From Adhaeribacter aquaticus DSM 16391 (GTDB lineage: Bacteria; Bacteroidota; Bacteroidia; Cytophagales; Hymenobacteraceae): 64,000 bases of DNA. The DNA is taken from the NCBI RefSeq assembly GCF_000473365.1, contig NZ_KI421517.1, positions 2,443,504 through 2,507,503 of the forward strand. Direction: 5' to 3'. Every line of letters starts with the position of its first letter. Position 1 is the stretch's first letter. Of this stretch, positions 1-64,000 are shown piece after piece. Under the pieces are notes generated by a model. That model made no database searches. It saw only the letters and a list, made by a program, of their open reading frames with translations, and had not been told where the DNA came from. A program made the position numbers and the translations under genes.

Positions 1-1
1 A

Positions 2-2113
2 ACCTTAACCTCGGGTGTCAATCCGCCTGGAGCTGCTGTTAAGCCCCAAAACTGGCAAAGCCATGAACAAATTCCCTTACAAAACTTCTATACGAAAGAA
101 GACACGGCTCCATTTGAACATGTAAATTTTGCCGCCGGGATACCACCATACTTACGTGGCCCCTACAGCAGTATGTACGTACGCACCCCCTGGACCATCC
201 GACAATATGCCGGATTTAGTACAGCAGAAGAAAGCAATGCTTTTTACCGGCGCAATCTGGCTGGCGGCCAAAAAGGATTATCCGTAGCGTTTGATTTAGC
301 CACCCACCGGGGTTACGATTCTGACCACCCCCGGGTAGAGGGAGATGTGGGCAAGGCCGGTGTTGCCATTGATTCTATTTTGGACATGAAAATACTTTTT
401 GACCAGATTCCGCTGGACCAGATGAGTGTTTCTATGACCATGAACGGTGCGGTGCTGCCCATTCTGGCTTTTTACATTGTAGCGGCCGAGGAACAAGGTG
501 TACCACAGGAAAAACTAAGTGGCACCATTCAGAATGACATTCTAAAAGAGTTCATGGTGCGCAACACGTACATTTATCCACCGGAGCCCAGCATGCGCAT
601 TATCGCCGATATTTTTGCTTACACCTCGCAGCACATGCCTAAATTTAATTCCATTAGCATAAGCGGGTACCATATGCAAGAGGCCGGCGCCACCGCCGAC
701 CAGGAGCTGGCTTACACCTTAGCCGATGGATTAGAATATGTGCGTACCGGATTAAAAGCAGGTCTGGATATTGATTCTTTTGCGCCGCGCCTTTCTTTTT
801 TTTGGGGCATTGGCATGAACCATTTTATGGAAATAGCCAAGCTCCGGGCGGCCCGCATGCTGTGGGCGAAGCTTATGAAACAATTTAATCCAGCAAATGA
901 AAAGTCGCTGGCCTTACGTACCCACTGCCAGACTTCCGGCTGGAGTTTAACAGAGCAAGACCCATTTAATAATGTTGCCCGCACTACCGTGGAAGCCATG
1001 GCCGCTGCTTTGGGTGGCACCCAAAGTTTACACACCAATGCCCTCGACGAAGCTATTGCCCTGCCCACCGATTTCTCGGCCCGCATTGCCCGCAACACCC
1101 AACTATACCTGCAACACGAAACGCTACTTACTAAAACAGTAGATCCCTGGGGCGGTTCTTATTACGTGGAAGCCCTTACCCACAATTTAGCCTACAAAGC
1201 TTGGGAACTGATTCAGGAGGTAGAAGATTTGGGAGGGATGGCTAAGGCTATTGAAACCGGTTTGCCTAAAATGCGCATAGAGGAAGCTGCTGCCCGTCGT
1301 CAGGCCCGCATCGATTCGGGTAAAGACGTAATTGTGGGCGTAAATAAATATCGTTCTGATGCTCCGGATGATTTCCCGATTGAAATTCTGGATATAGACA
1401 ATACTGCCGTGCGGGAGGCCCAACTGAGACGCCTGCAACACCTAAAAGAAACCCGAAATCAAAATGAGGTTGATGCTGCCCTGACAGCTTTAACCGAGGC
1501 CGCCCGTACGGGCACCGGCAACTTACTTGCATTAAGTATTGATGCTGCGCGTAAACGGGCTACTTTAGGAGAAATATCAACCGCTTTAGAAAAAATATAC
1601 AGCAGACACCGAGCCGTGACCAGAACCATTTCCGGCATTTATTCCGCCGAACTATCCGATGACGAAAATTTTAAAAAAGCACAGGAACTAGCTAATAAAT
1701 TTGCCCAACTGGAAGGCCGGCGTCCGCGCATTATGGTAGCAAAAATGGGCCAGGACGGCCATGACCGGGGCGCTAAAATAATTGCGACTTCTTTTGCTGA
1801 CCTTGGCTTTGATGTAGATATAGGTCCTCTTTTTCAGACCCCAAAGGAAGTAGCCTTGCAAGCGGCTGAAAATGATGTGCACGTGGTAGGCATTAGTAGT
1901 TTAGCAGCCGGCCATAAAACCTTGGTTCCGCAACTAATAGATGAGCTTAAGAAACTGGAGCGCGATGATATTTTAGTAATAGTAGGAGGTGTTATTCCAG
2001 CCCAGGATTACCAGTTTCTAACAGATGCTGGTGTGGCAGGTATATTTGGTCCGGGCACAGTTATAAGTGTGGCTGCGCGCCAGATTTTGGAACGACTGAT
2101 GCAGGAAACATAA
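2..2113 (+). CDS. scpA: Methylmalonyl-CoA mutase, large (B12-binding) subunit; 5' end outside window
   Basis: Adenosylcobalamin enzyme that interconverts succinyl-CoA and (R)-methylmalonyl-CoA in propionate metabolism. The reading frame is open from base 2, and the codons before the first ATG (173) encode the family N-terminus ([20 protein letters not shown]), so the real start lies upstream of the window and 173 is an internal Met. About 703 residues are visible, close to the usual 710-720. The N-terminal TIM barrel carries [12 protein letters not shown]. The C-terminal Rossmann domain has the base-off cobalamin motif DGHDRG (visible residues 585-590, D-x-H-x-x-G). Its chaperone gene meaB lies at 9707, not adjacent. 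The small subunit would be expected just upstream. Identification is firm; the symbol varies (scpA, mutB, mcmA). Confidence 0.96.
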
Positions 2114-2195
2114 AACCAGGTGGGAAAGAAAATCTGGAGATAAAAGTTATCGAGCTATCTTACTTTTGATTACTTACTGAAAAGTAATACGCTAA

Positions 2196-2624
2196 TTAAT
2201 TTGGTGAAAGCGATAGCTCATGACAATGTTTTAACCACTTTTTAGCTTCTTCAGCATTGGCAAATACTTTCATTTCAAATACAGTTCCTACCTTCTGGTG
2301 CATTTGCTCTGCCGACATTTCGGCTAGGGTTTGGCTATCTACAATATGGGCAAAGTATTTAAGACCTGCTTGCAGGGCGCGGGGCGTCCAGTTATTGGCT
2401 ATCCAATCAGTAGCATGATCCCAGGGTCCTATTACTTCGCGGTTATCATTTAACAAGCAAGTGGTTTTATAATCCTTGATGAAATCTAAACAGGCATTTG
2501 CCCCTGCCACCACATTATCGTAAGTCTGGTAACCAACCCAATTATTATAAACCCATTTATGCAGAGCGTCATACTCAATGGTAATAAATACCCGGCCAAT
2601 GGCATTGGATAATTCTTTCTTCAT
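2196..2624 (-). CDS. Small SpoIIAA/STAS-like protein, function unknown
   Basis: 142-residue soluble protein without signal peptide. It alternates short beta strands and amphipathic helices, with a strand-like ITIEYDALHKWVYNNW start, an FIKDYKTTCLLNDNRE centre and a final EEAKKWL helix. This layout resembles SpoIIAA/STAS-like proteins common in Cytophagales; I infer the fold and see no catalytic motif. The gene at 4422-4832 encodes a protein of similar size with the same ending (NEALNWL) and is a likely distant paralogue. It is convergent with the mutase gene. The start at 2624 (ATG) is the first plausible one. The function, possibly a regulatory partner-binding role, is unknown. Confidence 0.7.
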   Translation of the reverse strand: MKKELSNAIGRVFITIEYDALHKWVYNNWVGYQTYDNVVAGANACLDFIKDYKTTCLLNDNREVIGPWDHATDWIANNWTPRALQAGLKYFAHIVDSQTLAEMSAEQMHQKVGTVFEMKVFANAEEAKKWLKHCHELSLSPN

Positions 2625-2733
2625 GGGTGCTGCTGCTTTTTTAGGAGTAATTAAAAATAAAGCATTTTTTTATATTTACAAAGAAGCTTCAAAATTTAAG
2701 CTAGAATTTAAAAATCAGCTAATTAAAATCAAT

Positions 2734-2767
2734 AAAAAACCCAGTCATGGTAACAACTGGGTTTTTT
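2734..2767 (-). terminator. Rho-independent terminator of the sugar dehydrogenase gene
   Basis: A perfect 12-bp inverted repeat (AAAAAACCCAGT and its complement) surrounds a 10-nt loop. It lies 27 bp beyond the stop at 2794 and gives a U-run on the minus strand. Confidence 0.8.
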
Positions 2768-2793
2768 ATTTTAATAACTATAACTAGCAACTT

Positions 2794-4047
2794 TTACTTT
2801 CTGGCAGAAGTTGTTTTAGCCGGACCTAATTTGTAAATCTTACCAGTAGCCAAAGCTAAGGCATAAATGCGGCCCTGGCTATCTTCACCAAAAGAAGACA
2901 ATGCCCGATCCTGAAGTTGTGTAAGCTTTTCGTTACTTACTACTTTATTGCCATCATAAGTTAAAGCCCAAATATATCCGGTACCATAATCGCCGTAAAT
3001 ATATTTACCGTCTAATTCCGGGAAGGTTTTATCACGGCTTACGTATCCACCCGTAATAGAAATACCGGTATCGCCACCATGCTGATAAGTAAATATCGGC
3101 GCCTCCACTACAGTAGAGTCATTATTAATTGGTTTATATGGCTGATCGCCTTCCATTAAACGCCAGCCATAATTACCACCGTTTTTAATAATATCAATCT
3201 CTTCGTATTTTTCTTGTCCTACATCGGCAGCCCACAATAACCCGGTTGGTTTATCAAAGCTGAAACGCCACGGGTTACGCATGCCATAGGCATAAATTTC
3301 TTCCCGGTAATTTTGTTTGTTGCCTTTAAAAGGATTGTCATCCGGAATGGCATATTTCCAGTTACTGGCAGTTTTATTTACATCAATGCGTAAAATTTTT
3401 CCAAGTAGTGTATACTTACTCTGGCCGTTTCTATGCGGATCTCCTTTAATAGTACCACCATCACCGGTAGCTATATATAAATAACCATCGTTACCAAAGG
3501 CAATTTTACCACCATTATGGTTGTCGTAAGGCTGGCTAAATGTTAATATAACTTCTTCTGAATTTGGGTCTGCTACGTTTGGATTGGTTTTACTTACCTG
3601 AAAACGAGAAACAGCACTTTCTAAATGAGGAGCGTTGCGGGTGTAGTATAAATAAAAAGTACCATTGTTTTTGAAATCTGGATGGAAAGCTAAGCCAAGT
3701 AAGCCTAATTCCCCTCCGGCACCGCCACTCTTTACCCGATCTGTAAGATCCAGAAATGTACCAGCGCTTGGCACATCGGATTTATTATCGAATACCCTAA
3801 CCCTTCCTTTTTGCTCTAAAACAAAAATACGGTTGGTGCCATCAGTTGGGCTTTGCAACTCTACCGGACGTTCGAACTTAAGGTTTGGGAAAGCTGGCAG
3901 CAAATTATAATTTCCATTGGTTTGCCCGGACTGAGCATTAGCGGCCGATTTTTTAGCTGATTTATTTTGTGCAAAACTTGTAGTAGTAGTACAGATACTA
4001 AGCGTAAGTGGCAACAATAAAGCAATTAAAGCTTTTGGTGTTTTCAT
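2794..4047 (-). CDS. Secreted PQQ-dependent sugar dehydrogenase (GSDH/aldose dehydrogenase family)
   Basis: 417 residues with a signal peptide (1-27, ending TSFAQ), followed by a low-complexity linker and a six-bladed beta-propeller from about residue 50. Family signatures are visible: YDNHNGGKIAFG with the candidate catalytic His177, ATGDGG, YGMRNPWRFSFD, AADVGQEKYEEID and NYGWRLMEG. Members oxidise aldose sugars or related polyols in the periplasm, using PQQ as cofactor and feeding electrons to the respiratory chain. The substrate cannot be read from sequence, and many Bacteroidota homologues are untested. No PQQ synthesis genes occur in the window. It is a single gene with its own terminator (2734-2767). 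The ATG at 4047 directly precedes the signal peptide. Confidence 0.87.
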   Translation of the reverse strand: MKTPKALIALLLPLTLSICTTTTSFAQNKSAKKSAANAQSGQTNGNYNLLPAFPNLKFERPVELQSPTDGTNRIFVLEQKGRVRVFDNKSDVPSAGTFLDLTDRVKSGGAGGELGLLGLAFHPDFKNNGTFYLYYTRNAPHLESAVSRFQVSKTNPNVADPNSEEVILTFSQPYDNHNGGKIAFGNDGYLYIATGDGGTIKGDPHRNGQSKYTLLGKILRIDVNKTASNWKYAIPDDNPFKGNKQNYREEIYAYGMRNPWRFSFDKPTGLLWAADVGQEKYEEIDIIKNGGNYGWRLMEGDQPYKPINNDSTVVEAPIFTYQHGGDTGISITGGYVSRDKTFPELDGKYIYGDYGTGYIWALTYDGNKVVSNEKLTQLQDRALSSFGEDSQGRIYALALATGKIYKLGPAKTTSARK

Positions 4048-4421
4048 TATTATAGTAGAAAGTTTAAAAAATTTAAAGCTTTAAAAATAAATAAATTTTT
4101 ACTCATAACCTTCCTTTTTTTTAACAACTTAGAAATTAGCGCTTTGAACCGATAATATTCTCATAATTAATTTGTTGCTAGGCAAAAAACACAAGGTTTA
4201 ACCAGTAAAGCTTAAAAAATAAGGTGAGTAAACTAAATAGCGTTTTAGTTTTATAGCCAGCTTTTAAATCCCTTAATTTAATATTTGAAAAAGTTAATTC
4301 CTTTTAATAGCTATTTTAAGGAAGGGTTACTAAGGAGAAATGGCCATGCTATTAAACCCAAATTAAAAGCATCATACTAATAGTAAAAGACAGGAGATTA
4401 ACCAAATCTTATAGAAAACTA
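4048..4421. other. AT-rich intergenic region without a recognised feature
   Basis: This 374-bp stretch lies between two minus-strand genes. It must hold the promoter of the sugar dehydrogenase gene, but I find no exact TAnnTTTG element and no coding signal, tRNA-like or repeat structure. Confidence 0.5.
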
Positions 4422-4832
4422 CTATTTAAGTTTTAACCAGTTTAAGGCCTCATTTTTATCTGAAAAATTTTGGAAAGCATATCTCCGCGTAAACTTTTTA
4501 TCGACTTCCTGCGACAAGGTTTTAACCTTTTCTTCTCGTAACGGATTAAAAGATTCGAGGCGGGCTAGTTTCTGTAGCCGGGTATTGGCCAGGTCTTGGC
4601 TTAGCTTAAGAACCATCTGTTTATAAGCACCATTATCTACCTCGGTTCTATTATTACTAGCATCTATTAACAAATACTTTATGTCATAATGCCTTAAAGT
4701 ATCTATAAAAATTTGTAAAGAATAGGTTATTTCGGCTACAGGAGCTTTAGAAATTTCTGGCCACTCCACTTCTAAAATATCCGAGGCAGGGTCATAGTCT
4801 AATTTTATAAGCCCATCTTGGTGTAATATCAT
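4422..4832 (-). CDS. Small SpoIIAA/STAS-like protein, function unknown
   Basis: 136-residue cytoplasmic protein. It has strand-like segments (GLIKLDYDPASDILEVEW, KYLLIDASNN), a long basic central helix and a C-terminal NEALNWLKLK helix. Size and layout match the gene at 2196-2624, so the two probably share a SpoIIAA-like fold, although pairwise identity looks low. There is no signal peptide or catalytic motif. It stands alone, divergent from the TetR gene at 4969. Start ATG at 4832. I cannot assign a function; a role in stress or partner-switching signalling is only a guess from the fold. Confidence 0.7.
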   Translation of the reverse strand: MILHQDGLIKLDYDPASDILEVEWPEISKAPVAEITYSLQIFIDTLRHYDIKYLLIDASNNRTEVDNGAYKQMVLKLSQDLANTRLQKLARLESFNPLREEKVKTLSQEVDKKFTRRYAFQNFSDKNEALNWLKLK

Positions 4833-4968
4833 TTTAAAATAAATTAGATTAAAAAAGCATTCGTAAAACCTCAGAAAAGAGGCGCGAAAGCTATGGACTT
4901 AGGAAACTCTGAAGGTTTTAAAAGTTTTCACTGGTAAAAGTACTTTCTTCCTTACATCTTTGCAAATA

Positions 4969-5586
4969 ATGGAGGAGTTAAAGAAAAGAATAGTTGACAA
5001 AGCCACCCAATTATTTTTAAAACAAGGTCCAAAAGGAGTAACGATGGATCAGGTTTCTGATGATTGCGGCATTTCTAAACGTACCCTTTACCAAAATTTT
5101 AAGGATAAAAACGAACTGTTACTAGTCTGTTTGGAACATATTCACCTGACTCAGAATGAGAAACGAACACATTTAAAGCAAACTTCTGAAAACGTAATAG
5201 AATTTTTTATTCTGGCTACTAAGGAGGTAATTGAACAAAAGAATAAGTTTAATTCTAACTTTTTTTATGAAATTCAAAAGTTTTTTCCAGCTGTAGCTGA
5301 CTATCATAACAGTATTTCACAGAAAGTGCTGATTGAAGATTTATCTTCTGTTTTAGAAGAAGGAATAAAAGCAGGATACTTTAGAAAAGAAATAAAAATA
5401 AATGTGTCACTCTGGCTTTTAAAAGGTCAGATTGATCTGCTTTATTTCAGCGATATAGTTACCAAAATCAATCTCAGCTTTTCGGAAACTTTCCAGTGTC
5501 TGATTTCTTTGTTTTTAAGAGGAATTGCCACCCCCGAAGGACTGGAAGTCTTAAGTCGCTATGAAAAAACTTGGCTGGATAGTTAA
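4969..5586 (+). CDS. TetR/AcrR-family transcriptional regulator
   Basis: About 205 residues. The N-terminal helix-turn-helix (residues about 5-50) shows the TetR signature GVTMDQVSDDCGISKRTLYQNFKDK. The C-terminal helical ligand domain is variable, so the ligand is unknown. I chose the ATG at 4969 rather than the in-frame TTG at 4960, because it directly precedes the first HTH helix and TTG is rare. No efflux or metabolic gene follows in the same direction, so its targets are not evident. A weak -7-like element (CATCTTTG, 4954-4961) lies only 7 nt before the ATG. Confidence 0.87.
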   Translation: MEELKKRIVDKATQLFLKQGPKGVTMDQVSDDCGISKRTLYQNFKDKNELLLVCLEHIHLTQNEKRTHLKQTSENVIEFFILATKEVIEQKNKFNSNFFYEIQKFFPAVADYHNSISQKVLIEDLSSVLEEGIKAGYFRKEIKINVSLWLLKGQIDLLYFSDIVTKINLSFSETFQCLISLFLRGIATPEGLEVLSRYEKTWLDS

Positions 5587-5934
5587 CCAGGATTGCCATT
5601 ACAATTTGTCGCTTTCTTAGTTATACTTTTATTCCACGAGAACCAAACCTTACTGTTACCTAAATGGGGAAACTTATTAGTTATTTATATATATCCTCCT
5701 CCAACACTTTCCTTGGTATAAGTAAGTCCAATAAAAGGCTGAAATTCCAAAACTAGCTGGGCCTCCCCCATGCTACCTTCAAAGCTATAAAGGGCATTTT
5801 TATAGGAGCATTTATAGCGAAACCTTAATAAAAATTCTATGCTTGAATTATAAAGAAGGATCGTCTATTTATAATTATATCCCATACCTGTTTACCCTTG
5901 CTCCATTATTTAATTAAAAATAATAGCTAAAAAT
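5587..5934. other. Intergenic region, no gene seen
   Basis: AT-rich spacer between two TetR genes with stop codons in all frames. No tRNA, repeat or reading frame of note. It ends in the promoter/operator block at 5935-5988. Confidence 0.5.
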
Positions 5935-5964
5935 TTGACAGGTATAAAAAGAACTATACCTTTG
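5935..5964 (+). promoter_or_regulatory. Bacteroidota-type promoter for the TetR gene
   Basis: TTG (5935-5937), a 19-nt spacer and an exact TACCTTTG -7 box (5957-5964) match the Bacteroidota primary-sigma consensus (TTG, N19, TAnnTTTG). The start site would fall near 5970, inside the palindromic operator. Confidence 0.75.
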
Positions 5965-5965
5965 C

Positions 5966-5988
5966 TAACACTGTTATAATTTATAACA
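5966..5988 (+). promoter_or_regulatory. Palindromic operator 1 (autoregulation of the TetR gene)
   Basis: TAACACTGTTATAA (5966-5979) contains the 11-bp palindrome TAACA-C-TGTTA. Its right side overlaps a second palindrome, TGTTATAA-T-TTATAACA (5972-5988). It begins 2 nt after the -7 box and covers the expected start site, as for an autorepressed TetR gene. The 14-mer recurs at 6621 and 6697. Confidence 0.65.
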
Positions 5989-5998
5989 AGGCAAAACA

Positions 5999-6601
5999 AT
6001 GGGAATAGTAGAACGTAAACAACGGCAAAAAGAAGAGGTTCGGGGAAGCATCCTGCGGGCTGCCTGGCATTTGGTGCTGGAGGAAGGTTGGCAAGCGCTT
6101 TCTATTCGCAAAATAGCTGATGCAATTGAATACAGCGTTCCGGTAATTTATACTCATTTTGATAACAAAGAGGCCATTTTACATGAGTTTACAAAAGAAG
6201 GTTTTCAGTTATTAAATGCTCAATTAGAAGCAGCTAAAGCACAGCAAACATCTCCTGCAAAAGAGTTAGAAGCCATGGCACATGCCTACTGGAGCTTTGC
6301 ATTTAATCATAAGGAGTACTATCAGCTTATGTATGGTTTAGGCATGCCAACCTGCGAAACAGTAAGACAAGTACCTGAAGTAGGAAAATTTAGTAATCTT
6401 CTAAAATCAAGTATTGAAGAATTAATAAAAGAAAGTAAACGACCTGATATAGATCCTTGGCTTAAGTTTCATACTTATTGGTCAATGTTACACGGATTAA
6501 TTTCTATTAACCTAACAGGTAGAAGTGCAGAGCCTGAGGAATTAAATCAAAGGGTTCTGGAGGATGCAATCTCTGGGTTTATTAAAAACATAGAAAACTA
6601 A
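5999..6601 (+). CDS. TetR/AcrR-family transcriptional regulator (probable autorepressor)
   Basis: 200 residues. A basic N-terminus (MGIVERKQRQKEEVRGSI) leads into a TetR HTH at about residues 12-55 (WQALSIRKIADAIEYSVPVIYTHFDNKEA). The C-terminal domain is of the WHG-like type, with Trp-rich helices such as AHAYWSFAFNHKEYYQLMYGLG. It lies 163 bp upstream of a nitroreductase gene on the same strand. The operator 14-mer TAACA(C/G)TGTTATAA occurs once in front of this gene and twice in front of the nitroreductase, so I infer that the protein controls both. The inducer is unknown; nitro- or quinone-type electrophiles would suit the neighbour. Confidence 0.9.
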   Translation: MGIVERKQRQKEEVRGSILRAAWHLVLEEGWQALSIRKIADAIEYSVPVIYTHFDNKEAILHEFTKEGFQLLNAQLEAAKAQQTSPAKELEAMAHAYWSFAFNHKEYYQLMYGLGMPTCETVRQVPEVGKFSNLLKSSIEELIKESKRPDIDPWLKFHTYWSMLHGLISINLTGRSAEPEELNQRVLEDAISGFIKNIEN

Positions 6602-6620
6602 AATTTTTTAATGCATTACT

Positions 6621-6634
6621 TAACAGTGTTATAA
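6621..6634 (+). promoter_or_regulatory. Operator 2 upstream of the nitroreductase gene
   Basis: TAACAGTGTTATAA is identical to the other two operator copies except for the central base. It lies 20 bp after the TetR stop and 131 bp before the nitroreductase start. A weak -7-like TAAATTTA follows at 6658-6665. Confidence 0.55.
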
Positions 6635-6696
6635 TAAATAATATTGGTAACAAAATATAAATTTAGCTCTAAGTGCTTTTTTTTAGCAACTAATAA

Positions 6697-6710
6697 TAAC
6701 ACTGTTATAA
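6697..6710 (+). promoter_or_regulatory. Operator 3 upstream of the nitroreductase gene
   Basis: TAACACTGTTATAA is an exact copy of operator 1, located 55 bp before the nitroreductase start codon. The core palindrome extends by one pair here (ATAACA-C-TGTTAT). Confidence 0.6.
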
Positions 6711-6764
6711 ATAATAACTACAAACAAAAAAAGAAATTAAATAGCAATTATAAACATTAACAAC

Positions 6765-7397
6765 ATGAGTCTAATACAAGCATTAAACTGGCGCTATGCA
6801 GCCAAACGCATGAATGGTCAAAAAGTACCACAAGATAAAATTAACAATATACTAGAAGCTACTCGTTTATCTCCGTCTTCCATGGGTTTGCAGCCTTATA
6901 CAATTCTTTTAGTGGAAGATGAGGAGTTGCGGAAGCAAATCCAAAAAGTAGCTAACAATCAGCCTCAGATTTTAGAAGCTTCGCATCTTTTAATATTTGC
7001 TGCCTGGGATAACATTACACCAGCTCAAATTGAAGAGTATATAAATCATACGGCAGAGGTGCGTAATGCTGATCCGGCTACCCTGGAAGGTTTTAAAGGT
7101 GCTTTGTTAGGTATTGCCCAAAAAAACACCCAGGAGCAAAACTTCCAGTGGGCTGCCCGTCAGGCCTATATAGCTTTTGGTACCGCCATTGCTGCCGCCG
7201 CTACTGAACAGGTAGATGCTACCCCTATGGAAGGTTTTAATGCGTCCGCGTTAGATGAACTGTTAAACTTAAAAGAAAAGGGTTTACGCAGTGTTACCTT
7301 ATTGCCACTTGGGTACCGCGACACGGCCAATGACTGGCTAGCCAGCCAGAAAAAGGTACGTCGCCAGAAAGATAAGCTTATCGTACAGCTAGCTTAA
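6765..7397 (+). CDS. Nitroreductase-family NAD(P)H-dependent oxidoreductase
   Basis: 210 residues, the usual length for FMN-dependent NfsB/YdgI-like flavoproteins. The N-terminal FMN-phosphate region RYAAKRMNG, the SPSSMGLQPY loop and the C-terminal LPLGYR segment are typical. Such enzymes reduce nitro groups, quinones or flavins in the cytoplasm. It lies downstream of a TetR regulator, with two copies of the putative operator in between, so induction by an electrophile through that regulator is likely. The physiological substrate cannot be read from the sequence. The ATG at 6765 begins the conserved N-terminus MSLIQALNWRYA. Confidence 0.9.
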   Translation: MSLIQALNWRYAAKRMNGQKVPQDKINNILEATRLSPSSMGLQPYTILLVEDEELRKQIQKVANNQPQILEASHLLIFAAWDNITPAQIEEYINHTAEVRNADPATLEGFKGALLGIAQKNTQEQNFQWAARQAYIAFGTAIAAAATEQVDATPMEGFNASALDELLNLKEKGLRSVTLLPLGYRDTANDWLASQKKVRRQKDKLIVQLA

Positions 7398-7506
7398 TTT
7401 AGTTAAGAATTAGCGATTTTTAGTTTTTAGGTTGGGTCTCTTAGAATAAATGATTTATTTTGGGAGACTCTCCTGTTTTAGGACCTGCTAAAATTATAAA
7501 AGTAAC

Positions 7507-8370
7507 ATGTTACGATCTATTAAGAAATTACACGAAGCTAGTTTTGCTCCCATTGATAATTTAATTACTTACCGGGCGCTGCCATCCATTTACCTGCAAA
7601 TGGGAGCACTAGACCCTTTCTTGTTTTTAAACCATCATGGGCCGCAACAATATAAACCCAATAATACGGGCCTACCTTTTGGCCCCCACCCTCACCGGGG
7701 CTTTGAAACCGTTACTTTTATTTTACAAGGTGATATTATGCACCAGGATAGCGGCGGGTATAAAAGTACTATTCAGGCAGGCGGTATCCAGTGGATGACA
7801 GCAGGAAGCGGTCTGATTCATTCGGAAGTGTCGTCGGAAGAATTTAAAGCTAATGGCGGCCCACTCGAAATATTACAGCTCTGGCTAAATCTGCCAGGAC
7901 ATTTAAAAATGACCGAACCTAAGTATACTGGCTTACAAGCAGACGAGATACCCTTGGTTTCTTTGGATGAAGATAAAGTAACGGTACACCTGGTTTCCGG
8001 CAGTTGGGGTGAAAACAAAGCGCCCATCCAATCCTTAACCGATGTTCAACTTTCGTGGATAGATTTTAAAGAAGGTGGCCAATTAGCAACCAGTGCCCCA
8101 GCTGAAAATACTTTATTTTTATATGTAGTAAAAGGAAAAATAAAGGTAAATGGGTATGAGGCAGAAGAACTGCATTTAGTGGAGTTTTATCCCCGGGGCG
8201 AAGAAATAGAAATCCAAGCCTCCGCCGACAGCATCATTTTATTTGGTCATGCCAAACCTTATGGCGAAAAAATAGTAGCCTATGGCCCTTTTGTTATGAA
8301 CTCGGAAGACGAAATTCAACAAGCGTATCAAGATTTTCAGGAAGGAAAATTTGGTACCTGGATCGCGTAA
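7507..8370 (+). CDS. Pirin-family bicupin protein
   Basis: 287 residues, normal for pirins. The N-terminal cupin carries the metal-site motif HPHRGFETVT (His61, His63) and further family signatures MTAGSGLIHSE and LQLWLNLP. The C-terminal cupin follows with the typical ending FGTW. Pirins are cytoplasmic Fe-binding proteins; some act as quercetin dioxygenases or redox-sensitive cofactors. Here it follows the nitroreductase by 109 bp on the same strand, which suggests a shared redox or electrophile-stress role, but I see no operator copy in front of it. A strong terminator follows at 8394. Confidence 0.92.
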   Translation: MLRSIKKLHEASFAPIDNLITYRALPSIYLQMGALDPFLFLNHHGPQQYKPNNTGLPFGPHPHRGFETVTFILQGDIMHQDSGGYKSTIQAGGIQWMTAGSGLIHSEVSSEEFKANGGPLEILQLWLNLPGHLKMTEPKYTGLQADEIPLVSLDEDKVTVHLVSGSWGENKAPIQSLTDVQLSWIDFKEGGQLATSAPAENTLFLYVVKGKIKVNGYEAEELHLVEFYPRGEEIEIQASADSIILFGHAKPYGEKIVAYGPFVMNSEDEIQQAYQDFQEGKFGTWIA

Positions 8371-8393
8371 TTAATTGCTTTTTTAGATATTCT

Positions 8394-8425
8394 AAGGCCA
8401 GTTTTATCGCTGGCCTTTTTCTTTT
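8394..8425 (+). terminator. Rho-independent terminator after the pirin gene
   Basis: AAGGCCAG and CTGGCCTT arms around an 8-nt loop, followed by TTTTTCTTTT. Confidence 0.85.
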
Positions 8426-8571
8426 AGAGAGTTTCTCTGGCTATTTTTAGGGAAAATTAAACTTTCATTTACTGATTATTTTATTTTCTATTCTTAATTT
8501 TAACAAAGGAAGACAATATTACTCCTAAAAATACTTTTGATATTTATATCCAATAAAGGTTAATTTGTAGT

Positions 8572-9705
8572 ATGCTGGTTAAACGCATTTTATTTATTTT
8601 CTTTCTTTTTGTGTGCTTTTCGGTTAAAGCGCAGAAAGAAACCAGTATTTGGTATTTTGGAATAAAAGCTGGCCTGAATTTTAATAAAACCACTCCCGCT
8701 CCGCTGTATAACAGCCAAATGGCAACAAATGAAGGATGTGCCACTATTGCCGACGCTAATGGAAACCTGTTATTTTATACTAATGGGGTCTACGTCTGGA
8801 ATAAGAATCACCTGATTATGCCCAATGGCCACCGCCTTATGGGTCATCGCTCTTCTACCCAATCGGCCTTAATTGTACCCAAGCCCGGCCACCAAACACA
8901 ATATTATGTTTTTACAACTGATTTACAATCGCAGGCGTATGGCCTACGCTATTCTTTAGTAGATATGGTACGTAATGACAGTACCGGGGAGGTAATAGAG
9001 AAAAACATGTTTATGACCTCACCGGTAACCGAAAAATTAACGGCCATAAAACATCAAAACGACCAGGATGTTTGGGTACTGGTACATAAATGGAACTCAG
9101 ATGCATTTGTAGCCTTTCTGGTTACTGATAAAGGAGTAAGCAGAACGCCCGTTACTACTAATATTGGTACCACCCACCGGGGCAAGGGCAAAGGTGCTAT
9201 AGGCTGTATGAAAGCTTCGCCAGACGGTAAAAAAGTAGCATTGGCAATCTGGCGGGATATAAACCAGTTTGAAGTATTTGATTTTGACAACAGCACCGGT
9301 AAGCTTTCTAACCGGGTAACACTGGGTCCGTATCCAGAAGCATATGGCGTAGAATTTTCGCCGGATGGTTCTAAATTATATGGTACCACCAATGGCATTG
9401 GCAGTACCGAGCCGCAAATATGGCAGTTTAACTTAAATGCCGGATCCAAAACAGCCATTGCCAGCTCCGCCATTCTGATCTCTAATTCTAAAACTCATAA
9501 AATTGGGGCTTTGCAATTAGCACCTGATGGTAAAATATACCTGGCCAAAGAAGATGATTCATATCTGGGCGTCATTCATAATCCCAATGCAGCTGGTTGG
9601 TCTTGCCGTTATATTGATAAAGGGCTTTCATTAGGCGACCGTAAAGCCAAATTAGGTCTGCCTAACTTTGTTCAAAGCTATTTTCAGGCTAAACCATTAA
9701 ATTAA
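8572..9705 (+). CDS. Secreted WD40-like beta-propeller protein
   Basis: 377 residues with a signal peptide (cleavage probably after VKAQ, residue 21). It then shows a propeller typical of the N-terminal halves of Bacteroidota gliding/T9SS type-B proteins: SIWYFGIKAGLNF, a FYTNG segment, STQSALIVPKPG, then repeated blades with SPDGKK, FSPDGSKLYGT and LAPDGKIYLA. Unlike those long proteins it has no C-terminal sorting domain, so it is probably periplasmic or surface-associated. The stop is one base before the meaB start, which implies co-transcription, though no functional link to meaB is obvious. A -7-like TTAATTTG with an upstream TTG (N20) lies unusually close to the ATG. Confidence 0.8.
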   Translation: MLVKRILFIFFLFVCFSVKAQKETSIWYFGIKAGLNFNKTTPAPLYNSQMATNEGCATIADANGNLLFYTNGVYVWNKNHLIMPNGHRLMGHRSSTQSALIVPKPGHQTQYYVFTTDLQSQAYGLRYSLVDMVRNDSTGEVIEKNMFMTSPVTEKLTAIKHQNDQDVWVLVHKWNSDAFVAFLVTDKGVSRTPVTTNIGTTHRGKGKGAIGCMKASPDGKKVALAIWRDINQFEVFDFDNSTGKLSNRVTLGPYPEAYGVEFSPDGSKLYGTTNGIGSTEPQIWQFNLNAGSKTAIASSAILISNSKTHKIGALQLAPDGKIYLAKEDDSYLGVIHNPNAAGWSCRYIDKGLSLGDRKAKLGLPNFVQSYFQAKPLN

Positions 9706-9706
9706 A

Positions 9707-10684
9707 GTGGTCAAACGCTTCTATGTTGATCAGTACGCCGACCGGATTATTGCCGGTGATCGCATCGTACTTAGCCGGGCCATTACATTAGTAGAAAGCA
9801 CTCTTCCCTCTGATCAGGAATTGGCCCAGCAGGTTATAAACCGGTTATTACCACATACTGGTAAATCTATTCGTATCGGCATCACCGGTGCACCTGGCGT
9901 AGGCAAAAGTACTTTTATTGAAGCTTTTGGTAATTACCTGATTACAAGACAAAAAAAGGTAGCCGTTTTAGCGGTAGATCCAAGTAGCCAGCGGACAGGA
10001 GGCAGCATACTTGGCGATAAAACCCGGATGGAAACACTAGCTACCAACCCGGCAGCTTACATCCGACCTTCACCAGCCGGAAAATCATTGGGGGGAGTTG
10101 CCCAGAAAACCCGGGAAGCTATTCTTCTTTGCGAAGCAGCTGGCTTTGATACCATTTTGGTAGAAACCGTGGGAGTAGGTCAATCTGAAACGGCCGTTCA
10201 CGGCATGGTGGATTTTTTCTTACTCTTACTATTAGCTGGTGCCGGCGACGAATTACAAGGGATTAAAAAAGGTATAATGGAATTGGGTGATGCCTTAGTT
10301 ATTACCAAAGCAGATGGAGCAAACTATTTACAGGCAAAAAAGGCAAAATCTGAAGTGGAGCAGGCCTTACAGTTGTTTTCAAAACCAGAGTCTGGTTGGT
10401 TTCCACAAGTTACTATCTGCTCTGCCCTGGAAAACAAAGGCATTAATGTTATCTGGAACCAAATTGATGCTTATTTCAAGCTAACCCATCACTCAGGCTT
10501 TTTTCAGAAGAAACGGAAGGATCAGAATTTATTTTGGCTGCACGAAACAATCAGACAGGCCTTATTGGATAATTTTTTTGCTGCGCCCGCCATAAAGAGT
10601 ATTTTGCCTGAATTAGAGCAACAAGTATTGGACGGTTCCATATCGCCAACCTTAGCCGCCCAAAAATTATTAAACCTTACTTAG
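9707..10684 (+). CDS. meaB: Methylmalonyl-CoA mutase-associated GTPase MeaB
   Basis: 325-residue G3E-family GTPase that loads and protects the cobalamin cofactor of methylmalonyl-CoA mutase (orthologue of human MMAA). Visible motifs are Walker A GAPGVGKST (61-69), DPSSQRTGGSILGDKTRM (91-108), ETVGVGQSE (switch region, about 150) and TKADG for base recognition. The start is GTG at 9707. A stop lies 9 nt upstream in frame and no ATG occurs before the G domain, so a non-ATG start is required. It directly follows the beta-propeller gene (1-nt gap), while its client mutase is at the window start. Confidence 0.96.
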   Translation: MVKRFYVDQYADRIIAGDRIVLSRAITLVESTLPSDQELAQQVINRLLPHTGKSIRIGITGAPGVGKSTFIEAFGNYLITRQKKVAVLAVDPSSQRTGGSILGDKTRMETLATNPAAYIRPSPAGKSLGGVAQKTREAILLCEAAGFDTILVETVGVGQSETAVHGMVDFFLLLLLAGAGDELQGIKKGIMELGDALVITKADGANYLQAKKAKSEVEQALQLFSKPESGWFPQVTICSALENKGINVIWNQIDAYFKLTHHSGFFQKKRKDQNLFWLHETIRQALLDNFFAAPAIKSILPELEQQVLDGSISPTLAAQKLLNLT

Positions 10685-10705
10685 CAGGCTTATCTGTTCT
10701 AACTA

Positions 10706-11233
10706 TTAAACCAGCATAAAGTCTTCCTTATTAAAGGAATAAGTTATACCGTCTGTTAATTTACCATTTGCTAGTACCTGTTTATTTACCAGGCATTCTT
10801 TCTTGGCCCCGGCTTTTTCAGCAACCCGGCAACTAGCTTTGTTATCAGTAGCGGCCACAATTTCAATCCGCTCCAAACCCAGGGCTTGTAACCCAAACTG
10901 AGCTGCTAATCTTGTTGCGGTGGAGGCTATACCACTTTTAGTAAAATTTGAGTGCACCCAATACCCGAGGTTAGCTACCTGTTCCCGCCGGTTAATTAAA
11001 CCCAACCCAACTGATCCTAAAAATTCTTCTGTTTCGGTATCAGTTATAACAAAATTATATGCTTGACCTTCTTTCCAGGCCTCTTCCTGTGCTTTAACAA
11101 AAGCCTGACTTTCTGCCAAAGAATAATCTTCGTGGCTCCAAAACAACCAGGGTTTAATCTCTTGTACCGATTGGATCACAGCCTCGTACAAACGGGGAAT
11201 ATCAGCTTCCTGAAATCTACGAATAGCTATCAT
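10706..11233 (-). CDS. GNAT N-acetyltransferase, RimJ/RimL-like
   Basis: 175 residues. The order matches RimJ/RimL-type acetyltransferases: an N-terminal RRFQEADIPRLYEAV, GSVGLGLINRREQVANLGYW in the central sheet, a KSGIASTATRLAAQF acetyl-CoA loop and IEIVAATDNKASCRVAEKAGA near the end. These acetylate N-terminal amines of proteins or small molecules with acetyl-CoA; the substrate is unknown. It is convergent with meaB (21-bp gap) and has no obvious partner. ATG at 11233. Confidence 0.9.
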   Translation of the reverse strand: MIAIRRFQEADIPRLYEAVIQSVQEIKPWLFWSHEDYSLAESQAFVKAQEEAWKEGQAYNFVITDTETEEFLGSVGLGLINRREQVANLGYWVHSNFTKSGIASTATRLAAQFGLQALGLERIEIVAATDNKASCRVAEKAGAKKECLVNKQVLANGKLTDGITYSFNKEDFMLV

Positions 11234-11323
11234 GCCTTAAACTTGCTTTTAAAGCAATTATACAAAATTATTTAAAAAGAGAAAATATTTTGCTTGATAG
11301 TCAATAGTTTACCTTACAAAATA

Positions 11324-11356
11324 AAAATGGAGAATAAAATAATTATCCTCCATTTT
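11324..11356 (-). terminator. Terminator of the fasciclin gene
   Basis: AAAATGGAG-x-ATAA and its complement form a 14-bp stem with one mismatch and a 5-nt loop, 22 bp past the stop at 11378. Confidence 0.7.
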
Positions 11357-11377
11357 CATAAGTTTAAAAGCAATTTA

Positions 11378-11959
11378 TTACATACCAGGCAACACCACTT
11401 TATCAATTACATGGGTAACGCCATTACTGGATATAACATCTGCTATAGCAACAGTAGCACCGTTTATCATAACAGAATTGCCTTTACGCGTAACTGTTAA
11501 AGTTTCACCGTTAACCGTTTTAAGCGTCTGTCCATTTTTAAGATCTTTGGCTTGTAATCTACCAGGTACTACATGATAAGTAAGTATGGAAACAAGCTTT
11601 TCTTTATTTTCTGGTTTCACTAATGTCTCTACTGTTCCGGCTGGTAACTGATTAAATGCGTCATTGGTTGGAGCAAAAACTGTAAAAGGTCCAGCCCCCA
11701 TTAAAGTTTCAACTAATCCGCCAGCTTTTACGGCGGCTACTAAGGTAGTGTGGTCCTTAGATCCTAAGGCATTTTCTACAATATTTTTAGAAGGAACCAT
11801 TAAAGCACCACCCACCATTACGCCTTTTTCTTTAGACATTTCTTTATGGGTGCCGGAGTTGTGTTTTGCTTTATTAGCTGATGCCATTTGGGCAAAACCA
11901 GAAAAAGATACAAGGGTAAAAGCAGTGGCAATTGCGAGGAATTTTCCTGATTTTTTCAT
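11378..11959 (-). CDS. Secreted fasciclin (FAS1) domain protein
   Basis: 193 residues from the ATG at 11959. I reject the in-frame ATG at 12010 because the signal peptide starts at MKKSGKFLAIATAFTLVSF (cleavage after GFAQ). One FAS1 domain fills residues about 60-190, with the family motifs FTVFAPTNDAFNQLP, LTYHVVPGRL and GVTHVIDKVVLP. FAS1 proteins mediate adhesion or matrix contacts; in environmental Bacteroidota they are common secreted proteins of unclear role. It is a single gene with its own terminator. Confidence 0.92.
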   Translation of the reverse strand: MKKSGKFLAIATAFTLVSFSGFAQMASANKAKHNSGTHKEMSKEKGVMVGGALMVPSKNIVENALGSKDHTTLVAAVKAGGLVETLMGAGPFTVFAPTNDAFNQLPAGTVETLVKPENKEKLVSILTYHVVPGRLQAKDLKNGQTLKTVNGETLTVTRKGNSVMINGATVAIADVISSNGVTHVIDKVVLPGM

Positions 11960-12135
11960 GATAGTTAGATTATAAGTTCTTTGGACAGACCTACGACCAC
12001 CTATATGCAACTGGATTTTAAGGATAATCTATTTCTAATAAAATTTAATAATTTTTACAGGCCTTAATATACAACCTTCTGATAAACAATATATTACTAT
12101 TCAAAATAAAGTGTATTACCAGAATATATTTTCCT

Positions 12136-12894
12136 TTATTTTAAATAAGTATCATAAGCAAACCGGATAATAATGGCTGTAACCACAAATAAAAAGAAAA
12201 CACGTACAAAACTGCTGCCTTTGGCAATGGCTAGCCGGGAACCTAGCTGAGACCCGATAATATTACAAACTGCCATAGGAATTCCGATCTGATAGATAAC
12301 CTGGTCGGTGAAGGCAAAATAAAGCAAAGCCGACAAATTGGTAGCTACATTTACAATTTTAGCTGATGCTGACGCTGCTAAAAAGCTAAAACCAAAAACG
12401 CCTACAAAAGCAAAAATCAGAAAGCTACCAGTACCTGGGCCAAAAAAGCCATCGTAAAACCCAATAATAATTCCTACCAAGATAGCAATAATCCGCTCCC
12501 GGCCTGGTGTAAGCTTGGGAGCGTGTAAGGCCCCCAAGTCTTTTTTGATAAAGGTATAAACGGCTACTGTTATTAGTAATACTAAAATAACAGGGCGCAG
12601 CGCCTCGGTGGGTATATGACTAACAGCTCTGGCTCCTATAAAAGAAAAAACGAAAGCGGCTACGGAAGCAGGAATAATAGCTTTCCAGTTTATATCTACC
12701 GTGCGGGCATACCGGAGCATAGCCGCGGTAGTACCTGAAATAGCCGATACTTTTCCGGTACCTAATAAAGTAGGAATAGGCATGTGGGGCAACAGAATCA
12801 ACATCGCAGGTGTTTGAATGAGACCGCCTCCACCTACAATTGAATCAATAAAACCAGCAAGAAAGGCAAAAAAACAGAGTAGGGCTATTTCCAC
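12136..12894 (-). CDS. TSUP-family (TauE/SafE) membrane transporter
   Basis: 252 residues, about eight hydrophobic helices. The duplicated TSUP signatures are present: GFIDSIVGGGGLIQTPAML in the first half and GFYDGFFGPGTGSFLIF in the second. It resembles the YfcA branch. The family exports sulfite, sulfoacetate or related organosulfur anions across the inner membrane; substrate assignment from sequence is not reliable. It is a single gene, 75 bp downstream of a secreted protein gene on the same strand. A sulfonate role would fit the ComA homologue at 46682, but this is speculation. Confidence 0.88.
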   Translation of the reverse strand: MEIALLCFFAFLAGFIDSIVGGGGLIQTPAMLILLPHMPIPTLLGTGKVSAISGTTAAMLRYARTVDINWKAIIPASVAAFVFSFIGARAVSHIPTEALRPVILVLLITVAVYTFIKKDLGALHAPKLTPGRERIIAILVGIIIGFYDGFFGPGTGSFLIFAFVGVFGFSFLAASASAKIVNVATNLSALLYFAFTDQVIYQIGIPMAVCNIIGSQLGSRLAIAKGSSFVRVFFLFVVTAIIIRFAYDTYLK

Positions 12895-12969
12895 AAAAGC
12901 AATTTTAGTACTTAAACTTGCTGCAAGTTATTTATTAGGGTTCAATTCTCTAATCCCGTTCAATAACTT

Positions 12970-15573
12970 TTAAAACTGGGCACCTACTACTACCGTTTCT
13001 TTATAAGCTTTTACTTGCCCGGAAAGATTGAATATTTCGATATATAAAATATAAGCCCCAACCGGTACTTTATACCCCCGCTCATCTACACCATCCCACT
13101 GGAAAAACCCAGTAGCAGCTAAAGTTTCATTTTTAACCAAGTGCTTTACCCGCCGGCCATTTCCATTATAAATGGTTATATTAGCTATAAATCCGATAGC
13201 AGATGCCTGGTAGTTAATGGTAGTAAAATCCTGGATGCCATCTCCATCCGGCGTAAAAATCTTTGGCTCAATGCTGAATAAATCATTAAATGGCGTCTGT
13301 TCAAAGTATTGTGAATTGCGGAATCCGGGAGTAGCATATCCCACGGTACTAGCTGCCGAATGCCAATTGGCAGCGCTGCTATCCCCCTCCAGTTTAATTC
13401 GCTCTAGGGATACTCCATTAACATCATCTAATAAGGCCAGATGCATTTTTTCATTGTAAGCAACCCGGTCTATCACCACCTTTTGGTCATTTGATAACAC
13501 CACAACGCCCGCATCATTGGGATAGGCAGGCAAAGAACTCATTCTTAAAAAACTTTCTTTTACAGCGCCTGGGTAGTGGGCCTGAACAATGTCCGGGTGG
13601 GTTGTTAAAACTATATATTGTTGTGGCGCCACTATAAAACTTTCCGAACTAATGGTTCGCAGGTTTGACACTACGCCGGCTTCCTCATTACCTAATTGAC
13701 AGTTTTTTAAATCTATAAATTTAGGCGAGCGGTTTACAACTTCTACAAAATCTACTCCACCCGTTTTAGGGTTGAAGAGAATTTCATTAATAATTACATC
13801 TCCTACTCCCGCTGATTCCGGCAAGGCTAAAGTAATGGAAGTAGTGGTGGCATTACCTGGACAATCTCTTATATCCCGGATAGTTACCGTATAGGTTTGT
13901 CGGGGTTGCAGGTTTGCTTGCAACATAAGGTAAACCGCTTTATATTCCGGGGCAGGAACGACGACCGTTATTACTTCCATTCCGCCAGAAACAGCATAAG
14001 TAGAAATATTCCGACTACTAACACTGTCCAGCGGTTCAGAAAAAGTCAACTTGATCTGATTGGCGGTAATGAGCTCATATCTTAACAATGCAGGAGCCTG
14101 TGTATCCGGCGTAGTGTTGTAAACAGAATTTTGCCTGCCAGGCGTCCCTCCATCCGGATGCACAGATGCTATATAATTCTCAATATTACCACAGCTATTA
14201 GTGGGGTTTATTAGTTCTAAACTCCATCCACCTTCGGCTTTTCTGGTATCTTTATACGCAGCCGTAGTGTAAATAATTTTGTCAATAAGTTTACCGGTGT
14301 TGTCAAAAATCTCTACCGCATCACCTGCATCATTCAGGGTAGGAAAACCAGGTAGCCCCAAAACTTTACCGTAGCTTTTTAATTCTGTCGTATCGGCCGG
14401 CCGGCTTAGTAATACAAATGTACCCGGAGCTAAATTATAAGCAGGGAATCTGGCCGTAGCGGTAGTGGCATCAGAGTATTGCCAGTCTTTCAGGTTAAGG
14501 GTTTTATTACTGCTATTATATAGTTCAATATATTCTACTCCTGGCAAGCCAACAGTTGGATTATAATCGGCCATGATTTCGTTTATGCGAACATCCCGGT
14601 AATTAGCAGAAATTACTGGCGTATAATTAAAACTAGTGGTAATTGGAGTTGCGATTTTATTGCCCCGTACATCCTCCACATTATTTATAGTCAGGTTATT
14701 TGTCCCAATAAAAAAATCCTTAGCGAAATTTAAGTTTACTAAAGAAGCATCATTGGCAGCTAAAGTAGCCGTAATTGGTTGACCAATTCCATTATTTATT
14801 AAATAGTTAGCTACTATCTGAGCGCTGGCATTACTTACTGGTTCATTAAATTTTACCTGAAGGCTGCGGCTATTTGTAACCGTTACCTGCTGCACTACAG
14901 GTGGGGTTACATCTATTGGTGTGGTGTCACGGACTTCAATATCATCGAAAATAAATTTTTTACTATTGGCAGCAGAATACCTTAGTAAAAAGCCAAAGTA
15001 GGCCGATGTACGGTAGGTGGCATCTACTGCATTTCCTTGTTCGGCATAAGCCAATCCGCTTCCCGTTATATCCAACCAAAGCGTCCATTTATGCTGGGCA
15101 TCCCAACTTACCCGAATGCGCATTTTATTGCTCGTTGAACTACTAATGGTTCTATCCGGACCATTTATAACATACACCGGCGTAGCAGCACCATCTTTCC
15201 TGAATAAGCTTACCTCATCGGGTGTACCACCTATCCGAACAAAATAACCTTTATTGCCACCTTTCAAATCAGCTATATCAGACATCAGGAATACATCTGC
15301 ATAGTTACCGGATGAAGTAGCCAAGTTAACTTCAGCGTAAAACTCCCAGGTAGTACTGCTACCAACCTGCAAAGGTGTAACTAACTGAATAATAGAACCG
15401 GTTACCGCTGGGCCATTACTTTGCAGTTGTTTACCCGCATTTACCTGAAAGTATTGCTGATCACCTGTCCAGGCAGGATGCTGAGTGAAATCTCCATCTG
15501 AAAAGTTTTCCTGAAGCTGTCCAAAAGCTAATAATTGGTAAAAAAATAACCAAACAGATAAAAATTTTCGCAT
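12970..15573 (-). CDS. Large secreted lamin-tail-domain protein with gliding/FlgD-like C-terminus
   Basis: 867 residues. A signal peptide (1-19, LAFGQ) is followed by a concanavalin-like sheet region, then two Ig-like SbsA-type repeats (SLQVKFNEPVSNAS and QIKLTFSEPLDSVSS). Each of these is followed by a lamin-tail domain (INEIMADYNP..VEYIELYN and INEILFNPKTGGVDFVEVVN). The last 100 residues (KIFTPDGDGIQDFTTINYQ to the YILYIEIFN strand) resemble the gliding-motility-associated or FlgD-like C-terminal domain that serves as a T9SS sorting signal. I infer export to the cell surface; the binding partner is unknown. It is divergent from asd. Confidence 0.85.
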   Translation of the reverse strand: MRKFLSVWLFFYQLLAFGQLQENFSDGDFTQHPAWTGDQQYFQVNAGKQLQSNGPAVTGSIIQLVTPLQVGSSTTWEFYAEVNLATSSGNYADVFLMSDIADLKGGNKGYFVRIGGTPDEVSLFRKDGAATPVYVINGPDRTISSSTSNKMRIRVSWDAQHKWTLWLDITGSGLAYAEQGNAVDATYRTSAYFGFLLRYSAANSKKFIFDDIEVRDTTPIDVTPPVVQQVTVTNSRSLQVKFNEPVSNASAQIVANYLINNGIGQPITATLAANDASLVNLNFAKDFFIGTNNLTINNVEDVRGNKIATPITTSFNYTPVISANYRDVRINEIMADYNPTVGLPGVEYIELYNSSNKTLNLKDWQYSDATTATARFPAYNLAPGTFVLLSRPADTTELKSYGKVLGLPGFPTLNDAGDAVEIFDNTGKLIDKIIYTTAAYKDTRKAEGGWSLELINPTNSCGNIENYIASVHPDGGTPGRQNSVYNTTPDTQAPALLRYELITANQIKLTFSEPLDSVSSRNISTYAVSGGMEVITVVVPAPEYKAVYLMLQANLQPRQTYTVTIRDIRDCPGNATTTSITLALPESAGVGDVIINEILFNPKTGGVDFVEVVNRSPKFIDLKNCQLGNEEAGVVSNLRTISSESFIVAPQQYIVLTTHPDIVQAHYPGAVKESFLRMSSLPAYPNDAGVVVLSNDQKVVIDRVAYNEKMHLALLDDVNGVSLERIKLEGDSSAANWHSAASTVGYATPGFRNSQYFEQTPFNDLFSIEPKIFTPDGDGIQDFTTINYQASAIGFIANITIYNGNGRRVKHLVKNETLAATGFFQWDGVDERGYKVPVGAYILYIEIFNLSGQVKAYKETVVVGAQF

Positions 15574-15726
15574 AAATGCTAAATCCCTTTAAAAAAGTAG
15601 TTAATTTTGCCGCCCAATTCCCTGAGGTGTAAGTGCATACAATTTCCTTCATTACGTGAAATTTTTTGGCTTAGGCAACTGGGTAAACCTAAATATTTAA
15701 ACCTTAATTATCTTAAACTACACAAA

Positions 15727-16716
15727 ATGAAAGTAGCAGTAGTAGGCGCCACCGGCTTGGTAGGCGGCGAAATCCTAAAAGTTTTAGAAGAACGGAATTT
15801 CCCGGTAGATGAATTGTTGTTGGTTGCATCTGAGAGATCGGTTGGTACTAAGAAAACTTTTAAGGGTAAGGAAATTACTGTTATTGGTGTGGACGATGCA
15901 ATTGCAGCGCGTCCGGAAATTGCTATTTTCTCGGCTGGTGGCGGCACCTCTTTAAAAGAAGCACCGCGTTTTGCTGAAGCTGGCATTACCGTGGTTGATA
16001 ATTCATCTGCCTGGCGCATGGACCCTACCAAAAAATTAGTAGTTCCGGAAATTAACGCCAAAGAGTTAACCAAAGACGATAAAATTATTGCTAATCCAAA
16101 CTGTTCTACTATTCAGATGGTATTGGCTTTGCATAAATTACACGAAGCTTTCAAAATCAAACGGATTATTGTTTCTACGTATCAGTCTGTTACTGGTACT
16201 GGTAAAAAAGCGGTAGATCAGTTAATGAATGAGCGGGCTGGCAAACAAGGGGAAATGGCGTATGCTTACCCAATTGACTTGAACGTGATTCCGCACATTG
16301 ATGTATTTACGGAAAACGGTTACACCAAGGAAGAAATGAAAATGGTGAATGAAACCAAAAAAATTCTTAGTGATGATTCAGTTAAAGTAACCGCCACTAC
16401 CGTGCGTATTCCAGTAATGGGCGGTCACTCGGAGTCGGTAAACGTGGAGTTTGAAAAAGACTTTGCTTTAGAGGATATCTACCGCATCCTGGAAGAAACC
16501 GAAGGTGTCCTGGTGGTGGATGATGTGAAGAACTTGAAATACCCAATGCCAATGGATGCGCATAACAAAGATGAAGTATTGGTAGGTCGTATCCGGTTAG
16601 ACGAAACTCAACCACGTACCGTAAATATGTGGATTGTGGCAGATAACTTACGTAAGGGTGCTGCTACCAATGCCGTACAAATTGCGGAATATTTAAAAGA
16701 AAATGGTTTAGTATAA
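15727..16716 (+). CDS. asd: Aspartate-semialdehyde dehydrogenase
   Basis: Reduces L-aspartyl-4-phosphate to aspartate semialdehyde with NADPH, for lysine/diaminopimelate, threonine and methionine synthesis. 329 residues from the ATG at 15727, which begins directly with the Rossmann motif KVAVVGATGLVGGEIL. The frame is open back to 15607, but that extension has no homology-like character. The catalytic cysteine is in ANPNCSTIQM. MGGHSESVNVEF and GRIRLDE are further family motifs. A TAATTTTG element (15602-15609) could be its -7 box, with a 117-nt leader, but it lacks a matching -33. A perfect terminator follows. Confidence 0.96.
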   Translation: MKVAVVGATGLVGGEILKVLEERNFPVDELLLVASERSVGTKKTFKGKEITVIGVDDAIAARPEIAIFSAGGGTSLKEAPRFAEAGITVVDNSSAWRMDPTKKLVVPEINAKELTKDDKIIANPNCSTIQMVLALHKLHEAFKIKRIIVSTYQSVTGTGKKAVDQLMNERAGKQGEMAYAYPIDLNVIPHIDVFTENGYTKEEMKMVNETKKILSDDSVKVTATTVRIPVMGGHSESVNVEFEKDFALEDIYRILEETEGVLVVDDVKNLKYPMPMDAHNKDEVLVGRIRLDETQPRTVNMWIVADNLRKGAATNAVQIAEYLKENGLV

Positions 16717-16731
16717 ACTTTTTCATTTATA

Positions 16732-16770
16732 AATAAAAAGGCCACTGCAGCTAGTAGTGGCCTTTTTATT
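16732..16770 (+). terminator. Terminator after asd
   Basis: A perfect 15-bp stem (AATAAAAAGGCCACT and its complement) with a 9-nt loop and a U-rich 3' arm. Confidence 0.9.
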
Positions 16771-16822
16771 TGTTAGTTTATTATCTTTAGTCCGTAAACA
16801 ATTTACAGATTTCAACTCACCA

Positions 16823-18307
16823 ATGATAAAAGAAAAAGCAGGGAAAGCAGGTAGAGAAGAATTGCTAAAGTTTTCCAACCAAAATACCTTCTTAAAAGGA
16901 AATATTGCGCTTATAATAATTATTGCGGTAGCCTTCTTTAGCCGCATCTACCATTTAACCTATCAAAGCTTATGGTCAGATGAGTTATATACCATGGTTA
17001 ATGCAAATCCAGCACTACCTCTACAAAAGATATTGACGGAGATCAAAACAAATGATTTCCATCCCCCATTAAGTTACCTTTTACTCCATTATTTGTTTAA
17101 AGTAGTTACTTATAATGATTTTGTTGGCCGCTTAACCTCCGCATTGGTTGGAACCTTGAGTGTAGGAGCCATGTATTACTTTGGCCGAGAAATCAAAAGT
17201 AAAAAAACAGGACTTGTAATGGCTTTGTTTACCACAGTAAATTATCTCCATTTACATTATAGTCAGGAAATTAGAATGTATATATGGTTGTTTCTGTTTA
17301 CTATTCTTTCTGCCATTTTTTTTCTAAGAAGCATTAAAACAGGAAAATCTATAGATTATATATTATATGTTCTATTTACTACCAGTTTAATCTATACGCA
17401 CTACTTTGGTTTATTTGTGTTTGGTGCTGAAATCCTCTGCTTTTTCCATTTAATGTGGAGAAAACTAAATCCAGTTATTATTAAAAAGGGGCTTTTGGCT
17501 GGATTCGCAGTTCTTTTATTGTACTTACCCTGGGTACCAAATTTATTATTTTCTGGAACCAGAGAACATTGGATGGGATTACCCAAATTGAATTTTATTA
17601 TTTTTTACCTGTACAAAACTTTAGGTAAAGATCCGGTCAGCTTTGCTTTTTATGTATTAGGACTTATGGGCTTCTTTAGATGCTTGTATTCTTTATCAAA
17701 AAAAGAAAATACACCTTCTTATGTAAGTTATTTATTAGTTACTTATGGCTTATTATCAGTTTATATTATTACTTACTTTGTTTCCATACTAAAACCTATT
17801 CTGCAATTAAAATGCACCATTGCTGCCTTGCCCTTTTTAATAGCTGCGTTAGTTATAGGTCTGGATACTTTTAAGAAGCACTATGGCAGAATTGGTATAA
17901 CATTGGTTACCATAAGTGCCATAATTAATATATTATTTATTCGGAAGCATTACACTAAAATAACTAACGATAACGAAAACTATCGTGATATTGCCTTAAC
18001 GGTGGCCAGTAGGCATTCAAGAGTACCTGCTATTAGTCATTACGCAGACTATTACAATTATTACTTCGATCAATTTGGATCTAAGATCAGAGCAATTAAT
18101 ACCAAAGGGAAAGACCCGGCCGCCATTATTGGCAAACCAACAGAATTAACAGTTTTGTATGCTCATGGAGGAAAAGAATTAATGTCTTTTAATCTTATTC
18201 GAGATAAAAAGTTGAGCAGTTATTTAAAGCGCTTTTATTATTTAAAAAGGACTTATTTTTTAAATAATGGATTGGAGAAAGCCTTTGTATATGTTAGAAA
18301 GAACTAA
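16823..18307 (+). CDS. GT39/ArnT-like membrane glycosyltransferase
   Basis: 494 residues from the ATG at 16823. An upstream in-frame GTG (16757) lies inside the asd terminator and is rejected. There are about 11 transmembrane helices. The first periplasmic loop carries the acidic catalytic signature WSDELY (51-56), and DFHPPLSYLLLH follows near residue 80, both typical of polyprenyl-phosphate-sugar-dependent transferases (PMT/ArnT clan). It would add a sugar to a lipid or protein acceptor at the outer face of the inner membrane. Donor and acceptor are unknown. No sugar-modification genes are adjacent. Confidence 0.88.
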   Translation: MIKEKAGKAGREELLKFSNQNTFLKGNIALIIIIAVAFFSRIYHLTYQSLWSDELYTMVNANPALPLQKILTEIKTNDFHPPLSYLLLHYLFKVVTYNDFVGRLTSALVGTLSVGAMYYFGREIKSKKTGLVMALFTTVNYLHLHYSQEIRMYIWLFLFTILSAIFFLRSIKTGKSIDYILYVLFTTSLIYTHYFGLFVFGAEILCFFHLMWRKLNPVIIKKGLLAGFAVLLLYLPWVPNLLFSGTREHWMGLPKLNFIIFYLYKTLGKDPVSFAFYVLGLMGFFRCLYSLSKKENTPSYVSYLLVTYGLLSVYIITYFVSILKPILQLKCTIAALPFLIAALVIGLDTFKKHYGRIGITLVTISAIINILFIRKHYTKITNDNENYRDIALTVASRHSRVPAISHYADYYNYYFDQFGSKIRAINTKGKDPAAIIGKPTELTVLYAHGGKELMSFNLIRDKKLSSYLKRFYYLKRTYFLNNGLEKAFVYVRKN

Positions 18308-18324
18308 ATCAGACATAGCAAAAA

Positions 18325-18362
18325 ATTATATAATTTAAATATTACAATTTAAATTATATAAT
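18325..18362 (+). other. AT-only 16-bp inverted repeat after the GT39 gene
   Basis: ATTATATAATTTAAAT and its exact complement flank a 6-nt loop (attaca), 17 bp beyond the GT39 stop. No U-run follows, so it may be a weak terminator, an mRNA 3' stabiliser or a protein-binding site. Confidence 0.5.
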
Positions 18363-18458
18363 CACAACTGCCCTAAATATGGCTATTATTGTTGCTAGGC
18401 AACCTTATTTAACGGACCACCTTTTAGTTTAGTATTACATAAAATTTAAATATTTATT

Positions 18459-18488
18459 TTGTCTATATTAGTTGCAAATTCATATTTG
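18459..18488 (+). promoter_or_regulatory. Candidate promoter for the small lipoprotein gene
   Basis: TTG (18459-18461), exactly 19 nt, then CATATTTG (18481-18488), matching TAnnTTTG in all but the first base. The start codon at 18541 would have a leader of about 45 nt. Confidence 0.5.
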
Positions 18489-18540
18489 TTGGCTTGTTTT
18501 TTGGACTCCCGAGCATAGTTCACCTTAAATTAAAAATCCT

Positions 18541-18813
18541 ATGCTACGATTAATACTATTTTCCGCCCTTGCAATAGCTATACTATTTACTACTGCTTCC
18601 TGTTCTAAAAAGGTAACCATGGCCAATGGCCAGAAACAAGTTCGCTACACAAACGTTAACTTCCGCTTTAAAAACCAAAATATCACCCGAGCTTCTATTT
18701 ATAAGCGGTATGTGGCCACTAACCGGAACTTTAAAGAATATCCGGGCAACCGTAGACAAAATAAACCAGCTCCCGCTGCTAACAAACGTTATATAGCTCT
18801 AAATAAAAAATAG
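18541..18813 (+). CDS. Small basic lipoprotein, function unknown
   Basis: 90 residues. A signal peptide ends in a lipobox-like TTASC (Cys21). The mature part is short, basic and Asn/Arg/Tyr-rich, without a recognised domain. A candidate promoter and a following hairpin frame it as its own transcription unit, which supports it being real. Probably anchored to a membrane facing the periplasm. I do not recognise the family. Confidence 0.7.
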   Translation: MLRLILFSALAIAILFTTASCSKKVTMANGQKQVRYTNVNFRFKNQNITRASIYKRYVATNRNFKEYPGNRRQNKPAPAANKRYIALNKK

Positions 18814-18821
18814 ATTTTTAC

Positions 18822-18870
18822 CTTCTAATAATTTGGTGCAAGCATTTTGCTTGTACCAAATTATTAGAAG
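18822..18870. terminator. Long bidirectional hairpin between convergent genes
   Basis: A 16-bp perfect stem (CTTCTAATAATTTGGT and its complement) is extended by a G-U pair and CAAG/CTTG to 21 pairs around a 7-nt loop. The right arm contains the stop codon of the minus-strand deacetylase (18864-18866). There is no proper U-run on either side. Confidence 0.65.
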
Positions 18871-19748
18871 CTTCTGATTATGTTGGTATAAAGGGTACGG
18901 GGGCTCCAGTAACCGCTGGCAATTATTCGCCTGATGGTATACAGCGGCTCTTCCGGACTGCGCTTGAAGGATAATTGAAAAGCAGCCACCATTCCTCGCT
19001 TTTTTAATTCCGGAATGGCAGCTTCATTCCATAAACCAAAAGGATAAGCAAAGTACTTCACTTCTTTTCCAGTAATGCTTTCTAATTGTTTGGTAGGCTT
19101 ATCTATTTGCGTAATCCAGTCGTTTCCCTTTAGCTTTTTCACATTCTGATGATCCCAGGTATGGGAACCAATAACATGACCCGCTTCCGATAGCTCTTTT
19201 ATCTGCGCTTTACTCATGTACCGGGGTCGTCCCAGCGAAACCGTCATTACAAAAAATACGCCTTTAAAGCCATACTTCTCCATTTCGGGCTTCGCCACAG
19301 TATACTGGTCTAAATCAGTATCATCAAAAGTAAGCATAATAGGCTTTTCAGGTAATTTAGCACCGGAAGTTAAATAGGCGTACAACTGATCAGGTAAAAT
19401 GGTGTGGTAGCCGCTATCGGCCAGCATTTTCATTTGGGCTTTAAAACTGGCTACCGGCACTATATAATCTTTTGCTCTCTTAGAATCCCGAGGTCGCCAA
19501 TCCCTAATTTGGTGGTAACATAAAATAGGAACCTGCTCCCGGGAAGTAATGGTATTGGTATCTGCGGGATCTGGCTCCTCGGCACTACCCGAATCCGGGG
19601 AATTAGTAAGATTTGCTATAGTGGCCTCTCCTTGCGCTGTAACCGGATGTTCCTGATTTACTGTTATTGGTTCTTTGGTTTCTTTTTTTGATTTACACTG
19701 GAAAAGAAAAAGAACAATAAATAATACTTTTAATACCTGTACCCCCAT
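18864..19748 (-). CDS. Polysaccharide deacetylase family lipoprotein (CE4/NodB)
   Basis: 294 residues. The N-terminal lipoprotein signal has Cys18 in LFLFQCKS, followed by an acidic Ser/Thr-rich linker (about 20-70). The NodB homology domain then shows VPILCYHQI, LTFDDTD (catalytic Asp pair), GSHTWDHQ (metal His-x3-His) and FAYPFG. CE4 enzymes remove N- or O-acetyl groups from glycans such as peptidoglycan or surface polysaccharide; the exact substrate is unknown. Being a lipoprotein, it should act in the periplasm or at the outer membrane. The stop lies in the long hairpin shared with the convergent gene. Confidence 0.9.
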   Translation of the reverse strand: MGVQVLKVLFIVLFLFQCKSKKETKEPITVNQEHPVTAQGEATIANLTNSPDSGSAEEPDPADTNTITSREQVPILCYHQIRDWRPRDSKRAKDYIVPVASFKAQMKMLADSGYHTILPDQLYAYLTSGAKLPEKPIMLTFDDTDLDQYTVAKPEMEKYGFKGVFFVMTVSLGRPRYMSKAQIKELSEAGHVIGSHTWDHQNVKKLKGNDWITQIDKPTKQLESITGKEVKYFAYPFGLWNEAAIPELKKRGMVAAFQLSFKRSPEEPLYTIRRIIASGYWSPRTLYTNIIRSF

Positions 19749-19855
19749 AAATGCAGACTTCTGAGAATCTCAATAATAAATAGAAATAGACTTTAATGCT
19801 AATTTCAGGAAAAGAATGAAGGTTAAATTGCTGCCTTTGTTAAATATATTTTCTT

Positions 19856-20314
19856 TTACAAATATCTTTTTAACACTGGCGTAAGAATATCGATCCGGGG
19901 CTGTATCGGGAAATCTAATTTGATTTCGGAGGAGGTAATGGTTAGGGAGCCTTTATCAAAAGCTCCTCCTTTATTTATATGAAGCTCATAGTTACCATTC
20001 CTTAAATTTCCTAAATCGATTACGGCAACGGCAGGACCAAAAGCATAAGAACAGATTCTTGGTGGAGGCTTTATTCCAAAAAGGTTTATAGCAATTGCCT
20101 TTTTGCCTATAGCTGCCGAAGATAATATTTCGTAATTGGCACAAGTAAATTCTTTCCGGGTAAAAACTACTAACAGAATATGGCTTTTATTCTGATTATG
20201 TACTTCCCGCAACGATAATCGAACAGCTGAATCCATCGGGTCCAACTGTAGTAATTCGTCCTTGCAGGCCGTCAGGATCAAGTTAAAAAATATCAGAAGG
20301 AATATTTTTTTCAT
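19856..20314 (-). CDS. Hypothetical lipoprotein
   Basis: 152 residues. A lipoprotein signal (LILTACKD, Cys17) is followed by a mostly beta-strand mature part of about 135 residues with no motif I recognise. It lies between a deacetylase and a kelch protein on the same strand but is separated from the latter by a terminator. Function unknown. Confidence 0.7.
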   Translation of the reverse strand: MKKIFLLIFFNLILTACKDELLQLDPMDSAVRLSLREVHNQNKSHILLVVFTRKEFTCANYEILSSAAIGKKAIAINLFGIKPPPRICSYAFGPAVAVIDLGNLRNGNYELHINKGGAFDKGSLTITSSEIKLDFPIQPRIDILTPVLKRYL

Positions 20315-20343
20315 CTATTGGAAAGGAAGTTTTACTAATAAAA

Positions 20344-20374
20344 AAAGTTGCAACTACCAGGTAGCTGCAACTTT
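20344..20374 (-). terminator. Terminator of the kelch gene
   Basis: AAAGTTGCA-x-CTACC and its complement (14 pairs around one mismatch), with a U-run on the minus strand. Confidence 0.85.
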
Positions 20375-20395
20375 CTAAAATAGGTATAATTTACA

Positions 20396-21382
20396 TTACT
20401 CTAATACTTCCATCGAATTTATCTCTGGACCACCGCCATGTTTGGCCGAGCCGGCTGCAATAAATACTTTACCTTTATAAACTACTGCACCAGTACCGTG
20501 CCGTCCTGTATTCAGAGGTGTTAACTTCTCCCAGGTTCTGGTTTTCACATCAAAAGCCTCGGTTTCGTTGTGGGCTAGTTCCTGAATACTTTCGCCACCA
20601 ATAATTATAACTTTGCTACCTAATACTGCGGCTGTATTACCGGCACGCTGGGTAGGAATGTTCTGGGCAGCCGGCATCGTTTCCCATTTATTGGTTTTAA
20701 AATTAAAAACATCTACTTCCGGAGTAGTTAAAGTCATGGTGTCTCCGATTTTGAAATAAGACCGCCGGCCTCCAGCTATAACTAACTGATTTTCGGCCAC
20801 CCCTACCGACACGTGATCGCGCACATGGGGAGCATCCGGCAATTTACGCCACTTCCCGGTGGCCGGATCAAATTCATCGAACCAGGCTACGTGTCCATCA
20901 TAATGCCCATCCGTAATGCCGCATACCAGGTAAATTTTATTATTGTGTACCACAGCTCCTGCCGCACCCCGTTGCCGATCGGCCGGAATCACCGGACCTT
21001 CCCGCCACTTATCCGTTTTTGGGTTATAGATGTAAATAGTTGGAATTGGTTTCTCATGCGGGAAAGATCCTGTAAAAGCGCCTATTACATATACTTCGCC
21101 TTTGTACTCTACTGCCTGAAAATGATTCATTTCCAGCGGAGGCATAGCGCCGTTAGTCCATTCTTTTTTTACAGCATCAAAAATATTTACGGCTTTAATT
21201 TTACGACCGCCTAATAATACAAACTTATCGCCTACCCGGGCAAAAGCACTTTCGTGACGGGCTTCACAACTAGTAGCCGTAACCACCGGTTTCCAGGTTA
21301 ATGGTTCTTTCTTGCGGGAAAAATTAAATAAAAATAAAGCGGGTATAATAAGGGCGCCTGAGAGCAGTAGTGATTTCTTCAT
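20396..21382 (-). CDS. Exported kelch-repeat beta-propeller protein
   Basis: 328 residues. An N-terminal signal or anchor (1-22) is followed by about six kelch repeats, recognisable by paired glycines and a later Trp: FVLLGGR..KKEW, VYVIGAF..TDKW, IYLVCGI..TGKW, LVIAGGR..TNKW, VIIIGGE..TRTWEKL, VFIAAGS. Kelch propellers mediate binding or, in a galactose-oxidase-like form, oxidation; no copper-site motif is clear here. Probably periplasmic. It has its own terminator. No adjacent partner suggests a ligand. Confidence 0.87.
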   Translation of the reverse strand: MKKSLLLSGALIIPALFLFNFSRKKEPLTWKPVVTATSCEARHESAFARVGDKFVLLGGRKIKAVNIFDAVKKEWTNGAMPPLEMNHFQAVEYKGEVYVIGAFTGSFPHEKPIPTIYIYNPKTDKWREGPVIPADRQRGAAGAVVHNNKIYLVCGITDGHYDGHVAWFDEFDPATGKWRKLPDAPHVRDHVSVGVAENQLVIAGGRRSYFKIGDTMTLTTPEVDVFNFKTNKWETMPAAQNIPTQRAGNTAAVLGSKVIIIGGESIQELAHNETEAFDVKTRTWEKLTPLNTGRHGTGAVVYKGKVFIAAGSAKHGGGPEINSMEVLE

Positions 21383-21462
21383 TTTATTAAAATTAAAGAG
21401 CGAAACTACGGAATAAAACCACCGACTGCTACGTATTAACGCAAGAATATTTTGTAAAAATC

Positions 21463-22206
21463 CTATAGTCCTAATACTTGCTTTAGTTTTGCATAACCGC
21501 TTCGGCTTACTGGAATTTGAGCACCAGAACGTAATACCGCCACATGCGCATCCTTTTCATAGGGTTCTATTCGCGTAATTTGTCGTATTTGAACGATATA
21601 GGAACGATGCACCCGCACAAAATTCTTAGGGTCCATGGCTTCCTCAAAGTATTGCATGGTCTTGTTTTTCAGGAAAGCGCCCTCTGGTGTATGAATTTTT
21701 ACATAATCAGTATCGGCTTCTAAATAATAAATATCCTGGGTAGGTATTATCCTGATTTTATTTCCAATTTTTACTACAATACGATCCTGTCTTTCGTTTG
21801 CAACTGCCATTTCGGCTAATAAGGCCTGGGTGTTATGTTTTGTCTGCGCCGTGTCGGTTTGCCCCAGCCATTTATCCACGGCTTTATTAAATCTTTCCTG
21901 GCTAAAAGGCTTCAGCAAATAATCTATAGCGTGCGCATCAAAAGCCTTAATGGCATATTGGTCAAAAGCAGTGGCAAAAATAACTGAAGGCGGATTTTCC
22001 AGGAGTTCCAGCATTTCAAACCCAGTAATCTTGGGCATCTGGATATCCAAAAAAACAAGGTCCGGTTGGTATTCATTTATCGCTTTTAATCCTTCAAAAC
22101 CATCGTTACATTCCTGCACTACTTCAATCAGCGGATAATTCTGGAGGTATTCCCGAACTAACGAACGGGCCAGGGGCTCATCATCAATCAGAATAACACG
22201 TTTCAT
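21463..22206 (-). CDS. LytTR-family response regulator
   Basis: 247 residues. The N-terminal receiver domain has the acidic pair DDEP and the phosphoacceptor Asp in VFLDIQMPK (about residue 55). The C-terminal LytTR DNA-binding domain includes YYLEADTDYVKIHT and VRVHRSYIV. Its start overlaps the stop of the histidine kinase gene by 4 bp (22203-22206), so the two are translationally coupled. Targets are unknown; the LiaF-like gene just upstream in the cluster points to envelope functions. Confidence 0.95.
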   Translation of the reverse strand: MKRVILIDDEPLARSLVREYLQNYPLIEVVQECNDGFEGLKAINEYQPDLVFLDIQMPKITGFEMLELLENPPSVIFATAFDQYAIKAFDAHAIDYLLKPFSQERFNKAVDKWLGQTDTAQTKHNTQALLAEMAVANERQDRIVVKIGNKIRIIPTQDIYYLEADTDYVKIHTPEGAFLKNKTMQYFEEAMDPKNFVRVHRSYIVQIRQITRIEPYEKDAHVAVLRSGAQIPVSRSGYAKLKQVLGL

Positions 22207-23240
22207 ATTTGTGGTATTTTTATGGTCGTAATAAACAAGGAATTATCAGTAGCAGTGCTCAACAAGTCGGTGCGGGCAAAAAGTAAAAATAAGCGTCGTT
22301 GTATGCCTGCTAATCCAAAACCGGTACCTCTTTTGGGTTGAGCCGTTTGGGCATCAAATGGATTGCTAACCTGTATCTTTAAATAATTAGCTTCTCGTTT
22401 AGCTTGTAAGCTGATGATTACACCTTCAGTAGTATCGTACAACCCAAACTTTATTGCATTTTCTACAATGGGTTGTAGCAGCATGGGCGGCAACATTAAT
22501 TCACCACATGCTTCTTCCTGCTGTATAACAGTAGCCAGGCGGTGGCCAAACCTCACCTTTTCTATTTCCAGGTAAAGCTCCAGGTGCTGTAATTCTTCCG
22601 AAAAACTAACCCATTGATGATCTTCTTTTTTTAAAGTACTTCGCAAGAAGTCAGACAATTGGTGCACCATTTTACGCGCTTCCTGTGGCCGGCTACCTAT
22701 TAAAGCACTGATAGAATTTAAGCTATTAAACAAAAAGTGAGGCTGCAGTTGCTGCCTTAATTTAAATAGCTCTGCTTCCCGGGCCAGCTTTTCGGCATCT
22801 GCCTGGCGTTTTAAACTTTCCTTTTGTTCTTGTTGGTTATACCACAGCACACTGAGCATGGCCACCCAGCCTAAAACCAAAAATGCTATACTAAACCGAA
22901 CTGGAAGAGATTTAACAAAAAAACTTCGGTAACCAGCTTCGGCTTGCAAAACTACAGGTACAAACCATTGGGTAAATGCCAGCCAAAATACTGCCAGCAA
23001 AAAGCACCATACGGCCAGGTAAAGATACCGGGCTTGCTCCGGACGGTAATAATGTAAGTTATTACTTAAAAGCCAACCGGTAAAGGCTAAAGTCACATTG
23101 GTTATAATGCCATCAATAAGTGCAGTATTGGCATCAAGCCCGAACCAGTAAAGCAATGCAGCCTGCATGGCACTAGATACCAGCACAAAGCCCCCCAGAA
23201 TAAAAAGGTACTTTCTATGTGAAAATAAATAATTGGCCAA
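22203..23240 (-). CDS. LytS/YehU-type sensor histidine kinase
   Basis: 345 residues. The N-terminal half has about four transmembrane helices. The short His_kinase domain carries the phosphoacceptor in LQPHFLFNSLNSI (about 165-178). The ATPase region shows PIVENAIKFGL (N box) and GTGFGLAGIQRRL (G box). It autophosphorylates and passes phosphate to the LytTR regulator encoded 3' with a 4-bp overlap. The membrane part has no recognised ligand domain. It is preceded by the LiaF-like gene at 79-bp distance. Confidence 0.94.
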   Translation of the reverse strand: MANYLFSHRKYLFILGGFVLVSSAMQAALLYWFGLDANTALIDGIITNVTLAFTGWLLSNNLHYYRPEQARYLYLAVWCFLLAVFWLAFTQWFVPVVLQAEAGYRSFFVKSLPVRFSIAFLVLGWVAMLSVLWYNQQEQKESLKRQADAEKLAREAELFKLRQQLQPHFLFNSLNSISALIGSRPQEARKMVHQLSDFLRSTLKKEDHQWVSFSEELQHLELYLEIEKVRFGHRLATVIQQEEACGELMLPPMLLQPIVENAIKFGLYDTTEGVIISLQAKREANYLKIQVSNPFDAQTAQPKRGTGFGLAGIQRRLFLLFARTDLLSTATDNSLFITTIKIPQI

Positions 23241-23318
23241 GGCTTGTGCTTAAATAAATCTTAATGTCTAATCAATGGGCTCTATTTTACCAGTTAGGGC
23301 TTTCTGAAACAGCTCTGT

Positions 23319-24146
23319 CTAAAAGCTCCGGACATCAATACCGCCCAGCACACAGGTGCCTTTGATTACCAGAACTTTGCTCCCATTAATTAAGCCGGGC
23401 TGAATATTGCGTTTATCTTCTACCCCCCCCAATATAGCGGTAACCTCAAAAATTACATCCCAATGTGGCGGAATCATTAACCGGACTCCACCCATAACCT
23501 GAGTGACTTCTAAATCAACCCGTCCCTGCACATCGGCTTGTAATAAGTTTATTTCTGTACCCCCCATAAAGCAGACTACTTCGCCACCCTGAAAATTTTT
23601 AGAAACGATGTTTTTTTTTACACCACCAAAAACGGCAACCGAATCAATGTAGTCATTTTTAGTTGGAGCAGCTGCTGTAGTGTTCCATGAATTACCTGTA
23701 TTTACATCTGAGGTTGGAACAACAGATTCATTATTAGAAGTATATGCCGCAGAAGTAGTAATCGGATTAGCAGGCTGCTGATCATCATCTCCACACCAAG
23801 CATTCCGGCGATTACGTTTGGGACCAAAAATCATCCAGATACCCAATAAAATTATAAGTACGGGCCATAAGAATCTAGAGACCTCTAAGCCGGGCATAAA
23901 CCTTTCTGCCAGAAATACCCCGCCAATACTTATCATTATAAACCAGGCCGGATTTCGGAAATTATGCCGGAACCCATTAAATAAGCCCATAACAATCAAA
24001 AACATAGGCCAGCTAATCAGCCAGCTTGGCAAGAAAAAAGTATAACCTAGTTGTTTAAGTAAAAAAAAGGTACCTACTAAAAGCAAAATCGTACCCCCAA
24101 ATATTTTTCCGCCTTTGGCTTTCTTTGAATAGGAATGTGGTTGCAT
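23319..24146 (-). CDS. LiaF-like transmembrane protein
   Basis: About 275 residues from the ATG at 24146; the in-frame ATG at 24197 adds 17 residues of unlikely sequence. Four hydrophobic helices (residues about 15-105) match the LiaF-type transmembrane domain (GGTILLLVGTFFLLKQLGY, FLIVMGLFNGFRHNF). A variable Thr/Asn linker follows, then a C-terminal repeated-beta LiaF-like domain with VAVFGGVKKNIVSKNFQGG, VMGGVRLMIPPHWDV and TAILGGVEDKR. In Firmicutes, LiaF inhibits the LiaSR kinase; by analogy this may sense or restrain the LytS/LytT pair encoded 3'. Confidence 0.88.
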   Translation of the reverse strand: MQPHSYSKKAKGGKIFGGTILLLVGTFFLLKQLGYTFFLPSWLISWPMFLIVMGLFNGFRHNFRNPAWFIMISIGGVFLAERFMPGLEVSRFLWPVLIILLGIWMIFGPKRNRRNAWCGDDDQQPANPITTSAAYTSNNESVVPTSDVNTGNSWNTTAAAPTKNDYIDSVAVFGGVKKNIVSKNFQGGEVVCFMGGTEINLLQADVQGRVDLEVTQVMGGVRLMIPPHWDVIFEVTAILGGVEDKRNIQPGLINGSKVLVIKGTCVLGGIDVRSF

Positions 24147-24318
24147 CTTTAATTTTAATTTTGATTCAAAGCTATAGCAATTGCCTGGCGACAACAACCC
24201 TTACTTAGCTCACTTACCGGAAAAAGCAGTTGAATAACCAATTTCTTCCGGCGAATTTCGCCACCTAACATACATCATTTATAAGAATATTAAGCAACGC
24301 TAATATATAAAATAAAAA

Positions 24319-24352
24319 AGCTGGTTTGATAATCGCTATTATCTAACCAGCT
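24319..24352 (-). terminator. Terminator of the gamma-carbonic anhydrase gene
   Basis: AGCTGGTT-t-GATAAT pairs with ATTATC-t-AACCAGCT around a 4-nt loop, followed by TTTTTTATTTT on the minus strand. Confidence 0.85.
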
Positions 24353-24389
24353 CCTGCATTCCAAGCCTTTAATGGTCTGGTACTAAATT

Positions 24390-24899
24390 TTACTTAAACC
24401 AACTACCATACATTACATAATTGTTGGCTACTTTATCTAAGCCTTCAATTTGCTCCGGGCTTAGTTGCTTTACTTTTTTAGCCGGAATGCCAGCATAAAT
24501 ACAACCGGATTCACAAATTGTATTCTCCAGTACAATAGCTCCTGCAGCTATAATACAATTCTTTTGTACCACGGCATGATCCATTACTATTGCTCCCATA
24601 CCAATCAGCACATTATCTTCTACTGTACATCCATGCACAATAGCATTATGCCCAATAGATACATTATTGCCTATGTTGGTGGCCGCTTTTTGGTAAGAAC
24701 AATGAATAACAGCACCATCCTGGATGTTGGTTTTATCTCCTACCCGAATACTATTTACATCGCCTCTCACCACAGCATTAAACCAAACTGTACATTCCTT
24801 GCCTAATACCACATCGCCTACAATAGTAGCATTTTCGGCAATAAAACAATCTGACCCAATCTGAGGGTGTATATCTTTAACCGGTAAAATTAAGGGCAT
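24390..24899 (-). CDS. Gamma-carbonic-anhydrase-like hexapeptide-repeat protein
   Basis: 169 residues forming a left-handed beta-helix of hexapeptide repeats (for example NATIVGDVVLGKECTVWFNA). The three zinc-ligand histidines of gamma-CA/YrdA proteins are present in AVIHCSYQ and SIGHNAIVHG. Such trimeric proteins bind Zn or Fe and may hydrate CO2, though many YrdA/PaaY members have no measured activity. It ends in a strong terminator and lies 30 bp from the radical SAM gene on the same strand, so the two are probably co-transcribed. Confidence 0.9.
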   Translation of the reverse strand: MPLILPVKDIHPQIGSDCFIAENATIVGDVVLGKECTVWFNAVVRGDVNSIRVGDKTNIQDGAVIHCSYQKAATNIGNNVSIGHNAIVHGCTVEDNVLIGMGAIVMDHAVVQKNCIIAAGAIVLENTICESGCIYAGIPAKKVKQLSPEQIEGLDKVANNYVMYGSWFK

Positions 24900-24929
24900 A
24901 ATAAACTTGCTTTAAGCGTTAAGAAATAG

Positions 24930-25910
24930 TTATTTAAACATGCGTTTCCAGGTACCTTTAGTTAAATTATATTTTAAGGTACTGGGCAAAGCTTTCCAAA
25001 AATACTGATTAAGTTCTACGGCAAAACTTGGCTGCATGTAACAATTAATGGTACAACCCTCACAAGCAGGCAATTTACCTTCCAGAGCAATTTGTTCTTT
25101 TACTTCTTTTGACTGGTACAGCTCAAACAGGTTACCATTTATGGGAAACTTCTTTTCACCTAAGTGGTAACAAGGCAATACTAATTGATTTTCCGGTGAA
25201 ATAACTAATGTAGTGCTGGCTGCCTTACAAACTGGATCTAAAATTTGATTACCACCATTTTTACGTAACTGAATAAAACCTTCGTTCAGGTAAACGCTTT
25301 TCCGTTTGCCAAAAGCAGATAAGTATTGTAGTTGTTGCGCATTTAAGCCGGATCCGGTATTAACTTCATTATAATCAAATGCCGGATTTATCAGCAGCAT
25401 TAACTTATTAGGCAAAACTATTTCCTGATAAACTGCCTCCAGCTGATCGATGTTCTCCGCAAATGCCGTAAATAAGATGTCCGGACGCTCGCCCAGGCTT
25501 TTGGCAATGTTTATAGAATCCAAAACAAAATCATAGCAGGCAACGCCCCGGCCAGTATCGTGCTTTTCTTTTTCAAAGGCATCCAAAGAAAAATGCAGCA
25601 TATCTACCTTCCCCTTTAGCCGCTCAGCAAATTTTGGATACAGCAGACAATTGGTGGTAAGCGTAGTAATGAAGCCCATATCATGTGCTAACTTCAGAAA
25701 ACTATCTATCTGCTGGTGCAAAAGGGGTTCACCGCCGGTAAAATCAATTACGTTTACCCCCAGCTTCTTCAGGTCTTTCAGATTCTGCTCTACCTCCTCC
25801 AATTTGATATAAGGCGATGGTTTCTCCCAGATGTCACAGAATGAGCACCGTGCATTGCACCTGTACGTGACATAGTAATTACACAAAACGGGATGAGAAA
25901 CAAGACGCAT
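24930..25910 (-). CDS. Radical SAM protein with C-terminal cysteine cluster
   Basis: 326 residues. The radical SAM [4Fe-4S] motif is canonical: Cys18-x3-Cys22-x2-Cys25 in RCNARCSFCDIW, followed by VIDFTGGEPLLH (SAM-binding GGE). A C-terminal LPACEGCTINCYMQ cluster (about 284-294) suggests a SPASM-like auxiliary cluster. Family members make peptide or small-molecule modifications; some Bacteroidota homologues sit in lipid or cofactor loci. Neighbours here give no clear substrate. ATG at 25910. Confidence 0.88.
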   Translation of the reverse strand: MRLVSHPVLCNYYVTYRCNARCSFCDIWEKPSPYIKLEEVEQNLKDLKKLGVNVIDFTGGEPLLHQQIDSFLKLAHDMGFITTLTTNCLLYPKFAERLKGKVDMLHFSLDAFEKEKHDTGRGVACYDFVLDSINIAKSLGERPDILFTAFAENIDQLEAVYQEIVLPNKLMLLINPAFDYNEVNTGSGLNAQQLQYLSAFGKRKSVYLNEGFIQLRKNGGNQILDPVCKAASTTLVISPENQLVLPCYHLGEKKFPINGNLFELYQSKEVKEQIALEGKLPACEGCTINCYMQPSFAVELNQYFWKALPSTLKYNLTKGTWKRMFK

Positions 25911-26010
25911 GAATGAATTATGGGCTATTTATTAATGATTAGCAGGTGCAAGTTACACCTTTTAGCTTGGTACGCCTTACCCTATTATAGGTAAGTACTA
26001 CTTGCACTTA

Positions 26011-26042
26011 TAAAATATAATCTTATTAAAGATTATATTTTA
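26011..26042 (-). terminator. Hairpin overlapping the stop of the endonuclease III gene
   Basis: A perfect 14-bp stem (TAAAATATAATCTT and its complement) with a 4-nt loop (atta). The stop codon at 26033-26035 is inside the right arm. No U-run follows on the minus strand, so termination strength is uncertain. Confidence 0.6.
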
Positions 26043-26749
26043 TCGACTCCTTTTTTCCGTACTTCCGTGTAATAATTGCATAAATTCTTTACCGGGCATT
26101 CTTCACAATTAGGGTTCTTCCAGGTACAAATACGCTGCCCGTGCCAATACAGGTGCTTATGGAAATTAAATAAAACCGGTGCCTCTTTGGGTAGCATGTT
26201 CAGCAAAATTGCATGGGCTTTTTCAGCCGAAACTTTCGCACCAATTATGCCAATCCGCTGACTTACCCGGTACACATGCGTATCTACGGGCAAAACCGGT
26301 TGGTGAAAATTAAATAAAAGTAAGAGCGTAGCTGTTTTTAACCCCACTCCGGGTAAACCCATAAGCCATTCCATAGCTTCTTCTGTAGACATGTCTTTTA
26401 AAAAGTCTAAGGAAAAATCGGGGCTTTTATCCTGAATGATCTTTAAAGCTTTCTGAATATTTATGGCCTTGGCTCCCGGGTATTGGGCTGTTTCTAACGT
26501 ATCGGTAAGTGCTTCTACCGGAGCAGCCATCACCTCCTCCCAGGTAGGGTAAGCCTCCCGCATCCGGTAATAGGCTTTTTCTTCATTGGCATGCGTGGTG
26601 CGATGCGATAACATGGTAGAAATAAGCTCGTGCATAGAACTCCGCCGCGGCTGACGCAAATTAAGCTCCCCATAAAAATCATTCAGAATCAGGTGCGTTT
26701 GCCAGGCTTTTTTCTCCGGAGTTAATTCATAATTTTCTGCTAATGCCAT
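26033..26749 (-). CDS. nth: Endonuclease III (DNA glycosylase/AP lyase)
   Basis: 238 residues. It removes oxidised pyrimidines and cleaves abasic sites. The helix-hairpin-helix LMGLPGVGLKTATLLL carries the catalytic lysine (Lys138), and the catalytic aspartate is Asp156 in LPVDTHVYR. The [4Fe-4S] cluster has the exact family spacing C-x6-C-x2-C-x5-C (Cys208, 215, 218, 224). It is divergent from the MBL hydrolase gene with a 130-bp spacer. A close relative of HhH-GPD glycosylases with altered specificity cannot be excluded. Confidence 0.92.
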   Translation of the reverse strand: MALAENYELTPEKKAWQTHLILNDFYGELNLRQPRRSSMHELISTMLSHRTTHANEEKAYYRMREAYPTWEEVMAAPVEALTDTLETAQYPGAKAINIQKALKIIQDKSPDFSLDFLKDMSTEEAMEWLMGLPGVGLKTATLLLLFNFHQPVLPVDTHVYRVSQRIGIIGAKVSAEKAHAILLNMLPKEAPVLFNFHKHLYWHGQRICTWKNPNCEECPVKNLCNYYTEVRKKGVDKI

Positions 26750-26848
26750 TTCTTACCTACATATACTGGCACAAACGGGCAGAAATAGCAGAAGGTTGAA
26801 AGCCTCTTTTTTAATTTCTTAAACTACAGGCATCGGGAAGGCAAAATT

Positions 26849-26856
26849 TACGTTTG
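26849..26856 (+). promoter_or_regulatory. Candidate -7 box for the MBL hydrolase gene
   Basis: Exact TACGTTTG, 23 nt before the ATG at 26880. No TTG is found at 19-20 nt upstream, so this is only a partial promoter. Confidence 0.4.
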
Positions 26857-26879
26857 TCTGGAAAAGTGCAGACACAATT

Positions 26880-27572
26880 ATGCAAATAAAATTTCTAGGT
26901 ACCGGAGGCGCATTTGAGCCCCAATATTTTAATTCCGCTGCTATTTTAAATTTTTCGGGAAGTAAAATTTTGATTGATGCCGGCTTTACGGTCTACCCGC
27001 GCCTCGTGGAATTAAATCTGATTCTGAAAATAGAGTATATTTTACTCTCCCACCTGCATAACGACCATTGTGGAAGCCTGGCTAATATTTTATTGCATCA
27101 ACATCATAACGGAGCAGATCGCAAGCCAGTCATCCTGTACCAGACAGAAGACTTTAAAAACCAAATCGAGGAATTCTTAGCCATTCAGTTAAAAGACCCG
27201 GAAAAATACGCTGACTTCGCGCCTCTTCCCTCGGTACCCGGCATCATCTACCTCGACACGTATGGCAGGCATTCTGAGCAGTTTCAGACCTATAGCTTTC
27301 TAGTGGAGGAAGCTGGGGAACGAATAGTGTATTCCGGTGATTTGCGGGACACAGATTTCTTATTTGCTCATATTCTCACTTTGCCAGACTTACCAACTAC
27401 TGTTTTTCACGATATAGCTTTTCACCCGGAAAATACCGGTCATGCTTATTATACCATGCTCATGCCTTATCAGGAACAATACCGCATCTACGGCTACCAC
27501 TGCGATCCAACAAAAAATCCGGCTGACAATACCGTACCCTTGGTGTATTATCAGCCGGATTTTATGTATTAG
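26880..27572 (+). CDS. MBL-fold metallo-hydrolase
   Basis: 230 residues with the metallo-beta-lactamase fold. The zinc motif HLHNDH is at residues 58-63, an additional metal Asp is in YSGDLRDTDF, and a late His is in FHDIAF. The N-terminus MQIKFLGTGGAF resembles the RNase Z/ElaC and PhnP branch, but the domain lacks the flexible exosite arm of tRNase Z. Cytoplasmic. The substrate may be a phosphodiester or small ester and is not determined. It converges on the next gene with only a 6-bp gap and no visible terminator. Confidence 0.88.
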   Translation: MQIKFLGTGGAFEPQYFNSAAILNFSGSKILIDAGFTVYPRLVELNLILKIEYILLSHLHNDHCGSLANILLHQHHNGADRKPVILYQTEDFKNQIEEFLAIQLKDPEKYADFAPLPSVPGIIYLDTYGRHSEQFQTYSFLVEEAGERIVYSGDLRDTDFLFAHILTLPDLPTTVFHDIAFHPENTGHAYYTMLMPYQEQYRIYGYHCDPTKNPADNTVPLVYYQPDFMY

Positions 27573-27578
27573 CTAAAT

Positions 27579-28271
27579 CTATTTTTTCTTTAAATCGCCG
27601 TTCTTTATCTGTTCAATAAATTTCATCCAGGCAAATGGGTTTAAAACAGGATTATTGGTATAAGGATTGGGAGCAACGCCAGTTTGCCGATCCCGCTGCA
27701 ACTGTTGCATACTCATGGTATTCTGGAAATTAGCAGCCGGGCCCACATCTGTATTGGCAAATATCATAGCCATAACTTTTTCGTTCAAGCTTCTTTCCGG
27801 CCCGGTTAAGCTTCGCTCTGGTACTTTAAGTTTAAGAAAAGCTTGTTTAAACTCTCGTTCCGTTGGATAAGGCCAAACCCTAACTTCCGGAAGAACAGTT
27901 GGATCTTCGCTTAGCTCCAATACCACCGAATAACTATCCTTATTATAGTTTCTAGGAATTTTTACAGTTAAATGTTTATACCCCAGTGCCCGAATCACTA
28001 CACTATCTCCGGCCAGCACCGGCATGGAGAAGTACCCATAGGTATTAGTAATGGTACCACGTCCAGCTTTAGGAACAAAAACGGTAACACCAGGCACCCC
28101 AAATAAACTATCCCCGGTGGCCACTACCCCAGAAAATTGCACAACTTTTGGTTTTCCCTGGGCTTGGGCATCCATTATTGCCAGGGAAAGATTAAAAAAT
28201 AATAGCCCGCATATTATTACTTTCCAATGAAAAACAGCCCGGACTAAATAAGACTTTTTGGTTCTAAACAT
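27579..28271 (-). CDS. Exported carboxypeptidase-regulatory-like (CarboxypepD_reg) domain protein
   Basis: 230 residues. A signal peptide (about 1-38, ending DAQAQ) is followed by a transthyretin-like domain (FSGVVATGDSLFGVPGVTVFVP..GTITNTYGYFSMPV), the type found at the N-terminus of TonB-dependent receptors. There is no plug or barrel after it. The remaining 110 residues are charged, with EVRVWPYPTEREFKQAFL, a segment recurrent in Bacteroidota exported proteins. Probably periplasmic. Divergent from an ArsR gene (84 bp). Confidence 0.8.
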   Translation of the reverse strand: MFRTKKSYLVRAVFHWKVIICGLLFFNLSLAIMDAQAQGKPKVVQFSGVVATGDSLFGVPGVTVFVPKAGRGTITNTYGYFSMPVLAGDSVVIRALGYKHLTVKIPRNYNKDSYSVVLELSEDPTVLPEVRVWPYPTEREFKQAFLKLKVPERSLTGPERSLNEKVMAMIFANTDVGPAANFQNTMSMQQLQRDRQTGVAPNPYTNNPVLNPFAWMKFIEQIKNGDLKKK

Positions 28272-28328
28272 ATTTAAAATAACCTTTACAATTATACTCT
28301 TTTTTTAGCATCCTTGCTATTTATAGCC

Positions 28329-28336
28329 TAATTTTG
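28329..28336 (+). promoter_or_regulatory. Candidate -7 box for the ArsR gene
   Basis: Exact TAATTTTG 19 nt before the ATG at 28356. The nearest TTG is 12 nt upstream, too close for the consensus, so only the -7 element is supported. Confidence 0.45.
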
Positions 28337-28355
28337 TTTCAGCACCCATTCTACC

Positions 28356-28742
28356 ATGCGGCTCAAACATTTTAACGTCAATTTTGGCGAACAAGTATTT
28401 AAAGCGCTCGGCGACGAATCACGCATCCGCATCCTTAACCTTATTCATAAGAATAAAGAAATGTGTATTTCGGATGTGGAGCACGTTTTAGATTTTACGC
28501 AAACCAAAACTTCTAGGCATTTAATTTATTTAAAAAATTCAGGTTTAGTCACTTACAGGCGGGTAGATAATTGGGTTTATTATTATTTGCGCGACGAAAC
28601 CGCCGATTTGCTAAATCAGATTTTTGGTTACCTGGAAAAGGATGAAACCTTATTGAAAGACCAGGAAATTTACCAGATTTTATATTCTAACCGGGAACTG
28701 GCCGTTAATAAATTGCACAACCGCAAGTGGGTTTCCCGTTGA
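28356..28742 (+). CDS. ArsR-family transcriptional regulator
   Basis: 128 residues. A winged HTH spans residues about 10-85: FKALGDESRIRILNLI, then CISDVEHVLDFTQTKTSRHLIYLKNSGLV (recognition helix) and a wing with YRRVDNWVYYYL. One Cys precedes the recognition helix, but the classic arsenical or metal Cys pair is absent, so the signal may not be a metal. The neighbour on the same strand is a nucleotidase (82 bp). Targets are unknown. Confidence 0.9.
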   Translation: MRLKHFNVNFGEQVFKALGDESRIRILNLIHKNKEMCISDVEHVLDFTQTKTSRHLIYLKNSGLVTYRRVDNWVYYYLRDETADLLNQIFGYLEKDETLLKDQEIYQILYSNRELAVNKLHNRKWVSR

Positions 28743-28824
28743 ACCGGTTGCCTGTTTATATTTGTTGCCGCTAAAACATCTCTCCGCTTAAAGCGTTTTA
28801 CCAGTAGTACTCTTTCCGACCATT

Positions 28825-29535
28825 ATGGCCAAATATATTCCAAAACAATACCGCCACATTTTTTTTGATTTAGACCACACGCTTTGGGACTTTGAAAAGA
28901 ATGCAGCAGAAACCATTCTTTCCCTTTATGACAGCTACGAATTACATAAATTTGGCAAGTTTACTTCTACCGATTTTTATAAAAAATACAGCTATGTAAA
29001 TCAGCGGATGTGGCAACAATACCACGAAGGCAAGATCACTCAAAAGGAGCTCCGGGAGAAACGATTTGAATTAACACTAACCAAGCTGGGTTTAGAACCG
29101 GAACAGATACCCCATGGGCTGCACGAGTCTTTTTTAACAATTTGTCCAACTAAAACGGCTGTTTTTCCTTATTGCCACGAAACGCTGGATTACCTGAAAG
29201 AAAAATATGTGCTGCATATTATTACGAATGGGTTTAAAGATCAGCAGGCCATAAAAATGGCTTCTTCTAACCTAAACCAATATTTTACAGAGGTAATTAC
29301 TTCGGAATGTGCAGGTTGTTTAAAACCCCAGCGGCAAATATTTGAATATGCCTTAAATAAAACCGGCGTAAAAGCTTCAGATTGTTTAATGATTGGTGAT
29401 AGTTTAGAAGCCGATATATTAGGTGCCAAAAACGCTGGAATGGATCAGGTATTTTTTAACCCTGAAAAAAAGAAACATGCCCAGAACGTTACCTTTGAAA
29501 TAAGCTGCCTCAGCCAGCTAAAGCATATTCTTTAA
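28825..29535 (+). CDS. yjjG: YjjG-type HAD nucleotidase
   Basis: 236 residues. Haloacid dehalogenase fold with motif I DLDHTLWDF (Asp15 nucleophile, Asp17), motif II in HIITNGF, motif III Lys in CLKPQ and motif IV GDSLEADILGAKNAG. The family dephosphorylates noncanonical pyrimidine nucleotides (housecleaning 5'-nucleotidase). Length and motif order match YjjG. An exact TATATTTG (28757-28764) upstream may be its -7 box. Cytoplasmic. Confidence 0.9.
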   Translation: MAKYIPKQYRHIFFDLDHTLWDFEKNAAETILSLYDSYELHKFGKFTSTDFYKKYSYVNQRMWQQYHEGKITQKELREKRFELTLTKLGLEPEQIPHGLHESFLTICPTKTAVFPYCHETLDYLKEKYVLHIITNGFKDQQAIKMASSNLNQYFTEVITSECAGCLKPQRQIFEYALNKTGVKASDCLMIGDSLEADILGAKNAGMDQVFFNPEKKKHAQNVTFEISCLSQLKHIL

Positions 29536-29626
29536 TTAATGTTTTTGCTTATTTTTCCTGCCAGGGAAAAGTGATGCTTCAACAGGAATTTTCGTACCAT
29601 TTAGAACTGACACAAAAGACAAAACT

Positions 29627-31255
29627 ATGTCCGGATTTTTTAAAGTACCTACTCCGGTAAACGAGCCGGTAAAAACTTACGCACCAGGTTCGCCGGAACG
29701 AACCGAATTACAACAAACGCTTAAAGAACTTAAAAGCAAACAGGTAGATATACCCATGTATATTGGCGGACAGGAAGTCCGGACAGACAATAAACAACCT
29801 TTATCGCCTCCTCATGAGCACCAGCATATTTTAGGCTATTTTCATGAGGGCGATGCCGACCATGTGCAGCAAGCCATAGATGCCGCTCTGGCCGCTAAAG
29901 AAGCCTGGTCTGAAATGCCCTGGCAAAGCCGGGCAGCAATTTTCCTGAAAGCAGCCGAACTATTAGCCGGTCCGTTCCGGGCAAGAATGAATGCGGCTAC
30001 GATGCTGGGGCAATCTAAAAATGTTTACCAGGCCGAAATTGACTCGGCCTGCGAACTGATAGATTTCCTCCGGTTTAATGTAGCTTTTATGACCGAGATT
30101 TATGCCCAGCAGCCACAATCGGCACCGGGTGTATGGAATCGGTTAGAACATCGCCCGCTGGAAGGGTTTGTCTTCGCCTTAACCCCCTTTAACTTTACCG
30201 CTATTGCCGGTAATTTATCTGTTGCACCGGCTTTAATGGGTAATGTTATTGTCTGGAAACCCGCTTATACCCAGATTTACTCAGCGCAGGTAATTATGGA
30301 ATTATTTAAAGCGGCTGGTGTACCCGATGGCGTTATTAATTTAATTTATGTAGATGGGCCGGTAGCCGGCGAGGTTATATTTAAGCATCCTGATTTTGCC
30401 GGTGTCCATTTTACTGGCAGTACTTCCGTGTTCCAAAGCATCTGGCAAACCATCGGCAACAATATTCAAAAGTACAAAGGCTATCCGCGTATAGTAGGCG
30501 AAACCGGTGGTAAAGATTTTATCTTAGCTCACCCTTCTGCTGATGCGAAAGCCTTAGCCGTGGCCATTTCGCGAGGTGCATTTGAGTACCAGGGCCAAAA
30601 ATGTTCGGCTGCCTCCCGTGCTTATGTTCCTGCCAATATTTGGGAAGAAGTAAAGCAATATGTACAGGAAGACCTGAAATCTTTTAAAATGGGTTCTACC
30701 GAGGATTTTGCCAATTTTATTAACGCTGTAATAGATGAAAAGTCTTTTAATAAACTAGCCAAATACATTGATGCCGCTAAGAATGATCCGGAAGTAGAGA
30801 TTATTGCGGGTGGCAATTATGATAAGTCAGTAGGTTATTTTGTAGAACCTACTCTGATCCTGACCCATAACCCGCTGTATGTAACCATGTGTGAAGAGTT
30901 ATTTGGCCCGGTATTAACTGTTTATGTATATCAACCCGAAAATTTTGAAGAGACATTAGAATTGGTTAATTCAACATCGCCGTATGGCTTAACTGGTGCC
31001 GTTTTCTCCCAGGATCGGGCAGCTATTGATTTAGCTACTAAAAAGTTACTGCACGCCGCCGGCAACTTCTATATTAACGATAAACCAACTGGCGCGGTAG
31101 TGGGTCAGCAACCATTTGGTGGTTCTCGTGCTTCCGGTACAAACGATAAAGCGGGTTCTGTATTTAACCTTATTCGCTGGACATCTACTAGGACTATAAA
31201 AGAAACCTTTGTACCAGCAGTAGATTATCGGTACCCCTTCTTACAAAATGAATAA
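29627..31255 (+). CDS. pruA: L-glutamate gamma-semialdehyde (P5C) dehydrogenase
   Basis: 542 residues, the length of single-function 1-pyrroline-5-carboxylate dehydrogenases. It oxidises glutamate semialdehyde to glutamate with NAD in proline catabolism. The catalytic cysteine is Cys326 in GQKCSAAS, and the general-base glutamate is in VGETGGKDF. FNFTAIAGNL and PFGGSRASGTNDKAG are family signatures. Proline dehydrogenase (putA/prodh) is not in the window. A perfect terminator follows at 31282. Confidence 0.96.
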   Translation: MSGFFKVPTPVNEPVKTYAPGSPERTELQQTLKELKSKQVDIPMYIGGQEVRTDNKQPLSPPHEHQHILGYFHEGDADHVQQAIDAALAAKEAWSEMPWQSRAAIFLKAAELLAGPFRARMNAATMLGQSKNVYQAEIDSACELIDFLRFNVAFMTEIYAQQPQSAPGVWNRLEHRPLEGFVFALTPFNFTAIAGNLSVAPALMGNVIVWKPAYTQIYSAQVIMELFKAAGVPDGVINLIYVDGPVAGEVIFKHPDFAGVHFTGSTSVFQSIWQTIGNNIQKYKGYPRIVGETGGKDFILAHPSADAKALAVAISRGAFEYQGQKCSAASRAYVPANIWEEVKQYVQEDLKSFKMGSTEDFANFINAVIDEKSFNKLAKYIDAAKNDPEVEIIAGGNYDKSVGYFVEPTLILTHNPLYVTMCEELFGPVLTVYVYQPENFEETLELVNSTSPYGLTGAVFSQDRAAIDLATKKLLHAAGNFYINDKPTGAVVGQQPFGGSRASGTNDKAGSVFNLIRWTSTRTIKETFVPAVDYRYPFLQNE

Positions 31256-31281
31256 TAATTGAGTGTAGACCCAAGTATTAT

Positions 31282-31323
31282 AATTAAAAAGGCCGCCTTA
31301 TTTATAAAGCGGCCTTTTTAATT
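31282..31323. terminator. Bidirectional terminator between pruA and the M13 peptidase gene
   Basis: A perfect 15-bp stem (AATTAAAAAGGCCGC and its complement), with U-runs usable on both strands. Confidence 0.9.
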
Positions 31324-31333
31324 AATTTATAAT

Positions 31334-33439
31334 TTACCAGATCCGGATACGGTCTTCCGGTTTCCGGTATAGTTTATCACCAGGCTTAACATTAAAAGCC
31401 TCATACCAGGCATCCATGTTTACCGGCGCCCCAATAGTACGATACTCACCCGGTGCGTGTGGATCGGTTAAAATTAGCTGGGAAGCCGTTTCGGGCAAGG
31501 TATTACCCCGCCATACTTGCGCCCACGACAAAAAGAATCGTTGATCAGGGGTAAAACCGTCTATCTTCTCTTTCGATTTACCTTGTTTGGTCATTTTAAA
31601 TGCTTCGTAGGCGGCACTTAAACCGCCCAAATCGCCAATGTTTTCGCCCAATGTCAATTTACCGTTTACGTGAATAGTATCAAGTACTGTGTAAGCATCA
31701 AACTGCTTTTGCAAGGCAGCAGCTTTCTCCTTGAATTTAGCTAAATCTTCAGGCGTCCACCAGTTACGTAAGGTTCCATCCTTGTCGTATTGGCTACCGG
31801 AATCGTCAAAACCATGGGAGATTTCGTGCCCGATTACTGCGCCAATTCCACCATAATTTACGGCATCATCCGCATTGGGGTCGAAGAATGGGAACTGTAA
31901 AATACCAGCCGGAAACACAATTTCATTCATTACCGGATTATAGTAAGCGTTTACCGTAGGCGGTGTCATTCCCCAACGGGTTTTGTCTACTGGCTTACCT
32001 AACTGGCTAACCATATAGTTGTAATCCCAAATATTTGAGTTTCGCACATTCTGGAAGAAGGCGTTGCGGCTAATTTGTAATCCATCATAATTCTTCCAAT
32101 TATCAGGATATGCAATTTTTGGAGTAAAAGCATGCAATTTGGCTAAGGCTTTTTCTTTCGTAGCCGGGCTCATCCAATCTAAGTTTTTAATCCGGATTTC
32201 GTAGGCTTTAATCAGGTTACTGATCATGGATTCCATCCGTGCTTTAGCTTCGGGCTTAAAATATTTTTGTACATATAACTGCCCTAGTAATTCACCAACC
32301 GCATTATCGGTTAAAGTAGCCATGCGCTGCCAGCGCGGGGTTGGTACTTTCTGTCCGGTCAGCACCTGGTTAAAAGCGAAGTTGGCATTTACAAAATCAG
32401 TACTTAAATAAGGTGCCGCTGATTTTAATATATTCCATTGCAGGTAAGTTTGCCAATCTTTTACCGGAGTAGAGACCAATAGGCTATTGAGCTCTTTGAA
32501 AAAGTTAGGGGAATTCACCAGCAACGAATCTTCACCGGTAACTTTCATCTTACCTAACAGGCTATTCCAGTTAATATTCGGGGTAGTTTTACTGAATTCG
32601 CTAATGGCAAATTTATTATAAGTTCTGTGTGGATCACGCAGCTCTACCCGGCTCAATTGAGCCGCTGCCATTTTCTTCTCCAGATTGAAAATAGTTTCGG
32701 CATTTTGCTGAGCTACAGCCGGAGAAACACCAGTTAAGGTAAAAAGTTTGGTTATATAATTTTTATACCCCTCCTGCACCTTTAAACTCCGGGCATCCGT
32801 TTTCAAATAATAATCTTTATCGGGTAATGAAGTACCACCCTGGCTAATCTGAGGAATATTTTTAGTTGGGTTCTTCCGGTCCTGACCTACATAAAAACCA
32901 AACATCGGTGAAGCAGCCCCGGAAGTACGCAGCGCTGCTACTTGATCCAGCACTCCATTTAAGTCTTTAACCGCACCAGCTTTCTGTAAGTCTGCTTTAA
33001 TTGGGGCATAGCCGAGCTTATCAATCGCATTGCTATCCATGGCTGCCGCATAAAAATCGCCAACCCGCTTTTCTACCGAACCAGCCGCCGCATTTTTATT
33101 CTGGGCTGCCTCATTTACCAAGCCTTTTACAGCATTGATATTAAAATCGCGGAGTACATGAAAACTTCCCCAGCGGGTCTCTTTAGCCGGGATCGGGTTA
33201 TTTTTAATCCAGGTTCCACTGGCATAGGTATAAAAGTCGTCTCCGGGTTTTACCGAAAGATTCATGTTAGTTTTATCTATGAAAGGCTTTTTAGAAACCG
33301 ACTTGGCACTTTTAGGAGACCCGGTGAGGGTTTGGGATTTAGAATCAATGCGATTTTGTGCCGAAGCTCCCAAAAACCCAAAAACCGCCGTACTTACTAA
33401 TAATAATTTAATTTTACGCTTTGAACTGAAAATCATCAT
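31334..33439 (-). CDS. Secreted M13-family zinc metallopeptidase (neprilysin-like)
   Basis: 701 residues. A signal peptide (about 1-28, GASAQ) is followed by the M13 N-terminal domain (MNLSVKPGDDFYTYASGTWIK). The zinc motif HEISHGFDD is near residue 536, and the third zinc ligand is in GENIGDLGG. The substrate-binding VNAYYNP is also present. M13 enzymes cleave peptides, here probably in the periplasm or outside the cell. Two adjacent start Mets (33439, 33436) are equivalent. The gene stands alone between terminators. Confidence 0.94.
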   Translation of the reverse strand: MMIFSSKRKIKLLLVSTAVFGFLGASAQNRIDSKSQTLTGSPKSAKSVSKKPFIDKTNMNLSVKPGDDFYTYASGTWIKNNPIPAKETRWGSFHVLRDFNINAVKGLVNEAAQNKNAAAGSVEKRVGDFYAAAMDSNAIDKLGYAPIKADLQKAGAVKDLNGVLDQVAALRTSGAASPMFGFYVGQDRKNPTKNIPQISQGGTSLPDKDYYLKTDARSLKVQEGYKNYITKLFTLTGVSPAVAQQNAETIFNLEKKMAAAQLSRVELRDPHRTYNKFAISEFSKTTPNINWNSLLGKMKVTGEDSLLVNSPNFFKELNSLLVSTPVKDWQTYLQWNILKSAAPYLSTDFVNANFAFNQVLTGQKVPTPRWQRMATLTDNAVGELLGQLYVQKYFKPEAKARMESMISNLIKAYEIRIKNLDWMSPATKEKALAKLHAFTPKIAYPDNWKNYDGLQISRNAFFQNVRNSNIWDYNYMVSQLGKPVDKTRWGMTPPTVNAYYNPVMNEIVFPAGILQFPFFDPNADDAVNYGGIGAVIGHEISHGFDDSGSQYDKDGTLRNWWTPEDLAKFKEKAAALQKQFDAYTVLDTIHVNGKLTLGENIGDLGGLSAAYEAFKMTKQGKSKEKIDGFTPDQRFFLSWAQVWRGNTLPETASQLILTDPHAPGEYRTIGAPVNMDAWYEAFNVKPGDKLYRKPEDRIRIW

Positions 33440-33618
33440 GTATTTTTTAATGAAACTTACTAAACCTTGTTCGTAGGTTTATTTTAGAACAAAATTACTG
33501 GATAAAGTTTGTCTATGCTTATATCCGGTAAAATCACTTTTAATCCTAAGATTGAACGAAGAATTATAAGCCAAAATTTCAAAAGCTACCGTATACCTGA
33601 TATTTAAAAAGCAGAACT

Positions 33619-33843
33619 ATGAAAGAAGAAGATAAAGACAAATCAGCTAAAGCCGTAGTAGCCGAAGGAGAAAAAGTAACGGGCGGGTCTGATGGATCCG
33701 AAACAACCGGGCCAGACGAAAATGCAGGGGTAGTTACGCCTCCTAATTTAGGGGAAGACACCAGCAATGAATCTGAAACCAAGAAAGAGGACATGGATAG
33801 CTATAACGAACATCCGGACCAGGCAAAGGTTGGTGGTGGATAA
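33619..33843 (+). CDS. Small acidic, low-complexity protein
   Basis: 74 residues, rich in Glu, Asp, Lys, Ser and Gly; almost no hydrophobic core, so probably disordered and cytoplasmic. It has a plausible ATG and ends 20 bp before a good terminator (33863), which supports real expression. I recognise no family. The opposite-strand frame (33579-33794) is less likely, because the terminator orientation and composition favour this one. Confidence 0.6.
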   Translation: MKEEDKDKSAKAVVAEGEKVTGGSDGSETTGPDENAGVVTPPNLGEDTSNESETKKEDMDSYNEHPDQAKVGGG

Positions 33844-33862
33844 AATTATTTTTTAGTTTATA

Positions 33863-33890
33863 AAAAAGAGGCGCACCTGCGTCTCTTTTT
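33863..33890 (+). terminator. Terminator after the small acidic protein gene
   Basis: AAAAAGAG/CTCTTTTT arms extended by a G-U pair and CGC/GCG around a 4-nt loop. Confidence 0.8.
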
Positions 33891-34020
33891 GTTTAATATA
33901 CCGGTACCACCCAGTTTGTTTGATTTAATAGGCGCTTAAATAATAAAGCTGTAATTTTATGTTTTAATAAACTTCTGCCTCGGCGCATTTGTTTTAATTT
34001 AATTAAGCCCAATAGTACCT

Positions 34021-36225
34021 TTGAAAAAGCCCGTAACTCTGCTTATTACCCCTCCGCTTACACAGCTGAACACGCCGTATCCGGCCACTCCCTACCTAAA
34101 AGGTTTTTTAGGTAAAAAAGGGTTTACGGTACATCAGGCGGATTTCGGTATTGAGCTGGTACTGAAGCTATTTTCCAAAGCAGGCTTAACCCGTGCTTTT
34201 GCAGCAGCAGAACAAAAAGAGCAAGAGCTTTCAGATAATAGCAACCGTATTTTGCGCCTGAAGCCCTACTATTTGCAGACGATTGAGCCCGTAATCCGGT
34301 TTTTACAGAACAAGGACAATACCCTGGCCCAGCAAATCTGCTACAATAGTTTCTTGCCGGAGGCTTCCCGATTCGATCAGATAGCCGATCTGGAATATGC
34401 TTTTGGGAACATGGGGATTACCGACCGGGCCCGCCATTTGGCTACCTTGTACTTAGAGGACTTAGGCGATCTAATTCAGGAAGCCGTTTGCCCCTACTTC
34501 GGGTTCAGCCGGTACGCCGACAAGCTGGCTATGTCGGCCACCACGTTTGATGCCTTAGAATTAGCTTTAAACGAGGAGCCCAACTTAGTAGATCAAATGC
34601 TGTTAGAATTAATTGCCGATAAGCTTACCCAGGTTAAGCCGGACATGGTAGGCTTTTCTATTCCTTTCCCGGGTAATTTGTACGGTGGTTTACGCTTGGC
34701 ACAATACATTAAAGCCTATAATCCCGAAATAAAAACGTTGATGGGTGGCGGCTACCCGAATACGGAGCTTCGCAGCCTAAACGAACTTAAACTGTTCCGT
34801 TACATTGATTTTGTTACGCTGGACGATGGAGAAGGTCCGTGGCTCAAGATTATGGAATACTGGCAAGGACAACGACCAGCTAACCAATTGCAACGGACTT
34901 TCATGTTGGAAAATGAGCAGGTAGTTTATCAGAATAACTGCACCGATCCGGATATACCGCATACCGAAGTAGGCACGCCTGATTACAGTGATTTACCTTT
35001 GCCGGATTATTTATCGGTAATTGAAGTTACCAACCCCATGCACCGGCTTTGGAGCGATGGCCGCTGGAATAAATTAACGGTAGCACATGGCTGTTACTGG
35101 AAACGCTGCTCTTTCTGCGATATTACCTTAGATTACATTTCGCGTTACGAAACGGCACCGGCTACTTTATTAGTCGACCGCATTGAAGAAATAATAGCCC
35201 AAACGGGTCAGACCGGTTTTCATTTTGTAGACGAAGCAGCTCCCCCTCTGGCCCTTCGTGATTTAGCCATTGAATTACTGCGCCGGAATGTAAAAATTAC
35301 CTGGTGGGGCAATATTCGTTTCGAAAAAACTTTCACCCCTGATATCTGTCGGTTACTGGCAGCGTCGGGCTGTATTGCTGTTTCCGGGGGATTAGAAGTA
35401 GCCTCGGACCGATTACTTGCACTAATGGAAAAAGGCGTTACCATTTCGCAAGTGGCCCGGGTTACGGATGGATTTACCGCCTCCGGCATTATGGTGCACG
35501 CTTACCTCATGTATGGCTTCCCCACCCAAACAGCTCAGGAAACCATTGACTCCCTGGAAGTAGTGCGCCAGTTATTTGAGAATAATGTTATTCAATCCGG
35601 TTTCTGGCATCGCTTTTCGATGACCGCTCATAGCCCCGTTGGAAAGAATCCGGAAAAATACGGTGTAGTTAAGGTGGGGCCACCAGCAGGAAACTTTGCT
35701 AATAATGATTTGTGGCACAAGGATCCGAAAGGAGCCGATCATGAATTATTTGGAGCCGGTTTATCTAAATCTATCTACAATTACATGCATGGCATTGGCC
35801 TGGAAGAGCCTTTGCAATTTTGGTTCGATTTTAAAGTCCCTCGCCCAACGCATCCGCGGCATTTGATTGCACAGGCTATTTCGGTTTCTCCTAAGCCCGA
35901 TGGTGAAAAAAAGAACTTACGGGTATTTTGGTTAGGCAATATTCCTGCATTAGAAATAGTTAAAACCCAGAAAAAAGGGAAGCTAATAGAACGGGCAGTA
36001 CTTACTTTTTATGAAAAAGCTGAGGACATTCAGCTTAAAACCACCCCGGTTATTGGGCAGTGGCTGGCCCAGATTCTTAGCTTGCTCAATCAGGATTATC
36101 AGACTAAAATCTTATTAAAAGAGCTGGAACTATCTTTTCCTCCGGAAGCCAATATGCCTTTTGCACAGTTCCTGATATCACCGGAATGGCTGTTGCTCCG
36201 CGAAAAAGGAATGTTAATAATCTAG
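34021..36225 (+). CDS. B12-binding-domain radical SAM enzyme
   Basis: 734 residues. The N-terminal half is a cobalamin-binding-like Rossmann region (VGFSIPFPGNLYGGLRLAQYI, TLMGGGYPNTELR) without the base-off D-x-H-x-x-G motif. The radical SAM domain begins with HGCYWKRCSFCD, where Cys358, Cys363 and Cys366 are spaced C-x4-C-x2-C, one residue longer than the usual C-x3-C-x2-C. IAVSGGLEVASDRLL and MVHAYLMYGFPTQT follow. Such enzymes methylate or rearrange unactivated carbons; the substrate is unknown. The start must be TTG at 34021: a stop lies at 34000 and no ATG precedes the conserved LLITPPLTQLNTPYPATPYL. No partner gene adjoins it. Confidence 0.88.
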   Translation: MKKPVTLLITPPLTQLNTPYPATPYLKGFLGKKGFTVHQADFGIELVLKLFSKAGLTRAFAAAEQKEQELSDNSNRILRLKPYYLQTIEPVIRFLQNKDNTLAQQICYNSFLPEASRFDQIADLEYAFGNMGITDRARHLATLYLEDLGDLIQEAVCPYFGFSRYADKLAMSATTFDALELALNEEPNLVDQMLLELIADKLTQVKPDMVGFSIPFPGNLYGGLRLAQYIKAYNPEIKTLMGGGYPNTELRSLNELKLFRYIDFVTLDDGEGPWLKIMEYWQGQRPANQLQRTFMLENEQVVYQNNCTDPDIPHTEVGTPDYSDLPLPDYLSVIEVTNPMHRLWSDGRWNKLTVAHGCYWKRCSFCDITLDYISRYETAPATLLVDRIEEIIAQTGQTGFHFVDEAAPPLALRDLAIELLRRNVKITWWGNIRFEKTFTPDICRLLAASGCIAVSGGLEVASDRLLALMEKGVTISQVARVTDGFTASGIMVHAYLMYGFPTQTAQETIDSLEVVRQLFENNVIQSGFWHRFSMTAHSPVGKNPEKYGVVKVGPPAGNFANNDLWHKDPKGADHELFGAGLSKSIYNYMHGIGLEEPLQFWFDFKVPRPTHPRHLIAQAISVSPKPDGEKKNLRVFWLGNIPALEIVKTQKKGKLIERAVLTFYEKAEDIQLKTTPVIGQWLAQILSLLNQDYQTKILLKELELSFPPEANMPFAQFLISPEWLLLREKGMLII

Positions 36226-36243
36226 AGCTAACTCTTGTTAACC

Positions 36244-37254
36244 TCAAGGGTTGACAATGGGTTCATAGGCATAATCCTTGGGGAAATAGTCATTTCTAAT
36301 CAATAAAAAGGGTTGCTCCCGTTTGTCATAGACCTGAAAAATTTCCTGGAAAATTAAGCGATCATTTTCGTCATAAGTAAACTGGTGTCGATTTCGTAGC
36401 TGGCCTTTTTTTTCCACTAAGGCTCCTGTTACTTTATTTTGAGAATCGAATTGAAAAGTTATTTTTTCTTTTTGAAGCTGATAATTTTCATTGGATTTAA
36501 GCACCACATAATCTACCTGATTCAGATCATTATAATGTAATTTAGCCACTATAACGCCGTTCTGGAAAGCTCTTTTTGTTACTCTTCCGAATTCATCCTC
36601 TAAGTAGCTCCACCCATTTTTATCATTCACCAGAAAATCATACGTGTATTTTTTACTATAATTGATATCAATGTTTCGCCTGTTCTGTTCACCAGACCAT
36701 TCCGATTGTTGCACCTTCCCATTCAAACCAAACTCTACTGCAGCATAAGGCTTATATACAAATTTATCAGCTGAATCTGCCAGCAGGATAGTCTTCCTCT
36801 GAACAAAACGATCAAAGTAATTTAGATTTTTCTTAAACTTTATTCCTACACCAGCTAAGCTACTAGTCGTCCAGGTATTCTGATAATAAGCAGGAGAATT
36901 GGTTTTATGATATCTTCTGTTGTGATAGGTTGATCCTTCAACAAATTGGGCACCATCTATAATCAAAACAGCATCCATTCCATTCTGTTGTGCGCTTTTT
37001 TTTAACCCATCTACTAAAGTAGGATATTCATTACTACCACCCACCTCCAGCACCTTTACTTTTATGTATTCCTGGTCTTCGGGATATTCTCCCGGAAAGT
37101 AAACCTGTACCGAATTTTGGTGCGGCACGGTAGGAATATCATTTAGTACTCCTATCTGAGAAGTTTCAGAGTAGTAGTTATAACATCCGGTCAGGCTTAA
37201 GCTTAAGCCTAAACATAAAAAGTAACTAAATTGAAGCAGGTAGGAATTTCTCAT
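36244..37254 (-). CDS. Lipoprotein with YD/RHS-like C-terminal strands, function unknown
   Basis: 336 residues. A lipoprotein signal ends at LSLTGC (Cys24). The first third (about 45-100) has VQVYFPGEYPEDQEYIKVKVLEV and a KSAQQNGMDAVLII segment, a layout seen in small outer-membrane-associated lipoproteins. The C-terminal half consists of repeated beta strands resembling YD repeats (GRVTKRAFQNGVIVAKLHYN, YDENDRLIFQ). Probably faces the periplasm or surface. It converges on the radical SAM gene with an 18-bp gap. I do not recognise a named family. Confidence 0.75.
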   Translation of the reverse strand: MRNSYLLQFSYFLCLGLSLSLTGCYNYYSETSQIGVLNDIPTVPHQNSVQVYFPGEYPEDQEYIKVKVLEVGGSNEYPTLVDGLKKSAQQNGMDAVLIIDGAQFVEGSTYHNRRYHKTNSPAYYQNTWTTSSLAGVGIKFKKNLNYFDRFVQRKTILLADSADKFVYKPYAAVEFGLNGKVQQSEWSGEQNRRNIDINYSKKYTYDFLVNDKNGWSYLEDEFGRVTKRAFQNGVIVAKLHYNDLNQVDYVVLKSNENYQLQKEKITFQFDSQNKVTGALVEKKGQLRNRHQFTYDENDRLIFQEIFQVYDKREQPFLLIRNDYFPKDYAYEPIVNP

Positions 37255-37396
37255 ATCCGGAAATCTTAAAATTGTTCATCTGTTTATTTCCAGATGTACT
37301 AAGCAAGTATTATTCCAGATATAGCTTTTCTATATATTTAAGCTTAAAATAATAAAGCCATCCATAATTTAGGTAAGAAGGAAATTAAAGAAGATT

Positions 37397-37918
37397 TTAA
37401 AATACCTTTTCCATAATAAAATCATGTTGCACATCCTGGCCCAGCACAAAATCTTCATCGCCTACTATTTTAAACCCATATTTCTGATAAAGAGCCAGCG
37501 CCCCCGTATTATGTTCCCAAACCGTTAACCAAATCACTTTACACTCTTTTTTCTTGGCAAAATCAAAAGATTGTTTTAATAGCTCAGTCCCCAGGCCCTT
37601 TCCGCACCATTTGGGCAGGAGGTATAACCGGGCAATTTTCATTTGGTTAGAGCTGGTGATACAGGCTGGAGCTGGACCAAAATAAAATTTAATGTACCCC
37701 ACAACAGCCTCCTGAACACTAATAATCCAGAATATGGTTTGTGGATCGTTTAGTTCAGCCGCTTGCAAAGATGGATTAAAAGCAGTTGGCAAATAAGCCG
37801 CCATATCTTCGGGTGTATTTGCGGCTCCAAAAGCCGCCTCAAACGTTTCCCAACCTAATTGGGCTAATAATTCATTGTCGGATGCCGTGGCAACTCTAAC
37901 AGAGAAGGAGGTTTTCAA
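37397..37918 (-). CDS. GNAT N-acetyltransferase
   Basis: 173 residues with the acetyl-CoA fold: VGYIKFYFG, then ARLYLLPKWCGKGLGTELLKQSF (the Q/R-x-x-G-x-G/A loop appears as CGKGLG) and LTVWEHNTGALALYQKYGF. The family acetylates amines such as spermidine-like or peptide substrates; the target is unknown. Its 5' flank contains a 29-bp perfect tandem repeat, and another GNAT lies just upstream on the same strand. Confidence 0.92.
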   Translation of the reverse strand: MKTSFSVRVATASDNELLAQLGWETFEAAFGAANTPEDMAAYLPTAFNPSLQAAELNDPQTIFWIISVQEAVVGYIKFYFGPAPACITSSNQMKIARLYLLPKWCGKGLGTELLKQSFDFAKKKECKVIWLTVWEHNTGALALYQKYGFKIVGDEDFVLGQDVQHDFIMEKVF

Positions 37919-37921
37919 AAA

Positions 37922-37986
37922 GTATTTGTAGTAAATAATTAATTAAAAAAGTATTTGTAGTAAATAATTAATTAAAAAAGTATTTA
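37922..37986. repeat. 29-bp tandem direct repeat
   Basis: Two identical 29-bp units (37922-37950 and 37951-37979), each beginning GTATTTGTAGTAAATAATTA, are followed by a partial third start (GTATTTA, 37980-37986). It fills the spacer between two GNAT genes, directly in front of the 37918 start codon. The unit is AT-rich and not palindromic. Confidence 0.9.
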
Positions 37987-37994
37987 TTATTTGA

Positions 37995-38402
37995 TTATAT
38001 AGTATCACCTGGATTCAACATCCAGGCTTGTGGATGATGGGTAAAGCCTATATGCGGATAATATTTTTCAGCGGCCGGTGCCGCCAGTAATATCAACCTT
38101 GTTTCCGGGTCGGTAGCAGCTTTGGTTTTCCTTATTAGTTCTCTGCCTATTCCTCGCTTCTGATAATCTACATGCACCGCCAAATCAGATAGATAAGTGG
38201 CATAGGTAAAATCAGTCAGGGCGCGGGAAATGCCTATTAATAAATCATCTTCCCAGGCCGTTATAACCAAATTTGCATGCTGCAGCATCAGGTGCATTCG
38301 TTCCTTATCATCAACTGGTCGTCGGTTTCCTAACGTAGAAGCTTTATATAATGCTATTACCTGATCCAGGTCCAGGTCATTACCTCTTTTGTAAACGATC
38401 AT
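37995..38402 (-). CDS. GNAT N-acetyltransferase (small, YjgM/PaiA-like)
   Basis: 135 residues, a minimal GNAT. YLSDLAVHVDYQKRGIGRELIRKTK holds the acetyl-CoA loop (QKRGIG), and LAAPAAEKYYPHIGFTHH follows. The substrate is unknown. It lies upstream of another GNAT on the same strand, separated by the 29-bp tandem repeat, so the two may be co-transcribed. Sequence identity between them is low; they are not a recent duplication. Confidence 0.9.
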   Translation of the reverse strand: MIVYKRGNDLDLDQVIALYKASTLGNRRPVDDKERMHLMLQHANLVITAWEDDLLIGISRALTDFTYATYLSDLAVHVDYQKRGIGRELIRKTKAATDPETRLILLAAPAAEKYYPHIGFTHHPQAWMLNPGDTI

Positions 38403-38629
38403 CTTTATAAAGAAAAGGCCTCAAATATACGTCAAAAGATACCTAATATTATTTATTGCTACCTAAGGCGTTATACTGAAGAGTATTGTTTTAAGTAAAA
38501 AAGCACTAACAACAAATAAAACAATAAAATACCTGAGTATAAATTCAACTGCAGGAATAATTGGCAGAATTTTGATGTTGTGATTATACATTTAAAATAA
38601 TAATTTTAAGTTTCAGCAAGCAGATCGGG

Positions 38630-39826
38630 ATGAAAGAAATACAAGAAATTGTACGGGCGTATGATGAGGCACAAAAGGCAAATAAGAAAACTGCTTTAGC
38701 CACCGTAGTACACGTAGAGGGGTCTTCTTACCGGAGGCCCGGTGCCCGTATGTTAGTAACCGAGGATGGAGAACTTACTGGTGCTATTAGTGGCGGTTGT
38801 CTGGAAGGTGATGCCCTGAGAAAAGCCCGCCTGGTAATGGTTCAGCAAAAATCTCTTTTAGTTACTTATGATACTACCGATGACGATGATGCCAAATTAG
38901 GCGTTGGTTTGGGCTGCAACGGTATTATTCATATATTAATTGAACCCATTCATCCGGAACAACAAACTAACCCTATTCAGCTATTAAAAGCTATTCTCAC
39001 CGATCGGCAGAATGCGGTTTTAGTTACACTTTTCTCTTTAGCAGACAGGCATGCCCATCAATTCGGCACCTGTTTATTACAAGTAGAAAGTGGTGCTGTA
39101 ACGGAAAATATGCCAGATCCTCTATTAAAAGAAGCTTTATTAGCAGATGCTCAGGAAGTACTATTTCAAAAAGCATCTACTATAAAAACTTACATAAACA
39201 GCGAAAAACCCTTAACGGCTTTTGTTGAATTTATACCACCTGCTGTGTCGCTGGTTATTGTAGGGGCGGGTAACGATGTTATGCCGTTGGTGCAAATAGC
39301 TACTATTGTAGGATGGGAAGTTATTGTGGTAGATGGCAGAGCCAATTATGCAACGCAAGAACGCTTTCCTGGTGTAAAAAAAGTATTAGTCTCTAAAGCA
39401 GACAAAGTGCTAACGCAATTGCACGTGGATGAGCGGACTGTTTTTGCCCTGATGACGCATAATTATAATTACGACATTGCCATGCTGCGGGAGCTGATAA
39501 GCATTAATACACCGTATATTGGTTCTTTAGGCCCCAAAAAGAAATTAAGCCGAATGCTGGATGAGCTTCAGGAGGAAGGAATAACTTTAACAGCTAAACA
39601 ACAGGAGAAAATATTCGGGCCAGTTGGGCTGGATTTAGGCGCCGAAACCTCAGAAGAAATAGCGCTGTCCATCGTGGCCGAAATAAAGGCTATCCTCTCT
39701 AAAAAAGACGCTGGCTTTCTCCGCGATAAGTCCGAAACGATTCATGCCCGTCACCCGCTGATTATCAAAAAAAGCCTGATGGACGAAACAGCCAAGGCAA
39801 CTTGTGAAATCAAAGCAGCATTTTAA
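38630..39826 (+). CDS. XdhC/CoxI-family protein
   Basis: 398 residues. The N-terminal XdhC domain has EGSSYRRPGARMLV and SGGCLEGDALRKARL. The C-terminal Rossmann domain is marked by LVIVGAGNDVMPLVQIA (about residues 206-222) and GPKKKLSRML. XdhC/CoxI proteins help insert the (sulfurated) molybdenum cofactor into xanthine dehydrogenase or CO-dehydrogenase-like hydroxylases. Its stop overlaps the start of the next gene (TAATG), indicating coupling. No molybdo-hydroxylase subunit is present in the window. Confidence 0.93.
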   Translation: MKEIQEIVRAYDEAQKANKKTALATVVHVEGSSYRRPGARMLVTEDGELTGAISGGCLEGDALRKARLVMVQQKSLLVTYDTTDDDDAKLGVGLGCNGIIHILIEPIHPEQQTNPIQLLKAILTDRQNAVLVTLFSLADRHAHQFGTCLLQVESGAVTENMPDPLLKEALLADAQEVLFQKASTIKTYINSEKPLTAFVEFIPPAVSLVIVGAGNDVMPLVQIATIVGWEVIVVDGRANYATQERFPGVKKVLVSKADKVLTQLHVDERTVFALMTHNYNYDIAMLRELISINTPYIGSLGPKKKLSRMLDELQEEGITLTAKQQEKIFGPVGLDLGAETSEEIALSIVAEIKAILSKKDAGFLRDKSETIHARHPLIIKKSLMDETAKATCEIKAAF

Positions 39827-40434
39827 TGGAGCAGGCTAGTCCCATTGGTTTAGTTTTACTGGCTGCGGGCGCCTCTACCCGTTTAGGGCAACCAAAACAA
39901 CAATTGTTGTATAAAGGAAAAAGCCTGTTACAACATGCCTTACAAACTATTCAGCAATCTGCAGTAAATAATGTAGCGGTGGTTTTAGGTGCCGGTGCTT
40001 CCGAAATCAGAAATGCCCATGCTTTTGGGACTGCCCATGTTGTAGAAAACCCAGACTGGCAGGAAGGAATGGCTTCCAGTATCAGCACAGGCCTTAATTC
40101 TTTATTGAAGGCCGCACCTAATGCAGGAGGCGTTATTTTTATGGTTTGTGACCAGCCATTTGTAACGGCTACTTTACTAGATCAATTAATTAGTACCTAC
40201 TCCCAAACCAATAAAGAAATAATTGCCTGCTCTTATCAGGAGACGCTGGGTACACCAGTATTGTTTCGTAAAAAATTCTTCCCGGATTTACTCGCTTTAC
40301 AAGGGCAGGAAGGAGCTAAGAAACTGATCAAAAAATTTCCGGAAGCTGTAATGGCTGTTGCTTTCCCTAAGGGGAGTATAGATATTGACACCCCACAAGA
40401 TTATGAGAACTTGCAGAAGGGTGACTCAGAATAA
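39826..40434 (+). CDS. MobA/MocA-like nucleotidyltransferase
   Basis: 202 residues. The N-terminal nucleotide loop LLAAGASTRLGQPKQQLLYKG, MVCDQPFVT with the metal aspartate, and IDIDTPQDYENL are typical of MocA, the CTP:molybdopterin cytidylyltransferase. Together with XdhC (1-nt overlap) it should prepare the cofactor, probably molybdopterin cytosine dinucleotide, for a molybdenum hydroxylase. A role outside Mo metabolism is possible, but the pairing argues against it. The terminator at 40438 ends the pair. Confidence 0.92.
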   Translation: MEQASPIGLVLLAAGASTRLGQPKQQLLYKGKSLLQHALQTIQQSAVNNVAVVLGAGASEIRNAHAFGTAHVVENPDWQEGMASSISTGLNSLLKAAPNAGGVIFMVCDQPFVTATLLDQLISTYSQTNKEIIACSYQETLGTPVLFRKKFFPDLLALQGQEGAKKLIKKFPEAVMAVAFPKGSIDIDTPQDYENLQKGDSE

Positions 40435-40437
40435 ATT

Positions 40438-40469
40438 AAAAAGCTCCTGCCAATAATACAGGAGCTTTT
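40438..40469. terminator. Bidirectional terminator between the mocA-like gene and uvrB
   Basis: AAAAGCTCCTG and CAGGAGCTTTT arms (11 bp) around a 9-nt loop, with U-runs on both strands. It lies 20 bp from the uvrB stop. Confidence 0.85.
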
Positions 40470-40488
40470 CAAAGATTCTTAAAATTAT

Positions 40489-42519
40489 TTAATCACGTCT
40501 GTTTTTTAGCATTTTACGTAATTCAGCCAGCTCATCGCGGTACTTAGCTGCTTGTAAAAAGTCCAGATCTTTAGCAGCGGCTTCCATTTGTTTTTCGGTT
40601 TTCTTAATTACCTTTTCCAGCTCGTCGCGCTTCATATACTGTATCACGGGCTCCGCTGCAATAGAAGTAATAGCTTCGTCTGGCCCGGCATACATTTTAA
40701 CTTCCTTCTTCGCATCTGCTACAGAAGTTTGCTCCATAATAGCTTCTATTGATTTATAAACAGTAGTTGGCGTTATACCATGCTTTTCGTTGTAAGCCAT
40801 TTGAACCTCACGTCTCCGATTGGTTTCATCAATGGTACGCTGCATAGAACCTGTCATCCGGTCGGCATACATAATTACTTTGCCCTGGCTATTCCGTGCT
40901 GCCCGGCCCGTAGTTTGAATTAAGGACCGTTGGTCACGCAGAAAACCTTCCTTATCAGCATCTAAAATAGCTACTAAAGATACTTCTGGTAAGTCTAATC
41001 CTTCCCGCAACAGGTTTACGCCAATTAATACATCAATATGGCCTAACCGAAGCTCACGTAAAATCTCAACCCGATCAAGAGACTTAATTTCCGAATGAAT
41101 ATACTTTACCTTTATGTTCAGGCGGTCCATGTATTTAGATAACTCCTCGGCCATACGTTTGGTTAGCGTAGTTACCAATACCCTATGCCCCATTTTGATG
41201 CGGTTATCCACCTCATCCAGCAAATCGTCCACCTGATTGATACTTGGTCGAACTTCAATTACCGGATCTAATAAACCAGTAGGCCGAATAATCTGCTCTA
41301 CTACTACCCCGCCAGCTTTCTGCAATTCGTAATCGCCGGGCGTAGCACTTACAAATATTACCTGCCGCATCATCGACTCAAACTCGTTAAAAGTAAGGGG
41401 CCGGTTATCCATGGCCGAAGGTAATCGGAAACCAAATTCCACTAACTGTGTTTTCCGGGAACGGTCGCCGCCCCACATAGCACGAACCTGCGGAACCGTC
41501 ACGTGACTTTCATCAATCACCATCAGGAAATCTTCCGGGAAATAATCCAGTAAACAGAAAGGCCGTGCACCTGGCTGACGACGATCGAAGTAGCGGGAAT
41601 AGTTCTCTATACCGGAGCAGTAACCCAATTCCCGGATCATCTCCAAGTCAAATTCGGTCCGTTCTTTTATCCGCTTTGCTTCATCGTCGCGAAACTCTTT
41701 CTGAAAATATTCATGCTGGGCTACTAAATCAAACTGAATTTCTTTTATAGCCTGCTGCAACACATCCTGGCCCGTCACAAATAAGTTTGCCGGGTATAAA
41801 GCTATTTGGTCTTCTTCGGCTATCTTCTTGCCGGTTCCCGGATCAATGCGCTGAATACTTTCAATCTCATCGCCCCAAAAATAAATACGGTAAGCATAAT
41901 CAGCATAAGCCGGATACACATCTACTGTATCGCCTTTAACCCGAAAAGAGCCACGGGTAAACTCAGCTTCCGTACGACTGTACAAGATTTGTACAAACTG
42001 GTAAAGCAAATTATTGCGACTTACCTTTTGCCCCGGCTTAATGTAGATAACATTTTTACCAAACTCTTCGGGGTTGCCAATACCGTAAATACAAGAAACA
42101 GAAGCCACCACTATCACATCGCGCCGGCCCGAAAGCAAGGACGATGTACAATGCAACCGAAGCTTTTCAATTTCTTCGTTGATGGCTAAATCTTTTTCAA
42201 TAAACGTATTGGTAGAAGCAATGTAAGCTTCCGGTTGATAATAGTCGTAATAAGAAATAAAATATTCGACCGCATTATTAGGAAAGAACTGTTTAAATTC
42301 CCCATACAACTGGGCCGCTAACGTTTTATTATGACAAAGTACCAACGTTGGTTTTTTTACTTCCTGAATAACATTGGCTACCGTAAACGTTTTACCCGTA
42401 CCGGTAGCACCCAATAATACCTGTACCGGCTCTCCATTATTGATGCCCTCTACTAATTGGGTTATGGCTTTGGGCTGATCGCCGGTTGGTTTGAACTCAG
42501 ATGTTAAATTAAAATCCAT
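40489..42519 (-). CDS. uvrB: Excinuclease ABC subunit UvrB
   Basis: 676 residues, full length. Helicase-like damage-verification subunit of nucleotide excision repair. Walker A is GATGTGKT (37-44), the DNA-strand-separating beta-hairpin is YYDYYQPEAYIASTNTFIEK, the DEAD-like box is VIDESHVT, and motif VI is TTGRAARNSQGKV. The C-terminal UVR domain for UvrA/UvrC contact is DLDFLQAAKYRDELAELRKM. It stands alone on the minus strand with a terminator. Confidence 0.98.
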   Translation of the reverse strand: MDFNLTSEFKPTGDQPKAITQLVEGINNGEPVQVLLGATGTGKTFTVANVIQEVKKPTLVLCHNKTLAAQLYGEFKQFFPNNAVEYFISYYDYYQPEAYIASTNTFIEKDLAINEEIEKLRLHCTSSLLSGRRDVIVVASVSCIYGIGNPEEFGKNVIYIKPGQKVSRNNLLYQFVQILYSRTEAEFTRGSFRVKGDTVDVYPAYADYAYRIYFWGDEIESIQRIDPGTGKKIAEEDQIALYPANLFVTGQDVLQQAIKEIQFDLVAQHEYFQKEFRDDEAKRIKERTEFDLEMIRELGYCSGIENYSRYFDRRQPGARPFCLLDYFPEDFLMVIDESHVTVPQVRAMWGGDRSRKTQLVEFGFRLPSAMDNRPLTFNEFESMMRQVIFVSATPGDYELQKAGGVVVEQIIRPTGLLDPVIEVRPSINQVDDLLDEVDNRIKMGHRVLVTTLTKRMAEELSKYMDRLNIKVKYIHSEIKSLDRVEILRELRLGHIDVLIGVNLLREGLDLPEVSLVAILDADKEGFLRDQRSLIQTTGRAARNSQGKVIMYADRMTGSMQRTIDETNRRREVQMAYNEKHGITPTTVYKSIEAIMEQTSVADAKKEVKMYAGPDEAITSIAAEPVIQYMKRDELEKVIKKTEKQMEAAAKDLDFLQAAKYRDELAELRKMLKNRRD

Positions 42520-42657
42520 TCTATGATTTTATATAGGGTAAAGATAATAAATAACAACTATGAGCGGCTGTAAGTTGCCATTTCGCCTATCTATTTCTGT
42601 TATTTAAAATTTAAAGTAGCCTATAAGCGGCGAAAAACTTAAGACTTATAAAATAAA

Positions 42658-42684
42658 AAACCTGCTTCTACAGAAAGCAGGTTT
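42658..42684 (-). terminator. Terminator of the ECF sigma/anti-sigma operon
   Basis: AAACCTGCTT and its complement around a 7-nt loop, with TTTTTTATTTT on the minus strand. It lies 63 bp past the stop at 42747. Confidence 0.8.
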
Positions 42685-42746
42685 AGTAATTCTTTTAAAA
42701 AATTGTAAAACTCAGAATCTGTGAAAACAGGAAATTTTTAAATAAG

Positions 42747-44390
42747 TTATTTACCTAAAGTATACGTGGAGCTAAGCGAAAAGCCAATATTATATGGTTT
42801 TCTTTGCCTGAACTCCAGGTTATCAGGTTGAGCGACCAAGCTTGTCATGTATTGAGTTGCCTCTATCCCAGCCCGAAGGCTAAGTCCTTTGGTGACAATA
42901 AAGCCTCTGCCAGCCGAAGCGACGGCAGCCATTTGCAAACCCCGGAATGGCGAATCGCTATTAGGGCCATATTTTAAATCCGGAACCCGGGGAGAATCAG
43001 AGAAAATGTGGGTTTGAATTAATAAATTAGTCAGGAAACCAAAAGAAGCATAATAAATACTTTTACTTCGGCTCATTTGGTAGGTTACCTTAACAGGTAC
43101 CCCCAGCAAACGGTACCGGTATTGGGTTTCAAAAGAAGTTGTTTTCACTACCTGGGCACTGGCTATATTTTTTTGCCCGCCTAAAGAGGCTATCAAAGCA
43201 GTTGTGGGCAGAGCCGCTTCCGGCTTACTATTCTGGTCGTGCAATCTGGTACTAGAATTAAATTTAGCCGCTGCCCCTTGGTTGTTATTGATAATATAAG
43301 ATGATTCTGTACTAGCGGTATTTTGAGTAAATGCCAACCCTGTTTCCAGCGACCAATTACTGGTTAATTGATAACCGGCTCCCATGGCAGCACTATAAGA
43401 ATATTGCGGTTTTGTATTATTATCGAATTCCTGCATGGCTGAACTGTAACTGGACAGCCCAGCGTTTGACGCCGGCGCAGCAAATCCAACTGAAGAGGCC
43501 GGTAAACTCGAATTATTAGTAGCTAAAGCTATATTTTGATTAAAATAATGAGGAGAATATTTACTAATAACCGACCAGCGAGGAGTACGCTTTTTTTCTG
43601 GCTCCTCAGTCATGGCTAAATAATTAGTAGTTGCGCGCTTCGGCATAATAGGCTTTACCCTATTTAGTTTTTCAGGTAAAACAGAAGACACATTTGATTC
43701 TACCACAACAGGTCTGCTATCCAAAAATGCATCTGATAAAACTTCTTTATTAGCTTCTTGACCACTTCCCAAGGCACCTGTGAAATCTATATTATTTTCC
43801 GGGTTATTTGGTAACGCGACCGCACTATGACTAAAGCTATTTTTCTCAGCCAAGGCTAATACTTTTTTATCGTTATTGCTATTTAATAGTGGAGGTTGAA
43901 CAGATTTCGTTTTTTCGGAAATATTTGTTGATGTTACTGTTGTTGCTTCCCATTTAGTTATCTCTTCCAGATCAGTATTGGGGGCCTTGATGGCACGACC
44001 TTCTTGGGTAACAGGTACTTTAGTTGTATTCCCGGCGATAGCTAAACCTGATTGTATTTCCGTTTTTGCTTTCGGCAACCGCTGGTTATTTTCTACTGGA
44101 GTATTTAATTTAACCGGCTGATTTGCTATTAGATTTCTGGTATGGGACCGTTCATTATTATAATCGTAGAATAAAAAGGCTCCGGCACAAACAACCAAAG
44201 TAATACAGGCCGCTACTAAGGTTTGGTACCAAACCAGCTTCTCCTTATAAAGTTTAGTTTCCTTAGAGTCCAGGTTCTGTTCAATACGGCTCCACAGTCG
44301 GTCAGAAGGAGACACTTCGGCCTCTTCCATTCCCGCCCGGAAAATATCTTCCAGCTTCTTTGGCCCGTCTTTATCTGATAACTCGTTCAT
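42747..44390 (-). CDS. Anti-sigma-like membrane protein with beta-barrel-like C-terminus
   Basis: 547 residues. The N-terminus (KLEDIFRAGMEEAEVSPSDR) looks like the sigma-binding segment seen in Bacteroidota anti-sigma proteins. A single transmembrane helix spans about residues 53-75. A long Ser/Asn/Thr-rich linker (about 80-330) leads to a C-terminal strand-rich region resembling outer-membrane beta-barrel proteins (GAGYQLTSNWSLETGLAFTQ, LLGVPVKVTYQM). The gene overlaps the 3' end of the ECF sigma gene by 20 bp, so the two form an operon. An anti-sigma role is inferred; the combination of inner-membrane helix and barrel-like end is unusual. Confidence 0.75.
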   Translation of the reverse strand: MNELSDKDGPKKLEDIFRAGMEEAEVSPSDRLWSRIEQNLDSKETKLYKEKLVWYQTLVAACITLVVCAGAFLFYDYNNERSHTRNLIANQPVKLNTPVENNQRLPKAKTEIQSGLAIAGNTTKVPVTQEGRAIKAPNTDLEEITKWEATTVTSTNISEKTKSVQPPLLNSNNDKKVLALAEKNSFSHSAVALPNNPENNIDFTGALGSGQEANKEVLSDAFLDSRPVVVESNVSSVLPEKLNRVKPIMPKRATTNYLAMTEEPEKKRTPRWSVISKYSPHYFNQNIALATNNSSLPASSVGFAAPASNAGLSSYSSAMQEFDNNTKPQYSYSAAMGAGYQLTSNWSLETGLAFTQNTASTESSYIINNNQGAAAKFNSSTRLHDQNSKPEAALPTTALIASLGGQKNIASAQVVKTTSFETQYRYRLLGVPVKVTYQMSRSKSIYYASFGFLTNLLIQTHIFSDSPRVPDLKYGPNSDSPFRGLQMAAVASAGRGFIVTKGLSLRAGIEATQYMTSLVAQPDNLEFRQRKPYNIGFSLSSTYTLGK

Positions 44391-44948
44391 TGTATAATTC
44401 TTCTTTTTCCTCTAACATATTCTTAAGGATTGCCCGTGCCCGCGAATACTGCGATTTGGATGTTCCTTCAGAAATCTCCAGCATTGTTGCAATTTCCTTA
44501 TGGGAATATCCTTCAATGGCGTATAAGTTAAATATAAGCTGGTAACGCGGGGCTAAACTCTGCACCATCGTTAACAAATCTTCATAAGCATATCCCGACA
44601 TAATAAACTCTTCTTCCGGAATCTTTTCAGCCTGATCATTATCCGTTACCGAACTAATGTGCATCATTTTCCGGTGGTGTTTAAGTGCTGTATTCACCAT
44701 GATCCGGCGAATCCAAAACTCAAGCGGACACTCTCCTTTAAAGCTTCCGATATGCTCAAAACTTTAATAAAAGCTTCCTGCATTATGTCTTCTGCCTCAA
44801 AACTAGTTTTAGAATAACGGATACAAACTGCCATCATCTTCTTGGCATACAGGTCATACAGCATCTTTTGCATAGCTCGTTTGCCAGCTATGCACCCCTG
44901 TATCATTTCCTGTTCTACAGTAAGTTTGTCTTTCCGAAAGAGCTTCAA
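44371..44948 (-). pseudogene. ECF-type RNA polymerase sigma-70 factor, frameshifted
   Basis: Two minus-strand frames together make one typical ECF sigma of about 192 residues. The 5' frame (TTG start at 44948) encodes region 2 with MLYDLYAKKMMAVCIRYSKTSFEAEDIMQEAFIKV, then runs into nonsense. The other frame continues with EHIGSFKGECPLEFWIRRIM, and region 4 follows (PRYQLIFNLYAIEGYSHKEIATMLEISEGTSKSQYSRARAIL). The junction is a T4 run (minus strand; + strand 44758-44761) that would need five Ts. The single missing base may be a real mutation, a sequencing error in a homopolymer, or, less likely, recoding. No canonical slippery heptamer is present. Confidence 0.85.
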
Positions 44949-45056
44949 GTAGATTTGCTTAATAAATTTGCCCGTGCTTTATAGAATGATCCCATTTGAG
45001 CCGGAATGGTTGCATTGCTAATAAAAATATTTAAAAGTAAATATAATAGATAAGCC

Positions 45057-45088
45057 TCTAAATCTTTGAGGGTTACCAGAGATTTAGA
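45057..45088 (-). terminator. Possible terminator hairpin after aroE
   Basis: TCTAAATCT and AGATTTAGA are perfect 9-bp arms around a 14-nt loop. No U-run follows on the minus strand, so function as a terminator is uncertain. Confidence 0.4.
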
Positions 45089-45163
45089 TTTTATAAAAAA
45101 GAAATAAGAAAATAATTTATTAGTTTTTAAAGAGGACCAATATCCAAGCAGGATTTGGATACT

Positions 45164-45898
45164 TTAGCTATTCCATATTTGCCAGGCTACCTCTGCTTGT
45201 AAGCAAAGCATTTCATAACCATTTTTGGAGTGGGCTCCTGCTTCCTTACCCTTTTTTAAAAATACCGTTTCGCTCGGGTTATACACTAAATCATATAAAT
45301 AGTGCTCTTCCGTTAAGGCCTGGTACGGAATAGAGGGGCACGTAGCGGTATTCGGATAGGTGCCTAATGGGGTGGTATTAATGATTAACGTATAAGAGGC
45401 CAATAGTTCTGGCGTTATGGCATCATAATGCAGTTGTCCGGATTCTGGCTTCCGGGAAACAGTTTTATAGGTAATTTGCAAAAAATCCAAAGCTGCCATT
45501 ACTGCTTTGGCAGCTCCTCCCGTACCTAATATTAAAGCTTTTGACCCGGGAGAACAAGGATAAAACTTCTGCAAGGACTGCATAAACCCCTGATAGTCGG
45601 AGTTGAAACCCTTTATTTTTCCGTCTGTAAATTTTATTACATTAACAGCTCCAATCTTTGCGGCCTCTTCCTCTACTTCATCCAGAAAAGGAATAACTAC
45701 TTCTTTATGCGGAATGGTAACATTTAACCCCGCCAGGTTAGGATGAGCTTTCAGAAGTTCAGGGAAACCATTAATATCAGGCAACTCATATAGGTTATAG
45801 ACACAGTTCTTAATATTATCAGCTTCAAACTTTTCGGTAAAATACTTTTTAGAAAAAGAATGGGTTAGCGGATAACCTATAAGTGCGTATTCTTTCAT
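45164..45898 (-). CDS. aroE: Shikimate dehydrogenase
   Basis: 244 residues. NADP-dependent reduction of 3-dehydroshikimate to shikimate in aromatic amino-acid synthesis. Substrate-site motifs are LIGYPLTHSFSKKYF, GLNVTIPHKEVV (catalytic Lys) and GFNSDYQGF (Asp). The nucleotide loop is LGTGGAAKAVMAAL. It is slightly shorter than average (about 270), as is common in Bacteroidota. Last gene of a compact run that begins with capsule export; 45 bp after the dedA-like gene. Confidence 0.95.
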   Translation of the reverse strand: MKEYALIGYPLTHSFSKKYFTEKFEADNIKNCVYNLYELPDINGFPELLKAHPNLAGLNVTIPHKEVVIPFLDEVEEEAAKIGAVNVIKFTDGKIKGFNSDYQGFMQSLQKFYPCSPGSKALILGTGGAAKAVMAALDFLQITYKTVSRKPESGQLHYDAITPELLASYTLIINTTPLGTYPNTATCPSIPYQALTEEHYLYDLVYNPSETVFLKKGKEAGAHSKNGYEMLCLQAEVAWQIWNS

Positions 45899-45943
45899 AG
45901 AACCTATAAAAATGAGCAGGAAGCCTTAATTATCTGGTAAAAA

Positions 45944-46621
45944 CTACGCTTCTTTTGCCGAAGAAAACTTATGCTTTAAAAACTCTATTACGGGTGGCAG
46001 AAGCGAAATAAGGATTATTGCAAAAATAGCTAAAGTAAAATTCTTTTTTACTGCCGGAATGTTACCAAAGAAATAACCTGCTCCCACAAAAAGCACTACC
46101 CACAGGAATCCGCCAATTATATTATAGGCAATAAACTTTCCGTATTTCATGGTACCCACTCCTGCTATAAATGGAGCAAATGTGCGGATAATAGGTATAA
46201 AGCGGGCAAAAATAATAGTTTTGGCCCCATGCTTTTGGTAAAAGTTCTGCGTTTTTAATAAGTGTTCTTTTTTCAAGAAACGGTAATCGCGCCGAAACAC
46301 CTTAGGACCAACATAATCGCCAATGTAGTAATTTAAGGTATCGCCCAAAAAGGCTGCAATAAATAAAAGTGAAATCAGGTAAAAAAGGTTAAACGGTCCG
46401 GGTATAGTTTGACCTGCCTCTGTTAATTGCGGAGCAGCAAATGCCCCCGCCGCAAACAAAAGCGAATCGCCTGGTAAAAAAGGCATAACCACAAAGCCTG
46501 TCTCAACAAAGATTATTAAAAATAAAATAAGGTAGGCCCACACTCCGTAATCAATAATTATTTGCGAGAGGTGCACATCCAGGTGCAAAAAGAAATCAAT
46601 AAAACTACGCAGTAATTCCAT
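45944..46621 (-). CDS. DedA-family membrane protein
   Basis: 225 residues with five to six hydrophobic helices. Family motifs are ETGFVVMPFLPGDSLLFAAG, GDTLNYYIGDYVG and FARFIPIIRTFAPFIAGVG. Members include undecaprenyl-phosphate and other lipid flippases (scramblases) of the inner membrane. A C55-P recycling role would suit a run that opens with polysaccharide export genes, but this is inference. Spacing to neighbours is 45 and 60 bp. Confidence 0.92.
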   Translation of the reverse strand: MELLRSFIDFFLHLDVHLSQIIIDYGVWAYLILFLIIFVETGFVVMPFLPGDSLLFAAGAFAAPQLTEAGQTIPGPFNLFYLISLLFIAAFLGDTLNYYIGDYVGPKVFRRDYRFLKKEHLLKTQNFYQKHGAKTIIFARFIPIIRTFAPFIAGVGTMKYGKFIAYNIIGGFLWVVLFVGAGYFFGNIPAVKKNFTLAIFAIILISLLPPVIEFLKHKFSSAKEA

Positions 46622-46681
46622 TATTATAAATTAACAATTTGCTAGTAAGTAGCAGGATTTAGAATATAAGGTAATTCCGGA

Positions 46682-47464
46682 TTAGCAATCAGCCTGCTTA
46701 TTATCCAGAAAATGCATGAAGGTATCGCCACGTAAGCCTAACCGAATTGTTTCTAATGGAATAATTTCCCTAGGAGAAATATTACCTAAATTTACGTTAG
46801 CTCCCAATAACTTAACAAACCAAACCTGTTGTTCTTTCTGGGGCGCTTCCCAAATAATTTTTTCGAAAGGTATTTTAGTTAATATCTCTTCTACCAAGCC
46901 ACTCCTAACCTCACCCGTAGACCGGAACAAGCCTACGTTTCCTCCTTCACGAGCTTCACCGATAACCTTCCAGGAGCCGGCATCTAATTCTGCCTGCATC
47001 AGACTAATCCACTTATAGGGCGGAATAATTTTCTGATCATCCTTAGAACCTACCTCCGATAACACCGTTACCTGCTTGGCTAACGTACGGATGTATTCAC
47101 ATTTTTTGTCGTGATTCAATTCAATTGAACCATCCGATACTTCTGCATATTCCAATCCGTAAGTATCTAAAACCCGGCGGTAGTCCTCGAATTGATTACG
47201 TATCAGAAAAGCCTCAAATAAAGTTCCGCCAAAGTAAACCGGTATACCTGCTGCTTTGTAAACTGCAATCTTTTCTTTCAGATTTGGTGTTACATAAGAG
47301 GTTGCCCAACCCATTTTCACGATATCTACGTATTCGCCGGCTACTTCAACAAAGTCTTCTACTTCCCGAATACTTAGGCCTTTATCCATGGCCATTGTAT
47401 AACCTATATGACGCGGTTTAGCTTCTCTCTCAGGTAATTGATCTAAATTATAATTCATCAACAT
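46682..47464 (-). CDS. Phosphosulfolactate synthase (ComA family)
   Basis: 260 residues, the full family length. ComA adds sulfite to phosphoenolpyruvate to form (R)-phosphosulfolactate, the first step of coenzyme M synthesis in archaea. Characteristic segments are VDIVKMGWATSYV, YFGGTLFEAFLI, EVSDGSIEL, LSEVGSKDD, VIGEAREGGNVGLF and LRGDTFMHF. Bacteroidota do not make coenzyme M, so the product may feed other sulfonates, possibly towards sulfonolipids such as capnines; I cannot show this. ATG at 47464 or 47458. Downstream of the TPR gene by 55 bp. Confidence 0.88.
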   Translation of the reverse strand: MLMNYNLDQLPEREAKPRHIGYTMAMDKGLSIREVEDFVEVAGEYVDIVKMGWATSYVTPNLKEKIAVYKAAGIPVYFGGTLFEAFLIRNQFEDYRRVLDTYGLEYAEVSDGSIELNHDKKCEYIRTLAKQVTVLSEVGSKDDQKIIPPYKWISLMQAELDAGSWKVIGEAREGGNVGLFRSTGEVRSGLVEEILTKIPFEKIIWEAPQKEQQVWFVKLLGANVNLGNISPREIIPLETIRLGLRGDTFMHFLDNKQADC

Positions 47465-47519
47465 GTCAGTTTAAAAGCTACTATTTAGCCGGCTTCTGTT
47501 TAAGTAATAATATAAAAGC

Positions 47520-48917
47520 CTATTTGCGGTATTGATCTATTAGTCGGGCCAGTGCCTTTTGTGATTCTAATTCCGGAAAATACTCAAATAGCAGGTAATG
47601 TTTATCGAAGTCCAAAATTAAAGCATTTTCCAAATAATTATATGCTTCTTTATAATTTCCTGCAGAAAGAAGGTAAGCACACATACGGTAATGCAATTCT
47701 GCCTCGTCTGGCTGAACCTCAATAGCATTTTCCATCAACTCTACAGCGCCCTCATAATTACCTTGTTCGTACAGAATTATAGACCAATTTAGCCAGATTT
47801 CTTTATTGTCAGGAGCCAACTCACTGGCCTTTTCATAACACTCGGTGCTGGAAGTAATATTGCCAACATTGTATTCTGCTGCTGCTAATGCTAACCAATA
47901 ATCTGAACTATCCGGATAAAGGGTGGCCGCTTTCCGGAAAAAATGTACTGCCTCAAACCATTTTTCCTGAGCATTCAGGATAACACCTATTCCAAACCAG
48001 GCCTCATCCATATTGGCATCCATATCTATTGCTTTCTGGTAGTATTTCCGGGCATTATCCCATTGGCTTAATTTTTCATAACACTCTCCTACGTTACAAT
48101 ATAGTTCTGCCGAAGGATCATCATATTCATTAGAAGTCATGAAAGCATCTATTGCCTTAGCAAACTCTCCTAACTGCACATACATATTAGCCAGCTGAAT
48201 ATAGCCGGGGGCAAAATCTGCTTTTATAATAGTTGCATATTCAAAAGAGCTCAATGCTTTTTCATAATTGCCTAACCGGGCCTGCACCAACCCCATGTTA
48301 TACCAGGCCGTGTGGGAGTAAGGATCAGCATCAATGAACTCCTGAAAAAATGGCTGGCAGCTTTCCAAACCGCCGGTAATATCCAGACAGTATAAAATCT
48401 CCTGCATGGCCAGTTCATTTTCCGGATTTATTTTAAGACACTGCCGGTAATACTTAGCTGCTGATTTGAATTTACCCCAGCTTTGGTAAGTTAACCCAAT
48501 GTTAAAATAGATATCGTCCCGATCAGTTGTTGATTCGGCTGCTTTTTTAAAAAAATCTATAGCGGTATCGTATTCACCTTTTTGGGTGTAAATAACACCC
48601 CGGGTTACAAAAATATCTGCATTATCGGGCTCTATTAAGGCTACCTCTTCTATCAATTGTAAGGCCTCAGCAAAATTCCCCGACATAGCTAAAATCTGGG
48701 ACTTATCAATTAGTAATTCGGTAGAAAAGGGATATTGAGCCAAAGCTGCATTACACGCTTCTAAGGCCTTAACGTAATTTAAATTATTGGTATAATGGTC
48801 AATGATTAACTCGAAATCCGTTAAATCAAAAAATATGGTCTCGTTGTTTTTAACCATATTTTCAAACTTAGCTACTAACTCCAACTCCTCATTGCGATCT
48901 TCAAAATTTTCGTCCAT
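47520..48917 (-). CDS. Tetratricopeptide-repeat protein
   Basis: 465 residues with about eleven TPR units filling residues 40-440 (for example AWYNMGLVQARLGNYEKALSSF, ELYCNVGECYEKLSQWDNAR and AWFGIGVILNAQEKWFEAV). It has no signal peptide and an acidic N-terminus, so it is probably cytoplasmic. TPR superhelices bind partner proteins or peptides. It lies between the SDR and phosphosulfolactate synthase genes with short gaps (79 and 55 bp), so it probably belongs to the same transcript, but the partner is unknown. Confidence 0.92.
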   Translation of the reverse strand: MDENFEDRNEELELVAKFENMVKNNETIFFDLTDFELIIDHYTNNLNYVKALEACNAALAQYPFSTELLIDKSQILAMSGNFAEALQLIEEVALIEPDNADIFVTRGVIYTQKGEYDTAIDFFKKAAESTTDRDDIYFNIGLTYQSWGKFKSAAKYYRQCLKINPENELAMQEILYCLDITGGLESCQPFFQEFIDADPYSHTAWYNMGLVQARLGNYEKALSSFEYATIIKADFAPGYIQLANMYVQLGEFAKAIDAFMTSNEYDDPSAELYCNVGECYEKLSQWDNARKYYQKAIDMDANMDEAWFGIGVILNAQEKWFEAVHFFRKAATLYPDSSDYWLALAAAEYNVGNITSSTECYEKASELAPDNKEIWLNWSIILYEQGNYEGAVELMENAIEVQPDEAELHYRMCAYLLSAGNYKEAYNYLENALILDFDKHYLLFEYFPELESQKALARLIDQYRK

Positions 48918-48996
48918 CTCAGGTATTTTCCTTTCTGCTGTAAGTTACAGCTTCCATCTTTAACAACAACTACAAAACAAAATCCGATCCATTCGG

Positions 48997-49977
48997 TTAA
49001 ATTTCTGTATGCAGTTTTTTTAATTCCTGGCAACACCAGCGTATGGTTTCTGGTAAAGCCTGGAACTCCATCCGAAGAACCTCTTTGATTTTATCGTTAC
49101 TGTAAAGGTGTTGCTTTTTTGATATTCGAGCAGTCTCTTTTGTGATCAAAGGTTTCTTACCGGTAATAAGTGAGCGTAAATGCTCCGTGCGCCAAACAAT
49201 TTCAGCTAACATATTTGGCACACGTATTTGAGGTGATTTTTTCTTAAAACAATCAGCAACTAAATTAAAGAATTCTTTATAGGAAAGTAAGCCAGCATTT
49301 AAAATAAATCTTTCTGATTTTGTTTCAGAGTTCATTAGTTTAACCATAGCAGCCACCACATCCCGGACATCAACAAAGTTGGCACATCCTTTTGTATAAA
49401 AAGCACGCTCCTCAAATACATATTTAAATAATTGGGTACTGCTCCTGCTCCAATCTAATGTTGGCCCTAAAACAACAGAAGGATTTACAATAACGCCTTG
49501 TAACCCTTCGGCAATGCCACGCCAAACTTCTAATTCACCAAAATATTTGGAACTGGCATAAACAGAGTGCTCTGAGGAAGCTTCCCATTTAGTATTTTCG
49601 TTAAAAACTTGTTTTCCTTTTACATGCCCAATGGCGGCGATAGAACTTACATGACAAAGCTTTATACCTGGTTTATCTAAACATGCATCTACAACATTAC
49701 TGGTACCAATAATGTTTATTTCTTTAAGCAAATTTGCATCCTGAGGAGCATACGAAACTAAACCAGCACAATGGTAAACCTGATCCACATCCTGCACTAA
49801 TAATTCTAGCAATGCTGAATCTAAAATATCCCCCTTAACCCACGTTAAATTTGGAACAGACTGCAGTTCATCAGGAATACTATTTCGGTAAAGGGCTTTT
49901 ATTCTATTGCCTTCTTTTAGTAGCTCTTTAATTAAAAAACTACCAATTAGGCCTGTTCCACCGGTCACTAAAACCAT
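48997..49977 (-). CDS. NAD-dependent epimerase/dehydratase (extended SDR)
   Basis: 326 residues. The Rossmann loop is VTGGTGLIGSF (residues 4-14), the catalytic pair is in YASSKYFGE (Tyr-x3-Lys), and the Ser is in HVSSIAAIG. The central region FVDVRDVVAAM is typical of epimerases/reductases related to dihydroflavonol reductase and nucleoside-sugar enzymes. The substrate is unknown; a polysaccharide sugar would fit the capsule genes, and a lipid or steroid-like substrate cannot be excluded. It lies 18 bp after the phosphatase gene. Confidence 0.9.
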   Translation of the reverse strand: MVLVTGGTGLIGSFLIKELLKEGNRIKALYRNSIPDELQSVPNLTWVKGDILDSALLELLVQDVDQVYHCAGLVSYAPQDANLLKEINIIGTSNVVDACLDKPGIKLCHVSSIAAIGHVKGKQVFNENTKWEASSEHSVYASSKYFGELEVWRGIAEGLQGVIVNPSVVLGPTLDWSRSSTQLFKYVFEERAFYTKGCANFVDVRDVVAAMVKLMNSETKSERFILNAGLLSYKEFFNLVADCFKKKSPQIRVPNMLAEIVWRTEHLRSLITGKKPLITKETARISKKQHLYSNDKIKEVLRMEFQALPETIRWCCQELKKLHTEI

Positions 49978-49995
49978 TTAGTATGGATAAAGCAT

Positions 49996-50766
49996 TTATA
50001 ATAATTCCTTATTTCGTAAAGGTAAATCTAAAACCTTTTTAAAATAAGGCGTATTTGCCGTTTTAACTAACGCATCCATGTGTTTGTTATGATGGGCATC
50101 TGTACCTATAAATTCTACGAGTTTTTGGTCAACCAGCTTTTCGGCTACTCGCTTAGCCCCTTCAGAATAATATCCAATTAAAGAATTGATATTTATTTGA
50201 AACAATACACCTGTATCACGCATTCTCAATAAATCATCAAACCGGCCATACAGGTAGGTATATCTTTCCGGGTGCGCCAATACAGGCTTGTACCCATTAG
50301 ATCTGAGTGCAAAAACAGCCTCTTTAAAATTAAATGGTTCATTTAAAAAAGAGGTTTCAAAAAGCAAATAGTTATCACCAAAAGTAAGTAACTCTTCCGA
50401 GTCCTCTAACTTTTTCAAAAACCATTCATCTAAATAATATTCTGCTGCGCAATTTAGCTCAATATCCCATCCTTTCGCCTTAACCGCGTTCTGTAACTCT
50501 TTTAACTTTTGACGAATACCAGTTGGGGTATTCTTGTAAAAATCGCCCATTATGTGGGGCGTCATAATTAACTTCTTATATCCAAAGCGGATATACTCTT
50601 CCACCATTCCCAAAGAGTATTCTAGCGAATCAGATCCATCATCTAAACCGGGCAATACATGAGAATGCATATCCACCATGACATCACTGAAATCTAAAAA
50701 TTCTTCTGTATATTCTGTTTCAGTTGATTCTGATTTCGCAAATATTTTCTTTAAAGCCGCAAGCAT
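49996..50766 (-). CDS. CpsB/CapC-family tyrosine-protein phosphatase (PHP fold)
   Basis: 256 residues. Mn-dependent PHP-domain phosphatase with metal motif DMHSHVLPGLDDG (32-44), TPHIMGDFY, AHPERYTYL and GTDAHHNKHM. These enzymes dephosphorylate the C-terminal tyrosine cluster of BY-kinases and so control polysaccharide chain export. Here the Wzc-like kinase gene ends 3 bp upstream, a matched kinase/phosphatase pair. An N-terminal extension of about 28 residues precedes the domain. Confidence 0.94.
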   Translation of the reverse strand: MLAALKKIFAKSESTETEYTEEFLDFSDVMVDMHSHVLPGLDDGSDSLEYSLGMVEEYIRFGYKKLIMTPHIMGDFYKNTPTGIRQKLKELQNAVKAKGWDIELNCAAEYYLDEWFLKKLEDSEELLTFGDNYLLFETSFLNEPFNFKEAVFALRSNGYKPVLAHPERYTYLYGRFDDLLRMRDTGVLFQININSLIGYYSEGAKRVAEKLVDQKLVEFIGTDAHHNKHMDALVKTANTPYFKKVLDLPLRNKELL

Positions 50767-50769
50767 ATC

Positions 50770-53205
50770 TTATGTAAAATTCCTTCTGAGGCGAGTTAGA
50801 AAGCTCTCTTTTACTTCATCTTCTTCATAATAAGAACTTCCATAGCCATAATCATATCCGTAACCATAGCCATAACCGTACCCATTTGAAGCATTCGCAT
50901 CATTTAATATTATTGAAAGCTTATTAAAATTATGTGTTTTAATAACTTTACTTAAATTCTTTAAAAACCCTTTCTTGGAATAATCGGCCCGAACAATAAA
51001 AAGCGGTATGTCCGCTTTTCGCATTATCAAGATGCCATCAGTTACCAAACCAATTGGAGGCGTATCTACAATTATTACATCGTACAACTGATATAATTCC
51101 TGCAACATTTCCTCAAATTTACTATTTAATATTAATTCTGAAGGGTTAGGAGGTGTAGGCCCGGCAGAAATAAAATCTAAATTGGGGATTGGCGTATTCC
51201 GGATACATTCCTGAACCGAACTTTTATCTATTAGAATAGTGCTTACACCTACTGAATTTTCAGCATCAAAAGCAATATTTACTTTGGGCTTGCGCAAATC
51301 TAAATCCAGTACAACTACCTTCTGATTGGACATAGCAATGATACCTCCCAAATTAACGGCCACAAAAGTCTTACCCTCTCCACTTACAGTAGAGGTAACA
51401 GAAATTAATCTTTTACTTTTTGCAGAGCTTATAAAATCTAGATTTGTTCTGATAGACCGAAATGATTCACTAATAGAGGATTTGGGGTTCTTATTAATAA
51501 TTAATTTAGATGCCGCTAATTTTTCTTTATGATACCGGGGAACAATTCCTAAAATAGGTGCTTTTACATTCCGCTCAACTTCACTTATGTTAGAAATGGT
51601 ATTATGCATCAAGTAACGGGCTCCTATAAGTCCAATACCCAAGAATAATCCAGCTCCTAAACCAATGGCATAAATAATTAATCTATTGGGCGAGATAGGT
51701 GCTTTAGGAACACTTGCTGATGATAAAATTTGAAAATCGGGGGTTGTTCCTGCTCTGGCAATACCAAATTCCACCTTTTTATCCATCAGGGTTAAATAAT
51801 ACTTCTCGTATAAATCAAAAAGACGCTGGAGCCGGCCTCTTTCTGTTTCCTTTTCGGGCATTTGTTGCAAATTGCTTTCAATTGCCCGCATATTATTTGC
51901 GATGGTAACCGATTGCTTTTGTAATAAATCTATGTTCTGCTGCAATAGTTTTACAACTGCTTGCTTTGTAAATTCAATTTCCTTCTGATAAAGCTGCACG
52001 GCTTCGGTAGTCGGCTTATACGAACGCAATAATAACTTGTAGTTTAACTGCATATCACTTAACTGGGTCACCCGCTCAGAAAGCTCTGAATCCTCTACCT
52101 CCTTCAGGCTAGGAATAACTTCTTCCAGGTTACTATTACGATTTACTAGATTTAAAACTTCTTTTAGCAATGAAATTTGAACACCCAGTTCAAGCCGCTC
52201 TTTTTGAAATTCTTCCAGCCGCTCCATACTCTTGCCTACATCCGCCTTTACATCATAGGTTTTATTCTTCCGGACAAAGGATTCCATCTGGTTTTCAGAC
52301 TGCTGAAGATTATCCCGGGTTTCCTGCAATTGCTCATCTAAAAAGTCTAACGTTTGGCGGGTTGCCAGATCTTTTTGCCTAAGTTTTTGCTCTAAATAGA
52401 CAGAATCTATCTTATTAATAATGTCAACTGCTTTAAGCGGATTATAATCTGTAAAAGAAATACCAATGGTATGTGCATCCGGATTTATTATCTCAACGGC
52501 TAAATTTTCATTGAAATAATCATTTAAAGCGGAGTTACTATTGATAACAAAATAGAAATTTTGGTCTAAAACATTTTCATCAAAAAAAGATGTTTTCGTT
52601 ATGATTAAATCTATCTCATTCTTATGAATTGGTTCTCCAATTTTATGTTCTTCAACAATTTCCTGCTCGCCTACTAAATAAGAGAGTCTGAATTGGTCAT
52701 TTTCCAGAAAGTCTATATTAAACCTTTTATTATAAAAGCTTTCATCCCTAATAGTGTATTTAATCCTAAAAGGTGATGTTTTATACCTTTCTTCATTTAA
52801 TACATTTCCTACTAAGTAATAGCTTACCGTTATATCTAATTTCTCTTTGAGCTTTTCATAAATTAAATTAGATTTAATAAGCTCTACTTCACCGGATAAA
52901 GATTCTATATTTTTTTTATTACTGGCAGCTTCGCCCAAAGCACCACCTAAACCTAGCGCATTAGCTTCTGATTGTTCATTAATTTTTAAAATAGAAGAGG
53001 ATTGGTATACCGGTTTAGTATACCGAAGAAATAAATAGGAAGCAGTAAGTCCTAAAAGGATCAATAATACAATCCAGATAAGACTTTTTCGGGCTACAAT
53101 TAAAAGGGTTACAAAATCTACTTCACCGCCACCTTCATCTTCTTCCGAATCAATATTAACCTTACTGTTTAGCTCATCAAGGTCAGCGGAATACTCTTTT
53201 GCCAT
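50770..53205 (-). CDS. Polysaccharide co-polymerase/tyrosine autokinase (Wzc-like)
   Basis: 811 residues. The N-terminal Wzz-type chain-length domain is anchored by two transmembrane helices (about 33-52 and 505-525) enclosing a large periplasmic coiled-coil region. The C-terminal BY-kinase has Walker A VSGEGKTFVAVNL (near 605), Walker A' VLDLDLRKPK and Walker B VIVDTPP. The tyrosine tail is GYGYGYGYGYDYGYG (775-789) then SSYYEEDE. It drives capsule or exopolysaccharide polymerisation and export with the Wza-like lipoprotein upstream, and is dephosphorylated by the PHP phosphatase downstream. Confidence 0.95.
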   Translation of the reverse strand: MAKEYSADLDELNSKVNIDSEEDEGGGEVDFVTLLIVARKSLIWIVLLILLGLTASYLFLRYTKPVYQSSSILKINEQSEANALGLGGALGEAASNKKNIESLSGEVELIKSNLIYEKLKEKLDITVSYYLVGNVLNEERYKTSPFRIKYTIRDESFYNKRFNIDFLENDQFRLSYLVGEQEIVEEHKIGEPIHKNEIDLIITKTSFFDENVLDQNFYFVINSNSALNDYFNENLAVEIINPDAHTIGISFTDYNPLKAVDIINKIDSVYLEQKLRQKDLATRQTLDFLDEQLQETRDNLQQSENQMESFVRKNKTYDVKADVGKSMERLEEFQKERLELGVQISLLKEVLNLVNRNSNLEEVIPSLKEVEDSELSERVTQLSDMQLNYKLLLRSYKPTTEAVQLYQKEIEFTKQAVVKLLQQNIDLLQKQSVTIANNMRAIESNLQQMPEKETERGRLQRLFDLYEKYYLTLMDKKVEFGIARAGTTPDFQILSSASVPKAPISPNRLIIYAIGLGAGLFLGIGLIGARYLMHNTISNISEVERNVKAPILGIVPRYHKEKLAASKLIINKNPKSSISESFRSIRTNLDFISSAKSKRLISVTSTVSGEGKTFVAVNLGGIIAMSNQKVVVLDLDLRKPKVNIAFDAENSVGVSTILIDKSSVQECIRNTPIPNLDFISAGPTPPNPSELILNSKFEEMLQELYQLYDVIIVDTPPIGLVTDGILIMRKADIPLFIVRADYSKKGFLKNLSKVIKTHNFNKLSIILNDANASNGYGYGYGYGYDYGYGSSYYEEDEVKESFLTRLRRNFT
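50841..50884. repeat. Hexanucleotide repeat encoding Gly-Tyr units
   Basis: About seven near-identical 6-bp units (CCATAA, CCGTAA, CCATAG on the + strand) encode the alternating Gly-Tyr tail of the Wzc-like kinase. Variation between GGT/GGC-type and TAC/TAT codons is limited, so replication slippage in steps of two residues is possible. Confidence 0.75.
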
Positions 53206-53237
53206 TAATTAGTATATTATTTTAAATTAGGTTACTA

Positions 53238-54200
53238 TTAATTTTGACCTAAATTATTGAAAACAAGAATTGTAGTAACTATTGTGCCAACTACACCAAA
53301 CATGGTGCTCACGACAGGTGCAATATCTCGAAATGCAGTTAAGAAAACACGAGGATTGGGTTCTACATAAATGACATCATTCGGCTCAATATTTAAATTT
53401 GCTCTTTTCATACCATCTATGGTACTTAAATCCACTACCTGCACAATCGGGTCATGATTCATATAATCACGAATAATCTTAATATTATAAGACTTTCCTG
53501 TACCAGATATTCCCCCTGCCAATGCCAATACTTCTAATAAATTCATATTGTCATCATTCATTTGTATCACCATTCCTAAAGAAGCAGAGCTTCCAAAAGA
53601 GCCACCCATCATTCCTCCAATTTGTCCACCTCCGCCTCCGCCTATAGCACCTAAAACAAATACCCGGTTATTTGAAACTCTGGTTGTAACAAAAGGATCT
53701 ATATAATATTCTGAATACAAAGTCTGAAGAACACTATCGGCCTGCAATAAGGTATAACCGCTCAATTTCACATCATTAATCATTGGCAGCCTAACAGTAC
53801 CATCATACTGAACTAAAAATTCATTATTAGCAACGTTTTGATTGCCTGCGTTTCCACCTCTCCCGGAGCCACCAATACCGCCTCTAACCACAGTACTTCC
53901 TCTTGAAGTAGAGTTATTTCCCCCTCCAACACCTCCACCGGGTGCTCCAAAAGGCAATTCCCCATTTGGGTCAAAAATACGCTCGCCTTTATTGGTATAA
54001 ACACGGACCTCTAAATAATCGTTCGGCTGTATAATGTAGTTCTGTTCAACATTAACGAGTGATTTTTTCAAACGGTCCACATTTACACTATTGGTACTTT
54101 GGAACATTATCCCCTGTCTATAGGTGTTACAGGAAAAGATGGAGATACTACAAAAGAAAATAAGAAGACGTAAATAATTAGTCTTTATAAATACCTGCAT
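53238..54200 (-). CDS. Wza-like polysaccharide export outer-membrane lipoprotein
   Basis: 320 residues. Lipobox SIFSC (Cys24). Poly_export/PES domain with YIIQPNDYLEVRVYT (about 55-69) and FLVQYDGTVRLPMINDVKLSG, then an SLBB region ending IEPNDVIYVEP. Two glycine-rich inserts interrupt the protein (about 85-120 and 186-205). A hydrophobic helix at about 294-314 may be the transmembrane segment. It forms the outer-membrane channel for the polymer handled by the Wzc-like kinase (32-bp gap). First gene of the minus-strand run. Confidence 0.92.
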   Translation of the reverse strand: MQVFIKTNYLRLLIFFCSISIFSCNTYRQGIMFQSTNSVNVDRLKKSLVNVEQNYIIQPNDYLEVRVYTNKGERIFDPNGELPFGAPGGGVGGGNNSTSRGSTVVRGGIGGSGRGGNAGNQNVANNEFLVQYDGTVRLPMINDVKLSGYTLLQADSVLQTLYSEYYIDPFVTTRVSNNRVFVLGAIGGGGGGQIGGMMGGSFGSSASLGMVIQMNDDNMNLLEVLALAGGISGTGKSYNIKIIRDYMNHDPIVQVVDLSTIDGMKRANLNIEPNDVIYVEPNPRVFLTAFRDIAPVVSTMFGVVGTIVTTILVFNNLGQN

Positions 54201-54490
54201 TAATTACAAAGTATATAGTTGAAGAATATAATGGAGAGTTTTATTAAAACTGCCAGCAATCTGGCACAAAATAAGTTAAAATTGGTTGCCTTACCAAAAT
54301 CATTGAATTTTATGTAAAGTGATTACGTTTTGTTTTTAACGTAAAAAGCCCTATAAAGTGTTTACTGAATTTAAATATATTAAAACTTAAATATCTTTTT
54401 TTTATGATAACCCTATCAGGTTTGCTTGCCTAAGGAGCAAATTCGAAATAAGAATACCGGCTCCTCCATAAAAATATTTCAACCTTTCTC
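54201..54490. promoter_or_regulatory. Divergent control region between the capsule operon and rpsU
   Basis: Contains two short inverted repeats, TGCCAG-caat-CTGGCA (54251-54266) and TTACGTT-8 nt-AACGTAA (54323-54344). It is AT-rich and shows no gene. The capsule promoter must lie here, but I find no exact TAnnTTTG on the minus strand; the nearest is TACTTTG close to the start codon. Confidence 0.4.
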
Positions 54491-54521
54491 TTGATTTTCA
54501 GTATTTTTGTATATAAATTTG
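54491..54521 (+). promoter_or_regulatory. Promoter of rpsU
   Basis: TTG (54491-54493), 20-nt spacer, exact TAAATTTG (54514-54521). The leader to the ATG at 54556 would be about 30 nt. Confidence 0.7.
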
Positions 54522-54555
54522 CAGTCCTAAAAATATAGCAAAGAAATATATAAAA

Positions 54556-54750
54556 ATGATTATTGTTAACGTAAAAGATAACGAGTCAGTAGACAGAGCT
54601 CTTAAAAGATTCAAGAAAAAATTTGAAAGAACTGGTGTTTTAAAAGAGTTACGTTCTCGTACTTATTTTGAAAAACCATCTGTGTCTAAAAAAAGACAAA
54701 AAGAGAGAGCTATTTACAAACAGCAACTTTTCGCAAACGAAAATTACTAG
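54556..54750 (+). CDS. rpsU: 30S ribosomal protein S21
   Basis: 64 residues, the normal bS21 length. The basic protein begins MIIVNVKDNESVDRALKRFK and contains RSRTYFEKPSVSKKRQK. It binds the 30S subunit near the 16S 3' end; in Bacteroidota it helps occlude the anti-Shine-Dalgarno. It opens an rpsU-xerC-hpf gene set with a good promoter in front. Confidence 0.97.
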   Translation: MIIVNVKDNESVDRALKRFKKKFERTGVLKELRSRTYFEKPSVSKKRQKERAIYKQQLFANENY

Positions 54751-54820
54751 TTCTTACTAGCTTTTATATTACAATTCCATAAATTAGCGCATGTGATGTT
54801 AAGGACACAGCCGCTGGTTT

Positions 54821-55699
54821 ATGGAATTATTTTTTAAATACCTTCAATTTGAGAAGCGTTATAGCCCACATACGCTTCTCTCTTACCAAACTGATTTAGG
54901 TCAGTTTTCCGAATATTTATCTAGCACTTACCAAATTACTGATTTAGCTGAAGCAGATCACGCAATTATTCGTTCCTGGATTGTTTCGCTCGTTCAAAAA
55001 AATTTAGATTCCCGCACCATTAACCGCAAAATAGCCTGTCTAAGGTCTTATTATAAATTTTTACTCCGAAACAACCGGATAACTCAAAATCCAACTTTAA
55101 AAATTACCCCACCTAAAACGGCCAAAAAGCTTCCTGCCTTTGTACCGGAAGAAACATTTAACACCTTTTTAAATTCTTTTGAATTTGAGGATTCTTTTGA
55201 GGGTTACCGGGACAAACTTATTCTGGAGTTGTTGTACGGCACAGGGATGCGCTTAGCGGAATTAATTGGTATTAAAGAATTAGATATTGATTCTTTCAAT
55301 AAAACCGTTAAGGTATTAGGCAAGGGCAATAAAGAGCGAATAATTCCAATAAACGACTCTTTACACACCACCTTATTACTGTATCTGGAAAAGAAAAAAA
55401 CCAAATTTTCAGATAACATTCCCGTAAAACTGCTCGTTACTAATAAAGCACTTCCGCTTTATCCGAAGTTTGTTTATAGAACTGTAAAAAAATATATTAA
55501 CTTGGTTACAACATCGGAACATGCTAGTCCGCACGTATTGCGCCATTCGTTTGCCACTCATTTACTTAATAAAGGGGCAGACCTGAATGCCATAAAAGAT
55601 CTGCTGGGTCATAGTAGTCTGGCTTCAACCCAAGTTTACACGCATAATTCTATAGAGAAGCTAAAATCGATTTTTGATAAAGCACATCCTAAAGCGTAA
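54821..55699 (+). CDS. XerC/XerD-type tyrosine recombinase
   Basis: 292 residues. SAM-like N-terminal DNA-binding domain (1-95), catalytic domain with Arg144 (TGMRLAELIG), Lys168, His238-x2-Arg241 (HVLRHSFATH), His264 and Tyr273 (QVYTHNSIEK), all expected residues present. Length and housekeeping context fit chromosome-dimer resolution at dif. Whether it is XerC or XerD cannot be told from this alone. It lies between rpsU and hpf, an arrangement familiar in Bacteroidota, so it is not evidence of a mobile element. Confidence 0.93.
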   Translation: MELFFKYLQFEKRYSPHTLLSYQTDLGQFSEYLSSTYQITDLAEADHAIIRSWIVSLVQKNLDSRTINRKIACLRSYYKFLLRNNRITQNPTLKITPPKTAKKLPAFVPEETFNTFLNSFEFEDSFEGYRDKLILELLYGTGMRLAELIGIKELDIDSFNKTVKVLGKGNKERIIPINDSLHTTLLLYLEKKKTKFSDNIPVKLLVTNKALPLYPKFVYRTVKKYINLVTTSEHASPHVLRHSFATHLLNKGADLNAIKDLLGHSSLASTQVYTHNSIEKLKSIFDKAHPKA

Positions 55700-55725
55700 G
55701 TAAGTTCAACTAAAATTTAAAGACT

Positions 55726-56025
55726 ATGAAATTACAAATTCATTCCGTCCACTTCGACGCCGACAGCGGTTTAACTGATTTTGTTCAGCAAAAATTAAAT
55801 AAACTCGATACTTTTTATGACCGGATTGTTGAAGGGGAGGTTTTTTTAAAACATGACAATAATAGCTCCACTGAAAATAAAATTGTTGAAGTTAAATTGT
55901 TTGTACCGGGCTCTACTCTCTTTGCAAAAGAAGAAGCAGGCACTTTTGAATCTGCTACAGATCAGATTTTAGATTCTATGAGCAGGCAATTAAAGAAATA
56001 TAAAGAAAAATTGAGCTCTCATTAA
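55726..56025 (+). CDS. hpf: Ribosome hibernation-promoting factor (HPF/YfiA)
   Basis: 99 residues, a short-form HPF without the long C-terminal dimerisation domain. Begins MKLQIHSVHFDADSGLTDFV and has KLNKLDTFYDRIVEGEVFLK and LFAKEEAGTFESATDQILDSM. It binds the 30S subunit and inactivates ribosomes in stationary phase. It follows xerC by 26 bp and ends in a 27-bp perfect hairpin. Confidence 0.94.
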   Translation: MKLQIHSVHFDADSGLTDFVQQKLNKLDTFYDRIVEGEVFLKHDNNSSTENKIVEVKLFVPGSTLFAKEEAGTFESATDQILDSMSRQLKKYKEKLSSH

Positions 56026-56051
56026 ATTATAGTACAACACTAGCTTTTGAG

Positions 56052-56111
56052 GTTTATAAATATAAAAGCCCGGTAATCAAGTTAGATTACCGGGCTTTTA
56101 TATTTATAAAC
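56052..56111. terminator. Bidirectional terminator between hpf and metK, 27-bp perfect stem
   Basis: The stem runs from GTTTATAAATATAAAAGCCC (56052) to 56078, with an exact complement at 56085-56111 and a 6-nt loop (aagtta). The core AAAGCCCGGTAATC is the GC-rich part; TTTTTATT follows on the plus strand. metK ends 7 bp away. Confidence 0.9.
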
Positions 56112-56117
56112 TTTTTA

Positions 56118-57371
56118 TTATAAGTTAAAAGCAGTTTTTACTTTATCTACAAAATCCAGCTTTTCCCAAGTAAATAATTCCACCTCAAGCTTTTGCGTAT
56201 CGCCATTTGCGCCTGAGAATACTTTTGTTACGGTTTCATTTTTTCGGCCCATATGCCCATAAGCCGCTGTTTCTGCATAAATAGGATTCCGTAATTTCAA
56301 TCTGGTTTCTATTCCGTACGGTGTCATATCAAACAACTCAGCTACTTTTTGTGCTATTTCCCCATCTGTATAATCAACCTTAGAGGTACCATAAGTATTT
56401 ACATAAATACCCATAGGATCTTTTACCCCAATAGCATAAGAAACCTGAACCAGAATTTCGTCGGCCACTCCGGCGGCCACCATATTTTTAGCAATATGAC
56501 GCGTGGCATAAGCGGCTGAACGGTCTACTTTTGAAGGATCTTTACCAGAGAAAGCTCCACCTCCGTGCGCCCCTTTACCTCCATAAGTATCAACAATAAT
56601 TTTACGACCAGTTAACCCGGTATCGCCATGAGGTCCGCCTATTACAAATTTACCGGTTGGATTGATATGGTATTTAATTTGGTCTGTAAACAAAGGTTGT
56701 AGTTCAGGCTTCAGCTGACTTTTTACCCGCGGAATTAAAATATTAATGATGTCTTCCTGAATTTTTTGCTGCATAGCTTCTTCCGAATCAAAATCATCAT
56801 GCTGAGTAGAAACGACGATAGCATCAATTCTAATAGGTTTATGATCATCGCTATACTCAATAGTTACCTGCGATTTTGCATCCGGGCGCAAATAAGTAAT
56901 ATCTGTATTTTCCCGACGTATGGCTGCTAACTCAATTAATATTTTATGAGCCAAATCCAAAGCTAAAGGCATATAGTTATCTGTTTCGCTGGTAGCATAG
57001 CCAAACATCATACCCTGGTCACCGGCACCTTGTTCTTGTTTATTAACCCGGTCTACTCCCTGGTTTATATCTGCTGACTGCTCATGTATAGCAGAAAGAA
57101 TACCACAGGAATTAGCTTCAAACATATACTCAGACTTAGTATAGCCAATTTTACGAATAACGTCTCTGGCTATTTTCTGAACATCTAAATAGGTAGTAGA
57201 TTTAACTTCTCCTGCCAAAATTACCTGACCTGTTGTAACAAGTGTTTCACAGGCTACTTTAGAATCAGGATCCCATGCTAAAAAATTATCAATTAGGGCA
57301 TCCGAAATCTGATCGGCAACCTTATCTGGGTGTCCCTCCGACACGGATTCTGAAGTGAATAAATATGGCAT
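56118..57371 (-). CDS. metK: S-adenosylmethionine synthetase
   Basis: 417 residues. Makes SAM from ATP and methionine; cytoplasmic. Signatures: [52 protein letters not shown], and a [19 protein letters not shown] motif. No SAM riboswitch or leader structure is visible in the short upstream region. The minus-strand -7 element at 57404 fits its promoter. Confidence 0.98.
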
Positions 57372-57403
57372 TCCTTTTTGAGTAACAGATTTAAATTTAT
57401 TTG

Positions 57404-57411
57404 CAAAGCTA
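57404..57411 (-). promoter_or_regulatory. Candidate -7 box of metK
   Basis: Exact TAGCTTTG on the minus strand, 32 nt before the ATG. The -33 position has TTT rather than TTG at the 19-nt distance. Confidence 0.5.
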
Positions 57412-57486
57412 ATATATTCAGTTAATAGTAAAAATATAACTAGCCGCCTTTCGGAAATTTTAAAATATCAATTTTATTTCATCTTT

Positions 57487-58140
57487 TTATTTAAAAATAG
57501 CCGCATTTTTAGGAAATAAAACGATACTCATAAACATAAAACAAGTACCGAATTCCAGTAATTCTGCCCGCTTACCCGACGGACACAAAGCTATCAAACT
57601 AAAAACTAACAAAAGAGAAACCGTTTGATACCATTGAGGTACCGGAACTGCTGATTGATTTACAAAATCCCTGATTTTACTGGAGCGCTTATATAAAACA
57701 GGTAGAACAAGTAAATAAAAGGCTATAACTAAGATTAATAAGCGGGAAAAAATAATGAGGTTAATACTTTTACCCGCAACTACCAAATTATGAAAGTTCG
57801 TTTCGCGTTGAGAGTTATTACGGGTAAAAAATTCAGAACTTTTTACCTGAAATAAGCGCTGCCCCCAACTTAATTCTTCTCCTGCCACAAATAAGCAAAG
57901 GCCTGCTAATACTAATAAAGCAAAAAGAAAAAAAGGCTTGCGGCGATTTTTTAAATTCCAGAACCTGACCAAGCAAGCGCCCAAAATAACACATAAAGCA
58001 ATAACCGTCATCCACTCTATAAACCCATCCTCTACGGCATAGGTAAAATCAAACCAATATTGGTCGGCTCGGGACATAACAATACCGAAAAGGAGCAATC
58101 CAAATGTTATATACAAGATTAATGACTCAATTTTCGACAT
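57487..58140 (-). CDS. Uncharacterised six-helix membrane protein with GEELSWGQR motif
   Basis: 217 residues with about six hydrophobic helices. A conserved-looking FVAGEELSWGQRLFQ lies near residue 86, and EDGFIEWMTVIAL in the second helix contributes further acidic residues. The charged motif inside a membrane protein suggests an active or binding site; I have seen this signature in uncharacterised membrane proteins near sugar or lipid genes but cannot name a function. Divergent from the PAP2 gene. Confidence 0.78.
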   Translation of the reverse strand: MSKIESLILYITFGLLLFGIVMSRADQYWFDFTYAVEDGFIEWMTVIALCVILGACLVRFWNLKNRRKPFFLFALLVLAGLCLFVAGEELSWGQRLFQVKSSEFFTRNNSQRETNFHNLVVAGKSINLIIFSRLLILVIAFYLLVLPVLYKRSSKIRDFVNQSAVPVPQWYQTVSLLLVFSLIALCPSGKRAELLEFGTCFMFMSIVLFPKNAAIFK

Positions 58141-58292
58141 TTTTAATTCAATTATTAAAGTAAGTATTGAATTTCAAAGATACATCTAATTCTTATCCTT
58201 CACCAAAACACGGTGATACCGGATTTGGAATAAACTTTTAAAGAGAAAACGCGTTTCAACCTTTTACAATATTCTGATTTTACTATACCACT

Positions 58293-59099
58293 ATGAAAAA
58301 ATATTTATTCATTTTAATCTCTGTCTTATCACTTAGCTTTAATACTCAGGCACAAACAGAATCTCCTTATACAACTAAAGTAAAGGTAGATTTACCTGTA
58401 ACTGCTGCTGGTGTTGGATTAAGTGGCTTAGGCGTTTATTTTATCAGCAAGAAGGATCGTTTAAATGAACAGGCGGTACGGCAAATAAGCAAAAATGAAG
58501 TTAATGCCTTCGACCGTTTTTCAGCGGGAAATTATAGCGAAAGCGCCAAAAATTTAAGTGATATTCCGTTTTACGGCTCTTTTGTAATGCCATTGGCCTT
58601 ACTTCTGGATAAAGACGTTTACCACAATGCCCCCCAGGTTTTCTTACTTTACGGCGAAACGATGTCTGTAACTGGCGCTTTGTTTGCCATGACTGCTGGT
58701 CTTGTAGACAGAAAAAGACCTTTGGTTTACAGTCAGGAAGCCCCAATTCGTGAGCGAACCAGTAAAAATGCCCGCAATTCATTTTTTGCTGGGCACCCGG
58801 CGGCTACCGCTACTGCAACATTTTTTGTAGCTAAAGTTTTTAATGATTTTAATCCGGATTCGCCAGCCCGTCCTTTTGTTTGGGGGGCAGCAGCGGCTGT
58901 TCCGGCGGCTGTTGGTTATTTAAGATTAAAAGCGGGGAAGCACTTTTTAAGCGATGTAATCATTGGTTATACAATTGGTACAACGGTAGGTATTTTAGTA
59001 CCTCATCTTCATAAAAAGGGCAATAATTCTGGCTTGTCAATCACCCCAACTTATAATAGAATAGAAGGCAGAGGTTTAGCTTTAAACTATACGTTTTAA
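58293..59099 (+). CDS. PAP2-family phosphatase
   Basis: 268 residues with a signal-like N-terminus (1-21, NTQAQ). The acid phosphatase motifs are present: KRPLVY (Arg142-Pro143), SFFAGHPA (163-170; the usual PSGH has Phe-Ala in place of Pro-Ser) and R-x5-H-x3-D (Arg211, His217, Asp221). PAP2 enzymes dephosphorylate lipid phosphates or undecaprenyl pyrophosphate in the periplasm. The helix count is low for a classic membrane PAP2, so it may be a periplasmic or outer-membrane-associated member. Confidence 0.87.
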   Translation: MKKYLFILISVLSLSFNTQAQTESPYTTKVKVDLPVTAAGVGLSGLGVYFISKKDRLNEQAVRQISKNEVNAFDRFSAGNYSESAKNLSDIPFYGSFVMPLALLLDKDVYHNAPQVFLLYGETMSVTGALFAMTAGLVDRKRPLVYSQEAPIRERTSKNARNSFFAGHPAATATATFFVAKVFNDFNPDSPARPFVWGAAAAVPAAVGYLRLKAGKHFLSDVIIGYTIGTTVGILVPHLHKKGNNSGLSITPTYNRIEGRGLALNYTF

Positions 59100-59122
59100 T
59101 AATTCAAGGCCAAGTCCGGGCT

Positions 59123-59580
59123 TTACCATACCTGGTATAGTCCTGGCTTGGTTATTTGCATACCCTGTTCCGGATGCTTAAGCTGGTTAAAATTATATTT
59201 GGCAAATAAGTTCTGGGCATCCTGGATCATAAGCCAGAACCACCACATTTCTTTCAAATCTTTATGATTCATAATAAGCTTGTTTAACCATTGTCCCAGC
59301 CCCGATTTTGATATGCGGTAGTGCAAAGACATCGGCTAAATAGGCGAAAGAGGTATTATTTGGTCATACCCAATTTGATTTTCCGGATGGTATAGTTTAA
59401 AATTCAGCAGATACTTGATTGCCTGTTCTACTAAATGAAAAGGGATAATAAGGTATTTTTTGGGCCTAATACAATTGCTTCCATAAGTATTGGCCAATTA
59501 CTCTAATATGAAGCTTTTCCGGAGGCAGACAAGTAAATAGCTGATTGTCATATTCCTGATGCAGTTCCTGTAGCTTTTAA
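59123..59580 (-). pseudogene. Decayed GNAT acetyltransferase gene
   Basis: Pieces of one GNAT appear in order on the minus strand but in different frames. They are LPPEKLHIRVIGQYL, then a Trp-to-stop change in Y-W-A-K (TAG at 59466-59468), then VEQAIKYLLNFKLYHPENQIGY, TSFAYLADVFALP, and the C-terminal GLGQWLNKLIMNHKDLKEMW..DAQNLFAKYNF..LKHPEQGMQI. At least three frame changes and one nonsense codon separate them. The last piece alone is an open frame of 69 codons. The start is not preserved clearly; the relic extends to about 59580. Confidence 0.8.
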
Positions 59581-59627
59581 TGGAGTATGATTGATGATCT
59601 CAAATACTGTTATGAAATTTAATTAAC

Positions 59628-59966
59628 TTAAGCTGTAAGCACTTTTCTGGTAAAGAAACCTGCTAAAGCTGCAATACCGCCTACCAAACCTCCTAAGATT
59701 ACCGTTACCAGTACTAATAGAAACGGATGAGGTAACGTAAATAAAGTGGCTACTCTGGTAGTTAGAATCCCATCGTTTCGGATATGTTGAAATAAAGCCA
59801 TGGCCAGCCAACCCAGGGCAATACCATTAAATCCAGCTACAAAAGCATGGCTTATTTTTCGGGCTAACAGAAAGGCCAATACAAAAGAAACAACTGCTAA
59901 TATCCACCAAGGCAAAAACAGTTGCAGCAAAAATCCAACAATAGTAATTAGGAGGAAAAGACGCAT
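59628..59966 (-). CDS. Small integral membrane protein
   Basis: 112 residues, three to four hydrophobic helices and few charged residues (PWWILAVVSFVLAFLLARKI, GWLAMALFQHI, VLVTVILGGLVGGIAALAGFF). No motif is recognised. It lies 22 bp downstream of the penicillin-acylase gene on the same strand, so it is probably co-transcribed. Function unknown. Confidence 0.75.
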   Translation of the reverse strand: MRLFLLITIVGFLLQLFLPWWILAVVSFVLAFLLARKISHAFVAGFNGIALGWLAMALFQHIRNDGILTTRVATLFTLPHPFLLVLVTVILGGLVGGIAALAGFFTRKVLTA

Positions 59967-59988
59967 TTAGTTTATTATTTATAAAAAA

Positions 59989-62424
59989 TTATTCGGGCTG
60001 AAGGTTTAAGGTTGCTAATACATTTTCCTTTTGCTCATTGGCACTTTGCAGGTAAACCAATTTATTTAATTTCCCCATCCGCCAGGTCTCAATCATGTTA
60101 TCATAATAAAAGCTGCCCGGGTTACCTGATTGCCCACCCGGATATACACCATAACCTTTTACCTGTGGCCCTAGTGCAACCACCATGCGCCAAGAAGGAC
60201 CTTTTCTTTCTCCGGTAGCATTTATAATATTGGGCCCGCCACCAATCATAATGTTTTCTTTTCCAAATCCGGGCAAACTGGCAATATGCTGAATGGAGGT
60301 ATTTTTAAACCGACCCCACTCCCAGCTTTTACCAATTGGCCCGTGCAGTTTGGTTAATTCTGCCATTGTTTCGCTAAAGGTTCTAGTAACTAAATAAGGC
60401 AAGGTTTCTTTTATAGGTGTACTGACGTTATCAAACCATTGGGCTTGTGGTTCTTGCAAAATCAGCTGAATAGTTCTGTCCTGACTTGGGTAACGCATTT
60501 CTAACCCCTCTCCTGATTTAAATTCATCATGCCAGATAGCTTTGGTTAATTTCTGCCACCAAACATCAAAAATTGTAGGGGGAATTTCATTGGCATTATT
60601 CAAGTACCGCCAGTTTTTAAGCTCGTGCCAGGCCTGCTGTTCATTTTTAGGCAGCTTATTTAAATTAATTTGGGAAAGTAAAACAGGTAAAACGGCCTCT
60701 CCCAAAATATTAAAATTATCATTTTGCAATTGCCGCAGACTATCTACACTTACCTTTTGCATAGCAGCCAGGCGCTGACTGATGCGAATGGCCCGGTCGG
60801 GGGAAGCATATTGCCAATTTAAATAATAAGGATAATCTGGCCCCGTTGAAAATTGGTTGGCAGAGAAAACAAAGCCCCTTTCCGGATTTTTAAGATGCGG
60901 ATTATGAGTTTGCGGCACCCAACCAGACCAATCGTGAGCCAGATTTGTACCATCCAATATAAACTTCCCCTGATTCTTATATTTTAACGGGAATTTACCA
61001 TTCACCCAAACAGCTATATCTTGGTGAACATCTGCGTAAATAAAATTTTGGGCAGGCGCCGTATACCAGGTTAAGGCCGCTAAATAATCCTGATAATTAC
61101 TTGCCCGATTTAAAAGATAAAACGTTCGTATTTCATTAGATTTTTCATGCGCAATCCAGCGAAAAGCATGAAATACTGGTGTATTCTTCTTAAAGGGCTT
61201 TTCTTTTTTGTTATGATAAACCACTGGTCCGTGGTGGGTATAATATACCGTATCTACTAAAGATTTCTTACCCCGAACTTTTATTCTTTCTGTTACCTGC
61301 CTTATTGGCTTCCATTGGTTCTGGTGCCAGTATTCCTGTTTTAAGCTATTTTTAAACTTTATCTGGTACCAGTCTTGCACATCAGCATCCACATTGGTTA
61401 CGCCCCAACTTACCTCCTTATTAAAACCGATAATAATATTAGGCGCTCCTGGCAAAGACACACCATAAGCATTTATACCCGGAGCCACTAACTGCACCTG
61501 ATACCAAATGGAAGGCAGATTTAGTTGTAAATGCGGATCATTAGCAAGTAAGGGATAGCCCGTAACAGACTTTGCTCCTGAAACTGCCCAATTATTACTA
61601 CCAATACCTTCTTCTTTATGCTTTAAAAACAAGTTTGGAACATAAGCTCCACTAAAATTAGCAGGAGGAGCAGGCACCGCAACAGGCTTAAAATCTAATT
61701 TTGTACCAACAGGCACAATTGGAACTTCCCGAAAAGGATAATCAGGAAATAAATCCTGCACCACCTCTAGCCCATATTTATTCAAAATATTGGTCATATA
61801 TAGATCGTCACCTTGACCAGCCAAATCGTAAGCCATTAATTTTAATAAAAGGGCACATTTTAAAGGTGTCCAGGACTCAGGTTCGTAATCCAGCAGTTTA
61901 TATTCTATTGGATAATCAGCAGGAGTAAGTTTTTTAATATAAGCGTTAACGCCAGCTGTAAAGGCTTCAACAGATTCTTTTGTTTCCGGGTCGGCCCTAA
62001 TACCAGCCAACGATTGCTGAGCACCGTAAACCATACCTATCCGGCGCTGGTACCGGTCTAATTCTATAGCTTTTTCCCCAACAATTTCTGAGATACGGCC
62101 GGCTGCTGCATGCGTCTGAAATTCCATTTGCCAAAGCCGGTCTTTGGCAGTTACATAGCCCTGGGCAAAATATAAATCGTAATTGTTACTGGCAAAAATG
62201 TGCGGCACCCGGTTTAGGTCGTACTGCACAACCACTGCCCCCTTTAATCCTTTTAAGTCTAAATTTTCTGATTTATTAGAGCTTGTGGCTTCAGCATTTT
62301 TCCAAAAGCCTGTAAATGGACTTAAAAATTTACCTAAAGGAGGAATATCACCATTTTTAGTGTTTAGGGCATATACCAGTATTATACAACTAAAAATACT
62401 TAACCCAGCTTTAAGTAACTTCAT
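59989..62424 (-). CDS. Penicillin-acylase-family Ntn hydrolase
   Basis: 811 residues. A signal or anchor is followed by an alpha-chain region (VVQYDLNRVPHIFASNNYDLYFAQGYV, DRLWQMEF). The precursor cleavage site is EEGIGSNNWAVSGAK: Ser after Gly becomes the N-terminal nucleophile of the beta chain after self-cleavage. ANDPHLQLNLPSIWYQV and VSWGVTNVDADVQDWY follow, as in penicillin G acylase and AHL acylases. It hydrolyses amide bonds of N-acyl compounds, probably in the periplasm; beta-lactam versus acyl-homoserine-lactone or other substrates cannot be told from sequence. Confidence 0.93.
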   Translation of the reverse strand: MKLLKAGLSIFSCIILVYALNTKNGDIPPLGKFLSPFTGFWKNAEATSSNKSENLDLKGLKGAVVVQYDLNRVPHIFASNNYDLYFAQGYVTAKDRLWQMEFQTHAAAGRISEIVGEKAIELDRYQRRIGMVYGAQQSLAGIRADPETKESVEAFTAGVNAYIKKLTPADYPIEYKLLDYEPESWTPLKCALLLKLMAYDLAGQGDDLYMTNILNKYGLEVVQDLFPDYPFREVPIVPVGTKLDFKPVAVPAPPANFSGAYVPNLFLKHKEEGIGSNNWAVSGAKSVTGYPLLANDPHLQLNLPSIWYQVQLVAPGINAYGVSLPGAPNIIIGFNKEVSWGVTNVDADVQDWYQIKFKNSLKQEYWHQNQWKPIRQVTERIKVRGKKSLVDTVYYTHHGPVVYHNKKEKPFKKNTPVFHAFRWIAHEKSNEIRTFYLLNRASNYQDYLAALTWYTAPAQNFIYADVHQDIAVWVNGKFPLKYKNQGKFILDGTNLAHDWSGWVPQTHNPHLKNPERGFVFSANQFSTGPDYPYYLNWQYASPDRAIRISQRLAAMQKVSVDSLRQLQNDNFNILGEAVLPVLLSQINLNKLPKNEQQAWHELKNWRYLNNANEIPPTIFDVWWQKLTKAIWHDEFKSGEGLEMRYPSQDRTIQLILQEPQAQWFDNVSTPIKETLPYLVTRTFSETMAELTKLHGPIGKSWEWGRFKNTSIQHIASLPGFGKENIMIGGGPNIINATGERKGPSWRMVVALGPQVKGYGVYPGGQSGNPGSFYYDNMIETWRMGKLNKLVYLQSANEQKENVLATLNLQPE

Positions 62425-62954
62425 GATAGATACGTTAAACCTTGTAGTTATAAATCAAAGGCAGATAAATTTCTACCTTGAATACTAATTTAATTTGAAC
62501 CCAATTGTAATCAAAAAATAGTATTCTTTCCACCAAGTTACTGTACTTAGGAAGGCAATTACTATAATGTAACTCCCTCCTATAAAGGAAATTAAAATGA
62601 TTTATATCCTCTATAAAATCACCTTCAGAAAAAATGTTCTTTCATTTAAAAAGTAAGAACCTAAACAAATTACCTCTTTTAATGCTGTTTTAATCTATAT
62701 AAACTTTAATATAATATAAAAATAACTTAAGAAAATACTATTTATTATTTATGGATAGGAGGTAAATATTTAAATTTTACTAAATCCATACATTAGGCTT
62801 TATGTTACCAAATTAAACTCACATTAAGAATCCGCAGATTCATCAAAACTATATTAACTAAATTTTAATATCTTTTTAACTAGCCCTTAATAACTTTTTT
62901 CAATATTGGTCTTTTTAAGGAGGAATTGTTTTACTGTACTAGAATTGCGAGACT
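62425..62954. other. AT-rich intergenic region, no clear gene
   Basis: About 530 bp with frequent stops in all frames. A minus-strand TGCCTTTG (62456-62463) could be the -7 box of the acylase gene. The AAGGAGG sequence near 62918 resembles a ribosome-binding site but has no good reading frame behind it. Confidence 0.4.
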
Positions 62955-63152
62955 GTGAAAAAAATAGTATTACCTACAAACCTAACTATTCCCTTGCTTC
63001 ATCTGATAAAGTTGGGGTTGCAAATAATGACAGGTCGAACGTGCCAGACTTTCCTGAAGGAAAATAAAGCTATTTTACAGGCTTCTTCACCAGAAAGAGA
63101 ATCTTCTGTGATGTGGCCATATACAAGGAGTCTGTCTCTAGCAATTGCTTAA
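62955..63152 (+). pseudogene. Possible relic of a universal-stress-like protein
   Basis: Frame of 65 codons with a GTG start. The N-terminus MKKIVLPTNLTIPLLHLIKL resembles the first beta strand and helix of UspA-type proteins (KKI-hydrophobic-PT), but the ATP-binding centre and most of the usual 140 or more residues are missing. It could be an internally deleted relic or a chance frame. Confidence 0.3.
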
Positions 63153-63204
63153 TTCTTTAATACCTGATTAATAAAGCTGTATCTAACCATTTATTTTAAT
63201 CCTT

Positions 63205-64000
63205 ATGTTATTAAAGAAAAACATTCCGATCTCCTATGTATTTGGCAAAGTGAAGTATGAGGTTAGCTTTGTTCTTATTTATGCCACCTTAATTGGCACG
63301 TGGGATAAATATTTTCATGTCATTAATATCTCTATCCCGTTAAGTGTCCCCATGATCTTAGGCACTGTACTTTCGCTATTGCTTGCATTTAAATCAAATC
63401 AGGCATACGATCGGTGGTGGGAGGCCAGAATTATTTGGGGAGCTATTGTTAACGACTCCAGAACCCTTACCAGGCAGTTACTTAATTTCATAGCCGATCC
63501 TTATGTTTCAGTAAATGTCAAAGATTTTCAGGATCGGTTTACTTACCGGCAAATTGCCTGGTGCTATAGCTTAGGACAATCACTCCGCAACGAATCCCCT
63601 ATAGAAGGGCTACCCAAATATTTAACTCCAGGGGAACTGGAATTTGTTAGCAAACATGATAACGTGCCAAATGCGCTCCTACAATTGCATGCCCGCGACC
63701 TTAAAAGGCTTTTGGAAGATGGTCAGATAAATAAATATCAACAAGTAGAGATAGATGGCACCCTTACCCGTCTTTGTGACGCTATGGGAAAATGTGAACG
63801 AATTAAAAATACTGTATTCCCGGTAACCTACGGATTATATATTCACTTCTCACTTTTTATATTTATACTATTATTACCTTTTGCTTTGCTGGAAACTTTT
63901 GGCATTCTGCAAATTCCAATGGTAGCAATCATAGCTGCTTCTTTTTTCCTGATAGAAAAAATGGCCATTCACTTACAAGATCCATTTGAAAACAGAGCTA
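63205..64000 (+). CDS. Bestrophin-family (YneE/UPF0187) channel protein, 3' end outside window
   Basis: About 265 residues visible before the window ends, with no stop. The N-terminus MLLKKNIPISYVFGKVKYEV leads into a helix, then SIPLSVPMILGTVLSLLLAFKSNQAYDRWWEARIIWG, the signature of bacterial bestrophin homologues (RWWEAR). Later the hydrophobic FSLFIFILLLPFALLETFGI and a terminal LQDPFENRA match the conserved acidic DPF segment. Bacterial members form pentameric cation or anion channels in the inner membrane. Start ATG at 63205; the family is usually about 290-310 residues, so only the last part is missing. Confidence 0.92.
   Translation, partial: MLLKKNIPISYVFGKVKYEVSFVLIYATLIGTWDKYFHVINISIPLSVPMILGTVLSLLLAFKSNQAYDRWWEARIIWGAIVNDSRTLTRQLLNFIADPYVSVNVKDFQDRFTYRQIAWCYSLGQSLRNESPIEGLPKYLTPGELEFVSKHDNVPNALLQLHARDLKRLLEDGQINKYQQVEIDGTLTRLCDAMGKCERIKNTVFPVTYGLYIHFSLFIFILLLPFALLETFGILQIPMVAIIAASFFLIEKMAIHLQDPFENRA

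Follow-up and report, generated by a model that had tools for sequence, protein, structure and literature searches.

A conserved family of predicted cobalamin-dependent radical SAM proteins with CX4CX2C cluster spacing, represented in Adhaeribacter aquaticus

The window analyzed here is a stretch of 64,000 nucleotides from Adhaeribacter aquaticus DSM 16391, and one of its genes encodes a radical SAM protein with a B12-binding domain. Sequence comparisons place it in a B12 radical SAM family that has no name, is well conserved and is near-universal in Hymenobacteraceae. According to its sequence and its structural model, the protein would be a cobalamin-dependent radical SAM enzyme, present in a single copy and acting on its own, and in all likelihood a methyltransferase; we hold this reading with moderate confidence. 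The CX4CX2C spacing of the cluster cysteines is a stable trait of this enzyme family; it is not new chemistry and has already been described. The gene and its cluster loop are as follows.

34021..36225, + strand: B12-binding-domain radical SAM protein of the CX4CX2C family, 734 aa, TTG start
35092..35118, + strand: cluster loop Cys358-YWKR-Cys363-SF-Cys366 (CX4CX2C)

The frame is open on the + strand from the TTG at 34021 through the stop at 36225, and the cluster motif of the protein, GCYWKRCSFCD, contains Cys358, Cys363 and Cys366. The sequence-only reading had described this motif as one residue longer than that of the radical SAM protein encoded at 24930-25910 (- strand), and the sequence does read so: the comparison protein reads TYRCNARCSFCD, with CNARCSFC, that is, CX3CX2C. 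Among the 18 PF04055 matches in the host genome 17 have CX3CX2C, and CX4CX2C is seen solely in the 34021-36225 protein. In the latter, PF04055 covers residues 354-513 with 38.9 bits (cut-off 29.5), and this match above the cut-off, combined with the three conserved cluster Cys, places the protein in the radical SAM superfamily. Of the six PF02310 (B12-binding) matches in the genome, no other is a radical SAM protein. For the 24930-25910 protein, the top sub-threshold NCBIfam match is PTO1314 (92 bits vs 306), with viperin and MoaA below it and HpnH further down.

The CX4CX2C spacing has been found in 124 of 125 distinct family proteins, drawn from 143 loci, and in 88 of 89 loci of a smaller survey, in which some species are counted twice. 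The 125-protein set was picked by an expression assuming G-[C/Y]-[Y/F]-W, with the second and third Cys not assumed, and a protein was obtained from all of the 143 loci scanned (143/143). Thus, the deviation is conserved across a distinct family, the homologues do not show the canonical spacing, and a private insertion in the Adhaeribacter copy is ruled out.

The core motif of the family is C-Y-W-x-x-C-[STA]-F-C. Y359 and W360 are invariant in a 16-row alignment, and the two residues after W360 are variable among the 125 distinct proteins, so the spacing is fixed, yet no single "extra residue" is. Hence, when homologues are aligned, as proposed earlier, to see whether the extra residue is invariant, the length proves constant and the residue does not. 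The single exception among the 125 proteins is that of Cloacibacterium normanense (L087, 7989-10175, + strand), which reads G-Tyr-YWGKCTFC, the first cluster Cys being replaced by Tyr; as the frame is otherwise open, either the sequence is in error here or the copy has been inactivated.

Among the best 30 phylum loci for TIGR03975, 11 belong to the CX4CX2C family, and all of these (11/11) have CX4CX2C; 17 of the other 19 have CX3CX2C, and two lack the motif by the expression used. In six remote relatives from a plasmid collection, CX4CX2C is present in four (L124, L125, L171, L172), and the remaining two, annotated as RiPP C-methyltransferases (L170, L173), have CX7CX2C.

Orthologues occur in 199 of 200 Hymenobacteraceae genomes (E<=1e-40), and the distribution in the phylum is patchy (66 of 395 genomes, 29 of 171 genera, E<=1e-60). 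Being kept in nearly all genomes of one family with no linked pathway, the gene suggests a role in basic physiology. The closest named records are from Adhaeribacter (83-85%), other named carriers being Pontibacter, Rufibacter, Hymenobacter, Flammeovirga, Chryseobacterium, Kaistella, Nitrospira MAGs and a Delongbacteria MAG. Plasmid-collection copies (at least 80% cover, more than 50% identity) come from Aureibacter, Ideonella, Parabacteroides and Vitreoscilla and are annotated merely as "radical SAM protein", and no phage copies are seen at E<=1e-6. In a 45-row tree 39 family rows are split from the six plasmid relatives with support 100/99; these relatives, chosen from 28 plasmid records of which most are copies belonging to a single Streptomyces species (the records H7, H25 and H27 were left out), are on very long branches, which makes the deeper tree order unsafe. 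No description of the CX4CX2C family was found in the titles and abstract starts of the open-access literature searched.

The phylogenetic profile is uninformative on B12 dependence: the MetH domain is encoded in 367 of the 395 phylum genomes, and of the 66 genomes with the radical SAM gene 62 have it. The four carriers without the MetH activation domain belong to one genus (G237, G253, G298, G361) and encode B12-binding domains in frames of 718 and 1159 codons, which are probably mutases. In the window, a B12-binding domain at 1727-2071 (+ strand) lies in a 715-codon frame (G000:C1:2445230), which is probably a methylmalonyl-CoA mutase large subunit. No Rfam match to a B12 riboswitch was obtained in the window at gathering scores.

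The full-length AlphaFold model (16 sequences) has pLDDT 85.0 and pTM 0.86. Together with the profile matches and a separate model of the C-terminus, it gives the following layout.

34021..34875, + strand: N-terminal cobalamin-binding-type Rossmann domain, residues ~1-285 (PF02310, strands, fold match)
34144..34584, + strand: all-helical insertion within the Rossmann domain, residues ~42-188 (secondary structure of the model)
35053..35829, + strand: radical SAM barrel, residues ~345-603 (PF04055 on 354-513; VIA rows spanning 2-603)
35230..35235, + strand: invariant Asp404-Glu405, directly after strand 399-403 (16-row alignment and model)
35830..36222, + strand: optional C-terminal domain, residues 604-734, predicted winged helix (separate model, VIA)

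The strands of the predicted Rossmann domain are 5-10, 36-41, 209-213 and 238-242. PF02310 covers residues 196-272 with 30.5 bits, below the cut-off of 32.1, and reaches 33 bits, above the cut-off, in the genome scan. The match may be partial because the predicted helical stretch of about 147 residues (42-188) splits the domain. By its matches and its model, the protein thus appears to have the architecture of cobalamin-dependent radical SAM enzymes, a Rossmann domain joined to a radical SAM barrel. Asp404-Glu405 is proposed to be a SAM-contact position, a counterpart of the Glu found near SAM in TsrM and OxsB (Glu273 and Glu363, PMC8992657).

Comparison of residues 2-603 of the model with known structures gives OxsB as the top VIA match (Z 21.4, rmsd 2.9, 404 aligned), along with AprD4 (Z 19.9, rmsd 3.4 over 411), TsrM (Z 19.2), MgmA (Z 19.0), CysS (Z 17.3) and TokK (Z 16.5). 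The top Foldseek matches are TsrM (9.5e-13) and OxsB (4.3e-12). Among PDB sequences, phmmer yields no match at E<=0.01, and a profile search yields MgmA (9ccb, 0.004), AprD4 (0.019) and three ELP3 entries (0.53-0.59). The absence of a structure from the VIA tables was not taken as its exclusion. The B12-type radical SAM identity assumed by the sequence-only reading is therefore upheld by three lines: PF04055 above its cut-off, the PF02310 match, and the fold match to OxsB, TsrM and MgmA.

The fold by itself proves neither methylation nor cobalamin binding, since the matches include OxsB, which is not known to be a methylase, and AprD4, a diol dehydratase according to the title of its structure entry. 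They also include two B12-free methylthiotransferases, with Z up to 16.6 for MiaB and Z 15.4 for RimO. The methyltransferase reading also draws on the sequence relatives. None of the 15 NCBIfam families listed reaches its cut-off, the protein being far below all of them, and the two best relatives, both sub-threshold, are methyltransferases: TIGR03975, the RiPP C-methyltransferase (87.5 bits vs a cut-off of 281.85, 7.5e-25), and TIGR04479, the PhpK P-methyltransferase (82.5 bits vs 600, 2.1e-23). Further points in favor of a cobalamin-dependent methyltransferase are the five other B12-binding-domain matches in the host, the cluster Cys kept throughout the family, and GenD1, which is active with the same Cx4Cx2C.

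In such an enzyme, Cys358, Cys363 and Cys366 would hold an ordinary [4Fe-4S] cluster. A first SAM would methylate cob(I)alamin, and a second one would be cleaved to give the 5'-deoxyadenosyl radical. This would abstract hydrogen from the substrate, and the radical so formed on the substrate would accept the methyl from methylcobalamin. By analogy with GenD1, the extra residue would alter the loop and not the chemistry. The abstract of PMC12846815 sets out this scheme with two SAM for such methylases. We infer the methylation step, because AprD4, which does not methylate, and OxsB, which is not known to, have the same fold.

The strongest competitor is a B12 radical SAM enzyme without methylating activity, which would act on a small molecule or lipid by rearranging, cyclising or dehydrating it, in the way of OxsB, BchE and AprD4. 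The two top VIA matches fit this, as neither OxsB nor AprD4 is known to be a methylase, and BzaD, BchE and the ladderane family are among the other sub-threshold NCBIfam matches. Still, the scores of OxsB, AprD4, TsrM and MgmA differ by no more than 2.4 Z units, the fold does not separate these enzymes, and the two best family matches are the methyltransferases named above. We consider a non-methylating enzyme doubtful.

For the methyltransferase, a peptide or protein substrate is weakly favored because of the kinship with TIGR03975 and the winged helix at the C-terminus. The 131 C-terminal residues folded alone (34 sequences) give a model with pLDDT 90.8, in which strands 31-34, 40-48, 51-60 and 67-71 are followed by helices 73-88, 96-101, 111-115 and 118-126 and a strand 128-130. 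In the comparison of this domain by VIA, the top rows include residues 3-89 of ThcOx (Z 5.7), residues 6-84 of the heterocyclase 4v1u (Z 5.6, rmsd 2.8 over 77), and TbiB1 (Z 5.3, rmsd 2.8 over 79), the structure of which contains a leader peptide. We take 4v1u to be LynD, and the matched stretches of ThcOx and 4v1u are presumably RREs. All these RRE-like matches are weak (Z under 8) and tie with MINA53 (Z 5.9), NovN, GdmN and a Rickettsia PKMT. An RRE is defined by strand-strand-strand followed by helix-helix-helix (PMC12710340), and the predicted domain has this order of elements, with extra ones.

Searches with the domain give little more. Foldseek returns nothing at E<=0.001, PDB sequences give no meaningful match (best E 0.94), and Pfam at E<=10 gives no match in five C-termini (residues 604-734, L050, L069, L079, L086). 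When compared by hhalign with 17 PqqD proteins, the domain has a weak probability of 3.1% and a score of 17.2, vs 8.0-13.2 for eight reversed or shuffled control profiles. Of the 125 distinct proteins, 115 have the domain and 10 lack it (a script called 111 present and 5 absent, and nine tails judged by eye gave four present and five absent), and so it is not essential to the reaction. We regard the domain as a winged helix with a predicted shape like that of an RRE and a putative role in peptide binding; the winged-helix reading is new in this analysis.

Given this domain, the methyltransferase could C-methylate a peptide or a protein of the cell that is encoded elsewhere in the genome and is gripped by the winged helix. 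We put this forward tentatively and with less than even confidence. An unlikely special form of it is a core metabolic or housekeeping enzyme of Hymenobacteraceae and other Bacteroidota, which would C-methylate a conserved cellular protein, e.g. a ribosomal or secreted one, via the fused winged helix. If true, it would parallel in bacteria the archaeal MCR-modifying MgmA and Mmp10, outside any antibiotic or RiPP cluster.

The neighboring genes offer no convincing substrate clue. Of 60 loci compared, 22 have a GNAT acetyltransferase gene nearby (in the window at 37397-37918, on the opposite strand) and 24 have uvrB, both recurring within Hymenobacteraceae, and in Weeksellaceae a fixed gene block recurs around the radical SAM gene; we read these recurring neighbors as local synteny. 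Among the 25 largest clusters of the 60 loci, only three cross family lines: pruA in 6 loci (two Lanier MAGs and four of the Adhaeribacter group), a gene resembling a sensor in 5, and shikimate dehydrogenase in 4. A further 43 loci, which include 17 of the earlier ones, have nothing more widely shared than an ABC-type ATPase family (6 loci), next to a sensor/ATPase-like family (5 loci); in Parabacteroides the radical SAM gene follows yihA, which clusters with no other of the 43 loci. Hence no neighbor is shared beyond local synteny, and the earlier remark that no partner gene hints at a substrate holds beyond the host genome, in the 60 and 43 loci compared. At locus L129 of the distant genome G265 (6571-9600, - strand), the gene lies beside one for another protein whose start is radical SAM-like, with CX3CX2C, and which resembles the spore photoproduct lyase/Rv2578c type.

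If the enzyme were a RiPP C-methyltransferase whose precursor peptide is encoded at a distant site, this would agree with TIGR03975 as the closest named family and with the RRE-like shape predicted for the C-terminal domain. Against it, the TIGR03975 score is well short of the cut-off, the first gap is CX4 and not CX7, and among 440 clusters of short ORFs (20-110 aa, within 1500 nt on either side, low-complexity filter on) none joins Hymenobacteraceae with another family and no precursor peptide was found. A gene present in all but one of 200 Hymenobacteraceae genomes would also be unlike a typical RiPP cluster. Altogether, this origin is quite improbable. In the window, an ORF of 74 aa, acidic and of low complexity, precedes the radical SAM gene on its 5' side (33619-33843, + strand) and was rejected as a precursor peptide: its best match outside its own genome has E 0.018 and is of low complexity, and a 12-pair terminator-like hairpin (33863-33890) separates it from the gene, hairpins there being no commoner than in shuffles. 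The ORF has no convincing homologue at the same place in other genera.

The sequence-only reading had also supposed that altered spacing marks a subfamily of unknown chemistry, and this has not survived. Cx4Cx2C is published for GenD1, GenK and Sis14 (PMC4340712), so the spacing was already described for a characterized subfamily. In that paper, GenD1 is a cobalamin-dependent radical SAM methyltransferase in vitro: the purified enzyme, given methylcobalamin, SAM, viologen and NADPH, converts 84-88% of the substrate and forms 5'-deoxyadenosine, with zero product when cobalamin or viologen is left out (PMC4340712). PoyC, with Cx7Cx2C, is active as well, methylating valine and forming 5'-dA (PMC5682303). 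Departures from the usual spacing are called "not unusual" in PMC8992657, and the characteristic of the superfamily is given as CX3CX2C or CX4CX2C in PMC3087415. Although 124 of the 125 distinct proteins keep the spacing and 17 of the 19 other TIGR03975-like phylum proteins have CX3CX2C (two giving no motif by the expression used), a new kind of cluster chemistry is hardly credible and largely refuted, as GenD1 cleaves SAM in the standard manner with the same spacing and PoyC methylates with a longer one. The spacing question is thus settled, CX4CX2C being compatible with ordinary radical SAM methylation, and the remaining interest is in a conserved orphan enzyme family.

Compared with known systems, the protein resembles OxsB, TsrM, MgmA, CysS and AprD4 in its predicted fold over residues ~1-608 (Z 17-21) and differs from them in sequence, with 10-18% identity in the rows shown. 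The TIGR03975/PoyC-like RiPP C-methyltransferases are the closest sequence family, and their first Cys gap is also lengthened, while it is CX7CX2C in PoyC (PMC5682303) and in the two members L170 and L173, and CX4CX2C here; next to the TIGR03975-type L173 lies a RiPP epimerase gene, and TIGR03975 is above its cut-off in none of 198 phylum genomes. PhpK (TIGR04479) is the second-closest sequence family, at 82.5 bits vs 600. Finally, GenD1, GenK and Sis14 are B12-dependent radical SAM proteins whose published motif, Cx4Cx2C (PMC4340712), has the spacing of this predicted B12 radical SAM protein, and they differ in belonging to the gentamicin and sisomicin pathways, with aminoglycoside substrates.
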